Positions 1-64,000 of a stretch of DNA of 64,000 nt are shown here, piece after piece. A program made the translations under genes and the position numbers. The first letter of the stretch is position 1, and every line of letters starts with the position of its first letter. This stretch comes from Sphingomonas koreensis (GTDB lineage Bacteria > Pseudomonadota > Alphaproteobacteria > Sphingomonadales > Sphingomonadaceae). The stretch is taken from contig RCZF01000003.1 in NCBI GenBank assembly GCA_006438735.1, forward strand, positions 1 to 64,000, given 5' to 3'. The notes beneath the pieces are model-generated. The model was given only the letters and a program-made list of their open reading frames with translations. It had not been told where the DNA came from and ran no database searches.

Positions 1-2
1 GA

Positions 3-281
3 GCACATGCCGTTCTGCTGCTCGATCAAGCCGGATGGCATGGCTCGGCAGAACTGATCGTGCCCGCCAATATCACCCTCATGCCGCTGCCGCCCAGATG
101 CCCCGAGTTGAACCCCGTCGAAAACGTCTGGCAGTTCATGCGCGACAACTGGCTGTCGAACCGCATCTTCTCATCATACGACGACATCGTCGATCACTGC
201 TGCTTCGCCTGGAACAACCTCGTCGATCAACCTTGGCGCATCATGTCGATCGGCATGCGCCAATGGGCCCATGGGTTCTGA
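3..281 (+). CDS. IS630-family transposase, C-terminal part (cut by window edge)
   Basis: The open frame enters from the left edge and ends at TGA 279-281, giving 92 residues. It contains 'VLLLDQAGWHGS', the second catalytic Asp region, and 'PPRCPELNPVENVWQFMR', the Glu of the DDE triad in IS630 transposases, followed by the usual short helical tail. The first catalytic Asp lies outside the window, so whether the copy is intact cannot be judged. It would cut and paste an insertion sequence at TA targets. It lies next to a defence-like triad and a recombinase module, in line with an accessory island. The family call is firm; activity is unknown. Confidence 0.85.
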   Translation, partial: AHAVLLLDQAGWHGSAELIVPANITLMPLPPRCPELNPVENVWQFMRDNWLSNRIFSSYDDIVDHCCFAWNNLVDQPWRIMSIGMRQWAHGF

Positions 282-469
282 TCAATGCTCTTTGGTATAA
301 CTGAAAGCCGCGAGGCAGCTATCTCCTGATTTGGAAGCAATTGGGACTTCGTTCGGTGAGCTCGGCGATTTGTTGCCCCTCAGAATAAGCGAACTCAGGT
401 CACCGCAGACAGTCAGCGGTTTGCGAATTTAGCCAAATTTATCGGCGCCTCGCCAGGACCAAGCCAAAC
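282..469. other. Intergenic stretch between IS630 end and TIR gene
   Basis: There is no credible gene here. The right end of the IS630 copy should lie just after the transposase stop, but without the left end in view its terminal inverted repeat cannot be identified. Confidence 0.5.
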
Positions 470-1441
470 TTAGCGAATACGACTGCGGACCTGGGCCAGG
501 AAACTGTCCCAAAAATAGGCGGCGGCGCCATCGGCGTCGAGCGGCCCGTCGCTCCGCACTAGCGACATCGCGTTGCCCGCTGCGAAGGCGAGTCCCTGCG
601 GCGTGTCCTCGAGCGGCAGCCAATCGTTCATCGAATTGCGGCTGCTGGTTGCCGCATCGTAGCTGAGACACAGAGCATTCCGCCAAGTGTCGCTGCCGTG
701 CCAGATGCTGATCTGGCCGACACGGTTGCCGTCGAGATAGACGCTGGCCGCGAACGAGCGGCTGTCGACACGCTCAAAGTGGGTGTCGATCCGCGGATCA
801 GACTTCTTCAATTCGGCCAACTTCACCTCAAACAGGGTGGCGGTAGTCGCAAAGCCGCTGCGCAGAAAGCGATCACGGTCGAGGTCGGTCGGTTTGACGG
901 CGATACCGAGCAAGTTGGTTGCGCCGGCGGAGCGAGATGACACCGGCGCGGGGTTTGACGCCGAGGTGGCGTTGAGCGAGCCTTGCGTTCCGACCTTCAG
1001 CATATCGCGGATCGCGCCCACGGCATTATCGAACGCAGTGTCGGCGTCCGACCAGCTGATGACGGGCTCGCCGTCTTTGGGGAGCGCCACGAAGTCTGAT
1101 AGCGTCTGGCCTTCGCCGATTGGCACCCCCTTCCACTGGCATGGCCGCAGAATGATTGGGATGACCCGCGCGGTGCCCTGACGCTGACGAGCGAAAGCGC
1201 GCAGCATCTCCTGTTCGTAACAATATTCGGACGCGATGAAATCTGCCGACACGAGCAGAATCACTAGGTCGGAGGCTGCTAGCGCCGCCTGCACAGCGGG
1301 ATCGAGATGATCGCCTGGCCGCAGTATGCCGTCGTGCCAAAGGTCGATCAGCCCTTCGCGACGCAGTGGCGCGAGGTGTCTGACCAACTGCTCCTTCAGC
1401 GCTGTGTCAGCGTGCGTGTAAGAGATGAAGCCGGTGGTCAT
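470..1441 (-). CDS. TIR-domain protein, candidate defence effector
   Basis: The protein has 323 residues from ATG 1441. An in-frame start at 1480 would overlap the upstream gene, but the TIR fold begins right after the 1441 start. Residues 4-12 are 'GFISYTHAD' (TIR box 1), and residues 65-80 are 'SADFIASEYCYEQEML', the alpha-C region with the expected catalytic Glu (E78 by my alignment) of NAD-cleaving TIR domains. Residues about 195-323 form a second domain that I do not recognise, with a Trp-rich segment around 'SIWHGSDTWRNALCLSYD'; it may sense or bind something. It is the last gene of a minus-strand triad, 4 bp after the ImmA/XRE gene. By family knowledge the activity would be NAD depletion or cyclic ADP-ribose-type signalling upon infection; that is inference. 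Confidence 0.85.
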   Translation of the reverse strand: MTTGFISYTHADTALKEQLVRHLAPLRREGLIDLWHDGILRPGDHLDPAVQAALAASDLVILLVSADFIASEYCYEQEMLRAFARQRQGTARVIPIILRPCQWKGVPIGEGQTLSDFVALPKDGEPVISWSDADTAFDNAVGAIRDMLKVGTQGSLNATSASNPAPVSSRSAGATNLLGIAVKPTDLDRDRFLRSGFATTATLFEVKLAELKKSDPRIDTHFERVDSRSFAASVYLDGNRVGQISIWHGSDTWRNALCLSYDAATSSRNSMNDWLPLEDTPQGLAFAAGNAMSLVRSDGPLDADGAAAYFWDSFLAQVRSRIR

Positions 1442-1445
1442 CGGA

Positions 1446-2591
1446 TCACGAACGCTCGACGAAACGCAGCGGCACAACATTGTCTGGCAAGGCGGGAACC
1501 TCCTCGCCAGTCAGGCGGGTAAACAATGCGGGCACAATGCCAAGCTCAGCGAGCAGATAATGGAGACTGACCTTATCGCGCCCAGCCAGCCAGCTGACCG
1601 CCGCGCGTAGCAGTTCCGGCTCCTCGCTCACGATCCGGTCATCGTATTTCTCAGCCTTGGCCTGCCCCGTTTTGACTAGTTGGATGTTCGCGGTGCGATA
1701 CTGCGCGGCATCGATCAGCCCCAAGTCGAAGGCGCGGCGCACGATCGCCCGCATCGACACCTTCCAACGCAGCTTCATCGCGGCCAGCGCACCCCAATCC
1801 AACCAGCGCCGGCTGCGAGGAAATTCCTTCGCGAACGCGGCCCGCGGGATTAGGAATGCACCGGCGAAGCGATGCGCTTCGCCTTCGGTGACGCTGTCGC
1901 CAGTTACGATGCCTTGATGCATGATGAGGTGGGCGGCCTCATGAGCCAAATCAAATCGCAACCGAACCGCCGCGGCCTTGGCTGTCGATCGCACGATGAT
2001 TGGCCGTCGCCGAGCCATCGACAGCGCGTCAATACGATCGGTGAGATCGTCGAAATGCACCACAACCGCGCCGGCATTCTCCACGACCCGCATCATGCTG
2101 GTGATCGGACCGTCAAGAGCAAGACCCCAGTGCTGCCGGGCGGCTTCGGCGATACGCTCGACCCCTTCGATACTGGCAGGGCGCGATTCTTCGGGAAAAT
2201 CGACAATCGGTAGACGGACCTGCGCTTCGATGGCGTTAACTAAGGCCTCTACCGCGGTGCCCCTTGCCACCGTCTGCGCAATCAGGCCGCGGGGTGCGCT
2301 GGTCAACCGGCGAAAATGGCAGTCCTCTTCGCGCACAGGATTTGCCGCCGCGGTGGCGAAAAAAGCTGGCGTAACCAACAAAACTGACGCCAGCGCATCG
2401 CGCAACTCGTCAGTCGGCTCCTTGGCGCCTGTTTCGAGTTGGTGAATGAACTGTCGACTGTTGCCGACTGCTCCACCCAACTCCTCGAGCGACAATCCGC
2501 ATAGCAAGCGAGCCAGCCGCAGTTTGTCCCCGTGGAACGTGCGTGCACCATCGGCCGGGCGGCGACCCGGTATATCCCCATTTCGCATCAC
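1446..2591 (-). CDS. XRE-type HTH / ImmA-IrrE metallopeptidase fusion
   Basis: The protein has 381 residues. Residues 22-75 are a Cro/CI-type helix-turn-helix ('LCGLSLEELGGAVGNSRQFI', then 'QLETGAKEPTDELRDALA'). Residues 214-245 hold the zinc site of the ImmA/IrrE (DUF955) family: H217-E218-A-A-H221, with a third ligand likely at E238 in 'EGEAHRFAGAFLIP'. Members of this family cleave partner repressors, as ImmA does to ImmR in ICEBs1 and as IrrE/PprI does to DdrO. The gene lies 2 bp downstream of the 202-aa gene and 4 bp upstream of the TIR gene, which implies a single transcript. I infer a combined sensor and repressor-switch role for the triad; its substrate is unknown. Confidence 0.88.
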   Translation of the reverse strand: MMRNGDIPGRRPADGARTFHGDKLRLARLLCGLSLEELGGAVGNSRQFIHQLETGAKEPTDELRDALASVLLVTPAFFATAAANPVREEDCHFRRLTSAPRGLIAQTVARGTAVEALVNAIEAQVRLPIVDFPEESRPASIEGVERIAEAARQHWGLALDGPITSMMRVVENAGAVVVHFDDLTDRIDALSMARRRPIIVRSTAKAAAVRLRFDLAHEAAHLIMHQGIVTGDSVTEGEAHRFAGAFLIPRAAFAKEFPRSRRWLDWGALAAMKLRWKVSMRAIVRRAFDLGLIDAAQYRTANIQLVKTGQAKAEKYDDRIVSEEPELLRAAVSWLAGRDKVSLHYLLAELGIVPALFTRLTGEEVPALPDNVVPLRFVERS

Positions 2592-2593
2592 GA

Positions 2594-3202
2594 TCAGACT
2601 CCGTCGGGAGCGTCTGCCTCGCCGTCCTGCTCGTCATCATCATCCTGATGGTCGCCGACCGGCGGCGGCGGTAGGTCGCGACCTTCGGGCCGCTCATCGT
2701 CAATCGGCACGATCAACGGTTCCGCATCTGCCAGCGGCAGGCGCCAGACCGTCTCGGGCTCGTCATTTCTAAGCGCGACGAAGCTAGCTGTCAGCAACGC
2801 GCCGTCGATATCGGTTGTGATCCCAATGCGAAACAGGACGCCGGCTGTGGGCTTTTCTGGTTCAAGGTCTAGCAGCAATTGCTCGAACGGTGTCGCAACG
2901 GAGATTTTGGTTGTGGGATCGGCTGGGTCTCCGCGCCAGAAACGCATAGGCACGCCGCCAATACTAAATTGGAAATGCTTACCGGGATCAATTACGCCGA
3001 GCCATTCAAAGTCGGGCTTGCCGGCCGCCTGCGCGATCTGAAAGCAACCGTAGTTGTAGGCGCAAACCCCAAGCGTCCAATTATCGTCGCCGATTGTCGG
3101 ATCGAACCGATCGACCGCCGCACCGCGGCCCAACGCAAGCAGTTGTGCGACTTTCGTGAGCCGTTCTTCGCTAAGGTCGGGATGATAATCGAACGGTCGC
3201 AT
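2594..3202 (-). CDS. Unknown 202-aa protein, first gene of the TIR/ImmA triad
   Basis: I do not recognise a family. The first 165 or so residues look globular ('DDNWTLGVCAYNYGCFQIAQAA', then 'FRIGITTDIDGALLTASFVALR'). The tail from about residue 170 is Pro- and acid-rich ('DLPPPPVGDHQDDDDEQDGE') and is probably disordered. There is no signal peptide or membrane segment. The start at 3202 has a good ribosome site (AAGGGGG, about 6 nt upstream of ATG), and two TTGACA boxes lie further upstream. It is separated from the ImmA gene by 2 bp, so the products are probably made together. It could be the ImmA substrate, a trigger sensor or an inhibitor of the TIR protein; nothing in the sequence decides between these. 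Confidence 0.75.
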   Translation of the reverse strand: MRPFDYHPDLSEERLTKVAQLLALGRGAAVDRFDPTIGDDNWTLGVCAYNYGCFQIAQAAGKPDFEWLGVIDPGKHFQFSIGGVPMRFWRGDPADPTTKISVATPFEQLLLDLEPEKPTAGVLFRIGITTDIDGALLTASFVALRNDEPETVWRLPLADAEPLIVPIDDERPEGRDLPPPPVGDHQDDDDEQDGEADAPDGV

Positions 3203-3244
3203 ATGAGGCCCCCTTCAGCTGCGTTTCGGGCTTTTTAATCGATT

Positions 3245-3269
3245 TGTCAAGCGCGGCCGTAAATGTCAA
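3245..3269 (-). promoter_or_regulatory. Paired TTGACA boxes upstream of the TIR/ImmA triad
   Basis: On the minus strand TTGACA occurs twice (3269-3264 and 3250-3245), 19 nt apart start to start and 42-66 nt upstream of the first start codon. Either could be a -35 element; no convincing -10 stands out for both. The repetition may instead be half-sites for the XRE/ImmA regulator encoded in the same operon. Confidence 0.35.
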
Positions 3270-3367
3270 CTGCCGAAATGCGACGTGGTCAGGGGAGGAC
3301 CAGGTAGCCACCCGAGAGCCGCGCCAGCAATCAGTTGCGTCGCGGCATACAAGTTCTCCAACGGTTC

Positions 3368-3418
3368 GAGTGCCCACCTTTGTCTTCTGCTGGGCAGCAT
3401 TTTCCTATGCCCGCAGAA
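3368..3418. repeat. Left copy of 17-bp flanking repeat plus hairpin
   Basis: Positions 3368-3384 read GAGTGCCCACCTTTGTC, which matches 15 of 17 bases of 7361-7377. It runs straight into an inverted repeat in which TTCTGC (3385-3390) pairs with GCAGAA (3413-3418) and GGGCA (3392-3396) pairs with TGCCC (3408-3412). An alternative stem pairs TGCCCA 3371-3376 with TGGGCA 3391-3396. It lies downstream of the RepB-like gene, so it could act as its transcription stop, but there is no T run. The position at both edges of the recombinase module suggests an end or attachment-site sequence. Confidence 0.45.
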
Positions 3419-3479
3419 AAGCAGCCCTTCGGCTGACCCCATAGAGGACCGTCTGAGAGCTGCATCAGCAGGCTGGTGT

Positions 3480-4373
3480 CTATGCAGCTTTTGGTAGATC
3501 AGCGATCTTCTGAAACTCGGCGAGTATACCCGCATGGTGCTGCGCAAGATGGCGCACGACGCGGGCGTTACCAAGCAGGCGCCCGACATAGCCGGTTGCA
3601 ATCACAAGATCGAGATGGTCGGCGCCATAGCCCTGTTCGATCAACCTGAACTCGCGATCGAGATTCTCGGACTCGCGTTGCATTCTCGCAATCTGGTCTT
3701 CGGTCAGGCCTCGTTGGCGTCGCTGCTTCCCCTCAACAAGTTCGTCGGCCGACGACGATGCGACAAGCGATTTCGCATAAGCAAGCGAATATCGGTTCAT
3801 TAGCATCATCGATTGCGCCGCATCGATCTGCCGGAGTGGCTTCAGAAATCGCAGCTCGGTGAACACGTTCAGCGGCACATGTTTGTCGCGTAACAACTCG
3901 GCGACCTCGGGACAGATGCCGACCAGCAGATTCCGCTTGGCACGGATGTTGCCGATGTTAACGTTTAGAGCGCGTGCCAGGCGCTCCTCCGACACACCCT
4001 TCTTAATAGCATTCAGTATCATCTTATGTTCTTGGATCGTCGCCATACGGCTGATCCGCTTGTTATATGTGAAGGCCTCGTCGTCGATTGCGATCAGGCA
4101 CACGACTTCGGTCTCGCCGCGCTCGCGCAAGATCTCGACGCGCAGATGGCCGTCCAACAGGTGGAAGCGCTCGCGTTTCTCGGCATCTCGTGCCACCGCC
4201 GGCGGCTCAATGATTCCGACTTCAGCGATCGACGCTGCGATCTGGCCGTATTTGACCGATTTGCGCACTGCCGCGGAAACATCCCGCAGCGGCATGATCG
4301 CCTCGATGGGAATACGGACCGTCGTCTCCTCGAATCCGAGCTTTACCGGGATGATCGGGCGCTTGGCGCTCAC
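3480..4373 (-). CDS. RepB/ParB-like partition-type protein (second of pair)
   Basis: The protein has 297 residues. Residues 15-110 resemble a ParB N-terminal nuclease-like domain ('VRIPIEAIMPLRDVSAAVRKSVKYG', then 'FHLLDGHLRVEILRERGETEVVCLI', where the DGHLR replaces the usual GERR). Residues 115-165 are a KorB/ParB-type HTH ('GVSEERLARALNVNIGNIRAKRNLL'). The C-terminal part resembles the RepB plasmid-partition C-terminal domain. Its start overlaps the stop of the preceding ParB gene by 4 nt (ATGA), so translation is probably coupled. Next to a serine recombinase, such pairs are probably regulators or accessory factors of the element rather than a segregation machine, because no ParA ATPase is present. 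That role is inference. Confidence 0.8.
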   Translation of the reverse strand: MSAKRPIIPVKLGFEETTVRIPIEAIMPLRDVSAAVRKSVKYGQIAASIAEVGIIEPPAVARDAEKRERFHLLDGHLRVEILRERGETEVVCLIAIDDEAFTYNKRISRMATIQEHKMILNAIKKGVSEERLARALNVNIGNIRAKRNLLVGICPEVAELLRDKHVPLNVFTELRFLKPLRQIDAAQSMMLMNRYSLAYAKSLVASSSADELVEGKQRRQRGLTEDQIARMQRESENLDREFRLIEQGYGADHLDLVIATGYVGRLLGNARVVRHLAQHHAGILAEFQKIADLPKAA

Positions 4374-5263
4374 GATGTCGGGCCATTAGCAGCAAGCCGC
4401 GCGGCCATCTTCTCCGGCATCTTATCGAGCTTCTCGTCCATAAGCACAGCCATGAACGACGCATCGCCCGACAGCCGGCGGAACGCTTCTGTGATCAGCA
4501 TTAGCCGGTCCTTGGAGGCATTTGCCCGTCGGATCATGTCACGCTTGCGCCCGGCGTCTTCCTGATAGGCGCGGACGAGCGCCGCTGACGACAGCTTTTC
4601 CGATGGCCGGGCGTCGCGGGACCCCAGCGTCTTTCCTCGGCGCCGGCGCGCTTCGACCAGGCGTTTGGCCGCCAGCAGCTTCTTGCCCCGGAGCAAGCCC
4701 TTCTCATAGGCGCCCTGCAATGCGCGCTGGACCTCGTGATCGTCGGCTTCGGCAATTTCAACGGCGACACTAATCGGGATGGTCCGCGACTCGACCGAAC
4801 GCAGCAGGCGCTGTTCGCCCTTTTCCAGCAGTCGCGCGACGCCGTGAACATATTCCGCCGACAACCCCGTCATTCGCGCGATCTGGGCGACTGAATAGCC
4901 ACGATCGCGCATGCCGCCGATATCCTGAAGCAGATCAAAGGCGCTGTGCTGACGCCGTGCACAATTCTCGACCAGGCTGGATATCAAGCAGTCCTCCGGA
5001 TCGGCCGAGACGACGAGCGCCGGGACCTCGAGCTGCCCGAGCGCCTGATATGCCTCCAGCCGTCCCTGGCCACAGACAAGATCATAAAAGGGGCCGTCCG
5101 CCTCCATCCGCCTAGTCACCGTGATCGGCCGCTTCAATCCGATCTGGGCGATATTCTCGACGATCTCCTTGAACGCCTTCTTGTTTCGAAGTCGCGGATT
5201 GACCACCGTGATCCGATCGATCGCGACCCACTCGACGCGTTGTGAAGGCTTGGCGCCGGTCAT
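4370..5263 (-). CDS. ParB/RepB/Spo0J-family protein (first of pair)
   Basis: The protein has 297 residues from ATG 5263, whose ATGA overlaps the recombinase stop; an in-frame ATG at 5278 is also possible. The N-terminal domain has the ParB pattern 'RITVVNPRLRNKKAFKEIVENIAQIGLKRPITV' (split here only by reading), with 'YDLVCGQGRLEAYQALG' and 'SLVENCARRQHS' as the ParB/Srx nucleotide-binding boxes; the usual GERRxRA is replaced by GQGRLEA. An HTH follows ('YSVAQIARMTGLSAEYVHGV'). It is the middle gene of the recombinase-ParB-RepB unit. CTP binding by analogy with ParB is possible but the altered motif makes it uncertain. Confidence 0.82.
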   Translation of the reverse strand: MTGAKPSQRVEWVAIDRITVVNPRLRNKKAFKEIVENIAQIGLKRPITVTRRMEADGPFYDLVCGQGRLEAYQALGQLEVPALVVSADPEDCLISSLVENCARRQHSAFDLLQDIGGMRDRGYSVAQIARMTGLSAEYVHGVARLLEKGEQRLLRSVESRTIPISVAVEIAEADDHEVQRALQGAYEKGLLRGKKLLAAKRLVEARRRRGKTLGSRDARPSEKLSSAALVRAYQEDAGRKRDMIRRANASKDRLMLITEAFRRLSGDASFMAVLMDEKLDKMPEKMAARLAANGPTS

Positions 5264-6831
5264 GCTGCCTCTGGCCACGTTTGGCGGGCGGCTAAGGCAT
5301 AGAAGGCGTCGAGGGTGTCGAACCTATAGGCATCGAGCGACAGCCCGTTATATTCCGCCAGCCGCAGCACCGCGTCATGCATGTCGAGCCGGGGCAGGAC
5401 ATAAAAGTCATGGGTGTCGATGTTGCCGGCATCCATCCGGATGGCGACGGTGATATCGGGATTAAGAGCTGTATCGAGACGCAGCTTCCACCGGAGCGAA
5501 CCCGCCGCAGTCTGCAAGCAGCGCACGACAACGACCGACGCGGTAAACTCGCCATTGATGGTGAGAAGATCTGTGACCGCGTCCTGAAAGACAGTGCCGC
5601 CGGCGGCTTCGATCCCCCCGATTGCTTGGGCGATGAGGGTCGGATGAAGCTGACGCAGCTTCCGGTTGATCTCAAGATAGCGATAATCGTGCTGAGGCGC
5701 GAAACCGACCAAGGCATAGGCGCGCAACAGACTGCCGAAGCGTGACCGGTAAGCGCTGCTCGACGGTGCGTTCTCGGCTTCATCGATGATCAGGCCAGAC
5801 AGCGTGCCGTGGCCGGCGAGGACCGCCCGCAGCAAATCCAGCATCTCGTCTTGGCTCAGTCGCTCGGATCGCGCCGCGACGATGGCCTGCGCTCGCTCGA
5901 ACATCGATTTGTCGACGATCGGCGCGAACGCGCCGTCCGACCGCACCCAGTCCTCGGGGCCATTGCGGACGTGGCGCTGCTTGAGCTTGAACGAGGTCTG
6001 CGCCCAGACATTGTTGCCGATATACTTCTCATTGATCAACAACTGGTGGACGGTGCCGCGCGTCCAGGCGCGCCCGAGATCGGTTAGGACACCGCGTTCG
6101 TTCAGCAGTATCGCGATTTCGCGTTCGGCCAGACCCTTTTCGACGAACAAGGCGTAAACTTCGCGAACAATCTTCACCTCTTCGGCAGGGCCCGGGACGA
6201 GAATGACGCGATCGGTGGCGATGCTCTTTTGCTCGCCGTGGCCCAGTTCGCTCTTGGGCGATCCGCCTTGGTCGACGAGAAGGCGGCGCAGCCCGAAACC
6301 CGCTGCGCCGCCCTGCCGAAATCCCAGCCTGATCAGGTTGGACTGTCCGGCGAACACCTTGACCGACAGCTCACGGCTATATTCGCCTGCCATCGCCCGT
6401 TTGACAGTCTTAATGATCGAAGAGCCAATACTGCCGTCGTTGCGAAATTGCTCGGAAGCGTATTGGACCTCTACGCCAGCGCTGCGCAACCTTAGCTCGT
6501 AAGTGGCGGCTTCGTCGGTGTCTTGAAAACGGCCGAGGCGGCTGACGTCGTAAACCAATAATGCCTTGTAATCGGCGCGACCCTCCTCGACATCCTTGAG
6601 CACCTGCCGAAGACCGGCACGCCCACCGAGATTGAGTCCGCTCTTGCCCTCATCAGCGTAGGTTCGAACGATCTCGTAGCCATTTTCGTCGGCGTAGCGG
6701 GCGATTGCGACGACTTGGTTGTCGGTCGAAAACTGCTGATGCTCGGTCGACATTCGGACATATTGCGCCGCCCGTATTTTGGGCGGTGGCGAATGCCCCT
6801 CAACTGGTTCGTCCCACTTGATTACCATCAT
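5260..6831 (-). CDS. Large serine recombinase
   Basis: The protein has 523 residues. The resolvase domain spans about residues 18-170. The catalytic serine is S28 in 'AAQYVRMSTEHQQFSTDNQ', with the further motifs 'YADEGKSGLN' and 'LLVYDVSRLGRFQDTDEA'. A recombinase domain follows ('LNERGVLTDLGRAWTRGTVH', then 'INEKYIGN'), and then a C-terminal DNA-binding part of about 200 residues. The size and order fit large serine recombinases that mediate integration, excision or transposition. It heads a minus-strand unit with two ParB-like genes. The gene is complete and all resolvase motifs are present, so it is probably active. Confidence 0.92.
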   Translation of the reverse strand: MMVIKWDEPVEGHSPPPKIRAAQYVRMSTEHQQFSTDNQVVAIARYADENGYEIVRTYADEGKSGLNLGGRAGLRQVLKDVEEGRADYKALLVYDVSRLGRFQDTDEAATYELRLRSAGVEVQYASEQFRNDGSIGSSIIKTVKRAMAGEYSRELSVKVFAGQSNLIRLGFRQGGAAGFGLRRLLVDQGGSPKSELGHGEQKSIATDRVILVPGPAEEVKIVREVYALFVEKGLAEREIAILLNERGVLTDLGRAWTRGTVHQLLINEKYIGNNVWAQTSFKLKQRHVRNGPEDWVRSDGAFAPIVDKSMFERAQAIVAARSERLSQDEMLDLLRAVLAGHGTLSGLIIDEAENAPSSSAYRSRFGSLLRAYALVGFAPQHDYRYLEINRKLRQLHPTLIAQAIGGIEAAGGTVFQDAVTDLLTINGEFTASVVVVRCLQTAAGSLRWKLRLDTALNPDITVAIRMDAGNIDTHDFYVLPRLDMHDAVLRLAEYNGLSLDAYRFDTLDAFYALAARQTWPEAA

Positions 6832-6873
6832 CGCCGAACGTCGTCCTTACAACAAACATTTCTGCTCGAACTC

Positions 6874-6879
6874 TATAAT
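6874..6879 (+). promoter_or_regulatory. TATAAT -10 box for the divergent small gene
   Basis: A perfect TATAAT lies 17 nt before ATG 6897, in the 65-bp gap between the recombinase and the divergent gene. A good -35 at the normal spacing is not evident (TTACAA at 6847-6852 is too far). The transcript leader would be only about 10 nt. This also argues against a TTG start at 6879, which would sit inside the box. Confidence 0.5.
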
Positions 6880-6896
6880 TGGCAAAGGGCGGCAAC

Positions 6897-7274
6897 ATGT
6901 TTCCTAAAAGCGGCACAAAAGTTCCGAAAGTGATAGCACGTCCTTCGGAAGACGATTACTTGGCCGAAATTCTTCAGGCGCTACGTGACGAATTTGGCGG
7001 AGCCGGCGGCGCGACCAAAATCATCATGCGCTGGACCGGCGCGTCGGATCGGACCGCGCGCAACTGGATGAGCGGCGCCGCCGGACCAAGTGGTTACCAT
7101 CTCATCTGTCTTGCCCGCGAGTCGAACGCAGTGCTAGCGGCGATGCTGGCGTTGAGTGGTCGGCCTGAACTCGCGCTTTCCACCGACGTCCACGCAGTTG
7201 AAGTCGCTCTTGCCAAGGCAATGGGCTCGCTCGAAGTGTTGAAGCGACAGCAAGCGTCGCGTCCAACGCGCTGA
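6897..7274 (+). CDS. Small HTH-like protein divergent from the recombinase
   Basis: The protein has 125 residues. 'ATKIIMRWTGASDRTARNW' with 'GPSGYHLICLARES' looks like a helix-turn-helix of the kind found in small DNA-binding proteins of alphaproteobacterial mobile elements. There is no signal peptide. I chose ATG 6897 because a perfect -10 box overlaps the earlier TTG start at 6879. It is transcribed away from the recombinase across a 65-bp gap, an arrangement typical of an element regulator. The function is inferred from the HTH appearance and position only. Confidence 0.65.
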   Translation: MFPKSGTKVPKVIARPSEDDYLAEILQALRDEFGGAGGATKIIMRWTGASDRTARNWMSGAAGPSGYHLICLARESNAVLAAMLALSGRPELALSTDVHAVEVALAKAMGSLEVLKRQQASRPTR

Positions 7275-7548
7275 ACCATTCGCAGACCGGCCGGCGGTCG
7301 CGGCTACGACGCCCTAACGGCCCGTGTCAGCCGCGGAACACGGAAATTGTCCAATGATCTGAGTGCCCATTTTTGTCCCCTATGGGGCACCACGCCTTGG
7401 CTTGGCGAAGTAGATTGCTTCAGGGCCTCCGGGCAGCACGGCATTATATGCGTCCCGCGAGGGGATCGTTTTGACAAAGTCGCTCACTGCGGCGCACGGG
7501 TCGATCGCCTCTACCGTTTTCTCGGCGACACGCTCCGCTCAGCCATTT
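7275..7548. other. Gene-free junction between accessory and core DNA
   Basis: No supportable gene is present. The right copy of the 17-bp repeat (7361-7377) is here, followed by CCCC-TAT-GGGG; GTGCCC (7363-7368) can pair with GGGCAC (7385-7390). I take this as the likely boundary between the island and the core genome. Confidence 0.5.
7361..7390. repeat. Right copy of 17-bp flanking repeat plus hairpin
   Basis: GAGTGCCCATTTTTGTC at 7361-7377 differs from the left copy (3368-3384) only at two C/T positions. As on the left, a TGCCC-containing motif can fold back on a downstream GGGCA motif (7385-7390). This supports a pair of element-end or attachment sequences. Confidence 0.45.
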
Positions 7549-8643
7549 TTATAGCGTTACCCTTGCGCTTTCGGGCAGCGCAATGCCGCTCTGCGCTTCC
7601 GGCGCGCCCGGCCTGATCCACTGTGCATGGGCATGCGCGGTGGCGATCACGCTGCGTTCGGCGTCGCCCGGCCAGGTCCGCACGCTGACGATCTGCTCGC
7701 CCAGGCTGCGATCGGGCTCCATCGATACCCAGCCGAGTGGGCGATCGAGCTTGGCGCGCGCGCCTGCCGCGGCCATCGCCGCCCTGATCCGCCCGGCGGT
7801 CGGCTCGGGCAAATATTGCCAGACCACCGAATGCATCAGCACGCGGGTGACGCCTTCGGCCTGCGGCTCGGCGAGGCGCGCGTCGAGCCAGTCGGCGGCG
7901 TCGGCCTGCTCCAGCCGCACGCGCTTCTCGCGCATCATCGCGATCGCGCGGCGCACGCGGACCAGCCGCTCGGGCGCCTCGGGCCAGATATAGGCCGCCA
8001 GCCGCGCCTCGACCGCCGGATCGGTCGCGTCCATCGGCTGAATGTCGCAGCCGCGCACACCGACGATCTCGATCGACGCCGCGGCCGGCGGCCCGCGCCA
8101 TTCGGGTGTGATCGTCACCGGCGCGTCGACCGGGCCAACCGCCGTCCCGCCCAGATCGATTCGGTAGCGATCGATCAGCAGGTTCAATCCCGCGCTCGAT
8201 CCGATTTCGAGGATGTCGAGCTTCGGCCCAAAGCGCCGCGCCAGCTCGATCAGCCCGAGCATCAAGGCTGCCGATCGGCCCGGCTCATTGGTCTGCGGCG
8301 GGCCGTCGAGCCACGGCAGCAAGGCATCGTCGTGCCGCTGCAAGACCCTCAGCAGGGTGCTCGACACCTCAGCCGGATCGGTAACGGTGCCGGAAAAGAC
8401 GCGGGCGAGACCATCGTCCGCACCCGCCAGCACCAGCGCATGGAGCCCGCCGAGCAGCCGCAGCGGCAGCGCATCGCGGGTCGGTTCGCCCGGCCAATCG
8501 AGCACGCGCGCGCCGGTGCGGCTGTCGCGATTGAGCCCCGCCGCCAGCGCCGCGTTGATCCGGCCATAGATGGGCGCGGCGTTGCGCGCGCAATAATACT
8601 CCTGGATCGCGAACGCGCCGCGGTTGTTCTCTTCGCTCGCCAT
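7549..8643 (-). CDS. DUF2332 family protein
   Basis: The protein has 364 residues. The start is at 8643, with a ribosome site in GGGAGACAG just upstream. The sequence matches my memory of DUF2332: '[19 protein letters not shown]' at the N terminus, a central SAM-methyltransferase-like '[19 protein letters not shown]', and '[12 protein letters not shown]' further on. The glycine-rich loop suggests a Rossmann methyltransferase fold, but no substrate is known. It is soluble, without a signal peptide, and divergent from hisG. I am sure of the family and know nothing firm about function. Confidence 0.85.
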
Positions 8644-8708
8644 GTCTGTCTCCCTTTGGCCGACGCTTGTTGCTCCGCAGCGAACCCCCAAGTAAAGCCC
8701 CGCTGCCC

Positions 8709-9479
8709 ATGCCCGATCCGATCATCATCGCCGTCCCCAAGGGACGCATCCTCGATGAGGCGCTGCCGCTGCTGGCGCGCGCCGGGATCGAGCCCGAAGC
8801 GGCGTTCTCGGACGACGCCAGCCGCGCGCTGCGCTTCGCCACCAATCAGCCGCATATCGAGTTGATCCGCGTCCGCGCGTTCGATGTCGCGACCTTCGTC
8901 GCGCACGGCGCCGCGCAGCTCGGCATCGTCGGATCGGATGTGCTGATGGAATTCGACTATTCCGAGCTCTATGCGCCGGTCGATCTCGGCATCGGGCATT
9001 GCCGCCTGTCGGTCGCAGAACCCGCCGATATGGCCCAGACCGACGATCCGCGCGGCTGGAGCCACGTTCGGATCGCGACCAAATATCCCCACGTAACGAG
9101 CGCGCATTTCGAGGCGCGCGGCGTGCAGGCCGAATGCGTCAAGCTGAACGGCGCGATGGAACTGGCGCCGACGTTGGGCCTCGCGCCGCGGATCGTCGAT
9201 CTCGTGTCCTCGGGACGCACGCTCAAGGAAAACGGCCTCGTCGAAGTCGAGGTGATCGCCGAGATCACCAGCCGCCTGATCGTCAACCGCGCCGCGTTCA
9301 AGACGCGCGGCGAAGTGGTGCCGCTGGTCGAAGCGTTCCGGCGGGCGGTGAGCACCTCCCCCTCCCGCGTGCGGGGGGGGGCCGGGGGGTGGGCTCTCGA
9401 CCACGGCGAGCGCACCGAGCGTGGACCGCGCGAGCCCACCCCCAAGCCCTCCCGTAAACGGGAGGGGAGAAGCGCGTGA
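8709..9479 (+). CDS. hisG: ATP phosphoribosyltransferase, short form
   Basis: This enzyme performs the first step of histidine synthesis, joining ATP and PRPP. '[18 protein letters not shown]' (start), '[12 protein letters not shown]' with the substituted Leu, and '[20 protein letters not shown]' (PRPP loop) are clear. The conserved fold ends near residue 215 ('LVEAFRRAV'), as in HisG-S, which needs a HisZ partner that is not in this window. The last 40 or so residues are encoded by a palindromic repeat (9356-9468) and are Arg/Pro/Gly-rich, unlike any HisG tail I know. The stop overlaps the GTG start of hisD by 3 nt, so the two are co-translated. Confidence 0.95.
9356..9468. repeat. Palindromic repeat forming the hisG 3' end
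   Basis: The left arm 9356-9396 and right arm 9432-9468 are imperfect inverted copies, sharing CTCCC-CTCCCG at the outside and GTGGGCTC/GAGCCCAC at the inside. Each arm is itself a hairpin (CTCCCG..CGGGAG on the right). The whole element is read as protein at the end of hisG. Confidence 0.75.
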
Positions 9480-10786
9480 TCACCCTCTCCACTTCCGCTC
9501 CCGGCTTCGCGCAGGATTTCACCGCGCTGGTCAACGCCCGTCGCGAAGCCGACGCCGATGTCGCCCGCGATGTGCGCCTGATCGTCGCCAGCGTTCGCGA
9601 CGAGGGTGACGGCGCGGTGCGCGCGTTCACCGAGAAGTTCGACGAGCACGATCTCGCCGAAACCGGCTGGCGGATCGAGCGCAGCGACTGCGTCGCGGCA
9701 CTGAACGCGCTTCCCAGCGACCTCCGCACCGCACTCGAACTCGCGCACGCCCGCATCACCGCCTATCACGAGAAGCAGCGCCCCGCCGACAGCGACGCCA
9801 CCGACGCCGCCGGCGTGCGCACCGGCGCGCGCTGGAACGCGGTCGATGCCGCCGGCATCTACGTCCCCGGCGGCCGCGCGGCCTATCCCTCCTCGGTGCT
9901 GATGAACGCGATCCCCGCGCGCGTCGCCGGGGTCGAGCGGCTGGTGATGGTCACGCCCACGCCCAAGGGCGAGATCAACCCGCTGGTGCTCGCGGCGGCC
10001 GAGCTCGCCGGGATCGACGAGATCTGGCGCGTCGGCGGCGCACAGGCGATCGCCGCGCTCGCCTACGGCACCGATCGGATCAAGCCGGTCGATGTCGTCA
10101 CCGGCCCCGGCAACGCCTGGGTCGCCGAGGCCAAGCGGCAGCTCTACGGCGTCGTCGGCATCGACATGGTGGCCGGCCCGTCCGAGATCGTCGTGATCGC
10201 CGATGGCAGGAACGACGCCGAATGGATCGCCGCCGATCTCTTGAGCCAATCCGAACACGATCCGACCAGCCAGTCGATCCTGTTCACCGACGATGCCGCC
10301 TTCGCCCGCGCCGTCGCGGACGCGGTCGATATCCAGATCGGCAGCCTCGATACGGCCAAGGTCGCCCGCGCCGCGTGGGATGCTAATGGCGCGATCATCG
10401 TCACCGCCACGCTCGACGAGACGATCCCGCTCGTCAACCGGCTCGCGCCCGAGCATCTCGAACTCGCGGTCGACGACCCGCAGGCGCTGTTCGATCAGGT
10501 CCGCCACGCCGGCTCGGTGTTCCTCGGCCGACACACCCCCGAGGCGGTCGGCGATTATGTCGCCGGCCCCAACCACGTCCTCCCCACCGGCCGCCGCGCG
10601 CGCTTCTCGAGCGGGCTGTCGGTGCTCGATTTCATGAAGCGCACCAGCTTTCTCGCGCTCGATCCCGCGTCGCTCGCTGAGGTCGGCCCCGCCGCGATCG
10701 CGCTCGCCGAAGCCGAAGGGCTCCCCGCTCACGCCCGATCGGTCGCCTTGCGGCTGGCGGGAGACCAACCGGAATTGAACCTATGA
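9476..10786 (+). CDS. hisD: Histidinol dehydrogenase
   Basis: The enzyme makes L-histidine from L-histidinol in two NAD-dependent, zinc-assisted oxidations. The 436-residue length is normal. Signature segments are '[20 protein letters not shown]', '[12 protein letters not shown]', '[10 protein letters not shown]', '[14 protein letters not shown]' and 'LAPEHLEL' (catalytic Glu-His). The start is GTG at 9476, overlapping the hisG stop. Its own stop overlaps nusB by 4 nt (ATGA), so hisG-hisD-nusB form one coupled operon. Confidence 0.96.
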
Positions 10787-11241
10787 CCGCCCGAACCGCC
10801 GCCCGCTCCAAGGCCCGCGCCGCCGCGCGCCTCGCCGCCGTCCAGGCGCTGTATCAGCACGATATGGAGGGCACCGCGATGGCGCCGTTGCTCCACGAAT
10901 TCCACAATCACCGCCTCGGCGCGACGATCGACGATGTCGAATTCCACGAGGCCGACATCGACTTCTTCGACGATGTCGTCAGCGGCGCGATGGAACGAAG
11001 CGGCGAGCTCGACGCGCTGATTACCGGCAAGCTCGCGCGCGGCTGGAGCTTCGAGCGGCTCGACAAGCCGATGCGCCAGATCCTGCGCGCCGGCGCCTAC
11101 GAACTGATCGCGCGGCCCGACGTGCCGACCAAGACGGTGATCAGCGAATATCTCGACGTGGCCGACGCGTTCTACGACAAGCCGGAAAAAGGCTTCGTCA
11201 ACGGGCTGCTCGACGCGCTGGCGAAGGACGTGCGGGCGTAA
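10783..11241 (+). CDS. nusB: Transcription antitermination factor NusB
   Basis: The protein has 152 residues and is all helical. 'RSKARAAARLAAVQALYQHDM' at the N terminus and 'VPTKTVISEYLDVADAFYDKPEKGFVNGLL' in two adjoining conserved blocks near the C terminus are the NusB pattern. It binds boxA of rRNA transcripts together with NusE (S10). The start overlaps the hisD stop. In this order thiL usually follows nusB; here thiL is 2.9 kb away. Confidence 0.95.
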   Translation: MTARTAARSKARAAARLAAVQALYQHDMEGTAMAPLLHEFHNHRLGATIDDVEFHEADIDFFDDVVSGAMERSGELDALITGKLARGWSFERLDKPMRQILRAGAYELIARPDVPTKTVISEYLDVADAFYDKPEKGFVNGLLDALAKDVRA

Positions 11242-11243
11242 CC

Positions 11244-11435
11244 ATGGCTGAAGTCGTCAACCTCCGATTGGCGCGCAAGGTCAAGGCGCGGGCGGCGAAA
11301 GAGGCGCAAGCCAACACCAACCGCGCGGCGTTCGGCCGGACCAAGGCCGAGAAGAGCGCCGCGACGATCGAGGCGCAGCGAAACGCCAGTCTCCTGGATG
11401 GAGCGAAGCGCGACCACCGCCGCGACGACGGCTGA
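11244..11435 (+). CDS. DUF4169 family small basic protein
   Basis: The 63-residue protein is dominated by Lys, Arg and Ala. 'AEVVNLRLARKVKARAAKE', 'ANRAAFGRTKAEK' in slightly varied form (here NTNRAAFGRTKAEK) and 'LDGAKRD' are typical of DUF4169, which is found across alphaproteobacteria. It begins 2 nt after nusB and belongs to that operon. The function is unknown; the basic helical character would suit nucleic-acid or ribosome contact, which is speculation. Confidence 0.85.
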   Translation: MAEVVNLRLARKVKARAAKEAQANTNRAAFGRTKAEKSAATIEAQRNASLLDGAKRDHRRDDG

Positions 11436-11503
11436 CGCCTCCGACATCGGACGTTGAAACCGTTTCCTTGACGCCTGATAGCGGTCTTAAGCTATGAATC
11501 TGG

Positions 11504-12004
11504 ATGATGTTGATACGACAGGAACAACAAAGCGATCATGACGCAATCGCTTACGTCACGGCGGAAGCCTTCGCCGGTGCGGAACATAGCGACCAGTCCG
11601 AACCGGAAATCATCGCGAGATTGCGCACGGCCGGCGCCCTCACGATTTCGCTGGTAGCGATTGAAGGCGATACCACTGCCGGACACGTCGCCTTTTCACC
11701 TGTGACGATCAACGGCGCCGATCGCGGTTGGTTCGGGCTTGGTCCGGTGTCAGTCAAACCCGACCAACAGGGAAAGGGCATTGGCACCGCTTTGATCGAA
11801 CATGGGCTTGAGCAACTGCGTTCCCAAAGTGCTGCCGGATGCGTGGTTCTAGGTGATCCCGCTTACTATCGTCGTTTCGGTTTCGAGCATGACGTTGGCC
11901 TGCGTTATGAGGGACCACCACCGGAATACTTTATGCGTATGAACCTCGCTGCAGGTGAGACGCCGACAGGTCGCGTCGATTACGCGCCGGCCTTTACCGG
12001 TTAA
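11504..12004 (+). CDS. GNAT-family N-acetyltransferase
   Basis: The protein has 166 residues. The acetyl-CoA loop 'LGPVSVKPDQQGKGIGTALIEHGL' (Q-x-x-G-x-G) and the following 'VLGDPAYYRRFGFEHD' place it in the GNAT subgroup often written YhbS-like. The acceptor is unknown. Its GC content is visibly lower than the flanking nusB and methyltransferase genes, and together with the next gene it separates nusB from thiL, so it may be a later insertion. Two consecutive ATGs (11504, 11507) are possible starts. Confidence 0.88.
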   Translation: MMLIRQEQQSDHDAIAYVTAEAFAGAEHSDQSEPEIIARLRTAGALTISLVAIEGDTTAGHVAFSPVTINGADRGWFGLGPVSVKPDQQGKGIGTALIEHGLEQLRSQSAAGCVVLGDPAYYRRFGFEHDVGLRYEGPPPEYFMRMNLAAGETPTGRVDYAPAFTG

Positions 12005-12063
12005 GCCGGTTCGGCGTTCGTGAGAAGATTGCCAGGTCCACGGGGCGGAGGCATGATCCTGTC

Positions 12064-12750
12064 ATGCGAACAAGGATCAAAGTGTGCTGCATTTCCTCCC
12101 CGGAGGAGGCGCAAATAGCGGTAAGGGCGGGAGCCGATGCCTTGGGGCTGGTGGCGCGTATGCCGTCCGGACCCGGCCCCATTCCCGACGAAATGATCGC
12201 CGAGATAACTGCGAGCGTTCCGCCGCCAGTGGCGACCTTTCTTCTCACCTCCGAGACAACAGCCGAGGCTATCTCGGCACACGTCCGGGCAACCAACCCT
12301 TCAACTGTCCAAGTCGTGTCCCACATTGATCCTGCGGAATCCGAGAAGCTGGCGTTGCTTGAACCGCATGTGCGCCGCGTTCAGGTCATCCACGTTGAGG
12401 GACGGGACGCGCTGGGCATGATCCCGGCCTACAGTCCTCATGTACACGCGTTCCTGCTCGATTCAGGCAGGCCCAATGCCGTGATCGCGGAGCTTGGCGG
12501 AACGGGCCGATCGCATGATTGGGAGATCAGCGCCGCGTTCGTGCAAGCAAGCAAAAAGCCGGTTTTTCTGGCCGGGGGGCTTTACCCCAACAATGTAGGC
12601 GAAGCGATCAGGCAGGTTCGCCCTTACAGTCTCGATCTATGCTCCGGGGTTCGCACTGACGGACAACTCGATTCTGCCAAGTTGCGGGCATTCGTATTGG
12701 CTGTCGAGCGCGCTGACGCCGCCTTGCTCCATACGAGGCCAGGGCATTAA
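12064..12750 (+). CDS. TrpF-like phosphoribosylanthranilate isomerase paralogue
   Basis: The 228-residue (beta/alpha)8 protein resembles TrpF: 'IKVCCISSPEEAQIAVRAGADALGLV' corresponds to KICGI-with-catalytic-Cys, 'FLLDSGRPNAVIAELGGTGRSHDW' to the catalytic Asp strand and phosphate loop, and 'FLAGGLYPNNVGEAI' and 'LDLCSGVRTDGQLDSAKL' to the C-terminal phosphate-binding half. Differences from standard TrpF are CCIS instead of CGIT and LDLCSG instead of VDVSSG. It stands alone, without trpB/trpA, in lower-GC DNA. It could be a true isomerase or a relative with another substrate. Confidence 0.75.
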   Translation: MRTRIKVCCISSPEEAQIAVRAGADALGLVARMPSGPGPIPDEMIAEITASVPPPVATFLLTSETTAEAISAHVRATNPSTVQVVSHIDPAESEKLALLEPHVRRVQVIHVEGRDALGMIPAYSPHVHAFLLDSGRPNAVIAELGGTGRSHDWEISAAFVQASKKPVFLAGGLYPNNVGEAIRQVRPYSLDLCSGVRTDGQLDSAKLRAFVLAVERADAALLHTRPGH

Positions 12751-12870
12751 TCGGGTAAGACCGTTTCTTCACCATTATCGTTGAGCAAGGATGCCGACGC
12801 GTCACGATGGCAGCTAGCGCCCCCCGTCTCCTGGAACCTGCCCGTCCGCTAACCACGCAATTCCAGCCGC

Positions 12871-13947
12871 TCACCGCGCCTGCAGCACCATATTGAATGG
12901 CCCTTCCGCGGCGCGCGTCACGCGCTCGAATCCGCCGTCCATGATCACCGCGCGCAGCTTGGTCTCGCCCGCCTGTGCGCCGAGCGCTTCGCCGACTTCC
13001 TGATCGAGCGAGGTCGGCACGCAGATCATCGTCGAGGCGTTGTAGTAAAGCCGGCCGACCGGGTTCAGATTGCCTTGCGGATCGTCGCTCGCGATCGGCT
13101 CGACGATCATCCAGCTGCCCTCGGGCGCCAGCATCTTGCGCATATGGCGCGCGCAGCCGCGCGGATCGCCCATGTCGTGCAGGCAATCGAACATCGTGAT
13201 CAAATCGAAATCCTTCTCGGCGATCTCCTTCGCCGGGGTCGCCTCGAAGCGGACGCGGTCGCTCAGCCCATGCTCGGCGGCGTGGCGGCGGGCTTGCTCG
13301 ATCGAGGGTTCGTGGAAATCGAAGCCGACGAATTCGCTGTCGGGATAGGCCGTCGCCATCAGCAGCGTCGAAAAGCCGACGCCGCAGCCGACGTCGGCCA
13401 CCTTGGCGCCGGCCTTGAGCCGCGCCTCGACGCCGTCGAGCGCCGGAATCCAGGCCTGGACGATATTGTTGACGTAACCCGGCCGGAAGAACTGGCCGGT
13501 CGCGCAGAACAGGCAGCCGGCGTGATCGCCCCAGCGCACGCCCGATCCTTTGCGGAAGCATTCCTCCACCTTGTCCTCGGCCTCGACCATCGCCGCGGCC
13601 ATCTCGAACGCGCCGGCGAGATAGACCGGGCTGTCACGGTTGACGAACACCATCGCCTGTTCGGGGTTGAGGCTGAACCGCCCGCTCGCCGCATCGAAAT
13701 CGACATAGCCATTGGCCGCCTGCGCCATCGCCCATTCGCGGACGTAGCGTTCGTGCAGGCCGCCGGCGCGGTCGGCGAGCTCGGCCGCGGTGGCGGGCCC
13801 CTGATCGAGCGCGACGAACAGGCCCAGCCGCATGCCCAGCCGCACCGTCGGCACGCTCATCGCGCCGCCGAGATCGCCGAGCATCTTGCCGACGAACGCG
13901 TGGAGTTTGTCCTGATCGATTGCCGCCATGCCCAGTTCCTTGCCCAT
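12871..13947 (-). CDS. Class I SAM-dependent methyltransferase
   Basis: The protein has 358 residues. An N-terminal winged-helix-like dimerisation part ('ATAAELADRAGGLHERYVREWAMAQA') precedes a Rossmann methyltransferase domain with motif I 'GAKVADVGCGVGFSTLLMA' and the acidic end of strand 2 'EFVGFDFHEPSIEQARR'. The layout is that of small-molecule methyltransferases with an N-terminal HTH-like domain. The substrate is unknown. The gene is transcribed against its neighbours and sits between the lower-GC insert and thiL. The ATG at 13947 or the inner one at 13929 (MAAIDQ) could start it. Confidence 0.85.
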   Translation of the reverse strand: MGKELGMAAIDQDKLHAFVGKMLGDLGGAMSVPTVRLGMRLGLFVALDQGPATAAELADRAGGLHERYVREWAMAQAANGYVDFDAASGRFSLNPEQAMVFVNRDSPVYLAGAFEMAAAMVEAEDKVEECFRKGSGVRWGDHAGCLFCATGQFFRPGYVNNIVQAWIPALDGVEARLKAGAKVADVGCGVGFSTLLMATAYPDSEFVGFDFHEPSIEQARRHAAEHGLSDRVRFEATPAKEIAEKDFDLITMFDCLHDMGDPRGCARHMRKMLAPEGSWMIVEPIASDDPQGNLNPVGRLYYNASTMICVPTSLDQEVGEALGAQAGETKLRAVIMDGGFERVTRAAEGPFNMVLQAR

Positions 13948-14104
13948 GAGAGAGCGGCCCTGTGCGTCTGCGCGCGTTGCGGCAGGCTATAGCACGATCG
14001 CGATCGCTTGAGGAGCCGTGCCAAGGCACGGAGCCGGCTGGGTTTTGTTCGGAGACGATGACGAGCGATAGCAATCACGCGCCGACTCGGCCTAAACGAC
14101 GCGC

Positions 14105-15115
14105 ATGACCGAAGCCGAGTTTCTCGCCGCGCTGCGCACGCTGCCGCTCCATGCCGGTGCGCAGGACTTGCGCGACGATAGCGCGCGGCTCGGCGAGCTG
14201 GTCCTAACCACCGATACGATCGTCGAGGGCGTGCATTACCTCGCCGGGGATCCGTCGGGCGATGTCGCGTGGAAGCTGCTGGCAGTGAACCTCTCCGATC
14301 TCGCCGCCAAGGGCGCGGTGGCCGAGGGCGTCTTGCTCAACTATCCGCTCAGGGCCAGTTCCCCGGCGCAGGCCGGGGCCCCGTTGGGGGACGAATATGG
14401 TGAAGGGCAGCACGCCGTTACCTCGGCCTTCCCAACTGGGCCCCGGCCTTCGCCGGGGAACATATCAAAAGGCTGGGACGCCGCTTTCCTCGCCGGCCTG
14501 TCCGCCGCTCTCACCCGCTTCGCCTGCCCGCTGCTTGGCGGCGATACCGTGTCGCTGCCGGCGGACGCACCGCGCGTGATCACACTCACCGCGATCGGCC
14601 GCGCCGCCGCACCGCCCGCGCGCTCCGGAGCGCAGGCCGGCGACGCGCTCTACGTCACCGGCACGATCGGCGACGCCGGCGCGGGGCTGCGCATCGCGCG
14701 CGGCGAGCCCGGCCCGGCCGCGCTGCTTTGCGCCTATCGAAGGCCGCAGCCGCGCCTCGCCGAAGGCCGCGCGCTCACGCCGGTCGCCCACGCGATGATG
14801 GACGTCTCCGACGGGCTGCTGATCGACGCCGCGCGCATGGCCGAGGCGAGCAGCCTCGCGCTGACGATCGATCTCGCCGCCGTTCCGCTGTCGGCGGAAT
14901 ACCGCGCCTTCGCCGGCGATGACCGCCCCGCCCGCCTTGCCGCCGCCACCGCGGGCGACGATTACCAGCTGCTGTTCGCCGCGCCGGAAGATTTCACGCC
15001 GCCGGTTGCCGCCACCTGCATCGGCCGCTTTGCGCCCGGCGACGGCCTCACGCTCACCGATGCCGGCGAAGCCATCGCGCTTCCTGCGTCGCTCGGCTTT
15101 ACCCACGGCGCTTGA
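14105..15115 (+). CDS. thiL: Thiamine-monophosphate kinase with an internal repeat-encoded insert
   Basis: The enzyme phosphorylates thiamine monophosphate to the diphosphate with ATP. 'LRDDSARLGELVLTTDTIVEGVHY', 'KLLAVNLSDLAAKGA', 'LLGGDTVS', 'MMDVSDGLLIDAARMA' and 'AATAGDDYQLLFA' are the expected ThiL/PurM-fold motifs, read in adjoining blocks. Between 'LLNYPL' and 'GWDAAFLAGLSAAL', where homologues have only a few residues, about 40 residues are encoded by a 104-bp palindromic element (14358-14461) without breaking the frame. The insert lies between the DLAAKGA helix and the next helix, far from the nucleotide motifs, so the enzyme may still work. Confidence 0.93.
   Translation: MTEAEFLAALRTLPLHAGAQDLRDDSARLGELVLTTDTIVEGVHYLAGDPSGDVAWKLLAVNLSDLAAKGAVAEGVLLNYPLRASSPAQAGAPLGDEYGEGQHAVTSAFPTGPRPSPGNISKGWDAAFLAGLSAALTRFACPLLGGDTVSLPADAPRVITLTAIGRAAAPPARSGAQAGDALYVTGTIGDAGAGLRIARGEPGPAALLCAYRRPQPRLAEGRALTPVAHAMMDVSDGLLIDAARMAEASSLALTIDLAAVPLSAEYRAFAGDDRPARLAAATAGDDYQLLFAAPEDFTPPVAATCIGRFAPGDGLTLTDAGEAIALPASLGFTHGA
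14358..14461. repeat. 104-bp palindromic element inside thiL
   Basis: The left arm 14358-14388 and right arm 14431-14461 are 31-nt inverted copies matching at 29 positions, separated by 42 bp. Each arm also folds on itself (CCCCGGC-GCA-GGCCGGGG type). The same architecture occurs at 35136-35222. The element is translated in frame within thiL. Confidence 0.85.
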
Positions 15116-15216
15116 GCCGCTTGCGCTAACTCCGCGCCGCCGATAGCGTCCGCCGCACAAGTCACGGAGGCGTTTGCGAGCACCAGTCCTCCGGACGAAG
15201 CAGGAAGGGATTGCGC

Positions 15217-17370
15217 ATGACGTTTGTCTATGCCGCCATAATTTGCGGCCTGATCGCGGTAGTCTACGGCTTTATCACCAGTCAGCAGGTGCTGCGCGCG
15301 TCCGCCGGCGACAGCAGGATGCAGGACATCGCCGCCGCCATCCAGGAAGGCGCCAAGGCCTATCTCAGCCGGCAATATACCACCATCGCAATCGTCGGCG
15401 TGATCGTCGCGGTGATCCTGTTCCTGACGCTCGGCCTGATCTCCACCGTCGGCTTCGCGATCGGCGCGATCCTCTCGGGCGTCGCCGGCTTCGTCGGCAT
15501 GAACATTTCGGTGCGCGCCAACGTCCGCACCGCCGAGGCCGCACGCAGCTCGCTGCAGGGCGGGCTCACCATCGCCTTCCGCTCGGGCGCGATCACCGGC
15601 ATGCTCGTCGCCGGGCTCGGCCTGCTCGCGATCTCGGGCTTCTTCTGGTATTTGACCGGCCCTGCCGGCCATGCTCCCAATGACCGGATCATCACCGAAT
15701 CGCTCACCGCGCTGGCGTTCGGCGCGTCGCTCATTTCGATCTTCGCACGCCTCGGCGGCGGCATCTTCACCAAGGCCGCCGACGTCGGCGCCGATCTGGT
15801 CGGCAAGGTCGAGGCCGGCATCCCCGAAGACGATCCCCGCAACCCCGCCACGATCGCCGATAACGTCGGCGACAATGTCGGCGATTGCGCCGGCATGGCG
15901 GCCGATCTGTTCGAAACCTATGTCGTGACGCTCGGCGTGACGATGATCTCGATCGCGCTGCTGTTGCCGCACGCCGACAATCTGTTCGAACTGATGGCGC
16001 TGCCGTTGGTCGTCGGCGGCGTGTGCATCATCACCTCGATCATTGGCACCTATATGGTGCGGCTCGGCGGCGGCTCGATCATGGGCGCGCTTTACAAGGG
16101 CTTCTTCACCACGCTCATCCTCTCGGCCGTCGCGATTTTCGGCGCGACCAAATGGGTGCTCGGCGATCTCAATGCGCCGATCGGGACGAACACCTTCCTC
16201 GATCCCGGCGGCGCGATCGGCCAGACCGCCTCAGGCCTCGGCGGCATCACCGGCATGAGCCTCGTTTATTGCATGATGATCGGCCTGGTCGTCACCGCGC
16301 TCTTGGTGTGGATCACCGAATATTACACCGGCACCAACCACCGCCCGGTGCGCTCGATCGCCAAGGCTTCGGAAACCGGCCACGGCACCAACGTCATCCA
16401 GGGCCTCGCGATCAGCCTTGAATCGACTGCCCTGCCCACCCTCGTCATCGTCGTCGGCATCGTCGCCAGCTACATCCTGACCAACAGCGTCATCGGCATC
16501 GCCTTCGCCGCGACCGCGATGCTGGCGCTCGCCGGCATGGTGGTGGCGCTCGACGCCTACGGCCCGGTCACCGACAATGCCGGCGGCATCGCCGAAATGG
16601 CCGGCCTGCCCGAGGATGTACGCGGCCGCACCGATGCGCTCGATGCGGTCGGCAACACCACCAAGGCGGTGACCAAGGGCTATGCGATCGGCTCCGCCGC
16701 GCTTGCCGCCCTGGTGCTGTTCGGCGCCTATACCAGCGACCTCAAGACCGACTTCCCCGATCTCGTCGTCGATTTCTCGCTGAGCAATCCGTACGTTATC
16801 GTCGGGCTGCTATTGGGCGCGATGCTCCCGTTCATCTTCGGCGCGTTCGGCATGACCGCGGTCGGCCGCGCGGCCGGCGCGGTGGTCGAGGAAGTGCGCG
16901 GCCAGTTCCGCGATAATCCCGGCATCATGGCGGGCACCAGCCGGCCTAATTACGGCCGGACGGTCGATCTCGTCACCAAGGCGGCGATCCGCGAGATGAT
17001 CGTGCCCAGCCTGCTCCCGGTGCTGTCGCCGATCGTGGTCTATTTCGTCATCGCCGCGGTGGCGGGCCAGGCAAGCGCCTTCGCCTCGGTCGGCGCGATG
17101 CTGCTCGGCGTGATCGTCTCGGGGTTGTTCGTCGCGATCTCGATGACCTCGGGCGGCGGCGCGTGGGACAATGCCAAGAAATATATCGAGGACGGCAATC
17201 ACGGCGGCAAGGGCAGCGAAGCCCACAAGGCCGCGGTGACGGGCGATACGGTCGGCGATCCCTACAAGGACACGGCGGGCCCGGCGGTCAATCCGATGAT
17301 CAAGATCACCAATATCGTGGCTCTCCTCCTTCTCGCAGCCCTCGCCGCCCATTCGGGCGTCGCGGGCTGA
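15217..17370 (+). CDS. hppA: Membrane-bound proton-translocating pyrophosphatase (K+-independent type)
   Basis: The protein has 717 residues and about 16 membrane spans. It couples pyrophosphate hydrolysis to proton export across the inner membrane. The substrate site is complete: '[16 protein letters not shown]', '[20 protein letters not shown]' and '[14 protein letters not shown]', with further Asp-rich segments such as '[18 protein letters not shown]' and '[10 protein letters not shown]'. The Lys in '[16 protein letters not shown]' (near residue 480) is the residue that makes the enzyme potassium-independent; potassium-dependent forms have Ala. I chose ATG 15217, which follows AGGAAGGGA, over TTG 15211. 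Confidence 0.96.
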
Positions 17371-17557
17371 GAGGAGGTCAGAGGAGAGCCCGGCCGGCGG
17401 ACGGGCGGGACACGTTCCCGCCCGATCCGTCCGACGACGCGGCTTTGCCGCGGCGCTGACCAACTGACTTCTTCAAGGCTCGTCGGGAGCGATCCGGGCG
17501 GGGCTTTCCTTTCCCCGCCCCGCCCGCCACTATGGCGTTGATTGAACGGGGGAAGGC
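17371..17557. other. Two GC-rich hairpins after hppA
   Basis: CGGGCGGGA (17402-17410) pairs with TCCCGCCCG (17416-17424), and GGGCGGGG (17496-17503) pairs with CCCCGCCC (17513-17520). Neither is followed by a T run. They could slow transcription out of hppA or stabilise its message; they may also belong to the repeat families seen elsewhere. Confidence 0.5.
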
Positions 17558-20407
17558 ATGCGGCTCGGTTGGGATGAGATAAAGCGCCGCGCCCGCGCGT
17601 TCAGCGAGGAATGGCGCGACGCCCATTACGAAAAGGGCGAAACGCAAAGCTTCTACAACGATTTCTTCGAAATCTTCGGCGTCCGCCGACGCACCGTCGC
17701 CAGCTATGAACGCCGCGTCGAGAGCATCGACGCCAATCGCCGCGGCTTCATCGATCTTTTCTGGCCGGGCATCCTGATCGTCGAACAGAAAAGCGGCGGG
17801 CGCGATCTGCTCAAGGCGCAGGGTCAGGCGCTCGAATATTTCGATTGGCTGCCCGATAATCAGAAGCCGCGCTACATCCTGACGTGCGATTTCCAACGCT
17901 GGCATCTGATCGATCTCGATACCAATCAGGAATGGCGTTTCGCGCTCGGCGATCTGCACAAGCATATCGAGGCGTTCGCCTTCGTCCTCGGCCGCCAGCG
18001 CAGCTTCACCACGCAGGCGACCGTCACGATCAAGGCGGCGGAGCTGATGGGCAAGCTGCACGACGCGCTGGAAGCGTCGGGCTATGCCGGCCACGATCTC
18101 GAGCATTTGCTCGTCCGCCTGCTGTTCTGCCTCTTCGCCGACGATACCGGCATCTTCCAGCCCGCGCAGATTTTCCTGCAATTGCTCGAAAGCGAAACCG
18201 CGGACGACGGGCATGACACCGGCCGCGTGCTGATGGAGCTGTTCGACATTCTCGATACCCCCGATGGGCAGAACGGCACCGTCAACCAGCGCCAATCGGG
18301 CTTGTCGGCGGAACTCAACGCCTTCCCCTATGTAAACGGCAACCTGTTCACCGGGCGGCTGCGCACGCCGGTGTTCGATACGGCGATGCGCGGCCTGCTG
18401 ATCGATGCCTGCCGCCACAATTGGAGCGGCGTCAGCCCCGCCATTTTCGGCTCGCTGTTCCAATCGGTGATGGACGCCAAGGAGCGCCGCGCGAAGGGCG
18501 CGCACTACACTTCCGAAGCCAATATCCTGAAGGTCATCGGCCCGCTGTTCCTCGACGATCTGACCGCCGAGCTGGAGCGCATCCTGGCGCGCAAGACCGA
18601 GCGTGAGAAACTGCTCGACGCCTTCGTCGCGAAGCTCGCGCGGCTGACCTTCCTCGATCCGGCGTGCGGCTGTGGCAATTTCCTCGTCATCGCCTATCGC
18701 GAGCTGCGCCGGCTGGAGCTCGCCGCGCTGGAGGCGCGCTGGCCCCGGGCGATGACCGACACCGGCGAGGAGCGGCGCCAGGGCATCATCGATCCCGGCC
18801 TCTTGAGCCGCGTTCAGGTCAACCAGTTCTACGGCATCGAGGTCGAGGAGTTTCCCGCCGCGATCGCCGAGGTGGCGATGTGGATGGCCGATCATCTCGC
18901 CAACAACGCGCTGGGCGAGGCGTTCTCGACCAATTACGCGCGCATTCCGTTGAGGGACTCGGCACACATTCTCCATGCCGACGCGCTCGACACCGATTGG
19001 TCGAGCTTGATCGTGCCGGAAAAGCTGCATTATATCATGGGCAATCCGCCATTCGTCGTCGCCAAGTTTCAGACGGCGGAGCAGCGCGCGCAGGTCCGCG
19101 CCATCGCGCAGCTCGGCGGCAGCGGCGGCACGCTCGATTTCGTCGCGGCGTGGTTCATCAAGGCCGGGCAGTTCGTCGCCACCAATCACCGCATCCGCAT
19201 CGCCTTCGTCGCGACCAACTCGATCAGCCAGGGCGAGCAGGTCGCGCAGCTCTGGCCGATCCTGTTCGATCGCTTCCACTTGGAGATCGCCTTCGCCCAT
19301 CGCACCTTCAGCTGGGGCAGCGAGGCGCGCGGCAAGGCGCACGTCCACGTCGTCGTGATCGGGCTGACGCACCGCGACGACCAGCCGACCGAGAAGCGGC
19401 TGTTCAGCTATCCCGATATTCGCGGCGAGCCGATCGAGAGTCGGCATGAGGCGCTGACGGCGTATCTTTTCGATGCGCGGGGCGTGACGAACCGGCATCT
19501 TGTGGTGAAGGAGGAAGGGAGCGCCATTAATGGTGCGCGGAAATTAGCTAGCGGGAGCCAGCCAATCGACGGGGGCCATCTAATCTTTGACTGGGCGGCT
19601 CGACGTGATTTCCTCGAATCAGAGCCTTCAGCCAAAATGTTTATGCGCCGCTATGTCGGCGCGGAAGACTTCATAAACGGTGGCAAGCGCTGGATTTTGG
19701 CACTCCAAAAAGCAACGCCATCTGAACTGCGCGCTATGCCGCAGGTTTTAAAACGCTTGAAATTGGTGCGAGAATTTCGCCGTGCCAGCCAGCGAAAAAG
19801 CACGTTGGCAATCGCAGATCAGCCGACCCGGTTTAACGTTGAAGTTTTGCCGACAAAGCCATTTCTCGCCATTCCTGAAGTTAGCTCGGAGAGACGCGAA
19901 TACATACCTTTCGGGTGGCTAAAGGCTTCGATGATTCCGAGTAACAAGCTTCGGATGTTGCCCACAGCGAGTCTCTGGGAGTTCGGGGTTTTAACGAGCC
20001 GCGCTCACAATGCTTGGCTCGGTCACGTCGGCGGACGGCTTGAAAGCCGTTTTCAATATGGGATTGGCATCGTCTACAACACCTTCCCCTGGCCCGACGC
20101 CACGCCCGCGCAGCGCGCCCGGATCGAGGCGCTGGCGCAAGCCGTACTCGACGCGCGCGCCGCGCATCCCACCGCCAGCCTCGCCGATCTCTACGATCCC
20201 GATACCATGCCCGGCGATCTGCGCCGCGCGCACCACGCGCTCGATCTCGCGGTCGACAAGCTCTACCGCGCCGCCCCCTTCGCGTCGGACCGCGACCGCG
20301 TCGAGCATCTGTTCGGCCGTTACGAGGCGCTGGTGAACCCGCTCGCGACGAGCGGCGTCAAGGCCAACCGCCGCGTCGCGCGGCGCAAGGCGAAAGACGC
20401 GGATTAA
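17558..20407 (+). CDS. MmeI-like (Type IIL) single-chain restriction-modification enzyme
   Basis: The protein has 949 residues; MmeI has 919. Order: an N-terminal PD-(D/E)XK nuclease with D66, then nine residues, then E76-Q-K78 ('IDLFWPGILIVEQKSGG'), the same spacing as D70...EXK82 of MmeI; a helical linker; a gamma-class adenine methyltransferase with motif I 'FLDPACGCGNFLVIAY' (about 365-380), 'FYGIEVEEFPAAIAEVAMW' and motif IV NPPF (about 495); then a target-recognition region at about 640-835 and a helical C terminus. Such enzymes methylate one strand and cleave about 20 nt from the site. Codon use in the recognition region (about 19480-20060) is clearly less GC-rich than the rest, as after a swap of specificity. 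There is no separate S or R subunit nearby. Confidence 0.88.
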   Translation: MRLGWDEIKRRARAFSEEWRDAHYEKGETQSFYNDFFEIFGVRRRTVASYERRVESIDANRRGFIDLFWPGILIVEQKSGGRDLLKAQGQALEYFDWLPDNQKPRYILTCDFQRWHLIDLDTNQEWRFALGDLHKHIEAFAFVLGRQRSFTTQATVTIKAAELMGKLHDALEASGYAGHDLEHLLVRLLFCLFADDTGIFQPAQIFLQLLESETADDGHDTGRVLMELFDILDTPDGQNGTVNQRQSGLSAELNAFPYVNGNLFTGRLRTPVFDTAMRGLLIDACRHNWSGVSPAIFGSLFQSVMDAKERRAKGAHYTSEANILKVIGPLFLDDLTAELERILARKTEREKLLDAFVAKLARLTFLDPACGCGNFLVIAYRELRRLELAALEARWPRAMTDTGEERRQGIIDPGLLSRVQVNQFYGIEVEEFPAAIAEVAMWMADHLANNALGEAFSTNYARIPLRDSAHILHADALDTDWSSLIVPEKLHYIMGNPPFVVAKFQTAEQRAQVRAIAQLGGSGGTLDFVAAWFIKAGQFVATNHRIRIAFVATNSISQGEQVAQLWPILFDRFHLEIAFAHRTFSWGSEARGKAHVHVVVIGLTHRDDQPTEKRLFSYPDIRGEPIESRHEALTAYLFDARGVTNRHLVVKEEGSAINGARKLASGSQPIDGGHLIFDWAARRDFLESEPSAKMFMRRYVGAEDFINGGKRWILALQKATPSELRAMPQVLKRLKLVREFRRASQRKSTLAIADQPTRFNVEVLPTKPFLAIPEVSSERREYIPFGWLKASMIPSNKLRMLPTASLWEFGVLTSRAHNAWLGHVGGRLESRFQYGIGIVYNTFPWPDATPAQRARIEALAQAVLDARAAHPTASLADLYDPDTMPGDLRRAHHALDLAVDKLYRAAPFASDRDRVEHLFGRYEALVNPLATSGVKANRRVARRKAKDAD

Positions 20408-20574
20408 TCGCCCTTGTCGCCCTCGTTGCGCGACTTCTTGTGCTCGGCGTGCTGCTTAACGTCCTGGCGCAACGATTTCGATTAGTCGTCAGATTCGCTG
20501 AACGTCCCGTCGTCGTTGCGGCGCTGATACCGCTTGTCGCCCTCATGCGGCTGGTTGAGTTCACGCTCGCTCAT
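20404..20574 (-). pseudogene. Small hydrophilic gene interrupted by one stop codon
   Basis: From ATG 20574 the frame reads 30 residues ('MSERELNQPHEGDKRYQRRN', ending in SESDD) and stops at TAA 20484-20482. The same frame continues for 25 more residues of the same hydrophilic, charged style ('SKSLRQDVKQHAEHKKSRNE', then GDKGD) to TAA 20406-20404. It reads as one 55-60 residue protein with a nonsense codon. Sequences of this type (HEGDKRYxRR) look like small conserved sphingomonad proteins to me, but I cannot name the family. It overlaps the restriction enzyme stop by 4 nt. A real 30-aa product cannot be excluded. Confidence 0.45.
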
Positions 20575-20897
20575 TGTTCGTCTCCTGTTGCCGGCGTTAA
20601 AGCGCAAATATTCACCCTTTGTTCCCTTTGTCGCTTTCCTACAGCCCCCGATCCATGCCATAAATCCCGTTCGCTCTTTGAGTCCGTCGATCTGCTCGGG
20701 ACCGCGCCCGGCGCGCGCGGACAGGCTCGTTCGGGCCAGCCCGGCCAAACCCACGCGACACTCTCCACTTTCTCCACTTCACCTCTACGAGCACGCGATC
20801 CTCGCGCGGCATGCCGAGACTTTCGTGCCACCTCGCGCCGCCGCTTGACGCCCGCGTCAATCGCTCGCACGCTCTGGCAAAAGCACAGGAGAGGCAC
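20575..20897. other. Intergenic region before the acyl-CoA dehydrogenase
   Basis: About 320 bp without a credible gene. It separates the minus-strand small gene from the plus-strand dehydrogenase, so promoters for both should be here, but I see no strong -35/-10 pair. AGGAGAGG (20887-20894) is the dehydrogenase ribosome site. Confidence 0.5.
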
Positions 20898-22052
20898 ATG
20901 ACGCTCGACGATGTCCCCGGCCGGTTCGCGCATGACGAGGATCATGAGGCGTTCCGCCAGACGGTGCGCAGCTTCCTGCAAAAGGAAGGCGTCCCCAACG
21001 TCGCCGATTGGGAGGCCAACCGGCTGGTGCCCAAGGCGTTCTGGCGCAAGGCCGGTGCCATCGGCATGCTCTGCCCGACGGTGCCCGAGGCGTATGGCGG
21101 GCTCGGGCTCGATTTCGGCTATAACGCCGTCGTCAACGAGGAGCTGAGCTACAACGGCGTGCCCGCCGGCTTCTCGCTGCAATCGGACATCGTGTGCGAT
21201 TATATCGTCCATTACGGCTCCGAAGAGCAGAAGGCCGAGTGGCTGCCCCGGCTCGTCTCCGGCGAGACGATCACCGCGATCGCGATGACCGAGCCCGGCA
21301 CCGGCTCCGATCTCCAGGCGATCCGCACGTCGGCGAAAAAGGACGGCAACCATTATGTCGTCAATGGCTCCAAGACCTATATCACCAACGGCCAGAACGC
21401 CGATCTGATCCTGGTCGTCGCCAAGACCGATCCCGCCGCGACCCCCGCCTACAAGGGCATGTCGATCATCCTGATCGAGGCCGATCGCGAGGGCTTCCGC
21501 CGCGGCCGCAAGCTCGACAAGATCGGGCAGGATGCCGCCGATACGTCCGAATTGTTCTTCGACGATGTCCGCGTGCCGATCACCAACTGCCTGGGCGAAG
21601 AGGGCAAGGGCTTCATCTATCTGATGAGCCAATTGCCGCAGGAACGGCTGTCGATCGCGGTCGGCGTGCAGGCCAGCACGCAAAAGGCGTTCGACGAGAC
21701 GGTCGAGTTCACCAAATCGCGCAAGGCGTTTGCCGGCATGGTGTTCGATTTCCAGAACACGCGCTTCGTGCTGGCCGATCTGAAGGCCAAGCTCCAGGTC
21801 GGCTGGGCGCATCTCGATTGGGCGATCCGCCGCCATCTGGCCGGCGAGCTGACCGCCACCGAGGGCGCCGCCGCCAAGCTGTGGCATACCGAGCTGCAGT
21901 GGGAAGTGATGGACAAATGCCTCCAGCTCCACGGCGGCGCCGGCTATATGAACGAATATCCGATCGCCCGCGCCTGGCGCGCCGCGCGCGTCAGCCGCAT
22001 ATACGGCGGCACCAACGAGATCATGAAGGAACTGATCGGGCGCAGCCTGTAA
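20898..22052 (+). CDS. Acyl-CoA dehydrogenase
   Basis: The 384-residue FAD enzyme carries out alpha,beta-dehydrogenation of acyl-CoA thioesters. The start is ATG 20898 after AGGAGAGG. Family signatures are present: 'AIAMTEPGTGSDLQAIRTSA' (signature 1, FAD and substrate contacts), 'LHGGAGYMNEYPIARAWR' (signature 2) and 'IYGGTNEIMKELIGRSL' at the C terminus. The chain length preference cannot be told. There is no obvious operon partner; the convergent hypothetical gene at 22087 follows a strong hairpin. Confidence 0.92.
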   Translation: MTLDDVPGRFAHDEDHEAFRQTVRSFLQKEGVPNVADWEANRLVPKAFWRKAGAIGMLCPTVPEAYGGLGLDFGYNAVVNEELSYNGVPAGFSLQSDIVCDYIVHYGSEEQKAEWLPRLVSGETITAIAMTEPGTGSDLQAIRTSAKKDGNHYVVNGSKTYITNGQNADLILVVAKTDPAATPAYKGMSIILIEADREGFRRGRKLDKIGQDAADTSELFFDDVRVPITNCLGEEGKGFIYLMSQLPQERLSIAVGVQASTQKAFDETVEFTKSRKAFAGMVFDFQNTRFVLADLKAKLQVGWAHLDWAIRRHLAGELTATEGAAAKLWHTELQWEVMDKCLQLHGGAGYMNEYPIARAWRAARVSRIYGGTNEIMKELIGRSL

Positions 22053-22055
22053 TGG

Positions 22056-22080
22056 CGGGCGGGCCGCGACGACCCGCCCG
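22056..22080. terminator. Hairpin between convergent genes
   Basis: CGGGCGGG (22056-22063) pairs with CCCGCCCG (22073-22080), four bases after the dehydrogenase stop. There is no T run, so termination efficiency is uncertain. It lies between two convergent genes and could serve both. Confidence 0.5.
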
Positions 22081-22086
22081 GCCCGC

Positions 22087-22533
22087 TTATTTGAGGAGCA
22101 CTTCGCCGAGCAATTCGCTGCCCATCACGTGGCGATATTTGGAGCGCGTGCCGCTTTCGGCATCCATCTGACGCATGTCGGCCTTCATGTAATCGGCATA
22201 GGCCTTGTCGCGCGCCGCGGCCTCGGTCGCGTCGGCCATGTGGCTGAATTGCGTGACGAGGTAGAAATCGGGCTCGCCGGCGCGTTTGTTGAGATTGGCG
22301 AGGACGTGATATTCCTTGATCCAGCCCTTCGACTTGGCGAACTCCTGGCTCTTCTTATACTGCGACGCGAGATAATCGATGTAGGTCGCGTTGGCGCCGT
22401 CATCGACCGAGATCGACGAAACTTCCCAATAATCGCCGTAACTGAACGGCAGGTCTTGCGCAGGCGCCGGCATGGCGACGGCAAGCGACAGCGACGCGGC
22501 GGCAAGCCCCGCGAAAAACGGCAATTTTATCAT
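22087..22533 (-). CDS. Secreted hypothetical protein
   Basis: The 148-residue protein starts at ATG 22533 with a clear signal peptide ('MIKLPFFAGLAAASLSLAVA', cleavage probably after MPAPAQ). The mature part has 'YGDYWEVSSISVDDGANATY', 'ASQYKKSQEFAKSKGWIKEY' and 'EPDFYLVTQFSHMADATEAA', resembling a dimeric ferredoxin-like (ABM/NIPSNAP-type) fold in rhythm. I do not recognise a named family. It is probably periplasmic. It runs convergently towards the acyl-CoA dehydrogenase. Confidence 0.75.
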   Translation of the reverse strand: MIKLPFFAGLAAASLSLAVAMPAPAQDLPFSYGDYWEVSSISVDDGANATYIDYLASQYKKSQEFAKSKGWIKEYHVLANLNKRAGEPDFYLVTQFSHMADATEAAARDKAYADYMKADMRQMDAESGTRSKYRHVMGSELLGEVLLK

Positions 22534-22792
22534 GGCCTTCGAACCTTCAATGCGAGACCCGGCTTCCCCCGGGCGAGGCACGCATCACTCGCATCCGCTC
22601 GACCGCGACCCTTGTGAGGCGGCGAAGCGCCGGCAATCTCCGCCAAAGCCGCTGGCGGAACAAGCGGAATCGACTAAGCGCTAATCACGATGGCGATGCG
22701 GTGGCGCCTGCGCCGCCGGGGCGCGGCTGGCCTCGGCGGCTAAATCGCGCGGCGCGCTTGACGAAGCGGCGCGCTCTGCGTCAGTAGCGCGC

Positions 22793-23443
22793 ATGGTCGC
22801 CCCGCTCCCGTCCGATCCGCACGGCTTCAAGCGCCGCGGCGTCCTGTTCGTGCTGTCGTCGCCGTCGGGCGCGGGCAAATCGACCATCGCCCGCAAGCTG
22901 CTGGCGGCGCACCCCGAACTCGGCGTGTCGGTGTCCGCCACCACCCGGCCGATCCGCCCCGGCGAAGTCGATGGCGAGGATTATCATTTCGTCGATCTCG
23001 AACAGTTCCGCGAATCGGTCGCGAACAACGAGTTCATCGAATGGGCCCATGTCTTCGGCCATCGCTACGGCACGCCGCGCGCGCCGGTCGAACGGATGCT
23101 CGCCGAGGGCAAGGACGTGTTGTTCGACATCGATTGGCAGGGCGCGCAGCAGCTGTTTCAGATCGCCGGCGGCGATGTCGTGCGCACCTTCATCCTGCCG
23201 CCGTCGATGGAGGAGCTCCACCAGCGCCTGATCCGCCGCGCGACCGATCCGATCGAGGTGATCGACGCCCGCATGACACGCGCCGCAAATGAAGTCAGCC
23301 ACTGGGACGGCTATGATTACGTGCTGGTCAACGACGATGTCGAGGCGTGTTTCGGCGATGTCCGCACCATCCTCGAGGCCGAACGGCTCCGCCGCTCACG
23401 CCAGACCGGGCTGATCGGCTTCGTTCGCAAGCTGATCAAATAA
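22793..23443 (+). CDS. gmk: Guanylate kinase
   Basis: The enzyme phosphorylates GMP to GDP with ATP. The 216 residues show the P-loop 'LSSPSGAGKSTIARKLL', the GMP-binding segment 'SVSATTRPIRPGEVDGEDYH', 'WAHVFGHRYGTPRAPVERML' and 'VLFDIDWQGAQQL', all canonical. The start at 22793 gives a 15-residue lead before the beta strand, usual for alphaproteobacterial Gmk. Its 3' end overlaps the convergent ATP12 gene by 8 nt. Confidence 0.96.
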   Translation: MVAPLPSDPHGFKRRGVLFVLSSPSGAGKSTIARKLLAAHPELGVSVSATTRPIRPGEVDGEDYHFVDLEQFRESVANNEFIEWAHVFGHRYGTPRAPVERMLAEGKDVLFDIDWQGAQQLFQIAGGDVVRTFILPPSMEELHQRLIRRATDPIEVIDARMTRAANEVSHWDGYDYVLVNDDVEACFGDVRTILEAERLRRSRQTGLIGFVRKLIK

Positions 23444-24113
23444 GCGTCAGGAAGCGCGCGCCGGCGTCGAATTCGGCCTTGTGCGCCGCTGTCGTCGCGA
23501 TCGCCAGATCGTCACGGCCCCACAGCTCGGCCTGCCAGTCCTCGTCGATCTGCGCCGCGTGCCACACCGTCTCGGCATCCGCCGCGCCCTCGATCAGCGC
23601 CAGCCCGGCGATCAGCGATCCGGTGACGGTGACGATCGGCGACAGCCCGGCGAGTTCAAACGGTCCCCGCGCCGCCACCGCCTCGGCCAGCCGCGCCACC
23701 GTCGCCGCCGGCTGCGGCCGGTGCATCACCCCCGTCGTCACCTCGATATGCACATCGAACCTTGCCCGGGCCCAATCGAGCAAGGGATCCCACGCCGCCG
23801 CCTGCCGCGCCACCAGCCCTTCCGGCGCCTCCGCCCGGTAACACAGCAAATCGCTCTCGCCATACGCAGCGAGACCCTCCGCGAACGTGGCGGGATCGCT
23901 GGCGATTCGGTCGATCGCAGCATTCGCCAGCCCGGTCAGCGGCATCGCCCGTGGATCGATGTCGCCTTCGACGGCGCGCCATTCGTCGGCGATCGCCTCG
24001 GCCAGCGCCGCGTTTGGCAAGACGAGCGGCGTGCGGCCCGGCGTCCGCACCGGCCGATCATCGAGCCGGATCGCGCCGTCGGCAATCGTCACGTCCCGCC
24101 AGAAGCGCTTCAT
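23436..24113 (-). CDS. ATP12-family F1-ATPase assembly chaperone
   Basis: The 225-residue protein starts at ATG 24113, overlapping the preceding stop (ATGA). 'MKRFWRDVTIADGAIRLDDR', 'RTPLVLPNAALAEAIADEW', 'MPLTGLANAAIDRI' and 'YGESDLLCYRAEAPEGL' match the bacterial ATP12 family, which in mitochondria chaperones the F1 alpha subunit. It is the last gene of the crcB-rluC-membrane protein-ATP12 unit. The bacterial role is inferred from the eukaryotic homologue. Confidence 0.88.
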   Translation of the reverse strand: MKRFWRDVTIADGAIRLDDRPVRTPGRTPLVLPNAALAEAIADEWRAVEGDIDPRAMPLTGLANAAIDRIASDPATFAEGLAAYGESDLLCYRAEAPEGLVARQAAAWDPLLDWARARFDVHIEVTTGVMHRPQPAATVARLAEAVAARGPFELAGLSPIVTVTGSLIAGLALIEGAADAETVWHAAQIDEDWQAELWGRDDLAIATTAAHKAEFDAGARFLTLI

Positions 24114-24325
24114 TGCTCGGGCGGGGTCCGCCACCGCCGCGCGAGCGAGCGCGGCACGACCGCGATCATCACCATCGCCGCAAGCACGATCGCGGTGCCC
24201 AGAATGCGCTGACCGCCGGTCACGCCGCGGGCGATCAGCACCAGCCCGAACACCGCTCCGGCGACGCCGACGAGACGCGTCAGGATCATTGCGAAATAGC
24301 GGTTGCGCGCTTTCGTGTCGGCCAT
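24110..24325 (-). CDS. Small two-span membrane protein
   Basis: The 71-residue protein has two hydrophobic segments ('ILTRLVGVAGAVFGLVLIA' and 'ILGTAIVLAAMVMIAVVP') and a basic C terminus. It sits between rluC and the ATP12 gene with start/stop overlaps on both sides (24325 and 24110-24113), so it is translated with them. I recognise no named family. The position is conserved-looking but its function is unknown. Confidence 0.75.
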   Translation of the reverse strand: MADTKARNRYFAMILTRLVGVAGAVFGLVLIARGVTGGQRILGTAIVLAAMVMIAVVPRSLARRWRTPPEQ

Positions 24326-25416
24326 CAGCCGCGCCGCCGGCCGCGCTCGCCGCGGCGCTCCTTGCGGAACGATTTCGCATGCGCCTTGGCCTGCTGCTTG
24401 ACGACCGCGCGGCTCGGCGGCGGTGGGCCGTCGTCGAGCTTCAGCGCGTCACCGAGCGCGACGTCGAAACCGAGCAGCTTCAGGCTTTCGGCGAAATGAT
24501 CGGGCAGTTCGGCGACGACGTCGACCTTGCCGCCATCGGGATGATCGATCCGGATGCGGCGGGCGTGGAGGTGCATCTTGCGGCTCACCCCGCCAGTGAG
24601 GAACGCGGCCTGCCCGCCATATTTGCCGTCGCCGACGATCGGGTGGCCGATCGCCGCCATATGCGCGCGCAGCTGATGCGTTCGGCCGGTGAACGGCTGA
24701 AGCTCGACCCAGGCGGCGCGGTTGCCGGCGCGTTCGATCACACGGTAGCGCGAGCGCGCGGCCTGGCCGTTCTCCTCGTCGACATGCATCTTCTCGCCGC
24801 CGGTGCCGGGCTGCTTGCCGAGCGGCAGATCGACGATGCCGTCTTCGATCGACGGCGCACCGACGATCAGCGCCCAATAGACCTTGCGCGCGGTGCGTCC
24901 CGAAAAGCTCTTGGCGAAGAACGCCGCGGCGCGCGAGGTGCGGGCGAGCAGCAAAGCGCCCGAGGTATCCTTGTCGAGCCGGTGGACAAGCTTGGGGCGC
25001 CCATCGGCCTCGAATTGCAGCGCATCGAGCAGACCATCGACATGATCGTGCGTTTTGGTGCCGCCTTGCGTCGCCAGACCCGGTGGCTTGTTGATGACGA
25101 TCGCCTGCGCATCGCGGTGGATCACCATCGATTGCGCATAATCGAGTTGATCTTCGGTCAGCACCGGGCGTTCGCGCTTGGGCTTCGCCGTATCGGGCTT
25201 GGGGGGCTCGAGCGGCGGGACGCGGATGACCTGACCGACCGCCAGCCGATCGCCCGGCGTCGCGCGATTGCCGTCGATGCGAAGCTGGCCAGTGCGTGCC
25301 CATTTGGCGACCGTCGTATAATTGGCGTCGGCAAGATGCCGCTTGAACCAGCGATCGAGCCGGATGCCGTCGTCATCCTCGCCGACGGTAAATTGGCGGA
25401 CGGTCGGATCGGTCAT
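24325..25416 (-). CDS. rluC: RluA-family 23S rRNA pseudouridine synthase (RluC-like)
   Basis: The 363-residue enzyme isomerises uridines in 23S rRNA. Residues 8-80 are an S4 RNA-binding domain ('DGIRLDRWFKRHLADANYTT'). The catalytic motif is 'LVHRLDKDTSGALLLARTSR' with the invariant Asp, followed by 'PFTGRTHQLRAHMAAIGHPI' and 'LHARRIRIDHP'. The C terminus is a long Lys/Arg-rich tail ('AHAKSFRKERRGERGRRRG'), longer than in E. coli RluC. It overlaps crcB by 4 nt and the following membrane gene by 1 nt. Assignment to RluC rather than RluD is tentative. Confidence 0.9.
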   Translation of the reverse strand: MTDPTVRQFTVGEDDDGIRLDRWFKRHLADANYTTVAKWARTGQLRIDGNRATPGDRLAVGQVIRVPPLEPPKPDTAKPKRERPVLTEDQLDYAQSMVIHRDAQAIVINKPPGLATQGGTKTHDHVDGLLDALQFEADGRPKLVHRLDKDTSGALLLARTSRAAAFFAKSFSGRTARKVYWALIVGAPSIEDGIVDLPLGKQPGTGGEKMHVDEENGQAARSRYRVIERAGNRAAWVELQPFTGRTHQLRAHMAAIGHPIVGDGKYGGQAAFLTGGVSRKMHLHARRIRIDHPDGGKVDVVAELPDHFAESLKLLGFDVALGDALKLDDGPPPPSRAVVKQQAKAHAKSFRKERRGERGRRRG

Positions 25417-25787
25417 GCCAGCGCGCGCATCAGGTGGAGCCCGGCGAGCACGCCGAGGATCGCGCCGATCACGGAAACCAGTGCGTAGACCAGCGCCGTC
25501 ACCACGTCGCCGCGCTCAATCATGTTGACCGCATCGAGCGCAAACGAGGAAAAGGTCGTGAAGCCACCAAGTGCGCCGACCGCCACGAACAGCCGAACCG
25601 GATCCTGGCCGCCCGACATCCGAGTCAAAATACCGATCACCAGCCCCATCAGCAGCCCGCCGACGAGATTGACCGTCAGCGTTCCCCACGGATAATTTGG
25701 GCCGAGCCAGGCAAGCGTGGCTTTGCCGACGAGATAGCGGGCGCCCGAACCGAGCGCGCCGCCCAGCATGACGAGAAGCAAGGGCAT
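25413..25787 (-). CDS. crcB: Fluoride channel CrcB/Fluc
   Basis: The 124-residue protein has four membrane spans and forms a dual-topology dimer that exports fluoride. 'MLGGALGSGARYLVGKAT', 'WGTLTVNLVGGLLMGLVIG' with the conserved Asn, and 'VGALGGFTTFSSFALDAVNM' with the Phe-box and Thr-Thr-Phe-Ser track are canonical. It heads the operon with rluC. The 58-bp gap upstream is too short and too unlike the fluoride riboswitch for me to claim one. Confidence 0.95.
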   Translation of the reverse strand: MPLLLVMLGGALGSGARYLVGKATLAWLGPNYPWGTLTVNLVGGLLMGLVIGILTRMSGGQDPVRLFVAVGALGGFTTFSSFALDAVNMIERGDVVTALVYALVSVIGAILGVLAGLHLMRALA

Positions 25788-25845
25788 GCCGCCGCCCTAG
25801 CGCGAAGCGCGCCGCTTGAGAACTGCTTTGCTGAAACGGTCCGGA

Positions 25846-26586
25846 TCAGCGCCCGTTGTTGACCACGAGATCGACGTCCGAGCCGCCGCCGGCATGCGCA
25901 CGAACGAACAGGACATAAGCGCCGTCGTCGCGCGCGCGCGTGCCGCCGAGCACGCGCTGACTGCCGTCGCTCTGCTGATCGGCGGAATAGCCGGCCTTGG
26001 TGGCCTGCGTATAATACCAATCGATGACGCGCGTGATCGGCTGCGGCGTGGTGAAACTGACGACGCGGAGCGCGCAGCCATTGCCGTTCGCGCCGGCCGC
26101 TTCGCTGACATTGGCGCCGGGATAGACCGGCAGATCGCCCAGCCGGGCGGCCCAGGCGGCCGAATAGTGGACGTTGGCGGCGCACGCGCCGGTGCGTGGC
26201 GATTGTTGACGGGCGGCGAGCGCGCCGAGCGTCATCGCGCCCTTGGTCGTCGCGCATCCCGGGCAAGCCGCGCCGGCCTTGGGCTCGGGCGCTTGGCGCA
26301 ACCGGCCGCCGCCATCGCCGCCGCCCGCGGCGGTCGCATCTGGCGGCACTTCGGCCGAATAGGGCTTAGCCGGCGGCCGCACGGCGACGCCGTTGGCTTG
26401 CTGGGTCAGCGCCGGATCGACCATGATCTGATCGTTGAGCGCGCCGGCCAGCGCCGGATCGGCGGCATTGGCACTGGTCAATTGGTTGTCGAGGCTATCT
26501 AGATTGCGCGCGTCCTGCCGCGAATGACAGGCGCCCAGCAGCAACGGCGTGATCAACAGCAACGGCGACAGCGAGCGGAGCGTCAT
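25846..26586 (-). CDS. Lipoprotein of unknown function
   Basis: The 246-residue protein starts at ATG 26586. The signal is 'MTLRSLSPLLLITPLLLGAC' with a lipobox LLGAC, so Cys20 should be acylated. A linker rich in Gly and Ala is followed by 'ARLGDLPVYPGANVSEAAGANGN', read in two parts, and 'SFTTPQPITRVIDWYYTQAT', which resembles periplasmic proteins of about this type in sphingomonads. I do not know a named family. It is divergent from the small membrane gene at 26733 across a region with an operator-like dyad. Confidence 0.8.
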   Translation of the reverse strand: MTLRSLSPLLLITPLLLGACHSRQDARNLDSLDNQLTSANAADPALAGALNDQIMVDPALTQQANGVAVRPPAKPYSAEVPPDATAAGGGDGGGRLRQAPEPKAGAACPGCATTKGAMTLGALAARQQSPRTGACAANVHYSAAWAARLGDLPVYPGANVSEAAGANGNGCALRVVSFTTPQPITRVIDWYYTQATKAGYSADQQSDGSQRVLGGTRARDDGAYVLFVRAHAGGGSDVDLVVNNGR

Positions 26587-26617
26587 ACGGGTCCCCTTTG
26601 CGCCAAGGGGATCGCGG

Positions 26618-26665
26618 CAAAGCGTTAACAAAGTGTTGACGATGATGGTGAAGGTAAACGCTTTG
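26618..26665. promoter_or_regulatory. Operator-like dyad between divergent genes
   Basis: CAAAGCGTTAAC (26618-26629) and GTAAACGCTTTG (26654-26665) are inverted copies with one mismatch, 24 bp apart. TTGTTGAC/GTGTTGAC also recurs (26633-26640 and 26663-26670). The dyad is AT-richer than its surroundings and lies between the divergent lipoprotein and membrane-protein genes, as a shared regulator site would. The binding protein is unknown. Confidence 0.45.
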
Positions 26666-26732
26666 TTGACCTTGTCCCGTCACGGCACGCAAAAGGCTTG
26701 CGCTCGACCGCAGCCCATATCATCTAATCGCG

Positions 26733-26954
26733 ATGTTCAACATTCTCTCGATCCTGATCGGCTTGTTCGCGCTGCTCTGCGCGATCCCGGCGTTCATTCC
26801 GTTTCTCGGCGCGCTCAATTGGATCATCATCCCGATCGCCGTCGTCGGCTTGGTGATCGGCATCCTGTCGTCGCACAACAGCGGGCGCAACCTGAACATC
26901 GTGGTGATCGTGATCGGCGTGATCCGGCTGATGCTCGGCGGCGGCATTTTCTGA
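26733..26954 (+). CDS. Small hydrophobic membrane protein
   Basis: The 73-residue protein has two to three hydrophobic segments ('LSILIGLFALLCAIPAFIPF', 'WIIIPIAVVGLVIGILSS', 'NIVVIVIGVIRLMLGGGIF'). It resembles small DUF-type inner-membrane proteins, but I cannot name the family. It ends just before a strong terminator that serves the convergent OsmC gene. Transcription probably starts in the operator-like region upstream. Confidence 0.75.
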   Translation: MFNILSILIGLFALLCAIPAFIPFLGALNWIIIPIAVVGLVIGILSSHNSGRNLNIVVIVIGVIRLMLGGGIF

Positions 26955-26955
26955 C

Positions 26956-26984
26956 AAAAAAGGCCCGGCATTGCTGCCGAGCCT
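26956..26984 (-). terminator. Intrinsic terminator for the OsmC-family gene
   Basis: On the minus strand AGGCTCGGCA-GCAA-TGCCGGGCCT (26984-26961) forms a ten-pair stem with one mismatch and is followed by six T residues (26961-26956). It ends the OsmC transcript. Confidence 0.85.
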
Positions 26985-27006
26985 GCTTTGATCGCCGATC
27001 CGCGCG

Positions 27007-27435
27007 TCAGCCGTTGAGCGTGTGCGTCAGCGTAATCTCGCAATCGAGCACCTTGGACACCGGGCAATTCGCCTTGGCGTCTGCCGCGATCTCAACGAAT
27101 TTGTCGGCATCGATGCCGGCGACGGTCGCCGTCAATTCGAGATCGGATCGGGTGATGGCGAAGCCGTCGCCTTCCTTGTCGAGCGTCACCTTGGCGACGG
27201 TCTCGAGCGTCCCTTGCTCGAATCCGGCCTTGGCCAGCGCGAAACTGAGCGCCATCGTGAAGCAACTGGCATGCGCCGCCGCGATCAGCTCTTCGGGGTT
27301 GGTGCCCTTTTCGTCGCCGAAGCGGGTGCCGAAACCGTAGAACTGGTCGGCGAGAACGCCGGACTGGGTGGACACGTGGCCGCGCCCATCCTTGCCAAGG
27401 CCCTCATATCGCGCCGATCCGCTGCGTTTCGTCAT
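27007..27435 (-). CDS. OsmC-family peroxiredoxin
   Basis: The 142-residue protein starts at ATG 27435. It reduces organic hydroperoxides through a Cys pair: 'AAAHASCFTMALSFALAKAG' holds the first Cys and 'ADAKANCPVSKVL' the second, both in family positions. 'GTNPEELIAAAHA' is also characteristic. It would be an OsmC/SACOL1771-type cytoplasmic protein. It stands alone before a strong terminator. Confidence 0.93.
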   Translation of the reverse strand: MTKRSGSARYEGLGKDGRGHVSTQSGVLADQFYGFGTRFGDEKGTNPEELIAAAHASCFTMALSFALAKAGFEQGTLETVAKVTLDKEGDGFAITRSDLELTATVAGIDADKFVEIAADAKANCPVSKVLDCEITLTHTLNG

Positions 27436-27466
27436 GCCAGTTGCTCCCGATTGTCGTCCGTTCAGG

Positions 27467-27853
27467 TCATTCGCAGTCGGCATCGCCCTTGTCGATCGAC
27501 TGGCCAAGCACCGCGCCGCCGGCCGCGCCGAGCAGCGTGCCGATCGTGCTGGACCCGCCCGGTGCGATAAGATTGCCAAGCACGCCACCGGCGACACCGC
27601 CGACGATCAAGCCGGTCGTGCCGTCGTTATGCTTGCAATAATAGCGGCCGTCGGAGCCACGATACACCGTATCGTTGCGATTGAGGTGGCGGCGATGATA
27701 GTTCGGGCCGCTGCGATAATTGCGATAGGCGTCGTAATTGCCGGCCGGCGCCTGGCTGTAGTAGCCCGGGCCGCGGTTGCCATAGCTGTCGTTGGCGCAA
27801 GCGCCGAGCGACAGCACCGATACGGCGCCGAGCGCCATGATCATCGTGTTCAT
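27467..27853 (-). CDS. Glycine-zipper 2TM-domain lipoprotein (copy 1)
   Basis: The 128-residue protein has a lipobox signal ('MNTMIMALGAVSVLSLGAC'). I chose ATG 27853 because AGGG lies 9 nt upstream; ATG 27862 is the alternative. A Tyr/Asn/Arg-rich stretch leads to 'YYCKHNDGTTGLIVGGVAGG' and 'IGTLLGAAGGAVLGQSIDKG', two glycine-zipper helices of the outer-membrane SlyB/Rick_17kDa type. It is followed upstream by a paralogue at 27922. Probably an envelope-stress or structural lipoprotein. Confidence 0.85.
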   Translation of the reverse strand: MNTMIMALGAVSVLSLGACANDSYGNRGPGYYSQAPAGNYDAYRNYRSGPNYHRRHLNRNDTVYRGSDGRYYCKHNDGTTGLIVGGVAGGVLGNLIAPGGSSTIGTLLGAAGGAVLGQSIDKGDADCE

Positions 27854-27921
27854 ATCAGACATCCCTGTTGTTGGCGGGCCTGGCGGACGCGGCAATGCGC
27901 CGCGTCCGGCCCGCGTCTTCG

Positions 27922-28236
27922 TCAGCGGCAGTGCGTATTGCTGTCGAGCGCATGGCCCGCCAGCGCGCCACCGGCTGCCCCGAGCACTGTGCCCGTGGTG
28001 CGGTCGCCGCGCGTATCGACGGTGCGGCCGAGCAATGCGCCGGCGACGCCGCCAACGATCGTTCCGGTCGTGCCGTCGGACTTGCGGCAATAACGACGGC
28101 CGTCACGGCCGCGCCATTCCTTATGCGAATAGTGGTGGCGCGTGCGGTGGTGCTGCGCCTGCGCGCTCGTTACCGGCACGATCATCGCCGGCACCAGCAG
28201 TGACGCCGCGCCGAGCGCCATCATCAATTTACGCAT
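27922..28236 (-). CDS. Glycine-zipper 2TM-domain secreted protein (copy 2)
   Basis: The 104-residue protein has a signal peptide ('MRKLMMALGAASLLVPAMIV', cleavage near AQAQ). The mature part ('RYCRKSDGTTGTIVGGVAGALL', in pieces, and 'TGTVLGAAGGALAGHALD') parallels copy 1, including the Cys-Arg/Lys-x-x-(N/D)DGTTG entry to the zipper, so the two are a tandem duplication. Unlike copy 1 it lacks a lipobox Cys. The two are 68 bp apart and may share a transcript. Confidence 0.85.
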   Translation of the reverse strand: MRKLMMALGAASLLVPAMIVPVTSAQAQHHRTRHHYSHKEWRGRDGRRYCRKSDGTTGTIVGGVAGALLGRTVDTRGDRTTGTVLGAAGGALAGHALDSNTHCR

Positions 28237-28404
28237 GAGATACTCCCTTTACTCGATTAATACCGGATGCGTAACGCTGCGTCGGCCTAACCGGTTGCAT
28301 GAACACAAAACAACGGTGATACGATCCCATTAAGCCTCTGGAATCGAGCCCAAAGTATATATCGCCTCGCCCGATGCTTGATCAGCCTGGAAGGTCTTCG
28401 AGCT

Positions 28405-28431
28405 TTATCCACGATATCCACGTTATCCACA
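28405..28431 (+). promoter_or_regulatory. Three contiguous DnaA-box-like 9-mers
   Basis: TTATCCACG (28405-28413), ATATCCACG (28414-28422) and TTATCCACA (28423-28431) follow one another without spacer, all in the same orientation. The last equals the classical high-affinity DnaA box. They lie in a long non-coding region, but no dnaA, dnaN, gidA, parAB or hemE gene is in the window, so a secondary DnaA-binding locus or a DnaA-controlled promoter is more likely than the chromosomal origin. Confidence 0.5.
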
Positions 28432-28539
28432 GGCCGGTGCCGCGATTCCTGCCTTGTCGCGACTCGCGATCGATGACAGCATCCGACTTGTAAGCAGATG
28501 ACGAGCCGGCGAGAAATCGCAAGACAGTCGATCACTTAT

Positions 28540-28999
28540 GCCAGGATTTGAGCGCTGGAACCGCAAGGAACCGATGGTCGATCCGGGCGGATGAAAGTCA
28601 CGCGGCGCCTCTGTCCGCGGTCGCGCAAGCGAACGCCGGAGGAAAGCGCGGAAGACGCCATCCAGACGCAGCATTGGTGTCCTTCGGGATGCCCATGAGG
28701 CGGGCCGTGACGAGCCGGAAGGCGCATCGCCTGTAACAGGGCGATAGCGGGTTCGGGGAAGCGCGACCAGGCGATGCTTCGGGCTTCGGTTCGATGCTGA
28801 GCTGGCCGCCGAGGCCGGAAACGCGGCGTTCCTCACGGGATGCAGACGACCGGCCCCGGTGACCGAAATGCGACGCCAGGCGCCCTCGCGGCTCTGGCCG
28901 AGCAGCCGCCGAAATCAGATGCGCGGGCGCAGCCTTCGGGCCGCGCAGGTGGATCGAAGCTAGGCGACCGGGGGCCGACAGCAATGTCGGCCCCTTTTG
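28540..28999 (+). ncRNA. Candidate non-coding transcript or decayed gene ending at an orphan terminator
   Basis: The sequence before the perfect terminator at 28971-28998 has no acceptable gene. Three consecutive in-frame stretches from ATG 28541 are separated by stops. Many short GC hairpins (for example around CCTTCGG tetraloops near 28681, 28771 and 28933) would suit a structured RNA. I compared it mentally with RNase P RNA, tmRNA and 6S and found no convincing core motifs. The 5' boundary is a guess. Confidence 0.35.
28971..28998 (+). terminator. Perfect intrinsic terminator without a gene
   Basis: GGGGCCGACA (28971-28980), loop GCAA, TGTCGGCCCC (28985-28994) and TTTT (28995-28998) give a perfect ten-pair stem and T run for plus-strand transcription. 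The minus-strand reading lacks a T run, so it does not serve the CHRD gene. Confidence 0.85.
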
Positions 29000-29042
29000 G
29001 CGTTTTGGGCCACGCCGCAGCGCGGTCCCGCGCCCGCGTCGA

Positions 29043-29486
29043 TCAGCGCGGCGGCAGCTGGCCGCGGATCGCGCCCTTCGGATAGTCCGCGGTATGGACA
29101 TTGACGTAGAAGCTCGAGGGATCGGCGATGATCGCCGCCGCCAGCGCGCGATCGACCGTCTGGCATTCCTTCGACGCGCCCTGGACCGGCGGCGCCATCG
29201 TCAGCACCGGCGGCCCGGCAACCCCGCGCGCGCCCTTGTGGATATGCGCCATCGTCGGCGCGGCGAGCCCTTGGACGGTGAGATCGTAGCAAATCTGGTT
29301 GGTCGCCGAATCGGCGGTCACCTTCACCGTCCCGGTCGCATCGGGATCGCCCGGGCCGGGCACTTCCTGATTGCCGGTCAACGCCGCTTGCCAGCTTTCG
29401 CCGATCGTGCCGGCGACGGTCGCGCAGCCGGAAAGCGCCAGCGCCGCGATACCCACGGCGGCGATTGTCGGTTTCGATAAGATCAT
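29043..29486 (-). CDS. CHRD-domain lipoprotein
   Basis: The 147-residue protein starts at ATG 29486. The signal 'SKPTIAAVGIAALALSGCAT' has a lipobox (LSGC). The rest is a CHRD domain, the beta-rich unit known from chordin: 'AALTGNQEVPGPGDPDATGT', 'ICYDLTVQGLAAPTMAHIHK' and 'FYVNVHTADYPKGAIRGQL' are the usual conserved parts. It is anchored in the envelope. The function of bacterial CHRD proteins is not established. Confidence 0.9.
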   Translation of the reverse strand: MILSKPTIAAVGIAALALSGCATVAGTIGESWQAALTGNQEVPGPGDPDATGTVKVTADSATNQICYDLTVQGLAAPTMAHIHKGARGVAGPPVLTMAPPVQGASKECQTVDRALAAAIIADPSSFYVNVHTADYPKGAIRGQLPPR

Positions 29487-29561
29487 GTCTTGCTCCTTGC
29501 TGCCAGCGCCTATGCCCGACCGACTGCCCGATCGCGCGCGCAGCGGCAAGGGCGCGGGCAA

Positions 29562-29786
29562 TCAGTCGGCGAGAACAGGGTCGGCCAGACTGACGGTGGC
29601 ATGGCTGCCGGCCGAGGCTTCGCGGATCTGCCGTTGTTGCTGGGTGCGTTCGGCGCGCTCGGCCATTTGCGTCCAGGCGGCTTCGGCGCGCTCGCAGCGA
29701 TCTCGGACATTGTCCAGCACGGCGGCTTCGGCGTTGGCGTGCTCGGCGGCGGCGCGTGAGCGGTAGAATTCTGGCATGTCGGCCAT
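29562..29786 (-). CDS. Small helical hypothetical protein
   Basis: The 74-residue protein has 'MPEFYRSRAAAEHANAEAAV', then 'LDNVRDRCERAEAAWTQMAE', a long amphipathic helix. Such small soluble proteins with a YRxRAxxE start and heptad-like Ala are common in sphingomonads. A good ribosome site (GAGGAG, 8 nt before ATG 29786) supports it as real. The function is unknown. Confidence 0.7.
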   Translation of the reverse strand: MADMPEFYRSRAAAEHANAEAAVLDNVRDRCERAEAAWTQMAERAERTQQQRQIREASAGSHATVSLADPVLAD

Positions 29787-29821
29787 GTAGGCGGCTCCTC
29801 GCAGCGGGTGGACGAAATGCG

Positions 29822-29847
29822 AAAACGGCGGCCCCGAAGGGCCGCCG
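29822..29847 (-). terminator. Intrinsic terminator of the cold-shock gene
   Basis: On the minus strand CGGCGGCCC-TTCG-GGGCCGCCG (29847-29826) is a perfect nine-pair stem followed by TTTT (29825-29822). It lies 12 bp after the cold-shock stop codon. Confidence 0.85.
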
Positions 29848-29858
29848 TCTCGTCAGCT

Positions 29859-30071
29859 TCAGTCAGCCGGCTGGAGGTTTACGGCGCTCATCTTGCCGCG
29901 CTTGTCCTGCTCCAGCTCGTACGAAACGCGCTGGTCCTGGTTGAGCGTCGGCATGCCGGCGCGCTCAACGGCGGTGATGTGAACGAAAGCGTCGTTGCCG
30001 CCGCCATCGGGGGCAATGAAGCCATAGCCCTTGTCGGCGTTGAAAAACTTGACGGTGCCAGTGGTGGCCAT
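29859..30071 (-). CDS. Cold-shock protein (CspA family)
   Basis: The 70-residue protein starts at ATG 30071. It is a single OB fold with RNP1 'KGYGFIAPDGG' and RNP2 'DAFVHITAVERAG'; it binds single-stranded RNA and DNA as a chaperone. The upstream gap of about 180 bp to the next gene leaves room for the long leader that cspA-type messages often carry; I could not identify a cold box. Confidence 0.95.
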   Translation of the reverse strand: MATTGTVKFFNADKGYGFIAPDGGGNDAFVHITAVERAGMPTLNQDQRVSYELEQDKRGKMSAVNLQPAD

Positions 30072-30250
30072 TGGGGTATTCCTTCTTTGGGGGGCGGACC
30101 GACGGTCGGCGCGCCCGGTGCCTTGGCAGCAGGGAAAGAAGGAAAGAGGAGCCGCAAAGCGCCAGAGACCGTCAATTTGCGACTGTAGCACCGCCCTTAT
30201 GGACCAATTGCCGGCAAAACACAATGCGCGCCTCGAACGGGCACCGTTGG
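30072..30250. other. Leader region of the cold-shock gene
   Basis: About 180 bp with no gene. AAGGAA lies just before ATG 30071 as ribosome site. I see no clear -35/-10 pair. Confidence 0.4.
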
Positions 30251-30445
30251 CTAGGCGCGACGCGCCCTGCGGCGATCATAAGCGCGCTTGGCGACATAGC
30301 CGCCGCCGAGGACCAGGCCGAGCGGCCCAAGCCGCCGCATGACACCCGCGGCGACCGCGCCGAACGCCGCGCCCTTGGCGCCGCTATCGCCGTCACGGCG
30401 ATCGATTTCGCGGCCGACCAGCGCGCCGATGATCTTGCCGATCAC
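30251..30445 (-). CDS. Small hypothetical protein, glycine-rich
   Basis: The 64-residue protein has 'MIGKIIGALVGREIDRRDGD' then 'GAAFGAVAAGVMRRLGPLGL' and a basic end 'AKRAYDRRRARRA'. The Gly/Ala-rich helix may insert in or lie on the membrane. It overlaps the preceding gene by 4 nt (ATGA), so both are co-translated. No named family is recognised. Confidence 0.7.
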   Translation of the reverse strand: MIGKIIGALVGREIDRRDGDSGAKGAAFGAVAAGVMRRLGPLGLVLGGGYVAKRAYDRRRARRA

Positions 30446-30663
30446 GCGCGGTCACCCGCATCGTCGCCGGCGACCTGATCCCACGCCGCACCGAGCCCGC
30501 GCAGCACCAGCCAGCCGATCGCATAGGTTGCGACCACCGGCACCGCCACCTTCAGGACGTTGGCCGAGATCGCACCGATGATCGCACCATCGACCTCGCC
30601 GTCGTCACCGCTCATGCCGTCGATGGCCGCGCCGACCAGCGCGCCGATTGTCGTTACACCCAT
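30442..30663 (-). CDS. Small hypothetical membrane-associated protein
   Basis: The 73-residue protein has 'MGVTTIGALVGAAIDGMSGD' and one likely membrane span 'VAVPVVATYAIGWLVLRGLG'. The start resembles that of its downstream partner (IGALVG), so the pair may derive from a duplication. It is translationally coupled to the 30251-30445 gene. The function is unknown. Confidence 0.7.
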   Translation of the reverse strand: MGVTTIGALVGAAIDGMSGDDGEVDGAIIGAISANVLKVAVPVVATYAIGWLVLRGLGAAWDQVAGDDAGDRA

Positions 30664-30717
30664 GTTGAAAGCTCCTCCGTTCGCGGAGGAAAGCGCTTCA
30701 ACCGCCGTCGGGTTCCG

Positions 30718-32112
30718 TCAGCGCCCGATCATGTTTTCGGGGCGCACGACGCGATCGAACGTCGCCTCGTCGACCAGCCCGAGGTCGAACCCAGCCTCCT
30801 TGAGCGTTTGCCCATGCTGATGCGCGTGCTTAGCGATCTTGGCGGCGTTGTCGTAGCCGATTTCGGGGGCGAGCGCGGTGACCAGCATCAGCGAGCGGCC
30901 AACCAGCTCGGCGATGCGATCCTCGTTCGCCTCGATCCCATCGACGCAGCGTTCGGCGAAATTCGCCATGCCGACGCTGAGCAACTGGATCGAACGGATC
31001 ACGTTCGCGCCGATCAACGGCATGAACACGTTCAATTCGAAATGCCCCTGCGCGCCGCCGATCGTCACCGCCTGGTTGTTGCCCATCACTTGGGCGGCAA
31101 CCATCGTCAGCGATTCGCACTGCGTGGGATTGACCTTGCCGGGCATGATCGAGCTGCCCGGCTCGTTCGCCGGTAGCGACAGTTCACCCAGCCCCGAACG
31201 CGGGCCCGAGCCGAGGAAACGGATGTCGTTGGCGATCTTGTTGAGCGCGACCGCCAGCGTGTTGAGTGCGCCGGAAAAGAACACGAGCCCGTCCTTTGCC
31301 GCGAGCTGCTCGAACTTGTTCGGTGCGGGCTCGAAATCGATTCCCGTTATGTCGGAGATCGCCGCCGCCATATCTTCGGCCCAGCCCTTGGGCGCGTTCA
31401 ATCCGGTGCCGACCGCGGTGCCGCCGATCGCGAGCTTCTTGAGATTGCCGTTGAGCGCGCCCTGCAGCCGCATCTTGCAGCTGATCAGCTGCGCGGCATA
31501 ACCGGAAAACTCTTGCCCCAGCGTCAGCGGTGTCGCGTCCTGGGTGTGGGTGCGGCCGATCTTGACGATGTGATCCCAATCGCGCGCCTTCGTTTCCAGC
31601 GCGCCCTCCAGCCGGTCTAACGCGGGGACCAGCGCATCGCGCGTCGCGCGCACGGCGGCGACGTGGAGCGCGGTCGGGAAGCTGTCGTTCGACGACTGGC
31701 TCATGTTGACATGATCGTTGGGGTGAACCGGAGACTTGCCGCCGCGCGTGCCGGTGAGCACCTCGTTGGCGCGGCCGGCAATCACCTCGTTGACATTCAT
31801 GTTGGTCTGCGTGCCAGAGCCGGTCTGCCAGATGACGAGCGGGAACTGATCGTCGAGCTTCCCGTCGATGATTTCCTGCGCGGCCGCCTCGATCGCGTCG
31901 GCGATTTTTGCATCGAGTCCGTGCTGACGGTTCACCCGCGCCGCCGCCTGCTTCACGATCGCCTGGGCATGGACGATGTCGATCGGCATCCGCTCGCTCA
32001 CGCCGAACGGGAAATTCTCGATCGATCGCTGCGTCTGCGCGCCCCAATAGGCGTCGGCAGGCACCTCGACGGCGCCGATCGAATCGGTTTCGGTGCGGAT
32101 ATCTTTGCTCAC
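30718..32112 (-). CDS. fumC: Class II fumarate hydratase
   Basis: The enzyme interconverts fumarate and malate in the TCA cycle. The start is GTG 32112 after GAGGGA, giving 464 residues, the normal class II length; earlier in-frame starts would fall in a repeat. '[17 protein letters not shown]', '[20 protein letters not shown]' and the mobile-loop signature '[15 protein letters not shown]' with the catalytic Ser are intact. It is iron-sulfur free and heat- and oxygen-stable by family. No operon partner is seen. Confidence 0.96.
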
Positions 32113-32346
32113 AATCCCTCCGTCATGCCGGACTTGCCTGCCCCGGCGGAGGCCGGGGTTCCGGCATCCACCGCGCAACAAGCTCATTGGCCGCTGCCTA
32201 TGCGGGAGGGTCAATGATGCGACAAGAGCGCTGATGCCGCCACGGGAGTAAATCCCGTGACGTCGAAGCCCGGCTGCGACGGGCCCGGCCGGCAGTTCGC
32301 ATCGCCGTTGGCGACCGCCGCACAGCGTGGCTGTGCGGCTTGCTCC
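32113..32346. other. Intergenic region with repeat hairpins
   Basis: This gap has no gene. It carries a repeat hairpin at 32125-32167 and, downstream of sspB, a perfect stem CCGCACAGC-GTG-GCTGTGCGG (32318-32338) that may end the sspB transcript although no T run follows. Confidence 0.55.
32125..32167. repeat. Hairpin repeat upstream of fumC
   Basis: ATGCCGGA (32125-32132) pairs with TTCCGGCAT (32159-32167), enclosing CCCCGGC (32141-32147) and GCCGGGG (32152-32158). It is a half-unit resembling the arms of the thiL element. Confidence 0.65.
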
Positions 32347-32823
32347 TTACTTCTTCCGCTTGAAATCCACCGCGACGACGTTCGAGCCGTCTTCGATCGG
32401 CTCCGCCACGGGGCCGTCGTTCTCGGCGTCGTCGTGCGGTTCGGGGGCTTCCACTTCCTGTGCCTGGAAGCGCAGCTCGAAATTGACCGCTGGGTCGTGG
32501 AAGCCGGTGATCGCCGCATAAGGGATCACCAGCGTCGACGGAATCTGGTTGAAGCTCAAGCCGATCGAGAAGCGCTCTTCATCGACGACCAGATCCCAAT
32601 AGCGATTCTGCATGACGATCGTCATCTCGTCGGGAAAGCGCTCGATCAGCCGCTGCGGGATATCGACACCGGCCGCCTGCGTCTTGAACGTGATGTAGAA
32701 ATGATGGTCGCCGGGCAGCCCGCCCTCGGCCACCGAGCCGAGCACACGGCCGACGACGGCGCGCAACGCCTCCTGGACGATCTCGTCATAGGGAATCAGG
32801 CTATCGGGCAGGCCATCGGTCAT
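32347..32823 (-). CDS. sspB: SspB, ClpXP adaptor (alphaproteobacterial type)
   Basis: The 158-residue protein delivers ssrA-tagged proteins to ClpXP. 'LIPYDEIVQEALRAVVGRVL', 'HHFYITFKTQAAGVDIPQRL', 'FPDEMTIVMQNRYWDLVV' and 'FSIGLSFNQIPSTLVIPYAA' are the substrate-binding beta barrel of the alpha form. An acidic linker ends in 'SNVVAVDFKRKK', the short ClpX-docking tail. It is transcribed away from hisB. Confidence 0.93.
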   Translation of the reverse strand: MTDGLPDSLIPYDEIVQEALRAVVGRVLGSVAEGGLPGDHHFYITFKTQAAGVDIPQRLIERFPDEMTIVMQNRYWDLVVDEERFSIGLSFNQIPSTLVIPYAAITGFHDPAVNFELRFQAQEVEAPEPHDDAENDGPVAEPIEDGSNVVAVDFKRKK

Positions 32824-32893
32824 GCCCTTGGACTAGCGGAGTTTGGCCGACGGTCAAGATTGCATGGCGGCACGGACGCGCTATGTGGCGGGG

Positions 32894-33481
32894 ATGCGCA
32901 CCGCCAGCATCGCCCGCAAGACGAGCGAAACCTCGATCGACGTGACCGTCAATCTCGACGGCAGCGGCGCTTATGACGTATCGACCGGCGTCGGTTTCTT
33001 CGATCATATGCTCGAGCAATTGTCGCGGCATTCGCTGATCGATCTCACCGTGCGCACCCAGGGCGATCTGCATATCGATCAGCACCATACCGTCGAGGAT
33101 ACCGGCCTGGCGATCGGCGAAGCGGTGGCCAAGGCACTGGGCGAGAAGCGCGGCATTCGGCGCTATGCGGAGGCGCTGAGCCCGATGGACGAGACCTTGA
33201 CCCGCGTCGCACTCGATATTTCGGGGCGGCCGTTCCTCGTCTGGAAGACCGCGTTCTCGCAGAAGCGCCTTGGCGAGATGGATACCGAAATGTTCGAGCA
33301 TTTCTTCCACAGCTTCGCGCAGACCGCCGGCATCACCCTGCACATCGAGACACTATACGGGCAGAACAACCATCATATCGCGGAGTCGGCGTTCAAGGGG
33401 CTGGCGCGGGCGCTGCGCATCGCCGTCGAGATCGATCCGCGCAAGGCAGACGTGATTCCCTCGACCAAGGGAACGCTGTGA
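32894..33481 (+). CDS. hisB: Imidazoleglycerol-phosphate dehydratase
   Basis: This is the monofunctional HisB of 195 residues (no phosphatase domain). It dehydrates IGP to imidazole-acetol phosphate and uses two Mn ions held by '[17 protein letters not shown]', '[17 protein letters not shown]', '[18 protein letters not shown]' and '[19 protein letters not shown]'. ATG 32894 is chosen because the conserved 'RKTSETSI' begins shortly after. It is the first gene of the second his cluster, and its stop overlaps the start of the next gene. Confidence 0.96.
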
Positions 33482-33795
33482 TGGCCGAGCTGGCCCGCAC
33501 CAAATCGCCGCTGTGCCTCGTGCGGCTGACCTATCGGCAGCCGGCCGACGCGCTCGATCGGCTGATGCCCGAGCATGCCGCGTGGCTTGAGCGCTGCATC
33601 GCCGACGATCTGCTGCTGGTCGGCGGGCGGCAGGCGCCGCGTGTCGGCGGTGTGCTGATTTTCCGCGGGCACAAGGCCGAAGTCGAGGCGCTTGCCAACA
33701 GCGATCCGTTCGTCACCAACGGCGCAGCGACGATCGAGGTGATCGAGTTCGTCGCCAGCTTCGCGGCCGACGGGTTCGCCGCGCTCCTCCAGTGA
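33481..33795 (+). CDS. YciI-like protein inside the his cluster
   Basis: The 104-residue protein has a YCII-type ferredoxin-like fold: 'LCLVRLTYRQPADALDRLMP', 'EHAAWLERCIADDLLLVGGR' with the conserved His and 'DPFVTNGAATIEVIEFVAS'. The role of YciI proteins is unclear. ATG 33481 overlaps the hisB stop and the gene overlaps hisH (GTGA), so it is co-translated with histidine enzymes. It has no standard place in the his pathway. Confidence 0.85.
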   Translation: MAELARTKSPLCLVRLTYRQPADALDRLMPEHAAWLERCIADDLLLVGGRQAPRVGGVLIFRGHKAEVEALANSDPFVTNGAATIEVIEFVASFAADGFAALLQ

Positions 33796-34397
33796 CGCTG
33801 GCGCTGATCGATTACGGCGCGGGCAACCTCCATTCGGTCGCCAACGCGCTGACGGCGGCGGGGGCAACGGATCTGGCGATCACTGCCGATCCCGATGTCG
33901 TCGCGAAGGCCGATCGCGTCGTTCTCCCCGGCGTCGGCGCGTTCGGCGCCTGCGCCGCGGCGCTGCGCGGCGTGCCGGGGATGATCGAGGCGATGGAGCA
34001 GCGCGTGCGCCGCGACGGCGCGCCGTTCCTGGGCATTTGCGTCGGCATGCAGCTGATGGCGGACCGCGGCGAGGAAATGGGCACGCACGCCGGCCTCGGC
34101 TGGATCGCCGGCACTGTTCGGCGACTTGAGCCGACCGACCCGACCGCGAAAGTGCCGCACATGGGCTGGAACAGCGTCGCTCCGACGCGCCCGCACGCGC
34201 TGATCGCGCCGGGCGAGGCGTATTTCCTGCACAGCTACGCCTTTAACGGAGACGCGGTGCTGGCGACGACCGACCACGCCGGCCCCGTCACCGCCGCGAT
34301 CGGCCGCGACAACATGCTCGGCGTACAATTTCATCCCGAAAAGAGCCAACGCTACGGCCTGGCGCTGCTGGAAAGGTTCCTGGCATGGCGGCCTTGA
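33792..34397 (+). CDS. hisH: Imidazole glycerol phosphate synthase, glutaminase subunit
   Basis: The 201-residue class I glutamine amidotransferase feeds ammonia to HisF. 'LIDYGAGNLHSVANAL' at the start, the nucleophile in 'FLGICVGMQLMAD' and the His-Glu pair in 'GVQFHPEKSQ' are in place. The start is GTG 33792, overlapping the YciI stop. The 3' end overlaps hisA by 13 nt. Confidence 0.96.
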   Translation: MTLALIDYGAGNLHSVANALTAAGATDLAITADPDVVAKADRVVLPGVGAFGACAAALRGVPGMIEAMEQRVRRDGAPFLGICVGMQLMADRGEEMGTHAGLGWIAGTVRRLEPTDPTAKVPHMGWNSVAPTRPHALIAPGEAYFLHSYAFNGDAVLATTDHAGPVTAAIGRDNMLGVQFHPEKSQRYGLALLERFLAWRP

Positions 34398-35122
34398 TCG
34401 TGTTCCCCGCGATCGATCTCAAGCAAGGCCAGGTTGTCCGACTCGCTGAGGGCGACATGGACCGCGCGACGATCTACGGCGACGATCCCGCCGCGCAGGC
34501 GCTCGCCTTCGCCGAGGCGGGCGCGCAGCATCTCCATGTCGTCGATCTTGACGGCGCCTTCGCCGGCGCCTCGGTCAACGGTGAGGCCGTCCAGCGGATC
34601 GTCGCGGCGTTCCCCGGCTATGTCCAGCTCGGCGGCGGCATTCGCGATCGCGCCGCGATCGAGCGCTGGTTCGATCTCGGCGTCGCCCGCGTCGTGATCG
34701 GCACCGCCGCGCTGAACGATCCCGATCTCGTCCGCACGGCCGCGCGAGACTTTCCCGGCGGCATCGTCGTCGCGGTCGACGCAAAGGACGGCATGGTCGC
34801 AACCGCCGGCTGGGCCGATGTGTCGGACGTCTCGATCGTCGATATGGCGCGCCGCTTCGAGGACGCCGGCGTCGCCAGCCTGCTGTTCACCGACGTCGGC
34901 CGCGACGGACTCTTGAAGGGCGTCAATGTCGAGGCGACCGTCGATCTCGCCCGCGCAACCCGCCTGCCGGTGATCGCCTCGGGCGGGGTGGCTGGGATCG
35001 CCGACATCCACATGCTGGCGCTTCATGCGCAGGACGGCGTCGAAGGCGTCATCACCGGCCGCGCGCTTTACGACGGCCGGCTCGATCTCGCGGCGGCGCT
35101 TAGCGTGGCCGCGGCGGCGTGA
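34385..35122 (+). CDS. hisA: ProFAR isomerase
   Basis: The 245-residue (beta/alpha)8 enzyme isomerises the ribosyl of ProFAR. '[18 protein letters not shown]' has the catalytic Asp, '[17 protein letters not shown]' and '[20 protein letters not shown]' (second Asp, phosphate loops) are canonical, as is '[12 protein letters not shown]'. The start overlaps hisH. A palindromic repeat lies directly after the gene. Confidence 0.96.
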
Positions 35123-35135
35123 GCGTGCTTATTCC

Positions 35136-35222
35136 GTCACCCCCGCGAAAGCGGGGGCCCATCTCCAACGGCTCGCCACGATCGACCATCAGGAGATGGG
35201 TTCCCGCTTTCGCGGGGGTGAC
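35136..35222. repeat. Palindromic repeat between hisA and hisF
   Basis: The left arm 35136-35166 and right arm 35192-35222 are 31-nt inverted copies matching at 29 positions around a 25-bp centre. Each arm folds on itself (CCCCCGC-GAAA-GCGGGGG). It has the same architecture as the thiL element and would be transcribed in the his message. Confidence 0.85.
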
Positions 35223-35264
35223 GGCTGTTGGCCGGTCCGATTGGTTGCACCCCGAGAGCGGTGC

Positions 35265-36080
35265 ATGACCGTCCGCGCCCGCGTCATCCCTTGTCTCGAC
35301 GTCGCCAACGGCCGCGTCGTCAAGGGCGTCAACTTCGTCGATTTGAAGGACGCCGGCGATCCCGTCGAGCAGGCGCGCGCTTATGACGCCGCCGGGGCCG
35401 ACGAGCTGTGTTTCCTCGATATCACCGCCAGCCACGAGGCGCGCGGCACGCTGATCGACGTCGTCCGCCGCACCGCCGAAGTGTGCTTCATGCCGCTCAC
35501 CGTCGGCGGCGGGGTGCGTTCGGCCAAGAACGCACGCGCCTTGCTACTCGCCGGGGCCGACAAGGTCGCAGTCAATTCGGCTGCGGTGACGCGGCCCGAA
35601 CTGGTCGCCGACATCGCCGAGCGGTTCGGCAGCCAGTGCTGCGTCGCCTCGGTTGATGCGCGACGCGTCGGTGCGGGGCGCTGGGAGGTGTTCACCCACG
35701 GCGGCCGCCGCGAAACCGGGATCGACGCGGTCGCGCATGCGCTGCGGCTTGCTGATTTGGGCGCGGGCGAATTGCTCGTCACCTCGATGGACCGTGACGG
35801 CACGCGTGACGGCTATGATCTCGACCTGATCCGCGCGATCGCCGACCAGGTGTCGGTGCCGGTGATCGCCTCGGGCGGGGTCGGCGGATTGTCGGACCTC
35901 GTCGCCGGCATTCGTGACGGCCGCGCCTCGGCCGTCCTCGCCGCGTCGATCTTCCATTTCGGCGAGGCAAGCATCGCCGACGCCCATGCCGCGCTGGCCC
36001 GGGCGGGTATTCCGGTGCGGAGGCCAGTCGCCTCAAATCGATCCTCCCCTGCAAGGGGAGGTGGCAGCCCGAAGGGCTGA
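35265..36080 (+). CDS. hisF: Imidazole glycerol phosphate synthase, cyclase subunit
   Basis: The 271-residue (beta/alpha)8 subunit closes the imidazole ring. '[18 protein letters not shown]' with the catalytic Asp, '[20 protein letters not shown]', '[12 protein letters not shown]', '[19 protein letters not shown]' with the second Asp, and '[10 protein letters not shown]' are canonical. HisF normally ends at about residue 252 with G(I/V)PVR; here the reading frame runs on for 19 residues ('[19 protein letters not shown]') encoded by a palindromic repeat. Confidence 0.96.
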
Positions 36081-36163
36081 CGGAGGGGTGTCGCGCCGTC
36101 TGGATGGTGACACCCCTCCACCACCGGCTAGCCGGCGGTCCCCCTCCCCTTGCAGGGGAGGAT
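36041..36163. repeat. Long palindromic repeat at the hisF 3' end
   Basis: The outer arms CCTCCCCT-GCA-AGGGGAGG (36043-36062) and CCTCCCC-TTGCA-GGGGAGG (36144-36162) are inverted copies, as are GGAGGGGTGTC (36082-36092) and GACACCCCTCC (36109-36119). The first 40 bp are translated as the HisF tail; the rest is intergenic. Confidence 0.75.
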
Positions 36164-36200
36164 TCGGCTGGTGTTAACTCCGGTCTGCTAGAACAACGTC

Positions 36201-36392
36201 ATGCGCGCGCTTCTTCTCCTTGCCCTGATCGCTGCCCCGGCGCTCGCCGATCCGGCGGCGCATTCGGGGGTTGCCAAGGCGCGCACCGGGCCGGCGGCGT
36301 CGGACATTGCGCTGTTCGTGATGGCGGCGATCGGCGTGTGGCTTGCGCGCCGCGCGATGATCCGGCGGGCAATCAAGCGCCGCGAGGATTGA
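36201..36392 (+). CDS. Small secreted/membrane protein between hisF and hisE
   Basis: The 63-residue protein has a signal peptide ('MRALLLLALIAAPALADPAA') and one more hydrophobic segment ('ASDIALFVMAAIGVWLARRA') with a very basic end. It may be an inner-membrane single-pass protein. I know no named family. It separates hisF from hisE by a 345-bp interval that includes a repeat. Confidence 0.7.
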   Translation: MRALLLLALIAAPALADPAAHSGVAKARTGPAASDIALFVMAAIGVWLARRAMIRRAIKRRED

Positions 36393-36424
36393 CGCCGCCG
36401 CTGCCCCGCGTAAGCAGCTTGGGC

Positions 36425-36745
36425 ATGGCCGCCGACCAACTCGATACGCTCGAAGCGTTGATCCGCTCGCGCAAAGGAAGCGATCCCGACACGTCTTATG
36501 TCGCGCAGCTATTCGCCAAGGGCCGCGCCAAGATCGCGCAGAAGCTCGGCGAGGAGGCGGTCGAAACCGTCATCGCCGCCACCTCGGGCGACGACGCGAG
36601 CATCGTCCCCGAGGCGGCCGATCTCGTCTTCCACCTGCTCGTCCTGCTCGCCGACGCCGGGCTTTCGCTCGACGATGTGCGCGTGGAGCTCGCGCGGCGC
36701 GAAGGGCTGTCGGGGCTCGAGGAAAAACGCCAGCGCACGGAGTGA
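36425..36745 (+). CDS. hisE: Phosphoribosyl-ATP diphosphatase
   Basis: The 106-residue enzyme cleaves PR-ATP to PR-AMP and pyrophosphate. 'KLGEEAVETVIAAT' and 'VPEAADLVFHLLVLLADAGL' are the MazG-like metal-binding helices (E-E-x-x-E and E-x-x-D). ATG 36425 is chosen because 'LDTLEALIRSRKGSDPDTSY' begins shortly after. It ends 2 nt before the HIT gene start at 36748. HisI is not fused to it and is not present in the window. Confidence 0.95.
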   Translation: MAADQLDTLEALIRSRKGSDPDTSYVAQLFAKGRAKIAQKLGEEAVETVIAATSGDDASIVPEAADLVFHLLVLLADAGLSLDDVRVELARREGLSGLEEKRQRTE

Positions 36746-36747
36746 CC

Positions 36748-37125
36748 ATGCCGATCGACGCCACCCAGCCCTATGACGATCAGAACGTCTTCGCGAAGAT
36801 CCTGCGCGGCGAGATTCCCGCAAACAAGGTCTATGAAGACGGTCACGCACTCGCCTTTCATGACATCAACGCGCAGGCGCCGACGCACGTTCTGGTGATC
36901 CCCAAGGGCGCCTACGTCTCCTGGGACGATTTCAGCGCACGCGCCAGCGACGCGGAAATCGCCGGCTTCGTGCGCGCCGTCGGCACGGTCGCGCGCGACG
37001 CCGGGCTGGTCGAGCCGGGATATCGGCTGCTCGCCAACACCGGGCGGGACGGACATCAGGAAGTGCCGCACCTTCACGTCCATATTTTCGCCGGCAAGCC
37101 GCTCGGCCCGATGCTGGCGCGCTGA
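36748..37125 (+). CDS. HIT-family nucleotide hydrolase
   Basis: The 125-residue protein has the histidine triad 'EVPHLHVHIFAGKPLGPML' and 'NVFAKILRGEIPANKVYEDG' at the start, typical of HinT-like phosphoramidases acting on AMP-N linked substrates. ATG 36748 follows GGAG at proper spacing; GTG 36742 overlapping the hisE stop is an alternative. It is commonly found after hisE in alphaproteobacteria. Confidence 0.94.
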   Translation: MPIDATQPYDDQNVFAKILRGEIPANKVYEDGHALAFHDINAQAPTHVLVIPKGAYVSWDDFSARASDAEIAGFVRAVGTVARDAGLVEPGYRLLANTGRDGHQEVPHLHVHIFAGKPLGPMLAR

Positions 37126-37232
37126 GGGGGTGACGCCGCAAAACAAAGAGCATTGCGCCTCTCGCGTTTGCGGTTAGGTTCGCGCCCAATGTAACCGGCG
37201 GCGCTTGGCGTCGTTCAACGGGGGATCCGTAA

Positions 37233-38804
37233 ATGATTTTCGGACGCGTCAAATCGCTCGACGCTATTCTCGCCACCGCCGAGAAAAAGGGCCTTGAACG
37301 CTCGCTCGGCGCCTTCCAACTGACCATGCTCGGCGTCGGTGCGGTGATCGGCACCGGCATTTTCGTGTTGACCGCAGAAGCCGCTCAAAAGGCCGGCCCC
37401 GGCATGATGATCAGCTTCGTCATCGCCGGCTTTGTCTGCGCGGTCGCGGCGCTGTGCTATTCCGAGCTCGCCTCGATGGTCCCGGTCGCGGGCTCCGCTT
37501 ATACCTACACCTATGCGGTGGTCGGCGAGCTGTTCGCATGGATGGTCGGCTGGGCCCTGATCCTCGAATATGCGGTCGGTGCCAGCGCGGTCGCGGTCGG
37601 CTGGTCGGGCTATTTCGTCGGGTTCATGCAGAACACCTTTGGCATCGTCATACCGCAATGGCTCGCCGTCGGGCCCAGCCAGAACGGCTTCATCAACCTC
37701 CCCGCCGTCGTCATATCGCTGCTGGTCACCTGGCTGCTGATCATCGGCACGACCGAAAGTGCGCGGGTCAACGCCATTCTCGTTTCGATCAAGGTCGCCG
37801 CGCTGACGTTGTTCGTCGCGCTGACGATCCCGGTGATGCACACGCCACAATTTCAGCCGTTCATTCCCAACGGCTGGGGCACGATCGGCGTGATCGGCGC
37901 GGCTTCGTCGATCTTCTTCGCCTATGTCGGCTTCGACGCGGTGTCGACCGCGGCGGAAGAAACCAAGAATCCGCAACGCAACGTGCCGATCGGCCTGATC
38001 GGCAGCCTGCTGATCTGCACGGTTTTCTATCTGCTCGTTTCGGCCGGCGCGATCGGATCGATCGGCGCTCAGCCGGTCACCGGCCTGGCCGGCCAGATTC
38101 TCGCGCCGGGTTCGTCGGAGCTTGCCGATCGCTGCGCGCAGATCGTCGCCAGCGGCGCGACCGAGCCGCTCGCCTGCAGCCATGAAGCGCTGGCGCATGT
38201 GCTACGCGTGATCGGCTGGACCAAGATCGGCAATCTGATGGGCCTGGCCGCGTTCATCGCGCTGCCGTCGGTCGTGCTGATGATGATGTTCGGCCAGACC
38301 CGCGTGTTTTTCGTGATGGCGCGTGACGGCCTGCTGCCCGAAAAGCTCGCCAGCGTTCATCCCCGGTGGCGCACGCCGCATGTCGTCACCGCGTTCACCG
38401 GCGTTGTCGTCACGCTCGCGGCGGCGTTCCTGCCGGTCGGTCAGCTGGCGGACTATTCGAATTCCGGCACGCTGTTTGCATTCGCGATGGTGGCGGTGTC
38501 GGTGCTCGTGCTGCGCCAAAAGGATCCCGGTCGCCACCGGCCCTTTCGCACCCCGGCGGTAAAGATCGTCGCGCCGTTGGCGATCGCGGGCTGCGTTGCG
38601 CTTTATTGGTATTTGCCGCTGTTGGCGAAGCTCGTGCTACCGGGCTGGGGCGCGATCGGATTGCTGGTCTATTTCAGCTACAGCCGCTCGCGCAGCCACG
38701 TCGGCCGCGGGCTGGACGATCTACCCAGCGCCGATGCGGACGCCCCGCCGTTGCCGGTGCCGCCGCTGCCCGGCGCGCCAACCCCGGGGGGCAAGAACGC
38801 CTGA
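37233..38804 (+). CDS. APC-family amino-acid permease
   Basis: The 523-residue protein has 12 or more membrane spans. 'GAFQLTMLGVGAVIGTGIFV' is the first-helix substrate motif of APC transporters; 'CYSELASMVPVAGSAYTYTY' and 'AYVGFDAVSTAAEETKNPQR' are further signatures that place it near cationic amino-acid transporters (CAT/YfnA-like). The C-terminal tail is Pro-rich. Substrate not determined. It ends at a strong bidirectional terminator. Confidence 0.92.
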   Translation: MIFGRVKSLDAILATAEKKGLERSLGAFQLTMLGVGAVIGTGIFVLTAEAAQKAGPGMMISFVIAGFVCAVAALCYSELASMVPVAGSAYTYTYAVVGELFAWMVGWALILEYAVGASAVAVGWSGYFVGFMQNTFGIVIPQWLAVGPSQNGFINLPAVVISLLVTWLLIIGTTESARVNAILVSIKVAALTLFVALTIPVMHTPQFQPFIPNGWGTIGVIGAASSIFFAYVGFDAVSTAAEETKNPQRNVPIGLIGSLLICTVFYLLVSAGAIGSIGAQPVTGLAGQILAPGSSELADRCAQIVASGATEPLACSHEALAHVLRVIGWTKIGNLMGLAAFIALPSVVLMMMFGQTRVFFVMARDGLLPEKLASVHPRWRTPHVVTAFTGVVVTLAAAFLPVGQLADYSNSGTLFAFAMVAVSVLVLRQKDPGRHRPFRTPAVKIVAPLAIAGCVALYWYLPLLAKLVLPGWGAIGLLVYFSYSRSRSHVGRGLDDLPSADADAPPLPVPPLPGAPTPGGKNA

Positions 38805-38809
38805 TACGA

Positions 38810-38840
38810 AAAGGGGAAGGCCTCGACCTTCCCCTTTTTG
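38810..38840. terminator. Bidirectional intrinsic terminator
   Basis: AAAAGGGGAAGG (38810-38821), loop CCTCGA, CCTTCCCCTTTT (38828-38839) is a perfect 12-pair stem with T runs on both strands. It separates the convergent permease and adenosine kinase genes. Confidence 0.92.
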
Positions 38841-38861
38841 TTTGATCCAATCAGCTGTTTG

Positions 38862-39860
38862 CTATCGCAATTTCGATGCGATCAACGCCTTCATGTCGCA
38901 TTGCGGCCGGGCGCCGACATGGCTGATGATCTCGGCCGCGCAGATCGCGCCGAGCTTCAGCGATTTCTCCGAATCCATCCCCTGCGCCTGGCCGTGGAGG
39001 AAGCCCGCCGCGAACAGGTCACCCGCGCCGGTGGTATCGACGACGCGGTCGATCGGCTCGGCCGCAACCGAGACGCGCCGTCCGCCGGATACCGCGATCG
39101 CGCCCTTCTCACTGCGCGTCGCGACCAGCGTCGGCACCTGGGCGGCCACCTTGTCGACCGCCGCGTCGAAATCCTCGACCTCGGCCAGCGCGGTCAGCTC
39201 GTTCTCGTTGGCGAACAGGATGTCGATCATGCCGTCGGCGATCAGCTTGCGGAAATCGTTGCCGTGGCGCGAGATGCAGAACACGTCGCTGAGCGTGAAG
39301 GCCACCTTGCGGCCGGCCTTGCGCGCCACTTCGATCGCCGCGCGCATCGCTTGGCGCGGCTCTTCGGGATCCCAAAGATAGCCTTCGAGATAGAGGATCT
39401 CGGCCGCCGCGATCAGATCGCGGTCGAGCGCCTTTTCGGGCAGGAATTGCGAGGCGCCCAAGAAGGTGTTCATCGTCCGTTGCCCGTCGGGGGTGACGAA
39501 GATCAGGCAGCGCGCGGTGGTTGGATCGCCGGCGCGGACTTCGGTATCGTAATGGATGCCGGCCGAGCGGATGTCGTGCGCGAAGATCTGGCCGAGCTCG
39601 TCGTCGGCGACCTGGCCAATGAACCCGCAACGCCCGCCGAGCGCGGCGATGCCGGCGACGGTGTTGGCCGCCGATCCGCCCGAGACTTCCTGCCCCGGCC
39701 CCATCTTGGCGTAAAGCGCATCGGCGTCCTCGGGCGAGAACATCAGCTGCATCGAGCCCTTCGTCATGCCCTCCTGGACGATAAAGCCGTCATCGGCCTG
39801 GGCGAGCACATCGACGATCGCGTTGCCGATCGCGACAACATCATAACGGGCAGTGGTCAC
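38862..39860 (-). CDS. Adenosine kinase (PfkB family)
   Basis: The 332-residue sugar-kinase fold protein starts at GTG 39860, preceded by AGGAG at 6 nt spacing. 'YDVVAIGNAIVDVLAQADD', 'SGGSAANTVAGIAALGGRCG' (PfkB signature 1) and 'IDRVVDTTGAGDLFAAGFLH' (signature 2 with the catalytic Asp) are clear. Alphaproteobacterial members of this group are annotated as adenosine kinases; other nucleosides or sugars are possible. Confidence 0.88.
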   Translation of the reverse strand: MTTARYDVVAIGNAIVDVLAQADDGFIVQEGMTKGSMQLMFSPEDADALYAKMGPGQEVSGGSAANTVAGIAALGGRCGFIGQVADDELGQIFAHDIRSAGIHYDTEVRAGDPTTARCLIFVTPDGQRTMNTFLGASQFLPEKALDRDLIAAAEILYLEGYLWDPEEPRQAMRAAIEVARKAGRKVAFTLSDVFCISRHGNDFRKLIADGMIDILFANENELTALAEVEDFDAAVDKVAAQVPTLVATRSEKGAIAVSGGRRVSVAAEPIDRVVDTTGAGDLFAAGFLHGQAQGMDSEKSLKLGAICAAEIISHVGARPQCDMKALIASKLR

Positions 39861-40010
39861 GCAAATCTCCTGGCGGTGACGGGAAAGCGGCCAAGCGGCC
39901 GGATGCGCCCCCGTAGAGCGCCGGGCGCGGCCGTGCAACCGAGCCAAGCCGCGCCCGCCACGCGCCGAGCGGTCTTGCCGTCGGCGGCGGCGCCCGGCAG
40001 GAGGGCGCAG

Positions 40011-40382
40011 ATGAAACGCGCGCTCCTGATCGGCGGTCTCGCCGCAACGCTCGCCGGCTGCGTCAGCGGCCCCACCGCACGCCCAACGCTGGTGCCCGGC
40101 CCCGCGCCCGCACCCTTTACCGGCCTCGGGCTGGAGCGCGTGATGGGGCAAACCGCGCCGGCGTTGATCGGGCTGTTCGGTCAGCCCGACGCCGATGTCC
40201 GTGAGGGCGACGCGCGCAAGCTGCAATTCCAAGGGCCGATCTGCGTGCTCGACACCTATCTCTATCCCAAAAGCGGCGGCGATCCGGTCGTCAGCTATCT
40301 CGATGCCCGCCAGTCGGACGGCCGCACGATCGACCGCGCCAGCTGCGTCGCCGCGCTGATCCGCCGCGAGGGCGGGAAATAA
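40011..40382 (+). CDS. Small lipoprotein of unknown function
   Basis: The 123-residue protein has a lipoprotein signal ('MKRALLIGGLAATLAGCVSG', lipobox LAGC). The mature part has 'PFTGLGLERVMGQTAPALIG', 'LFGQPDADVREGDARKLQFQ' and 'CVLDTYLYPKSGGDPVVSYL', which reads like the small SmpA/OmlA-like or sphingomonad-specific lipoproteins. AGGAGGG lies just before the start. The stop abuts the convergent hslU stop. Confidence 0.8.
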   Translation: MKRALLIGGLAATLAGCVSGPTARPTLVPGPAPAPFTGLGLERVMGQTAPALIGLFGQPDADVREGDARKLQFQGPICVLDTYLYPKSGGDPVVSYLDARQSDGRTIDRASCVAALIRREGGK

Positions 40383-41687
40383 TCAGAGCACGAAGCGGCT
40401 GAGATCGGTGTTGCGCGCCACTTCGGACAATTGCTTGTCGACATAGGCCGCGTCGATCGTCAGCGTTTCGCCCTGACGGTCCTCCGCCTCGAAGCTCACG
40501 TCCTCGAGCAGCTTTTCCATCACCGTCTGCAAACGCCGCGCGCCGATATTCTCGATCTCGCCGTTCACTTCGGCGGCAATGCGGGCGACTGCCTTGATGC
40601 CGTCCTGGGTAAAGTCGATCGTCACGCCCTCCGTCGCGATCAGCGCCTTATATTGCTGCGGCAAAGAGGCGGTCGTATCGCTCAGAATCGAGACGAAATC
40701 ATCCTCGGTCAGCGCCTTCAATTCGACGCGGATCGGCAGACGGCCCTGCAACTCGGGCAGCAGATCGCTCGGCTTGGCGACATGGAACGCGCCGCTCGCA
40801 ATGAACAGGATATGGTCGGTCTTCATCGGCCCATATTTGGTCGAGACCGTCGTGCCTTCGATCAGCGGCAGCAGGTCACGCTGCACGCCCTCGCGCGAAA
40901 CCGATCCGCCACCTCGATGTTCGGACATGGCGATCTTGTCGATCTCGTCGAGGAACACGATCCCGTTCGCCTCGGCATCGGCAAGCGCGACGCGGCTGAC
41001 CTCGTCCTGATCGAGCCGGGCATCGGCCTCTTCCTCGACGAGTTTCTCCCACGCCGCGGCGACGCTCAGCTTGCGCCGCTTCTTCTGCCCGCCGCCGAAC
41101 GCCTTGCCCATCATGTCGGACAGGTTGATCATGCCGACCTGCCCGCCGCCGCCGGGCAGCTCGAACGGCATCTGCGGCGCCGCCTCGAGATCGAGCTCGA
41201 TTTCCTTGTCGTCGAGATGCCCGTCGGCAAAGCGCTGGCGAAACGCTTCGCGCGTCGCGGTCGATGAGTCCTTGCCGGTCAGCGCATCGAGCAGCCGGTT
41301 CATCGCCGCGTCCTCGGCCTTGTCCTTGACCGCCGCGCGCCGGCGCTCTTTCTCGAGCCGGATCGCTTCCTCGACGAGATCGCGCGCGATCTGCTCGACG
41401 TCGCGGCCGACATAGCCGACCTCGGTGAACTTGGTCGCCTCGACCTTGACGAACGGCGCATCGGCAAGCTTGGCCAGCCGACGCGAAATCTCGGTCTTGC
41501 CGCAGCCGGTGGGGCCGATCATCAGGATGTTCTTGGGCGTCACCTCGTCGCGCAACTCGGCGCCGAGTTGCTGGCGCCGCCAGCGGTTGCGCAGCGCGAC
41601 GGCGACGGCGCGCTTGGCGTCGCGCTGGCCGATGATGTGCGCGTCGAGCGCGGCGACGATGGCCTTGGGGGTCAGTTGATCGTTCAT
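40383..41687 (-). CDS. hslU: HslU ATPase of the HslUV protease
   Basis: The 434-residue AAA+ unfoldase works with the HslV peptidase. '[20 protein letters not shown]' starts it, with Walker A '[18 protein letters not shown]', the pore loop '[16 protein letters not shown]', Walker B '[13 protein letters not shown]', sensor '[14 protein letters not shown]' and the C-terminal 'DLSRFVL' that docks into HslV. ATG 41687 is standard. A D-amino-acid-oxidase-like gene lies between it and hslV, which is unusual. Confidence 0.96.
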
Positions 41688-41718
41688 GGCGCAGGATATG
41701 GCGCGCGCGCGGCCGCGA

Positions 41719-42840
41719 TCAACCGCAGCGCAGCCGCCGCGCGATCGCGGCGTGGCGCGCGAGCAATTGCTGCGTCGTCCTGGGATCGACCTCGGTCGAG
41801 AAATCGCCACGATCGGCGGTGCCACCAAGGATCACGCCGTCGCTGCGCGAGAACATGTACATACCGCCGCCCGTCTCGATCGCATAGTCGATCTCGGGCT
41901 GCGGCAACAGCACGGCGAGCTGGCCTCGCATCGGCACCAGTTCGGTGTCGCCGAACAATTGCGCCGCGCCGAGCCCGGTGCAATTGAAGATCAATCCTTC
42001 GGGCAGGGCAGCGATCTCGCTGGGATCTCGGAAATCGCGCACCACGATCTTGCCGCCAGCCACGCGCACGTCGCGCAGCATCGCGCGCAGGAAGCGCGGC
42101 GGCTCGATCAGCATCCCGTCGAACTGCCCGACCGAGGCATAATCGAAGCCGTGCGCACCCGCGCCGAGATCGCGCGCCTCGGGCAGCATCGATTTAAGCA
42201 GCCGATCGGTGTCGCTGTCACCCGACGGATGATCGGACAGCAGGTAGTTGGTCATCCAGCGGACGCCGTATTCCTCGCCGATCATGATCTGGAAGCGTTG
42301 GTAGGCATAGGAGGCGGCGGCCACGAGCTGCGTCTCGAACGCCGGCGTCAACCGATCCGAATCGTACAGGATCGACGGATACCATTGCCCGCCGGCAATG
42401 TTCGACGTCGTCTCGGGCGGCAAAGCCTTGGCGTAGATCGTAACGGGATAGCCCGCTTCCTGCACCAGCCGCGCCGTCGTCAGCCCGACCACCCCGGATC
42501 CGATCACCGCGACCGATCCGGCATAGCCCGGCAGCCCGAGATTGGTCGCCAGCCGCGACGTTCCCCAACTGAGCGTGATGCCGGAGCCGCCATGCCCGTA
42601 ATTGTGCACCAGCCGCTTGTCGCCGAGCGTCTCGGCACGAACCACGAAACCTGACGGACGGAACGGCCGCAAGCCGACCAGCGTACGGATCAGCCGATCG
42701 GACGCGACATTGACGCGCGGCAAACACCCCGCGCCGGCCAGCGCCGGCCGCACGCCCGCCGCGCAGCCCGGCAGTGCCAGCGCGCCGGTCGCGGCGATCA
42801 CCGATCGACGACTGACCGTCCCCCCTCGAAAATCACGCAC
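41719..42840 (-). CDS. Circularly permuted D-amino-acid-oxidase-like FAD oxidoreductase, exported
   Basis: The 373-residue protein starts at GTG 42840, overlapping the hslV stop. The N terminus has a twin-arginine-like signal ('[17 protein letters not shown]') with a possible lipobox. Normal D-amino-acid oxidases have the FAD loop first and 'HNYGHGGxGxTLSWG' last. Here '[20 protein letters not shown]', '[20 protein letters not shown]' comes first (about residues 55-93) and the FAD loop '[20 protein letters not shown]' second (about 109-128), followed by '[15 protein letters not shown]'. The protein ends where the normal enzyme would enter the GLRP segment. This is a circular permutation. Substrate unknown. 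Confidence 0.85.
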
Positions 42841-43387
42841 CGGTATCGAGCGTCTCCACCGTCAGATTGTCGTTGGTGTAGACGCAGATTTCCGCCGCGA
42901 TCTTCATTGCGCGGCGCGCCAGCGTCTCGGCGTCGGGCTCATATTCGGCCAACGCCCGCGCCGCCGCCAGTGCGTAATTGCCGCCCGATCCGATCGCGGC
43001 GATGCCGCCATCGGGATCGAGCACGTCGCCATTGCCGGTCAGGATCAGCGTCACGTCCTTGTCGGCGACGATCATCATCGCCTCCAGATTGCGCAGGAAC
43101 TTGTCGGTGCGCCAGTCCTTGGCCAGCTCGACCGCGGCGCGCAGCAACGCCCCGTGATGCTGCTCCAGCTTGCGCTCCAGTCGTTCGAGCAAGGTGAACG
43201 CGTCGGCGGTCGCGCCGGCGAACCCCGCGATCACCTTGCCGTCGCCCAGCGTGCGCACCTTGCGCGCGGTCGGCTTCATCACCGTCTGGCCCATCGTCAC
43301 CTGGCCGTCGCCGGCGATGACGACCTTGCCGTTCTTGCGCACCGAGACGATTGTTGTCCCGTGCCATGTCATGTCGGTATCGCTCAT
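42833..43387 (-). CDS. hslV: HslV peptidase of the HslUV protease
   Basis: The 184-residue proteasome-like peptidase is made as a precursor; '[20 protein letters not shown]' gives T11 as the N-terminal nucleophile after processing. '[20 protein letters not shown]' and '[17 protein letters not shown]' are family features. ATG 43387 is chosen; ATG 43372 would shorten the propeptide. It overlaps the next gene by 8 nt. Confidence 0.96.
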
Positions 43388-43433
43388 CCCCGCCATATGG
43401 GGCAGCGCTTGCCGGCGCGCAAATCCCGCTCGC

Positions 43434-44324
43434 TCAGCGCGAGTTGGCCTTGAGGAACGCGACCGTCTCGGCCAGCGTCGGGGCATTGCCGCGGAACGGT
43501 TTGGATAGCCCCATCACCAGATCGTTATGGCTCTTGCCGGGATAGTCGCGGAGCACATAGGGCGCGCCCACTTTCTGCAACGCCGCCGCCATCTTCCGGC
43601 TGTTGCGCGGCTTCACCACAGTATCGGCCGATCCGAACGCCAGGAACAGCGGCGGATCGTCCTTCGACGCATAGCTGATCGGCTGCGTCTCTGCCGGCCT
43701 CGGCCAATTGGCGAAGGCGTCGACCGCGCGCTTGTCGTCCCACGGATAGAAATCGAGCGGGCCGGCAAGGATCGCCGCGGCGCGAATGATCTTCGGATCG
43801 ACGCCGATGGCGCTGAGATATGTCCCGTTCACCGCCAGCATCGCGGCGTTATAGGCGCCCGCCGAATGCCCGGCGATGGTGATCCGCGTCGGATCGCCGC
43901 CGAACCGCGCTATGTTATCGCGCGTCCATTTTACCGCCAGCGCCGAATCCTGCACGAATACCGGAAAGCGCACCCCCGGCACCAAGCGGTAATCGGGTAC
44001 GACGACGACGAAGCCTTTCGCGGCATAAGCCCGACCGGCAAAACCATAGGATTGCCGCGATCCCTTCACCCAGCCGCCGCCGTAATAGAAGATCAGCACC
44101 GGCAACGGCTTGTCGTGCGCGCTCTTGGGCGTCCACACGTCGAGCTGCTGGCGCGGCGCCGCGCCGTAATCGATCCCGCGCGCCGCCAGCCGCGCGTCGG
44201 AATCGCCGGGCGTCAGCGAATTGATCGTATCGAGCACCGCCGGCGGCGATCCGAACGCGATATAGCCGCCGATCACCAGGATCGCCGCGATCACCAGCCC
44301 CAATATCCCGCGCCCGATCGTCAT
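43434..44324 (-). CDS. Alpha/beta hydrolase (esterase/lipase-like), membrane-anchored
   Basis: The 296-residue protein has an N-terminal hydrophobic anchor or uncleaved signal ('[19 protein letters not shown]'). The oxyanion segment '[20 protein letters not shown]', nucleophile elbow '[17 protein letters not shown]', an acid near '[16 protein letters not shown]' and His in '[13 protein letters not shown]' fit the HSL/BD-FAE carboxylesterase branch. It likely acts on small esters in the periplasm. The gene lies between hslV and the lysis pair. Confidence 0.88.
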
Positions 44325-44391
44325 CCCGCATCGCTCCCGCTGGCGTCTCGCAACCGGGCATGGCCGCGAACGACGCCCCCGGCAAGCGCGC

Positions 44392-44649
44392 TCAGCGTTC
44401 GACGCCCTTCACCTTCCCCCATTGCCGCGCCGCGGTGTAGCCGAGGTAGCCGGTGCCGAAGAGCGCGTAGAGCGGCTCGGGGATAGCATCGAGATAAGCG
44501 CGCATTGCCGCGATCATCGCCTCTGCCGTCGCCCGGTCGATCGCCGCAACCACACCCATCGGGATCGACCACAACAACAGCGCATACATCACATAGAGAA
44601 AGCTCGGCCGCGCGCGCCGCGTCCATTCGTCGCTTTGACGATCAACCAT
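44392..44649 (-). CDS. Holin-like membrane protein
   Basis: The 85-residue protein has a hydrophobic segment ('SFLYVMYALLLWSIPMGVVA') and a second weaker one ('LYALFGTGYLGYTAARQW'), with charged ends. This is the pattern of the small holins paired with GH108 endolysins in alphaproteobacterial phages and GTAs. It overlaps the endolysin gene by 8 nt. It would form the membrane lesion for endolysin exit. Confidence 0.8.
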   Translation of the reverse strand: MVDRQSDEWTRRARPSFLYVMYALLLWSIPMGVVAAIDRATAEAMIAAMRAYLDAIPEPLYALFGTGYLGYTAARQWGKVKGVER

Positions 44650-45190
44650 CGCTGCCGACCCGGTTGGCCAGCCAGCCATAGAGAAACGCCTCGTCCGCCG
44701 GCCGCGTCTCGGCAAGGCTCACGTAGCGCGCGCCTTGCAAGGCATCGATCGCCTTGGTCAGAACCGTCTCCCCGGCAGCGCCGCGCCGCACCAGAAATCC
44801 GTCGAGCGCGGCGAGCGTCCTCGGCCCGATCTGTCCGTCGACGATGATGTCGGGATAATCGCTCGCACCGCGGTTGAGCGCATTGAGCGCACGCTGCAAG
44901 AATCCCGCCCCCACCGCCGGCCCCATGTTGACGCCGGTGTCGAACAGCTCGGCCGCGAGATCGGGCGCCCGCGCCGCGACCTGATCGAACCCCGGCCGCA
45001 CCCAGTAAAGCCGCCGATAGATTGCCGCCGCCTCGCGCCGCGGTAGCGCGCGCATGTCGCCGGCATAGCCCTGCTGCCGCGCCACCGCCTCGGTGATGCC
45101 GAAGCGCGTCGCCCCGCCCGGATCGGCCAGATTAGCGACGTAATCGCCCTCGCGCGCGATCACCGCGTCGATCAATGCGTCCACGCCCAT
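44642..45190 (-). CDS. GH108-type endolysin (N-acetylmuramidase)
   Basis: The 182-residue protein has 'VIAREGDYVANLADPGGATR', then FGIT, the GH108 catalytic block with the Glu, and 'YWVRPGFDQVAARAPDLAAE', 'LFDTGVNMGPAVGAGFLQRA'; a C-terminal peptidoglycan-binding 3-like segment follows ('DGQIGPRTLAALDGFL'). It cleaves murein. No signal peptide is seen, so it would depend on the downstream holin. It lies about 8 kb from the head-gene remnant. Confidence 0.92.
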   Translation of the reverse strand: MGVDALIDAVIAREGDYVANLADPGGATRFGITEAVARQQGYAGDMRALPRREAAAIYRRLYWVRPGFDQVAARAPDLAAELFDTGVNMGPAVGAGFLQRALNALNRGASDYPDIIVDGQIGPRTLAALDGFLVRRGAAGETVLTKAIDALQGARYVSLAETRPADEAFLYGWLANRVGSDG

Positions 45191-45275
45191 GCCGCCTCTC
45201 CCCCAATTCTGACAGATTTTTCACGCAACTTCGTGGAGCCGCCTCGCGTTGACCCGGCGAGCGAGGGAGACCCAC

Positions 45276-46046
45276 ATGACAAATCAACGCTGCGTCGTCG
45301 TCACCGGCGCGGAATCAGGCATCGGCGCGGCTTGCGCCGCCGCCTTCGGCGCACTCGGCGACAGCGTCGCGATCTTCTACTTCAATGACGAGGCGGCCGC
45401 GCAGACATCGGTCGCCGCGGTCGAAAAGGCCGGTGGCCGCGCGACCGCGATCCAGTGCGACGTTGCCGACGAAGCCTCTGTCGACAAGGCCTTCGCCGCC
45501 GCCGAGGCCGCGTTCGGCAACGCCTCGGTCGCTGTCAATTCGGCCGGCGTCAACATGGCCGGCGTCGCGGTGCGCGACATGGAAGCCAAGCAATGGCACC
45601 GCACCATCGGCACCGATCTCACCGGCGCCTTCCTTGTCTCGCGCCGCTTCGTGCGCGGCCGTGCCGCCTCAAAAGAGCCGGCCGCGTTGATCCACATCTC
45701 GTCGATCCACGCCGAGGTCGTCCGTGCCGGCGGCAGCGATTATTGCGCGGCCAAGGGCGGGCTCACCAACCTGGTCGAGACGCTGGCAATCGAAGAAGCA
45801 CCCAACAACATCCGCGTCAATGCGATCCGCCCCGGCATGATCCTGACGCCGATGAACGAGCACGCCGTCAAAGACGCCGCCTATCGCCACAAGCTCGAGG
45901 CCAACATCCCGATACGCCGCGCCGGCCGGCCCGAGGAGGTCGCCGCGATGGCGCGCTGGCTCGCCTCCGATGAAGCGAGCTATGTCACCGGCGCCTCCTT
46001 CACGATCGATGGCGGCCTCTCGCTGTTGCTCGGCGTCGGCGCATGA
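45276..46046 (+). CDS. Short-chain dehydrogenase/reductase
   Basis: The 256-residue protein has the NAD(P) loop 'VVVTGAESGIGAACAAAFGA', 'VNSAGVNMAGVAV' and the catalytic Ser with Tyr-x-x-x-Lys in 'IHISSIHAEVVRAGGSDYCA' and AAKGG. It ends 'YVTGASFTIDGGLSLLLGVG', typical of classical SDRs such as glucose or gluconate dehydrogenases. ATG 45276 follows GAGGGAGA. It overlaps the GH130 gene by 4 nt, so the two act together, plausibly on a sugar. Confidence 0.92.
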   Translation: MTNQRCVVVTGAESGIGAACAAAFGALGDSVAIFYFNDEAAAQTSVAAVEKAGGRATAIQCDVADEASVDKAFAAAEAAFGNASVAVNSAGVNMAGVAVRDMEAKQWHRTIGTDLTGAFLVSRRFVRGRAASKEPAALIHISSIHAEVVRAGGSDYCAAKGGLTNLVETLAIEEAPNNIRVNAIRPGMILTPMNEHAVKDAAYRHKLEANIPIRRAGRPEEVAAMARWLASDEASYVTGASFTIDGGLSLLLGVGA

Positions 46047-46954
46047 ACCAGCAACGCCGTCACCGTATCGATTTCAACGTCGAGGCGCTCGAGCCCGTCA
46101 CGCTCCACGGCCCGTCCGATCTCGCCGAACGCGATCTGATGAGCCCCTATGTCTGGACCGAACCCGATGGCCGGCTCGGGATCATGGTCCGCGCCGTTCC
46201 CGCCGTCGGGGGCGACCGCACCGATACCGGCGTGATCTGGGCGGGCTGGAGCAACGACGGCCTGATCTTCGAAATGGAAGACGCGCCCGCCATCACCCCC
46301 GGCTCCAGCGATCTCGATGTCGGCGGCGTCGAGGATCCGACCGTCATCCGCCAGGACGACGGCTATGTCGTCTATTACACCGGCGTCACGGCCGATTTCG
46401 CGCACGGCAACATGCTCTACGCGACCGGCCCGAGCCTCGATGCGCTTACCAAACAGGGCGTCGCGCTGGCCTCGACCAAGACGATGGGCAACACCAAGGA
46501 AGCGACCGTCAACCGCACCGCCGATGGCCATTGGCGGCTGTGGTACGAATATGCCGCCGACAACGCCTCGCGCGTCGGCCTCGCGATCGGCGACGACGTC
46601 GCCGGCCCGTGGGAGGAGGAGCCCACGCCTTTCCTCCCGCGCCAGGAATCGTGGGATAATTGGCACCTCTCGACGGGCCCGATGCTGATGACAGATCCCG
46701 ATTTCCCGGTGATGTTCTACAATGGCGCGACGCATGACGCGCGCTGGCGGATCGGTTGGGTGGCGTTCGATCGCGATTGCCGCCACGTCGTCGATCGCGG
46801 CATCGAACCGCTGATCACCCCGCCCCCGGTCGACGATCGCACCGCCACCGACATCGCCTTCGCCGCCTCGGTCATCGTCCGCGACGATCAGACCTGGCTC
46901 TATTACTCGCTCGAAGACCGCCGCCTCGCCCGCGCGCGAATCAGACGCAGCTGA
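46043..46954 (+). CDS. GH130-family glycosidase/phosphorylase
   Basis: The 303-residue protein folds as a five-bladed propeller by family. 'LMSPYVWTEPDGRLGIMVRA', 'DLDVGGVEDPTVIRQDDGYV', 'VYYTGVTADFAHGNMLYATG' and 'DNWHLSTGPMLMTDPDFPVM' fit GH130, which cleaves or phosphorolyses beta-mannosides. The substrate cannot be deduced. It is translationally coupled to the upstream SDR. No transporter or regulator is adjacent. Confidence 0.85.
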   Translation: MNQQRRHRIDFNVEALEPVTLHGPSDLAERDLMSPYVWTEPDGRLGIMVRAVPAVGGDRTDTGVIWAGWSNDGLIFEMEDAPAITPGSSDLDVGGVEDPTVIRQDDGYVVYYTGVTADFAHGNMLYATGPSLDALTKQGVALASTKTMGNTKEATVNRTADGHWRLWYEYAADNASRVGLAIGDDVAGPWEEEPTPFLPRQESWDNWHLSTGPMLMTDPDFPVMFYNGATHDARWRIGWVAFDRDCRHVVDRGIEPLITPPPVDDRTATDIAFAASVIVRDDQTWLYYSLEDRRLARARIRRS

Positions 46955-46957
46955 CGA

Positions 46958-47671
46958 TCAGCCGCCACGCAGCAGCGCGATCGTGCGATGTTCGAACGTG
47001 GCCGGATCGCGGCGCGCCTCGGCGATCATCGCCGCATCAATGCCCAGCGCGACCCGCCCGCTGCTGAGAAGCGCGGCGGCGTCGCATGCCATCCCCATGG
47101 TGGTCAGATCGTGCAACGCCGTCACCAGCGTCAGCCCGTCATCGGCCATCACCCGCAGCGCCATGCGGACGTCATAAGCGGCGACCGGATCGAGCCAGTT
47201 GAAGGGCTCGTCCAGCACAACGATTCGTTTGCCGTCGGCAAAGGCGCAGGCCAGCGCGATCCGCTGTCGCATCCCCGCCGAACACGTGCCGATCGGCCGA
47301 TCGAGCAATCGATCGATCGCCAGCGCAACGCGCAACGGCCCGATCGATACCAGCGCATCGTCGCTCCGCCCCGCAACGATCTCCAGCAGATCACGAGCGA
47401 GCAAAGCTCCCGGCAACGTCTCGATCGACGGCGCGAAGCCGATCATTTGCGCCCGCACCGCGCGATCTTCCGCGCACGAAATACCATCGATCACGCATGC
47501 GCCGCTCACGATCGGCAGTCGCCCGGCAAGCGCCCGCAGCAAACTCGTCTTGCCCGAGCCGTTAGCGCCGATCACCCCGAACCATGCACCGGCCTCGATG
47601 CGCAGCGTCGCCTCATCGACCACCACCGCCGCACCACGCTCGACGCGAAGCCGGTCGATCGCGATACTCAT
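46958..47671 (-). CDS. ABC transporter ATP-binding protein
   Basis: The 237-residue subunit has Walker A 'VIGANGSGKTSLLRALAGRL', signature 'IGTCSAGMRQRIALACAFAD' (CSAGMRQR in place of LSGGQ) and Walker B 'RIVVLDEPFNWLDPVAAYDV', then a switch His in 'TLVTALHDLTTMGM'. It resembles CcmA/ABC-2 exporters. It overlaps the preceding membrane-protein gene by 4 nt. Cargo unknown. Confidence 0.92.
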   Translation of the reverse strand: MSIAIDRLRVERGAAVVVDEATLRIEAGAWFGVIGANGSGKTSLLRALAGRLPIVSGACVIDGISCAEDRAVRAQMIGFAPSIETLPGALLARDLLEIVAGRSDDALVSIGPLRVALAIDRLLDRPIGTCSAGMRQRIALACAFADGKRIVVLDEPFNWLDPVAAYDVRMALRVMADDGLTLVTALHDLTTMGMACDAAALLSSGRVALGIDAAMIAEARRDPATFEHRTIALLRGG

Positions 47672-48657
47672 GCGATAATCCACCGCGCGCGCTGCGATCG
47701 CCGATACAGGCCGACAGCCATGCCGATCGCCAGCACCGGCGCGAGAACCACCGCGACCATCGCCCCGACCGCTACTACGGCGATCCCTGCCGTGAGCACT
47801 AGATCGGCAGCGCGGCGATCGAGCGCGCGATACGCCAGAACGCGAACGACAGCGGCCACCAGCATAACCGCGCCGGCCAGCAGAGCCATGCCGGCGAGCG
47901 ACGCGCCAGCGACGATCGCGATCAGCCCCGCAGTCGCCAAAACTATAATCGCTGCCCCGCGCAGATGCCGCGCGATGCTCCACGCCGCATCGCGGCCGGC
48001 AATCGCTTCGAACCGCGCGGTTGCGGCGTCGATCGGCGTCAAAACCGCCGCCGCGAGCGCGGTCAGCGCCACCGGCAGCGCGATCGCGCCAGGCTGATTG
48101 CCCATCAAACCGGAGGTGACGACAGCCGCGAGCGCCAAAGCGGCCACCGAAACTAGGCGCACCCGCTCTTTATTCTCCGAAAATAAGCATTCGGCGCCAG
48201 CCCACCTGGGTGCAACGTCGATGCCTCCCGCTATCACCGCGCCGATGAGATAACCGCCCGCCAAAGACCACAGCGGCCAAACGCCCGCGATCGCTGCCGC
48301 GCCCAACAACAGCCCCCCGATCGCGCCGTGCAGCGCAGCCCGATAGCCAAGCCGCGTGTCCCGCTGGATCGCGTCGGTCGCGAACACATAGGCATCGGCG
48401 TGAAAGCGCAGCCGTCGCGCTATCATCTGCTCCGACGACCACCCTGACCACAGGCCAATGATCAAGCCGGCGATCCCAACGATTCGAGGCGCAGCATCGG
48501 CCAGCGCCCCCCGCGCCATCACAACGATCACCGCCGCCCCGATCAGCAACAGCGCGGCGTCGCTCCAGCGCGCCAGAATGCTCGTCCCCTCGCGCCAGAT
48601 CACCCGCAGATCGTGCCGCAGCATTCGGTTGCCGCGCGGCGTCTGCGCCTGCGTCAC
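47668..48657 (-). CDS. ABC exporter membrane subunit (putative)
   Basis: The 329-residue protein has roughly eight hydrophobic segments and no soluble domain. It lies between dihydroorotase and the ATPase gene with start/stop overlaps on both sides (GTGA at 48657 and ATGA at 47671), so it is almost certainly the permease of that ATPase. The internal ATG 48624 is an alternative start. I do not recognise a specific family. Confidence 0.75.
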   Translation of the reverse strand: MTQAQTPRGNRMLRHDLRVIWREGTSILARWSDAALLLIGAAVIVVMARGALADAAPRIVGIAGLIIGLWSGWSSEQMIARRLRFHADAYVFATDAIQRDTRLGYRAALHGAIGGLLLGAAAIAGVWPLWSLAGGYLIGAVIAGGIDVAPRWAGAECLFSENKERVRLVSVAALALAAVVTSGLMGNQPGAIALPVALTALAAAVLTPIDAATARFEAIAGRDAAWSIARHLRGAAIIVLATAGLIAIVAGASLAGMALLAGAVMLVAAVVRVLAYRALDRRAADLVLTAGIAVVAVGAMVAVVLAPVLAIGMAVGLYRRSQRARWIIA

Positions 48658-49997
48658 CCGAAATCGACCGCCTCGAACCGGATCGGCGCGCCGTGCGCCG
48701 TCTCGGCCAGCGCGCCGCCCCACATCACCCGCCGGCCGCGGATGATCGTGCCGATCGGCTTGCCGGTCAGCGCCATCCCGGTAAACGGCGACCATCCCGA
48801 CCGCGACGCCAGCCAATCTTGGTCGATCGTCCAGCGTGCCTTCAAATCGACGATCGAGAAATCGGCGTCATAGCCCGCCGCGATCCGCCCCTTGCCGACG
48901 ATCCCGAAAATCCGCTGCGCGCCCGCACTGGTCAGCTCGATCAGCCGCTGCAAGCTCATCCGGCCGTTCGCGACATGATCGAGCAGCAACGGCAGCAGTG
49001 TCTGCACGCCGGGCATGCCGCTCGGGCTGTCGGGATAAGGCTTGCCCTTTTCCTCCAGCGTGTGCGGCGCATGATCGCTGCCGATCACGTCGGGCACGCC
49101 CTGGCTGAGCCAGCGCCAAATGCCGTCGCGGTGCGCGCCCGATCGGATCGGCGGGTTCATCTGCGCCAGCGTTCCCAGTCGCGGATAGGCGTCTTCGCCC
49201 GCCAGCGTCAGATGCTGCGGCGTCACCTCGCAGGTCGCAATGTCTTTGTTCTGCCCGAGCAGCTCAAGCTCGGCCGGCGTCGTCACATGCAACACATGAA
49301 TGCGCCGCTTCGCTTCCCGCGCCAGCTTCAGAATGCGCCGCGTCGCCAGCATCGCGCTCTCATCGTCGCGCCACACCGGATGCGATGCCGGATCGCCTGC
49401 TACCCGCGCCTCCTTGCGCGCGTTCATGCGATCCTCGTCCTCGGCATGGACCGCCACCCGCCGATGCCCCGAGGCGAGCACCGCCGCCAGATTGGCGTCT
49501 TCCGATACCAGCAGATCGCCGGTCGAGGCGCCCATGAAAATCTTGACCCCCGCCGTTCCCGGCAACCGCTCGAGGTCGGCGAGGCTCGCCGCATTGGCGT
49601 TGGTCGCGCCGACATAGAAAGCGTGGTCGCACCACATCCGGTCCTTGGCCCGCGCCAGCTTGTCACCAATCGCCTCGGCGCTATCGGTGTTGGGCTTGGT
49701 GTTGGGCATTTCGAACACCGCGGTCACCCCGCCGAGCACCGCCGCGCGGCTCCCGCTCTCGAGGTCTTCCTTGTGGACCAGCCCAGGTTCGCGAAAATGC
49801 ACTTGCGTGTCGATGACGCCGGGCAGCACGTCGAGCCCGGTGCAATCGATCGTCTCGCCGGCATCGCCCGCGCCACCGATCGCAACAATTTTGCCATCCC
49901 GCACCCCGACATCGGCGCGCACCGGCCCGCCGGGCGTATGGACCGTCCCGCCGGTCAGTTTGAGATCGAACGTCGCCATCGCCAGCCCTTTCGCCAT
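48654..49997 (-). CDS. pyrC: Dihydroorotase (class I)
   Basis: The 447-residue amidohydrolase (441 from ATG 49979) cyclises carbamoyl aspartate in pyrimidine synthesis. 'GLDVLPGVIDTQVHFREPGL' has Gln in place of the first metal-binding His of the usual H-x-H. 'GVKIFMGAS' holds the carboxylated Lys, 'HVLHVTTPAELELL' and 'VIGSDHAPHTLEEKGKPYPD' the other metal ligands and catalytic Asp. The Q-V-H variant is, as I recall, common in alphaproteobacteria. It heads an operon with an ABC exporter. Confidence 0.9.
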   Translation of the reverse strand: MAKGLAMATFDLKLTGGTVHTPGGPVRADVGVRDGKIVAIGGAGDAGETIDCTGLDVLPGVIDTQVHFREPGLVHKEDLESGSRAAVLGGVTAVFEMPNTKPNTDSAEAIGDKLARAKDRMWCDHAFYVGATNANAASLADLERLPGTAGVKIFMGASTGDLLVSEDANLAAVLASGHRRVAVHAEDEDRMNARKEARVAGDPASHPVWRDDESAMLATRRILKLAREAKRRIHVLHVTTPAELELLGQNKDIATCEVTPQHLTLAGEDAYPRLGTLAQMNPPIRSGAHRDGIWRWLSQGVPDVIGSDHAPHTLEEKGKPYPDSPSGMPGVQTLLPLLLDHVANGRMSLQRLIELTSAGAQRIFGIVGKGRIAAGYDADFSIVDLKARWTIDQDWLASRSGWSPFTGMALTGKPIGTIIRGRRVMWGGALAETAHGAPIRFEAVDFG

Positions 49998-50023
49998 GTC
50001 GTTCGCCTCCCTACCTGTTCGTC

Positions 50024-50761
50024 ATGGCCGAAACCACCCCGACGATGCTCGCAGACCGTGCGCTGATCCGCCTCGCCGGCGACGATGTCCGCGGTTTCCT
50101 GCAAGGCCTGGTGACGCAAGATGTACTCACGCTGTCGCCCGATGCGCCGCGCTGGGCGGGCTTGCTGACCCCACAAGGCAAGGCGCTGTTCGACTTCATC
50201 CTATGGGCCGACGGCGACGCGATCCTCATCGATTGCGAAGCCGCACAAGCGGACGCACTCACCAAGCGCCTGTCGCTCTATCGCCTCCGCCGCGCGATCA
50301 CGATCGAACCAAGCGACCTTTTCGTCCACTGGTCGCCGGACGGCGATCGCGGCGCTCCCGATCCCCGGCTCGCGGCGCTCGGCCGCCGCTGGCTCGGCCC
50401 CCCGGCCCCGCCAGCGGCGGGCTGGCGCGAACACCGCCTCCGTCTCGGCGTCGCAGAGGGCGTCGCCGAACTCGGCTCGGGCGAAACGCTTTGGCTCGAA
50501 TGCAACGCGGCCGAGTTGAACGGCGTGAGCTTCGCCAAAGGCTGCTACGTCGGCCAGGAAAACACCGCGCGCATGCACTATCGCGCCAAGGTCAACCGCC
50601 GCTTGGTCGTCCCCCCGCTAACCGAGCCGACCGATCGCACCCGCGCGCGCTATCCCGAGCTCGGTCTGATGGTCGAGTTCCGCCGTGTCGAGACGTTGGG
50701 CGATGCGATCATTCCCGATTGGCTCGCCGACGCGCTCGTTCAGCGCCCAATCGAGGAATAG
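50024..50761 (+). CDS. YgfZ/GcvT-domain iron-sulfur assembly protein
   Basis: The 245-residue folate-binding protein supports repair or assembly of some iron-sulfur enzymes. 'LIRLAGDDVRGFLQGLVTQD', 'GLLTPQGKALFDFILW' and the diagnostic 'GVSFAKGCYVGQENTARMHY' with the K-G-C-Y-x-G-Q-E motif are present. It diverges from dihydroorotase by 26 bp and its 3' end overlaps the convergent UDP-glucose dehydrogenase by 22 nt. Confidence 0.93.
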   Translation: MAETTPTMLADRALIRLAGDDVRGFLQGLVTQDVLTLSPDAPRWAGLLTPQGKALFDFILWADGDAILIDCEAAQADALTKRLSLYRLRRAITIEPSDLFVHWSPDGDRGAPDPRLAALGRRWLGPPAPPAAGWREHRLRLGVAEGVAELGSGETLWLECNAAELNGVSFAKGCYVGQENTARMHYRAKVNRRLVVPPLTEPTDRTRARYPELGLMVEFRRVETLGDAIIPDWLADALVQRPIEE

Positions 50762-52053
50762 GCAAAGCCGGTCCGCGCGATTTCCTCGGGCGCATAGACA
50801 TTGCGCAAATCGACCAGCACCGGCGCTGCCATCACACATTGCAGGCGCTTGAGGTCGAGGGCGCGGAACACGTCCCATTCTGTCACGATCACCACCGCGT
50901 CGGCTCCCGTCGCCGCCTCATAGGCGTCGGCGCAATAGGTCACCTCGGGCATCATCGTCTTGGCGATGTCCATACCCTCGGGATCGAACGCGCGCACCTT
51001 CGCGCCGGCGTCGAGCAGCGTCTGGACGATGGCGATCGCCGGGGCGTCGCGCATGTCGTCGGTGTTGGGCTTGAACGTCAGTCCGAACAGCGCGACGGTC
51101 TTGCCGCTGGCCTCACCGCCGAGCGCATGGATCACCTTGCGGCCCATCGCGCGCTTGCGGCTGTCGTTGACCTTGACCACCGCCTCGACGATGTGAACCG
51201 GGCTCTCATGGTCCTCCGCGGTCTTGAGCAGCGCCAAGGTGTCCTTGGGAAAACACGAGCCGCCATAGCCCGGCCCGGCATGAAGAAACTTCGCGCCGAT
51301 CCTCTTGTCGAGGCCGATTCCGCGCGACACGTCCTGCACGTCGGCGCCAACCGCTTCGCACAGGTCGGCGATCTCGTTGATGAAGGTGATCTTGGTCGCC
51401 AGAAACGCGTTGGCGGCATATTTGGTCAGCTCGGCGGTGCGCCGACCGGTGAACAGGATCGGGCTCTCATTGAGGTAAAGCGGCCGATAGATGTCGCGCA
51501 TCACTTGGCGCGCGCGCTCGTCGTCGGTGCCGATGACGATCCGGTCGGGGCGTTTGAAATCGCCGATCGCCGCGCCTTCGCGCAGGAACTCGGGGTTGGA
51601 AACGACCGCCGTATCGATGCCCGGCTGCGTTTCCTTGAGGATCGCCTCGACCTTGTCGCCGGTGCCGACCGGCACGGTCGATTTAGTCACCACCACTGTC
51701 GGCCCGGTGATCGCCGCAGCGATTTCCTTGGTCGCTTCGAACACATAAGTGAGATCGGCATGGCCATCGCCGCGCCGCGAGGGCGTGCCGACCGCGATGA
51801 ACACCGCGTCCGCGCCGGCAACCGCGGCCTTGAGATCGGTCGTGAACGACAGCCGCCCCGCCTCGACATTGGTCGCCACCAACTGATCGAGCCCGGGCTC
51901 GTAGATCGGCATCCGGCCGTTCTCGAGCGCCGCGATCTTGCTCGCGTCCTTGTCGACGCAGATCACGTCATGGCCGAAATCCGAAAAGCACGCGCCGGAC
52001 ACCAGCCCGACATAGCCCGAACCAATCATCGTGATGCGCATCGGCGTCTTCAT
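50740..52053 (-). CDS. ugd: UDP-glucose 6-dehydrogenase
   Basis: The 437-residue enzyme oxidises UDP-glucose to UDP-glucuronate for exopolysaccharide or lipid sugars. 'RITMIGSGYVGLVSGACFSD' binds NAD, 'FLHAGPGYGGSCFPKDTLAL' carries the catalytic Cys, and 'VALFGLTFKPNTDDMRDAPA' is canonical. The start is ATG 52053 or 52041 (MRITMIG). In sphingomonads glucuronate is used in glycosphingolipids; that link is inference. Confidence 0.94.
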   Translation of the reverse strand: MKTPMRITMIGSGYVGLVSGACFSDFGHDVICVDKDASKIAALENGRMPIYEPGLDQLVATNVEAGRLSFTTDLKAAVAGADAVFIAVGTPSRRGDGHADLTYVFEATKEIAAAITGPTVVVTKSTVPVGTGDKVEAILKETQPGIDTAVVSNPEFLREGAAIGDFKRPDRIVIGTDDERARQVMRDIYRPLYLNESPILFTGRRTAELTKYAANAFLATKITFINEIADLCEAVGADVQDVSRGIGLDKRIGAKFLHAGPGYGGSCFPKDTLALLKTAEDHESPVHIVEAVVKVNDSRKRAMGRKVIHALGGEASGKTVALFGLTFKPNTDDMRDAPAIAIVQTLLDAGAKVRAFDPEGMDIAKTMMPEVTYCADAYEAATGADAVVIVTEWDVFRALDLKRLQCVMAAPVLVDLRNVYAPEEIARTGFAYSSIGR

Positions 52054-52225
52054 CCCTCAACAGGCCCGCGTCACGCGAGCAGCAATGGCGCTCCTGTAAC
52101 GCCGCGACAGAATATTGCCACCCTATGGAACAGACGCGATCGGGTGGAAAACACCTAGTGACCGCTCAATTATCGCTCGCAACCATCGACAGTGGTGACC
52201 GCGTCTAGTTCGGGCACCCCATAGA

Positions 52226-52254
52226 AAAAGGGAGGCCGGCGAACCGACCTCCCT
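52226..52254 (-). terminator. Intrinsic terminator of the OmpA-family gene
   Basis: On the minus strand GGGAGGTCGG-TTCG-CCGGCCTCCC (52254-52231) is a ten-pair stem (one T-G pair) followed by TTTTT (52230-52226), 28 bp after the stop. Confidence 0.88.
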
Positions 52255-52281
52255 CTCTTTTCGTCGAACAGTGTTCGAGGA

Positions 52282-53403
52282 TTACATCCCCGAACCCGGC
52301 CCGTAGGTGATTTCCACGCGGCGGTTCTGCACCTCGCGGACGCCATCGGCGGTGTCCACGCGCGGGTTGGTTTCGCCAAACGCCTGGGTCGTCACGACGC
52401 CATCGGGGATCGCGTGATCGACCAGATAGGCCTTCACCGAATCCGCACGACGCTGCGAGAGACCGACGTTGTAATCGGCCGAACCCGAACGATCCGCATA
52501 ACCGGCCAACATGACCTGTGCGTTGCCACAGCTCTGGTAGGCGGTGATCGCATTGTCGAGGATCGACGCCGCTTCCGGCGTGATATTCGACTTGTCCCAT
52601 TCGAAGAAGACAATGAACGGACCAGGCGAGCACTGCACCACCGGCGGCGGCGGCGGCGGCGGAGGAGGCGGGGGCGGAGGAGGAGGCGGCGGCGGCGGAG
52701 GCGGCGTCGGCGTACCAAAGTTGTACGTCAGGCCACCGAGCAGGCTGTGCGACCGATAACGACCCTTGAACTGGTCATTGTTGATGTCGAACATCTTGAC
52801 GTTGTCGGCATTGAAGAAACGATACTTCAGCGTGACATCGACATGATCGCTCAGCGGCGCACGAATGCCCGCCAGGCCCTGCCAAGCAAAGACAGTGTCG
52901 GAATCGTCGAGGAACGGTCCGCCGGCCGTCAAGGCATAATTGGAAGCCTTAATGCGAGCGACACCGGCACCACCGCCGATAAAGCCCTGGATGCCGTCAT
53001 CAGGACCGAAGTCGAGCAAGGCGTTGACCATGAAACTCAGCGCCGACGTATCGCCATCCGCATTGCGATAATCGCCAGCGGGGGCATCGGCCAGAAGACC
53101 CGAACCCGTGTAATACGGCGTGCCGACCGACGACGAATAGCCCTTGAGGCTGGCATGCTTGTAGCCGACTTCCGTCTCAAGGCGGAACGCCCCGAAATCA
53201 TAGCCCATCACGCCATCGACGTCATAGCCATATTTGTTATCGACGCGGGCAGCGTTCTTGATGCCAGCGATATCAAAATTGGTGTCTTCAACAATACTCG
53301 CACCGCCTTCGACGCCGACGTACCACGAATGATCGCGGGCGAGGGCGGGCGAAGCGAGTGCGGTTGTGGAAAGTGCCAGTGCGACGGCAAGCTTTCGCAT
53401 CAT
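52282..53403 (-). CDS. OmpA-family outer-membrane protein with polyproline linker
   Basis: The 373-residue protein has a signal peptide ('MMRKLAVALALSTTALASPA', cleavage after ALA). Residues about 23-225 are an eight-strand beta barrel ('SWYVGVEGGASIVEDTNFDI', last strand 'RSHSLLGGLTYNFG'). A linker of 21 consecutive prolines follows, then an OmpA C-terminal peptidoglycan-binding domain ('IVFFEWDKSNITPEAASILD', 'GYADRSGSADYNVGLSQRRA', 'NRRVEITY'). It ties the outer membrane to murein. AAGGGGA precedes the paired ATG starts. Confidence 0.94.
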   Translation of the reverse strand: MMRKLAVALALSTTALASPALARDHSWYVGVEGGASIVEDTNFDIAGIKNAARVDNKYGYDVDGVMGYDFGAFRLETEVGYKHASLKGYSSSVGTPYYTGSGLLADAPAGDYRNADGDTSALSFMVNALLDFGPDDGIQGFIGGGAGVARIKASNYALTAGGPFLDDSDTVFAWQGLAGIRAPLSDHVDVTLKYRFFNADNVKMFDINNDQFKGRYRSHSLLGGLTYNFGTPTPPPPPPPPPPPPPPPPPPPPPVVQCSPGPFIVFFEWDKSNITPEAASILDNAITAYQSCGNAQVMLAGYADRSGSADYNVGLSQRRADSVKAYLVDHAIPDGVVTTQAFGETNPRVDTADGVREVQNRRVEITYGPGSGM

Positions 53404-53443
53404 AATCCCCTTTCTGAGTTGTCACTACGGACAGCCCAAACTC

Positions 53444-53470
53444 ACTATAGAAAGGAAGGTTTCCGCGCAA
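53444..53470 (-). promoter_or_regulatory. Probable promoter of the OmpA-family gene
   Basis: On the minus strand TTGCGC (53470-53465) precedes TATAGT (53449-53444), a good -10, with a short 15-bp spacer. It would give a leader of about 35 nt. Confidence 0.45.
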
Positions 53471-53522
53471 GCGAAACTAAAGATTATCATGTTGCCGAAA
53501 CGCCACAATCAGCCCGATCCGG

Positions 53523-54242
53523 CTATGTCGCGATCAGTCCATGACTCCGAAACGCCACGAGAATTTGGGCAACAGTCGCGCGAACCCCATCGTCGATCAC
53601 CGCACCGCCCTCGGCGCCCATGATCGGCGCGCATTGCTCACCGAGCACTTGGCGTCCGCCGATCAGCACCCGGTCGGCCCGAACCGCGCCGAGTTCCCAA
53701 ACACCGTCATGATAGCGAGCCGTCGCCGCGTCAGTCGTGACCCAAGCCATCATGCCCTCGCCGGGTGCGACGAATCGCCAGCCGTCGGCGGTCCAGCCTG
53801 CGATTGCATCCGTCATGCCCGCCCAGTCGCCGGTCGGCGCCGCGCCCACGATCCAACAATCGCCGACCTCGGCGTCCGCTGGCGGATCATCGACGCCGAT
53901 TGCGGTGACGCGAGCACGCGCACGCTCGATCCGATCGCCGACACCGGTAGTTCGGCGACCGCGACACGGTCCGCTGCGATCAGCACGAAGCGATCCCCCG
54001 GCGCGTGTCCGCCGATCGCCGCCTCGGTCCCCCGCCGCCCCCGCCACAAATACGACACGCGCCAGCGCGTCGCGGTAAGCTGCGTCGCCACGCCGAGCCC
54101 CAGCGCCGCCTCGACGAAACCGACCATCAGCGCATCCTCCTCGCTCGTGGCGACCCGCAGCACCGCCTTGACCACAGCCAGCGCCACGGCGCGATCGTCC
54201 ACCCCCAGCGTCACCACGCCGGGTGCGCCGCCTTCGCTCGCC
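53523..54242 (-). pseudogene. Out-of-frame joint of a head-tail connector-like gene and a DUF2793 gene
   Basis: From ATG 54242 one frame reads 'VVKAVLRVATSEEDALMVGF', VEAALGLGVATQ, like phage connector (gp6) proteins, and 'ADRVAVAELPVSAIGSSVRV'. At about 53915 similarity moves to another frame reading 'DDPPADAEVGDCWIVGAAPT', 'GWTADGWRFVAPGEGMMAWV' and 'QILVAFRSHGLIAT', the C-terminal half of DUF2793, a tail-end gene of sphingomonad GTA/prophage clusters. The first frame closes at 53813. Both genes lack parts, so a deletion probably fused two genes that normally stand far apart. Either half could still make a short protein. Confidence 0.6.
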
Positions 54243-54456
54243 ATATGATCTCTCCGAAAATAATCGGCCCGGCCGTCGCTCGGGCCCGGCGCAACATTCG
54301 GCGGGGACGGGCCACGCCCATCCCGTCCCCGCCTCGCCAGCGTCGCTTGCGACGCGGCGAATTTGTCTGCGGTGCCGGGCCGCTCCCCCAACCGGCCACC
54401 CATTCGGAATACCCTGTGGGTGGCCGGGTGGGGGAGCGCGCCGGCACCGCAATCAA

Positions 54457-55506
54457 TCAGCTCGCGGCGAACTTCATCAGCTTGATCGCCTCGCTGTTGG
54501 ATACGCAGCCGCCGATCCGCTTGGTTGCGTAGAAATTGACGAACGGCTTGTTGCTATACGGGTCGCGCAAGATCGCCGTCTCGCTCCGCTCGGCGATCAG
54601 ATAGCCGGCGGTGAAATTGCCGAACGCGATCGACAGCGAATTGGCCGCGATATCCGGCATATCCTCGGCTTCCACCACCGGATAGCCGAGCAGCGTCGCC
54701 GGCTGCCCCGCCGCCAGGCTCGGCTGCCACAGGAACGCGCCGTCAGCGGTCTTCAACTTGCGGATCACCGCCAGCACACTCGAATTCATCACGAACACTG
54801 CGCCCTGCCGATAGGGGCTGCGCAGCGTCTGGACGAGATCGATCAGCCGCTCGTCGGGGTTGCTGCCGAACGCCGCCGACGCGCCCGAGGCGATATATTG
54901 CAGCGTGCCGAAACTGCGCGTCGCATCGCCCGCCGTGCCGGTCGGCGCGGTCAGGAAGCCCTTGGGCTGGTTGGTCCCCGATCCCTTGACGAACGCCGTT
55001 CCTTCGGCCGCGGCAAACTCGCGCGCGATCTCGCCCGCCAGCCATTCCTCGACGTCGAACATCGCATCATCGAGCATCGCCTGGCTGGCGCTGGGATTGG
55101 CGTAGAGCTCGCCCATCGGCGGCGCGATCTCGCTGAACACCGGCGTATTCGTCTCGTCGCGGTCGCCGGTCTCGCCCGCCCAGCCCGACGGCGTCCCACC
55201 GCTCGTCACCAGCTTGCGATAGCCGGCCGAGCCGACCTTCACGACATTGGCGATGCCGCGAATCGGCGAGATGCTCTTCAGCGTCGCATCGATCACCGCA
55301 TCGATCTCGCGCGGCACCGCGTAACCGCCGCTATCGCCGCTTACCCCGGTAAACGCCTTCATCTCCACGCTCGCGCCGCTGCGCAGGAACCCCTCGAACG
55401 CCGCGCCGGAGGGATCGCGTCCGCCCGCCAGCATCGGCCGCGTCACCGGCGCCGCCATCGTCACCTGCCCGAAGCTCGCCTCGAGCGCATCAACCGTGTC
55501 CGTCAT
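54457..55506 (-). CDS. HK97-type major capsid protein
   Basis: The 349-residue protein starts at ATG 55506. 'GGYAVPREIDAVIDATLKSI', 'WAGETGDRDETNTPVFSEIA', 'AMLDDAMFDVEEWLAGEIAR', 'KGSGTNQPKGFLTAPTGTAG' and 'DPYSNKPFVNFYATKRIGGC' are typical of GTA-like HK97 capsid proteins. It is shorter than the usual 390-400 residues, the missing part being the N-terminal scaffold helix. It follows the prohead protease on the same strand, separated by a hairpin repeat. Confidence 0.92.
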   Translation of the reverse strand: MTDTVDALEASFGQVTMAAPVTRPMLAGGRDPSGAAFEGFLRSGASVEMKAFTGVSGDSGGYAVPREIDAVIDATLKSISPIRGIANVVKVGSAGYRKLVTSGGTPSGWAGETGDRDETNTPVFSEIAPPMGELYANPSASQAMLDDAMFDVEEWLAGEIAREFAAAEGTAFVKGSGTNQPKGFLTAPTGTAGDATRSFGTLQYIASGASAAFGSNPDERLIDLVQTLRSPYRQGAVFVMNSSVLAVIRKLKTADGAFLWQPSLAAGQPATLLGYPVVEAEDMPDIAANSLSIAFGNFTAGYLIAERSETAILRDPYSNKPFVNFYATKRIGGCVSNSEAIKLMKFAAS

Positions 55507-55533
55507 GTCCGTCTCCCGCATATAAAAACAACC

Positions 55534-55570
55534 CTCTCCCCGCGGGGGAGAGGCCCATGCGAAGCATGGG
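55534..55570. repeat. Double hairpin between capsid and protease genes
   Basis: CTCTCCCC-GCG-GGGGAGAG (55534-55552) is followed by CCCATGC-GAA-GCATGGG (55554-55570). Both are perfect stems, similar in style to other repeats in the window. Confidence 0.75.
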
Positions 55571-55599
55571 AGGGTGAGGGCCTGTCCCCCACCGATCCA

Positions 55600-56022
55600 C
55601 TAACCACTCTCCACCGCATGAATCCGCGCCAGCGCCTGCATCGGCTGCGCGACGAGGCTGACCTCGACCAGCTCGACCGCGGTCAGCTCACGAACCTGTC
55701 CGGTTCGTGCACCCTTCACTCGATAGCCGAACGACAGCCCGCTCACCGCGCCGGCCTTCACCAACCCGGCGAGCCGCGCGTCATCCACCCGCCCGATCAC
55801 CCGCAGCCCTCGCGCATCCTCGCCGATCGCCTCGATCACGCCGACCGGCGGCCCGCCATGCTGCCACAGCAACGGCACCGCGCCGGCCCCGCCAAACGCG
55901 CCGCTGCGCACCACGTCGCCGCCGCGATCGACCCGATCGAACACCGCCGCATAACCGGCAAACCTGAGACTCCCCTCCCGCCTGCGGGAGGGGTGGGGGG
56001 AGGGCATGTCACCCGCGCTCAC
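55600..56022 (-). CDS. HK97-family prohead protease
   Basis: The 140-residue protein starts at GTG 56022, overlapping the DUF6127 stop (GTGA); ATG 56007 is the alternative. 'LRFAGYAAVFDRVDRGGDVV', 'PLLWQHGGPPVGVIEAIGED' with the catalytic His, and 'AVSGLSFGYRVKGARTGQVR' with the Ser are in place. The residues before 'RFAGYA' ('MPSPHPSRRREGS') are encoded by a hairpin repeat (55972-55993) and are not part of the fold. It matures the capsid in intact elements. Confidence 0.88.
   Translation of the reverse strand: MSAGDMPSPHPSRRREGSLRFAGYAAVFDRVDRGGDVVRSGAFGGAGAVPLLWQHGGPPVGVIEAIGEDARGLRVIGRVDDARLAGLVKAGAVSGLSFGYRVKGARTGQVRELTAVELVEVSLVAQPMQALARIHAVESG
55972..55993. repeat. Hairpin repeat translated at the protease N terminus
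   Basis: CCCCTCCCGC (55972-55981), CT, GCGGGAGGGG (55984-55993) is a perfect ten-pair stem inside the protease reading frame, next to a purine-rich tail. Confidence 0.75.
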
Positions 56023-56327
56023 TTCACCCAATCCGCAAACCCCAGTTTCACCGCCAGCCCGGCGAGCAGCAGCACGCTCAGCAACCGCACCACCCACGCC
56101 ACCGCCGCCTTCCACACCGATCGTTTGGCGTCGCGCCACGCCCCCAGCAGCTCGCGCAGCTCGGCCACGTCGCGCTCGGCGCGGTCGTCGGCGAGCCCAA
56201 GCCGCGTCAGCGCGCGCGTCGCGCCCAGCTCGCCGGCTTCCTCGACGATCGCGCGCAGCGTCGTCAGGTCGCCGCGCGATCCTTCCGCCTGCGCCAGCAG
56301 CTGCGCCAGCACGTTCGTTTCCATCAT
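56019..56327 (-). CDS. DUF6127-family GTA-cluster protein
   Basis: The 102-residue protein has 'NVLAQLLAQAEGSRGDLTTL', 'RAIVEEAGELGATRALTRLG', 'DVAELRELLGAWRDAKRSVW' and a C-terminal membrane span 'VVRLLSVLLLAGLAVKLG'. This is the small gene that stands between portal and prohead protease in sphingomonad GTA-like clusters. Here the portal is absent upstream. Its exact function is unknown. Confidence 0.8.
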   Translation of the reverse strand: MMETNVLAQLLAQAEGSRGDLTTLRAIVEEAGELGATRALTRLGLADDRAERDVAELRELLGAWRDAKRSVWKAAVAWVVRLLSVLLLAGLAVKLGFADWVK

Positions 56328-56370
56328 CGCTCACCTTGCCCGGCGCGCCCGCGCCCGTTACCCGGCGGCG

Positions 56371-56565
56371 ATGCGCGATCGCACCGCCGCCCTGTTGCTC
56401 GGCCTCATCGCCACGCTGGCGTTCGCCGTGTTCGTCCTGTGGGACACCGATGCGGTGCTCAAAACCAAATGCGCGCACGCCGGCGGCACATGGCAATCGG
56501 GCGCCCGCGTCTGCGCGATCAGCGCGGATCGAGCCCCAGGATCGACCGCTTCTCCGCATCGCTGA
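56371..56565 (+). CDS. Small single-span protein opposite the head cluster
   Basis: The 64-residue protein starts at ATG 56371: 'MRDRTAALLLGLIATLAFAV' then 'FVLWDTDAVLKTKCAHAGGT', WQSGARVC. It has one N-terminal membrane span and two Cys that could pair in the periplasm. It lies where the portal and terminase genes would be in a complete cluster and runs against them, overlapping the terminase-like gene by 47 nt. Family unknown. Confidence 0.55.
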   Translation: MRDRTAALLLGLIATLAFAVFVLWDTDAVLKTKCAHAGGTWQSGARVCAISADRAPGSTASPHR

Positions 56566-57025
56566 GGAAATCCGCCGCGCTCAGCCGGTCGAGCCGCCGC
56601 ATCACCTCGGCCTTGGCCTCCTCCTGCGTCATCTCGTCGGTATCGCTCGGGCCCGCCGCCGCCTGCAGCCGGGCGTACATCTCCGGCCGCCGCGCGCGCA
56701 GGATGAACATCGCCAGCGCGTCCGAATAGCTTTTGACCGCGCCAACCTGCTCGCCGCGAAAATAGATCGGCTTTTCCACGCCATGCTTGGCGCGCTGGAT
56801 CAGCGCGTCCTCCAGCTCGTCGAGCGCCTCGCTCACGGCCGCATCCCAATCGGCGGCGAAACTGGCGTGGCGCGCCCGGTGCTCGTAAACCGTGGAGCTC
56901 GACAGCCCCGCCTCGCGCGCCGCCCGGCTAACGTTGGCGGTCTTGCGCAGCACTTCGAGAAAACACGCCTTGCGCACCGCGATCGACGGCAGCTTGCGGG
57001 CCGCCGCCGGCTTTCGTTTGCTCAT
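56519..57025 (-). CDS. Small-terminase-like DNA-binding protein
   Basis: The 168-residue protein starts at ATG 57025. 'RKACFLEVLRKTANVSRAAR', 'EAGLSSSTVYEHRARHASFA' is an HTH of the terminase small subunit type, followed by 'FRGEQVGAVKSYSDALAMFI', LRARRPEMY, which is common in these proteins. It is the first gene of the minus-strand head cluster, driven by the promoter at 57357-57385. The large terminase gene that should follow is missing. Confidence 0.75.
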   Translation of the reverse strand: MSKRKPAAARKLPSIAVRKACFLEVLRKTANVSRAAREAGLSSSTVYEHRARHASFAADWDAAVSEALDELEDALIQRAKHGVEKPIYFRGEQVGAVKSYSDALAMFILRARRPEMYARLQAAAGPSDTDEMTQEEAKAEVMRRLDRLSAADFLSDAEKRSILGLDPR

Positions 57026-57088
57026 GATCCCCGCCCCCGCTTGGTCACACAACAAGGGCCGGTCGGCGGCTGTCCGCCACCCCGGCCC

Positions 57089-57349
57089 GACTCGCACTTG
57101 TTCAGCGAAGGCGGCCGCCGCGCAGCGAAGCTACCCGCGGACTCGCCGCTCGCGCGGCCGGCGAGCGTCAGCCCGGCCGACGGTGCGGCTTTGCCGCGCC
57201 GCCACCCCCGACTCGCCATTCTTCAGCGAAGGCGGCCGCCGGGCAGCGAAGCTACCGGCGGACTCGCCGTTCGCGCGGCCGGCGGGCGTCAGCCCGGCCG
57301 ACGGTGCGGCTTCGCCGCGCCGTCCTCCCCGACTCGCAATTCTTCAGCG
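57089..57349. repeat. 121-bp tandem direct repeat, two full units and a start of a third
   Basis: Unit 1 is 57089-57209, unit 2 57210-57330, and 57331-57349 repeats the first 19 bases. The units begin GACTCGC and contain TTCAGCGAAGGCGGCCGCCG. They differ at about ten positions, so the duplication is not brand new. They lie between the promoter at 57357-57385 and the small-terminase-like gene, and so would be transcribed as its leader. Confidence 0.85.
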
Positions 57350-57356
57350 TTCCTGT

Positions 57357-57385
57357 TATGTACCTAAACAGCGTGACGATGTCAA
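57357..57385 (-). promoter_or_regulatory. Sigma70-like promoter reading into the tandem repeats
   Basis: On the minus strand TTGACA (57385-57380), a 17-bp spacer and TACATA (57362-57357) form a good promoter in a conspicuously AT-rich patch. It would start about 57350 and transcribe the repeats and the small-terminase-like gene. Confidence 0.6.
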
Positions 57386-57404
57386 GTCATTTTATCCCAT
57401 TTGG

Positions 57405-58349
57405 TTATTTGACATGATCGATGAGTGCGGCCCAAGCGGCGATCTCCTCATTGGCATGCCGTGCGATCGTCAGGTCGCCGGCGCGGCCATGCGCAAAATC
57501 GACCTCGGCCGATCCCGCCCATTCGGTCGTCGCGTTGCCTGACAGCCGCACCATCCCGTCGGCCTCGGCCTGCCCGCGCACCAGCCCGCCGGCGTTGAAC
57601 AAGGTGATCTCGGTCCCGAAGCCGATCCGCCCGGTCAGCCCGGCAGCGACCACCGACGCCGCCATCGCGCTGCCGCAACTATCGGTCAGCCCCACGCCGC
57701 GCTCGAAGGTCCGCACGAACAGCGCCGCCGGCCCACGCACTTCGACGAAGCTGACATTCGCGCGGTTGGGCAACCACGCCGGGGCCGCCTCGCACAGCTG
57801 CCCCAGCCGCACCAATTCACCCTCATCAACCGCGTGGACGAAGGACACCAGATGCGGATTGGGCATCGCCACCGCGGTGAATAGCCTGTCGGCCGACAGC
57901 GGCGCGATCACCTGATCGATCGTCTCGGCGCGCTCGATTCGCAGCGGCCAAGTCGTCGTGTCGGTCGTCGCCGGCCCCGCCACCTCGCGCACCGTATAGA
58001 CCCCCGGCGCCAGATCGGCATCACGCGCCACCTCCGCCGACGAGGTCTGCAACCGCACCCGCGCCCGATCGATCCCCAGCGCCTCGAATCCGGCGCGCGC
58101 CACGCAGCGCAGTCCGTTGAGGCACGTCTCGGCCTCGCTCCCGTCCGAATTGAACATCCGCATCCCGAACGCGTGATCCGGGTCGCCCGCCGTCAGCAAC
58201 AGCAAGCCGTCGCCCCCCACCGGCCCGGCGCGATCGGCCAGCCCCCGCGCTACCCCTGCCCAACCTGCATCGTCGAGCGCAATCGCCCGAGCATCGAGCA
58301 GCGGAAAGTCGTTCCCCGACCCATGACATTTGATGAAATCGAACCGCAT
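57405..58349 (-). CDS. dapF: Diaminopimelate epimerase
   Basis: The 314-residue enzyme interconverts LL- and meso-diaminopimelate for lysine and murein. The start is ATG 58349 ('MRFDFIKCHGSGNDFPLLDA'). The acid-base Cys pair is C76 in 'FNSDGSEAETCLNGLRC' and C225 in 'GLTDSCGSAMAASVV'. The first motif is C-L-N-G instead of the usual C-G-N-G, so this is a divergent branch. It is longer than E. coli DapF (274). It ends next to the promoter of the head cluster. Confidence 0.88.
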   Translation of the reverse strand: MRFDFIKCHGSGNDFPLLDARAIALDDAGWAGVARGLADRAGPVGGDGLLLLTAGDPDHAFGMRMFNSDGSEAETCLNGLRCVARAGFEALGIDRARVRLQTSSAEVARDADLAPGVYTVREVAGPATTDTTTWPLRIERAETIDQVIAPLSADRLFTAVAMPNPHLVSFVHAVDEGELVRLGQLCEAAPAWLPNRANVSFVEVRGPAALFVRTFERGVGLTDSCGSAMAASVVAAGLTGRIGFGTEITLFNAGGLVRGQAEADGMVRLSGNATTEWAGSAEVDFAHGRAGDLTIARHANEEIAAWAALIDHVK

Positions 58350-58426
58350 GCCCGCCAGTCTAGCCGCCCCAGCCGGCTTCGTCACGCCACCGCGACAGCG
58401 CCGCACGGCTGTGCCACAAGGCCGGC

Positions 58427-60844
58427 GTGACGACGTTGACGCTCCTGTTGCTGCTTGCCGTGCTGGTCGGCCTCGCCAAGCTGTTCCAATGGCTCGGCGA
58501 TCTCCGCCGCCAGGTCGCCACCCTCGAGGCGCGGCTCGCCGAGCTCGAGCGCGGCGAAGCGCCCGCAACGCCGATGGCGGCACGCCCGCGCGCTGTTGCC
58601 ACGACGATCGCGCCGCCCCCGGCAACGAGCGTTGCCACCCCGCCTCCGCCGCGCCCGACGCCCCGACCGCGTCCGACCTTCGAACAGCTGATCGGCGGCA
58701 AGCTGCCGATCTGGATCGGCGGCGCCGCGCTGGTGCTCGCCGGCTTTTTCCTGGTGCGCTATTCGATCGAGCTCGGACTGCTCGGCCCTGTTGCGCGCAC
58801 CGTCATCGCCGCTTTGTTCGGGCTCGCGCTGATCGCCGCCAGCGAGGCCGCCCGCCGCCACCGCCTCACGCGCGACGATCCGCGCATCGCCCAGGCGCTC
58901 GCCGGCGCCGGCGTCGCCAGCCTTTATGGCACGCTCTACGTCGCTGCCGCGCTCTATCATCTGATCGGCACCGGCACCGCCTTCGGCCTCCTGATCCTCG
59001 TCACGCTCGGCGCGCTCGCGCTGGCGCTGCGGCACGGCCCGCCGACCGCGATCATGGCGCTGGTCGGCGGCTTCGTCGCGCCGCTCGTCGCCGGCGTGGA
59101 CGCGACCGGCGTCGGCCCGCTGCTGGTCTATCTCGCCTTGCTCGTCACCGCCCTGTTCGGCCTTGCGATCCGCCGCGGCTGGGCGTGGCTGGCGCTCGCC
59201 GCCTGCGCCGGCGGCTTCCTCTGGATCAACGTGCTGATCGCGCTCGTCTCGACGGACAAGCTCCCCGGCGTCGGCGCCTTCGTGCTGCTGCTCGCGATCG
59301 GCGCGACCTTGGCGCTTCCGGCGACCGCCCCCACCCGCCGCTGGCTGCGCCTCGCCCCACTGGTCGTCGGGCTGGTCCAGCTGATGATCCTCGCACCCGC
59401 GCTCGATTTCAGCCCGCTCGCCTGGGGATTCTATCTCGTGCTCAGCGCCGCCGCGCTGGTGTTGGCGATCCGCGACGAAACGCTCGCTCCCGGGGCAGCC
59501 GCCGCCTTGCTACTGATCGTGCTGCTGCTGGCGGTCGCGCTTGATCGCGGCAACGCCAGCGCACCGCTCGCCGCGCTGGGGACGGCGCTGCTGTTCGGCG
59601 GCATCGGCCATTGGCGAGCGCGCCACGCCCCGATCTGGGCCGGCATCGCGCTCGGCGCCACCGCTGCGCCGCTGCTGCTGGTCGAGATCGAGCAGCACGC
59701 GCTGCTACCGTCAGCAGGCTGGGCCGCGCTGCTCCTCGTCGCGGTGGCCGCTGCCGCCTCGCTGAGCTGGCGCGCCAGAAACGACGCTGCTTCCGATGCC
59801 CGGGCCGGCGGCAGTGCGGTCGCGATCCTGCTCGCCTGCGCGATCGTGATCGAGATATTGCCGCCGCCGTGGCGCGCCGCCGGCCTGGCGCTGGTTGCAG
59901 CGACCGTCCTTGCGCTCGCGTTTCCCCTCGCCGAGCTCGCGCTCATCGCCACCGCCGCGGCCGCGTTACCGCAAGCTCTCGCGATGCTGCGCGTCGCGAT
60001 CCTCGCGCTCAGCGGCGATCGCTTGCCCTACCTGTTGCTCCCGCCGGTCGCAGCGGTCGGGCGTGATCTCGCCCTCCCCGCCGTGCTGATCGCCGCTGCG
60101 CTTCGCTACCGCCCCTTTCGGTTGGGCCGCTATGTCTGGCCCATCATCGTCCTCGCCGCCGTCGCGAGCGTCTATGCGCTGGCCAAGGCGCCGCTGGCGA
60201 TCGCCACGCCCGCCGGCTTCGTCGCCGAGGGCTTCACCGAGCGCACCGTCATCACACAGCTGTTCTTCCTCGCCGCCTGGCTCTCACGCGACCGCCAGCC
60301 GACGATCGCCCGCGCGCTCTTCTGGATCGCGCTCGGGCGCATCGTCTGGTTCGATCTGCTGCTGCTCGATCCCCTGTGGGTCCGCCAATCGGTCGGCGCC
60401 TGGCCGGTCGCCAACGCCGCGACGATCGGCGCCGGCCTCACCGCCTTCTGGCTCTGGCAACGCCGCGCCGATCCGCGCTGGTATCGCGCCAGCCTCGCCG
60501 CGATGCTCGTCATGGTACTGGTAACGGTCCGCCAACTCGCCCACGGCGCGATCCTCACCGGCCCGCTTTGGCGCACCGAGAACTGGCTCTATTCCGCCGC
60601 CGGCCTCGGCCTAGCGCTCGTCTGGCTATATCGCGGCATCACCGCCAGCGTCGCCGATCTCCGCCTTGCCGGCCTTGCGCTGCTGACGCTGGTGACGCTC
60701 AAGGTGTTCCTGGTCGATGCCGCCGCGCTCGAAGGCGTGCTGCGCATCCTCTCGTTCCTGGGGCTGGGCGTCGCATTGATCGGCATCGGCTGGGCCTATG
60801 GCCGCATGACCCGCGCCGCTACGCCTCCCGAGCCAGCGCCTTGA
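58427..60844 (+). CDS. DUF2339 large membrane protein
   Basis: The 805-residue protein has an N-terminal span, a coiled segment ('LRRQVATLEARLAELERGEA'), a Pro-rich linker and then more than 20 hydrophobic segments starting 'LPIWIGGAALVLAGFFLVRY'. 'RLTRDDPRIAQALAGAGVAS' and 'ALVGGFVAPLVAG' are DUF2339 features. Start GTG 58427. It may be a polytopic envelope protein of unknown role. Its end overlaps the convergent mutS by 26 nt. Confidence 0.88.
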   Translation: MTTLTLLLLLAVLVGLAKLFQWLGDLRRQVATLEARLAELERGEAPATPMAARPRAVATTIAPPPATSVATPPPPRPTPRPRPTFEQLIGGKLPIWIGGAALVLAGFFLVRYSIELGLLGPVARTVIAALFGLALIAASEAARRHRLTRDDPRIAQALAGAGVASLYGTLYVAAALYHLIGTGTAFGLLILVTLGALALALRHGPPTAIMALVGGFVAPLVAGVDATGVGPLLVYLALLVTALFGLAIRRGWAWLALAACAGGFLWINVLIALVSTDKLPGVGAFVLLLAIGATLALPATAPTRRWLRLAPLVVGLVQLMILAPALDFSPLAWGFYLVLSAAALVLAIRDETLAPGAAAALLLIVLLLAVALDRGNASAPLAALGTALLFGGIGHWRARHAPIWAGIALGATAAPLLLVEIEQHALLPSAGWAALLLVAVAAAASLSWRARNDAASDARAGGSAVAILLACAIVIEILPPPWRAAGLALVAATVLALAFPLAELALIATAAAALPQALAMLRVAILALSGDRLPYLLLPPVAAVGRDLALPAVLIAAALRYRPFRLGRYVWPIIVLAAVASVYALAKAPLAIATPAGFVAEGFTERTVITQLFFLAAWLSRDRQPTIARALFWIALGRIVWFDLLLLDPLWVRQSVGAWPVANAATIGAGLTAFWLWQRRADPRWYRASLAAMLVMVLVTVRQLAHGAILTGPLWRTENWLYSAAGLGLALVWLYRGITASVADLRLAGLALLTLVTLKVFLVDAAALEGVLRILSFLGLGVALIGIGWAYGRMTRAATPPEPAP

Positions 60845-63419
60845 GCTTGTAGAGCGCGTCGAGCGCGTCGCGCGGGCTGAGCGCATCGACATTGAGCCCC
60901 TCGATTTCGGCGCGGAGCGTATCGACCGCTTCCGCCTCGGCTTCCTGCGCCGCGGCGAACAGCGGCAGATCGTCGAGCCCCGCCGCCAGTCCGCCGGTCT
61001 TCGCCCGACCCGCTTCCAATTTCGCCAGCACTGCCTTGGCGCGCGACACCGTCACCGGCGGCAGCCCGGCGAGCCGCGCCACCGCCAGCCCGTAGCTGCG
61101 ATCCGCCGGCCCCTCGCTGACCTCGTGGAGCAGCACCAGCTCGCCCTTCCACTCGCGCGCGCGGACGTGGTGGAGGCTCAGCGCCTCGCAGCGTTCGGCG
61201 AGCCTAGTCAGCTCGTGATAATGCGTCGCGAACAGGCAGCGGCACCGGTTATCCTCGTGGATCGCCTCGACCACCGCCCAGGCGATTGCCAACCCGTCAT
61301 AGGTCGATGTCCCGCGCCCGACCTCGTCGAGAATCACGAATGACCGCGCCGTCGCTTGCGCCAGGATCGCCGCGGTCTCGACCATCTCGACCATGAAGGT
61401 CGATCGCCCCCGCGCGAGATTGTCCGAGGCGCCGACGCGGCTGAACAAGCGGTCGACCAGCCCCAGCTTGGCGCGCGCCGCCGGCACATAGCTCCCCGCC
61501 TGCGCGAGCACCGCGATCAGCGCATTCTGCCTGAGGAAGGTCGATTTGCCGCCCATATTCGGACCTGTTACCAACCACAGCCGCGAACTCTCCGACAGCA
61601 CGCAATCATTGGCGACGAACCGCTCGCCGGACTTCGCCAGCGCCGCCTCGACCACCGGATGCCGCCCGCCCTCGATCTCGAAACAGGCGTGATCGACCAG
61701 CGCCGGCCGCGCCCACCCGCCCTCGATCGCTCGCTCGGCCAAAGCCGCCGCCACATCGAGCCGCGCCAACGCATCGGCGGTTGCCGCAATCGCCTCGCGC
61801 GCCGCCAGCGCCGCCTCGGTCAGATCCTCGAGATGCGCCGCCTCGGCCGCCAGCGCATGCGCGCCCGCCTGCGTCACCTTCAGCGCCGCGTCGTGCAGAT
61901 CGGGCGCGTTGAACCGCACCACCCCGGCCAGCGTCTGCCGGTGCGTGAACCCGCTGTCGGGCTTCATCAGCGCATCGCCGTGTTTCGCCGGCACCTCGAC
62001 ATGATAGCCGAGCACGCCGTTGTGCCGAATCTTGAGCGCGGCGATCCCGGTGCGCTGGCGATAGTCCGCCTCCAGCGCCGCGATCGCCCGCCGCCCGCCC
62101 GCGCCGGTCGCGCGCAGATCGTCGAGCGCGGCGTCATAGCCTTCCGCGATATAGCCGCCGTCGCCCGCATCGATCGGCGGCGTCGGCACCAGCGCCCGCG
62201 TGTAAAGATCGATCAGCGCGCCGTGCCCGCGCAGCTGCGGGGTCAAATCCGCGAGAAGCGCCGGCGGTTGCTCGATTCGATCGAGCCGCTCGCCCAGTCG
62301 CCACGCCCCGTCGAGACCGTCGCGCAATTGCCCGAGATCGCGCGGGCTCCCGCGCCCCGCCGCGATCCGCCCGAGCGCGCGCCCGATATCGGGCAGCGCC
62401 CGCAGCGCCGCGCGCACCGTCTCACGCTGGCTAGGCTCGTCATGGAACAGCGACACCAGGTCGAGCCGCGCCTCGATCGCCACCCGCTCCATCAACGGCG
62501 CCGACACATCCGCCGCCAGCAACCGCGCGCCCGCCCCCGTCACCGTGCGATCGACCGCATCGAGCAGGCTGCCCTTGCGCTGCCCGCCGGTGGTCTGCGT
62601 CAATTCCAGGCTCTCGCGTGTCGCCTGGTCGATCGCCATCGCTTCCGCCGCGCGCGCCAGCCGCGGCGGCCGCAAGAACGGCAGCGATCCGCGCGCGGTG
62701 TGATCGAGATACGCGACCAGCCCACCCGCCGCCGCCAATGCCGCGCGCGAGAACTGCCCGTAGCCATCAAGCGTCGCCACGCCGAACAGCGACTTCAGCC
62801 GCTCCTCACCGCGCCCGCTGTCGAACTCGGCGCGCGGTCGCTCGGTTGTCGCCAGCGCGGCATGATCGCTCGCCTCGGCGGCGATCGTCTCCGCCGGCGA
62901 CAACCGCGCCAGATCGGCGGCCAAGCCGCCCGCGCTAGATTCGATGATCTCGAACCGCCCGGTCGAAATATCGGCGGCGGCGATCGCCACCTGCCCGCCC
63001 GCTTCGCCGACCGCCGCGCACCAATTGGCGGCGCGCGAATCGAGCAACGCCTCCTCGGTCAGCGTCCCCGCCGTCACCACGCGCACGATCCCGCGCGCGA
63101 CCAACGTCTTCGATCCGCCGCGCGCCTTCGCCGCCGCCGGGCTCTCGGTCTGGTCGGCGATCGCCACGCGGTGCCCGGCCTTGATCAGCCGCGCGAGATA
63201 CCCTTCGGCCGAATGCGCCGGCACGCCGCACATCGGAATCTTCTCGCCATCATGCGCGCCCCGCGCGGTCAGCGCGATATCGAGGCACGCCGCCGCGATC
63301 TTGGCGTCATCAAAGAACAATTCGAAGAAATCGCCCATCCGGTAGAACAGCAGGCAATCCTCGGCCTCTGCCTTGAGGGCAAGATACTGGGCCATCATCG
63401 GAGTAGGAGCGGTGGACAT
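60819..63419 (-). CDS. mutS: DNA mismatch repair ATPase MutS
   Basis: The 866-residue protein starts at ATG 63419 (63398 is possible). The mismatch-reading Phe-x-Glu lies in 'CLLFYRMGDFFELFFDDAKI'. The ATPase has Walker A 'VTGPNMGGKSTFLRQNALIA', 'SRVGASDNLARGRSTFMVEM' and Walker B 'SFVILDEVGRGTSTYDGLAI', then 'CLFATHYHELTRLAERC'. It recognises mispairs and recruits MutL. The C-terminal tetramerisation part ends in 'SPRDALDALYKLKALAREA', normal for alphaproteobacteria. Confidence 0.97.
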   Translation of the reverse strand: MSTAPTPMMAQYLALKAEAEDCLLFYRMGDFFELFFDDAKIAAACLDIALTARGAHDGEKIPMCGVPAHSAEGYLARLIKAGHRVAIADQTESPAAAKARGGSKTLVARGIVRVVTAGTLTEEALLDSRAANWCAAVGEAGGQVAIAAADISTGRFEIIESSAGGLAADLARLSPAETIAAEASDHAALATTERPRAEFDSGRGEERLKSLFGVATLDGYGQFSRAALAAAGGLVAYLDHTARGSLPFLRPPRLARAAEAMAIDQATRESLELTQTTGGQRKGSLLDAVDRTVTGAGARLLAADVSAPLMERVAIEARLDLVSLFHDEPSQRETVRAALRALPDIGRALGRIAAGRGSPRDLGQLRDGLDGAWRLGERLDRIEQPPALLADLTPQLRGHGALIDLYTRALVPTPPIDAGDGGYIAEGYDAALDDLRATGAGGRRAIAALEADYRQRTGIAALKIRHNGVLGYHVEVPAKHGDALMKPDSGFTHRQTLAGVVRFNAPDLHDAALKVTQAGAHALAAEAAHLEDLTEAALAAREAIAATADALARLDVAAALAERAIEGGWARPALVDHACFEIEGGRHPVVEAALAKSGERFVANDCVLSESSRLWLVTGPNMGGKSTFLRQNALIAVLAQAGSYVPAARAKLGLVDRLFSRVGASDNLARGRSTFMVEMVETAAILAQATARSFVILDEVGRGTSTYDGLAIAWAVVEAIHEDNRCRCLFATHYHELTRLAERCEALSLHHVRAREWKGELVLLHEVSEGPADRSYGLAVARLAGLPPVTVSRAKAVLAKLEAGRAKTGGLAAGLDDLPLFAAAQEAEAEAVDTLRAEIEGLNVDALSPRDALDALYKLKALAREA

Positions 63420-63523
63420 CGTCCGCGTCGGTAGCGAGTTTCGCGAGATCGCTCCAGTGCCGGGGTGACGTAGCGGCGAAGCCTGCCTAAAGGTCACCCA
63501 ACGACCGCGTCGAGAGGAACCCG

Positions 63524-64000
63524 ATGGCCGACGAATCCAACGTCCAGTTTTCCGAGCGCGAGGCGCTGTTGTTCCATTCGGAAGGCCGCCCCGGCAAGAT
63601 CGAGATCATCGCCTCCAAGCCGATGGCGACGCAGCGCGACTTGGCCCTCGCTTACTCTCCCGGCGTCGCCGTGCCCGTCCGCGCGATCGCCGCCGATCCC
63701 GCGACCGCTTACGATTATACCGCCAAGGGCAATCTCGTCGGCGTCATCTCCAACGGCACCGCGATACTCGGCCTCGGCAACCTCGGCGCGCTCGCCTCCA
63801 AGCCGGTGATGGAAGGCAAGGCGGTGTTGTTCAAGCGCTTCGCCGATGTCGATGCGATCGACATCGAGCTGAAGAGCGAGGACGTCGACCGGCTGATCGA
63901 CGCGATCGAGCTGATGGAGCCGAGCTTCGGCGGCATCAACCTGGAAGATATCAAGTCGCCCGAATGCTTCATCATCGAGCAGACTCTTCGGGAACGCATG
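63524..64000 (+). CDS. maeB: NADP-dependent malic enzyme, N-terminal part (cut by window edge)
   Basis: The first 159 residues are visible from ATG 63524 (GAGAGGAAC upstream). 'EREALLFHSEGRPGKIEIIA', 'KPMATQRDLALAYSPGVAVP' and 'GTAILGLGNLGALASKPVME' with 'FGGINLEDIKSPECFIIEQT' are the malic enzyme core, of the MaeB type that usually carries a C-terminal phosphotransacetylase-like domain outside this window. It decarboxylates malate to pyruvate. It diverges from mutS across a 104-bp gap. Confidence 0.95.
   Translation, partial: MADESNVQFSEREALLFHSEGRPGKIEIIASKPMATQRDLALAYSPGVAVPVRAIAADPATAYDYTAKGNLVGVISNGTAILGLGNLGALASKPVMEGKAVLFKRFADVDAIDIELKSEDVDRLIDAIELMEPSFGGINLEDIKSPECFIIEQTLRERM

What the first reader, a model, noticed from the sequence alone, without database searches (positions are those of the whole stretch)
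14352..14475. In-frame palindromic element inside thiL
A 104-bp element with 31-nt arms (29 of 31 identical) lies within the essential thiL gene and is read as about 40 residues between two conserved helices. This parallels palindromic elements that insert peptides into Rickettsia proteins. It has kept the frame, implying selection for tolerated insertion, and each arm folds as its own hairpin.
Basis: partly seen in the sequence, partly recalled or inferred. Interest (0 to 1): 0.62.

Follow-up and report, generated by a model that had tools for sequence, protein, structure and literature searches.

The report
Palindromic repeat inserted inside thiL
A 104-base hairpin-forming repeat sits in frame inside a vitamin B1 kinase gene of a Sphingomonas species and adds about 37 amino acids in a loop; its family has copies across the genome and flanks a small nuclease gene, which may be the missing enzyme that spreads such repeats.

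Summary
Confirmed. A 104-bp palindrome (14358-14461; arms 31 nt, 29/31 paired) lies in frame in the only thiL (14105-15115), in a loop predicted disordered. It is one of 27 compact copies I located in this Sphingomonas genome. Of 122 distinct Sphingomonas thiL genes read, 100 have a short empty loop, 7 loops that may be scars, and 15 carry in-frame palindromes at this loop, of three distinct repeat families. Other copies in this genome lie in frame in hutG, a 2-oxoacid dehydrogenase E2 linker and Sua5. A 2013 paper found no dedicated transposase for CGTC REPs, and this genome has no detectable Y1/RAYT. Instead, its 5 non-UvrC GIY-YIG nuclease genes all lie between inverted REP arms (0 of 4,472 control windows score as high), one of them between this element's arms; the pattern recurs in 12 of 21 genes of other alphaproteobacterial families. 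I propose that GIY-YIG nucleases drive these REPs. The insertion is shown; the nuclease's role is inferred, and its copy-number link is not significant on independent phylogenetic pairs.

The parts
14105..15115 (+). thiL, thiamine-monophosphate kinase, 336 aa, single copy, open frame with insert
14358..14461 (.). 104-bp palindromic element (family A), read in frame as part of ThiL
14358..14388 (+). left arm, 31 nt; contains hairpin CCCCGGC-GCAG-GCCGGGG
14431..14461 (-). right arm, inverted, 29/31 matches to the left arm; hairpin followed by CCAG tail
14389..14430 (.). 42-nt spacer between arms
14351..14473 (+). 41-codon loop between LLNYPL and WDAAF, against most often 4 codons at the empty site (net +37 residues); residues 105-113 have pLDDT under 50, the blocks 91-120 average 47-55

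Best explanation
The feature is a miniature, non-autonomous palindromic element: two inverted REP-like hairpin arms around a 42-nt spacer, inserted in frame in a permissive loop of ThiL between a beta strand and a helix, where it is read as about 37 extra, probably disordered residues (identity and position shown; translation inferred from the open frame and the conserved downstream domain). It belongs to a dispersed repeat family whose arms also bracket a 98-aa GIY-YIG nuclease gene in the same genome. I propose, by analogy with REP/RAYT, that this nuclease family recognises the arms and drives their spread in trans, the 104-bp units being internally emptied derivatives; copies that fall in genes survive only where in frame and in flexible loops or linkers. 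Insertion and family membership: about 0.95. Nuclease as driving enzyme: about 0.55. The biochemical steps (cutting at the hairpins, repair-mediated insertion) are inference.
For: Dispersed family: 61 BLAST matches, both strands and parts counted; 27 copies under 150 bp, 4 of them 65-70 bp. Empty sites and recurrent insertion: 15 of 122 distinct thiL genes carry 38-57-residue palindromic inserts at one loop, three families, arms 23-36 nt with 0-3 mismatches; on the quick ThiL tree family A alone needs at least 5 changes on starred branches. Other in-frame hosts in the genome: hutG, E2, Sua5. Loop predicted disordered. Nuclease link: own genome 5 of 5 non-UvrC GIY-YIG genes have inverted arms scoring >=20, UvrC has none, against 0 of 4,472 overlapping own-genome windows; 28 of 40 fetched genus genes at >=16; 12 of 21 in other alphaproteobacterial families. 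The 16 GIY-YIG genes with family-A arms need 2 changes on the protein tree (shuffled mean 15.1). Arm copy number follows the family-A nuclease: 69 genomes with a close one, median 37 copies; 82 without, median 1.5; partial rank correlation 0.48 against 0.19 for another GIY-YIG type. No Y1 (PF01797) match in the genome at E<=0.01.
Against: Near-identical GIY-YIG genes have homologous flanks, so the loci are inherited in place, arm/protein agreement is partly orthology, and the nuclease gene was not seen to move. On independent pairs the copy-number link is not significant (9 pairs; same way/opposite on average 0.7/0 at >=5 copies, 2.7/0 at >=10, 3.3/1.0 at >=20). 18 of 82 genomes without a close family-A nuclease have 20 or more arm copies, and 3 with a close one have fewer than 3. 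12 of 40 GIY-YIG genes lack inverted arms at >=16, direct-orientation matches reach 16 in 13 of 40, and mismatched flank pairs reach 16 in 25 of 192. No insertion event or target duplication was observed; translation of the insert was not measured.
Confidence: 0.72

Rival explanations
1. Ordinary intragenic REP dimer spread by some other enzyme (a RAYT lost from this lineage, or another transposase acting in trans); the GIY-YIG genes only happen to sit in REP-rich spots.
For: REP dimers inside genes are known (PMC3733652, section 15 read). GIY-YIG loci are inherited in place. 18 of 82 genomes without a close family-A nuclease keep 20 or more arms.
Against: No Y1 transposase found in the genome. 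Two-sided inverted flanking of 5 of 5 own non-UvrC GIY-YIG genes at five loci, against 0 of 4,472 windows, repeated with different repeat families, and agreement of nuclease clade and arm family.
Confidence: 0.3
2. A single old insertion in thiL of a Sphingomonas ancestor, then many losses, with arms kept alike by gene conversion or replaced by other REP families.
For: Spacers of L010/L148/L150, of L012/L013 and of L016/L154/L157 look orthologous; 7 genes have loops of 6-21 residues that may be scars; arms change less than four-fold sites (4/138 against 172/485).
Against: Three distinct palindrome families at the site; inserts scattered among empty genes, with at least 5 changes on starred branches for family A.
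Confidence: 0.25
3. The hairpin is kept for a regulatory role in the thiL mRNA, or the peptide has a function; it is not merely tolerated.
For: Very stable hairpin; arms more conserved than four-fold sites of thiL in three pairs; all 15 inserts of 38 residues or more keep arms with at most 3 mismatches.
Against: 100 of 122 thiL genes read lack it; inserts differ in family and length; the same conservation fits gene conversion from other copies.
Confidence: 0.1

Closest known systems
Rickettsia palindromic elements (RPE), incl. RPE-4 and RPE-6
   Same: Palindromic, dispersed, in frame in unrelated genes; RPE-4 and RPE-6 are CGTC REPs (PMC3733652, passages and sections 14 and 15 read; PMC10969869, passages read).
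   Different: Other genus, GC-rich arms; the same thiL loop taken by several families; GIY-YIG gene between cognate arms. RPE sequences were not compared here.
CGTC-tagged REPs (Di Nocera et al. 2013, PMC3733652)
   Same: Mostly alphaproteobacterial hairpin repeats with CCA tail, mostly as inverted dimers with spacers of 20-100 bp; thiL inserts L152 and L153 carry the CGTC tag.
   Different: The window's family A has GTTC instead of CGTC. [quoted passage not shown] here many such arms have a GIY-YIG gene between them.
REPIN/RAYT (GTAG REPs with TnpA-REP)
   Same: Inverted hairpin pairs of about 100 bp, with a nuclease gene that stays in place and is flanked by the same repeats (RAYT features recalled).
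   Different: No Y1 transposase found and no GTAG tag; the linked enzyme is a GIY-YIG nuclease.
Small stand-alone GIY-YIG proteins (PF01541)
   Same: L064, L063 and L066 proteins match PF01541 above the cut-off.
   Different: The passages I read of the superfamily survey PMC1564403 name no palindromic repeat partner; the word stem 'palindrom' occurs 0 times in it.

Membership tests
Rickettsia-type intragenic palindromic element | dispersed palindrome in frame in several unrelated conserved genes | tested here: met
   thiL, hutG, E2, Sua5 in one genome; family matches lie on both sides of the repeat. For Sua5 no gap against the best solved homologue is seen
Rickettsia-type intragenic palindromic element | empty site in orthologues | tested here: met
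   thiL: 100 of 122 distinct genes; not tested in congeners for the other three genes
Rickettsia-type intragenic palindromic element | sequence homology to an RPE family | not tested
   no RPE sequence was fetched
CGTC REP | CGTC tag at the outer end of the hairpin | tested here: not met
   window arm begins GTTCCCC; the tag is present in thiL inserts L152 and L153
CGTC REP | CCA tail inside the hairpin, inverted dimer with 20-100 bp spacer | tested here: met
   CCAG tail in most aligned copies; in the window copy the right arm has CCAG, the left CCCG; spacer 42 nt
REPIN/RAYT | Y1 (PF01797) transposase in the genome | tested here: not met
   0 matches at E<=0.01; control found in 6 of 14 named genomes
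REPIN/RAYT | GTAG tag | tested here: not met
   arm ends read
MITE of a GIY-YIG element | terminal arms shared with an element that encodes the enzyme | tested here: met
   L064: GTTCCCCGGCGAAGGCCGGGGTCCAGTT on both sides of a 98-aa GIY-YIG ORF
MITE of a GIY-YIG element | internal sequence derived from the coding element | tested here: inconclusive
   ends share about 10 further nt (e.g. TTGGGAAGGC, TTGCGAAACG); deeper spacer not clearly alike
MITE of a GIY-YIG element | observed mobilisation, target duplication | not testable with these tools
   no insertion polymorphism among close strains was at hand; plasmids gave none

The most novel reading that the evidence does not exclude
Small GIY-YIG nucleases are the dedicated partner enzymes of a large superfamily of alphaproteobacterial REPs (the CGTC type and relatives, to which RPE-4 and RPE-6 of Rickettsia belong): a REP/RAYT-like system built on an unrelated nuclease fold, whose miniature members repeatedly enter protein-coding genes such as thiL.
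Probability: 0.55. Interest if true: 0.85.

Novelty: new variant of a known kind. Interest (0 to 1): 0.68.

Why it matters
It shows in Sphingomonas the process reported for Rickettsia: palindromic repeats adding peptides to conserved enzymes, here at one thiL loop in several species and from distinct families, which makes the rules of tolerated insertion testable in a tractable host. If the GIY-YIG link is causal it answers a question left open in 2013, what spreads CGTC REPs, and gives a second enzyme type beside RAYT that maintains repeat populations in bacterial chromosomes.

Tried and rejected
Rfam gave 10 matches, all miRNA-precursor models below their gathering scores, as a long hairpin would; ignored. 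RAYT origin: searched, not found. Plasmid route to an insertion polymorphism: no match to the L064 element and 1 of 72,556 plasmid records with the thiL element; dropped. Spacer comparison to decide between one and many family-A insertions was inconclusive (L009 against other thiL spacers up to 0.76, against own-genome copies up to 0.74). Recent hopping of the nuclease gene: the near-identical gene pairs have homologous flanks, so not supported. Independent-pairs test not significant. Family C (thiL of L014) was not linked to a nuclease: I noticed no such arm among those printed and did not pursue it. ORFs over other copies are mechanical; only those whose Pfam or NCBIfam match lies on both sides of the repeat were counted as hosts. 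Of the rows without a locus I fetched 40 in rank order, passing over the own genes, rows above the first one taken, and one row (G054:C85). Arm-family labels come from my own patterns; 25 of 101 loci were 'none' and 10 'other'.

Full report
WHAT IS THERE. The inverted repeat is real: arms 14358-14388 and 14431-14461, 31 nt, 29 of 31 paired, 42 nt apart. RNA and DNA folds of the stretch are 7.8 and 8.8 standard deviations better than shuffles, with 0 of 200 shuffles as good. It lies in the open frame 14105-15115, which matches thiamine-phosphate kinase above the curated cut-off. The best solved ThiL aligns to residues 31-80 and 123-316, leaving the element's residues out. No second thiL was found in the genome. 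The element is 104 bp, not a multiple of three; the whole loop is 41 codons against most often 4, so the net gain is 111 nt and seven further bases lie at its flanks.

A FAMILY. The element hits its own genome at many places (61 BLAST matches, both strands and parts counted). From 25 loci holding hits (8, 17) I took 28 places: 27 compact copies, 23 of about 100 bp and 4 of 65-70 bp, and one of 376 bp. The compact ones share GTTCCCCGGCGAAGGCCGGGGCCCAG-like arms in inverted order, while the spacers vary. The exact arm pattern CCCCGGCGNAGGCCGGGGYCCAG occurs 42 times in this genome and in 113 of 151 genomes of the genus, own included; the reversed control pattern occurs in none. Plasmids hold almost none: 1 of 72,556 records.

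EMPTY SITES AND RECURRENT INSERTION. The genus is Sphingomonas by the record titles of near relatives. I read the thiL loop in 128 loci, 102 distinct genes, and in 20 further low-ranking genes; none of the 20 repeats one of the 102. Of 122 distinct genes, 100 have loops of 0-5 residues, 7 have 6-21 residues that may be deletion scars (my label), and 15 have 38-57. All 15 long loops are palindromic, arms 23-36 nt with 0-3 mismatches. Twelve belong to the window's family A, two to a second family (CCGTCACCCCGGGCTTGTCCCGGGGTCCAC and a variant), one to a third (GCCCCTCCCC...GGGGAGGGG). On the quick ThiL tree without the insert the states are scattered: family A takes 9 changes (5 forced by starred branches; shuffled mean 11.6, as low in 7 of 500), all labels together 14 against 21.4 shuffled. 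The ThiL proteins nearest by path (L080, L160) are empty. So at least three families have entered this loop, and family A probably more than once, though its spacers cannot prove that. The 102 genes are biased to the best-scoring relatives; none of the 20 low-ranking ones has an insert.

THE PROTEIN. The predicted ThiL structure is confident (mean pLDDT 91.3) except for the insert: the blocks of residues 91-120 average 47-55, between strand 72-83 and helix 121-138. The fold matches ThiL structures, best 3c9t. The insert therefore looks like a floppy loop. Few rows of the alignment hold the insert, so low confidence there is partly expected. Distance to the active site was not computed.

OTHER GENES. 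Of the 28 places, four lie in frame in conserved genes. Besides thiL: N-formylglutamate deformylase (TIGR02017 above cut-off; its best stretch ends at residue 200, the repeat codes about 198-231; a solved homologue aligns to 8-189, and only weakly, not significantly, to 234-274); a 2-oxoacid dehydrogenase E2, where the repeat (about residues 125-158) lies between the lipoyl domain (5-77) and the E3-binding domain (166-194); and Sua5, with a short copy (about 230-253) just after the start of the Sua5_C match; there the best solved homologue aligns through the repeat, so an added length is not shown. ThiL and E2 read the arm as PAQAG/PAKAG, hutG and Sua5 as FPGEGRGP, so no single frame is required. 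Other ORFs over copies look spurious or are doubtful extensions (judged by eye) and were not counted.

SLOW ARMS. In three thiL pairs that look orthologous (L010/L148, L012/L013, L016/L157) the arms differ at 4 of 138 sites, the spacers at 20 of 153, and four-fold degenerate sites of the rest of thiL at 172 of 485; four further pairs differ at 1-3 of 46 arm sites. The hairpin is therefore constrained or homogenised, even inside a gene. Selection and gene conversion are not told apart.

THE NUCLEASE. One copy, on G000 contig C8 (L056:6812-7187, also L064), has the two arms around a 98-aa GIY-YIG ORF, between malate dehydrogenase and succinate-CoA ligase alpha genes. PF01541 finds six genes in this genome; one is UvrC. 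The other five are flanked within 300 bp by inverted arms scoring 21-33, from several repeat families; UvrC scores 9. Of 4,472 overlapping windows of the same geometry in 464 kb of the own genome none scores 20 and 10 score 16. In the genus, 28 of 40 fetched genes reach 16, 26 of 30 in genomes with a thiL insert, and 17 of 26 among top hits, one more skipped at a contig end; the sets share at least two loci. Random windows: 0 of 400; mismatched flank pairs: 25 of 192. In other alphaproteobacterial families 12 of 21 reach 16 and 8 reach 20 (7 more near contig ends skipped), against 5 and 4 of 334 windows. By eye many arms carry a CGTC-like tag and a CCA tail. Against this reading, direct-orientation matches also occur (13 of 40) and a minority of GIY-YIG genes lack arms.

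IS THE LINK SPECIFIC? On the quick tree of 98 GIY-YIG proteins (74 columns, few supported forks) arm families cluster: 31 changes against 64.5 for shuffled labels; family A, 16 rows, needs 2 against 15.1, with one row of another label (L260) inside the clade. Much of this is orthology, because the loci are inherited in place. Arm copy number tracks the family-A nuclease (best hit to the L064 protein at E<=1e-38): median 37 in 69 genomes with it (2 at zero), 1.5 in 82 without (36 at zero); rank correlation 0.55 (the cut was chosen after seeing the data, but four cut-offs agree). Exceptions: 18 of the 82 have 20 or more copies, and 3 genomes with a close nuclease have fewer than 3. A different GIY-YIG type predicts it less: 0.36, partial 0.19 against 0.48. 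Relatedness was not removed in these figures; nine independent pairs among 50 genomes gave on average 2.7 in favour and 0 against at 10 copies, 3.3 and 1.0 at 20, 0.7 and 0 at 5, not significant.

HOW IT MAY WORK. I infer that the nuclease recognises the hairpin arms, perhaps when single-stranded or extruded, and cuts at them; repair then copies or inserts the arm pair elsewhere. The nuclease gene stays at a fixed place, as RAYT genes are known to do (recalled). Copies landing in genes remain only if in frame and in a loop or linker. Short thiL loops such as GSPAQG in L017 and RSPAQARESD in L085 may be remnants of deleted copies.

KNOWN OR NEW. Di Nocera et al. 2013 (PMC3733652; [quoted passage not shown] The review PMC10969869 (passages) summarises RPE insertions. 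Searches for GIY-YIG together with REP, RAYT, REPIN, CGTC, palindromic or inverted repeat terms listed no paper that by title, abstract start or term counts makes the link; only the best 10-25 papers of each were listed, and (GIY-YIG with 'REP elements') found none. The GIY-YIG survey PMC1564403 (passages) holds no 'palindrom', and the 2025 REP survey PMC12306157 (passages) no 'nuclease'. The library holds no bioRxiv preprints and few subscription papers, so prior publication is not excluded. Intragenic insertion itself is a known kind; the recurrent site and the GIY-YIG partner are the new parts.

Noticed in passing
window 35134-35224: A CGTC-tagged REP dimer (CCGTCACCCCCGCGAAAGCGGGGGCCCATCTCC, 33-nt arms, 94%) upstream of an ORF that looks like hisF (recalled, no family search); the own genome's GIY-YIG gene L065, with arms of a similar family, has an in-frame stop.
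   Followed up: partly
window 36041-36163, 9356-9472, 55972-55993: Palindromes of CCCCTCCC...GGGAGGGG type, like that inside thiL of Sphingomonas immobilis (L014/L074); no partner nuclease noticed.
   Followed up: no
window 54363-54456: 40-nt inverted repeat (88%) with a 14-nt loop, a hairpin of no family recognised here.
   Followed up: no
L062 and L063 (G000:C1): GIY-YIG genes flanked by repeats of the type CCGTTCGTCCTGAGCTTGTCGAAGGACG; a likely partner for that repeat family.
   Followed up: partly
L277, L266, L286, L274: GIY-YIG genes in other alphaproteobacterial families flanked by inverted arms that begin with GTCAT-like tags.
   Followed up: partly
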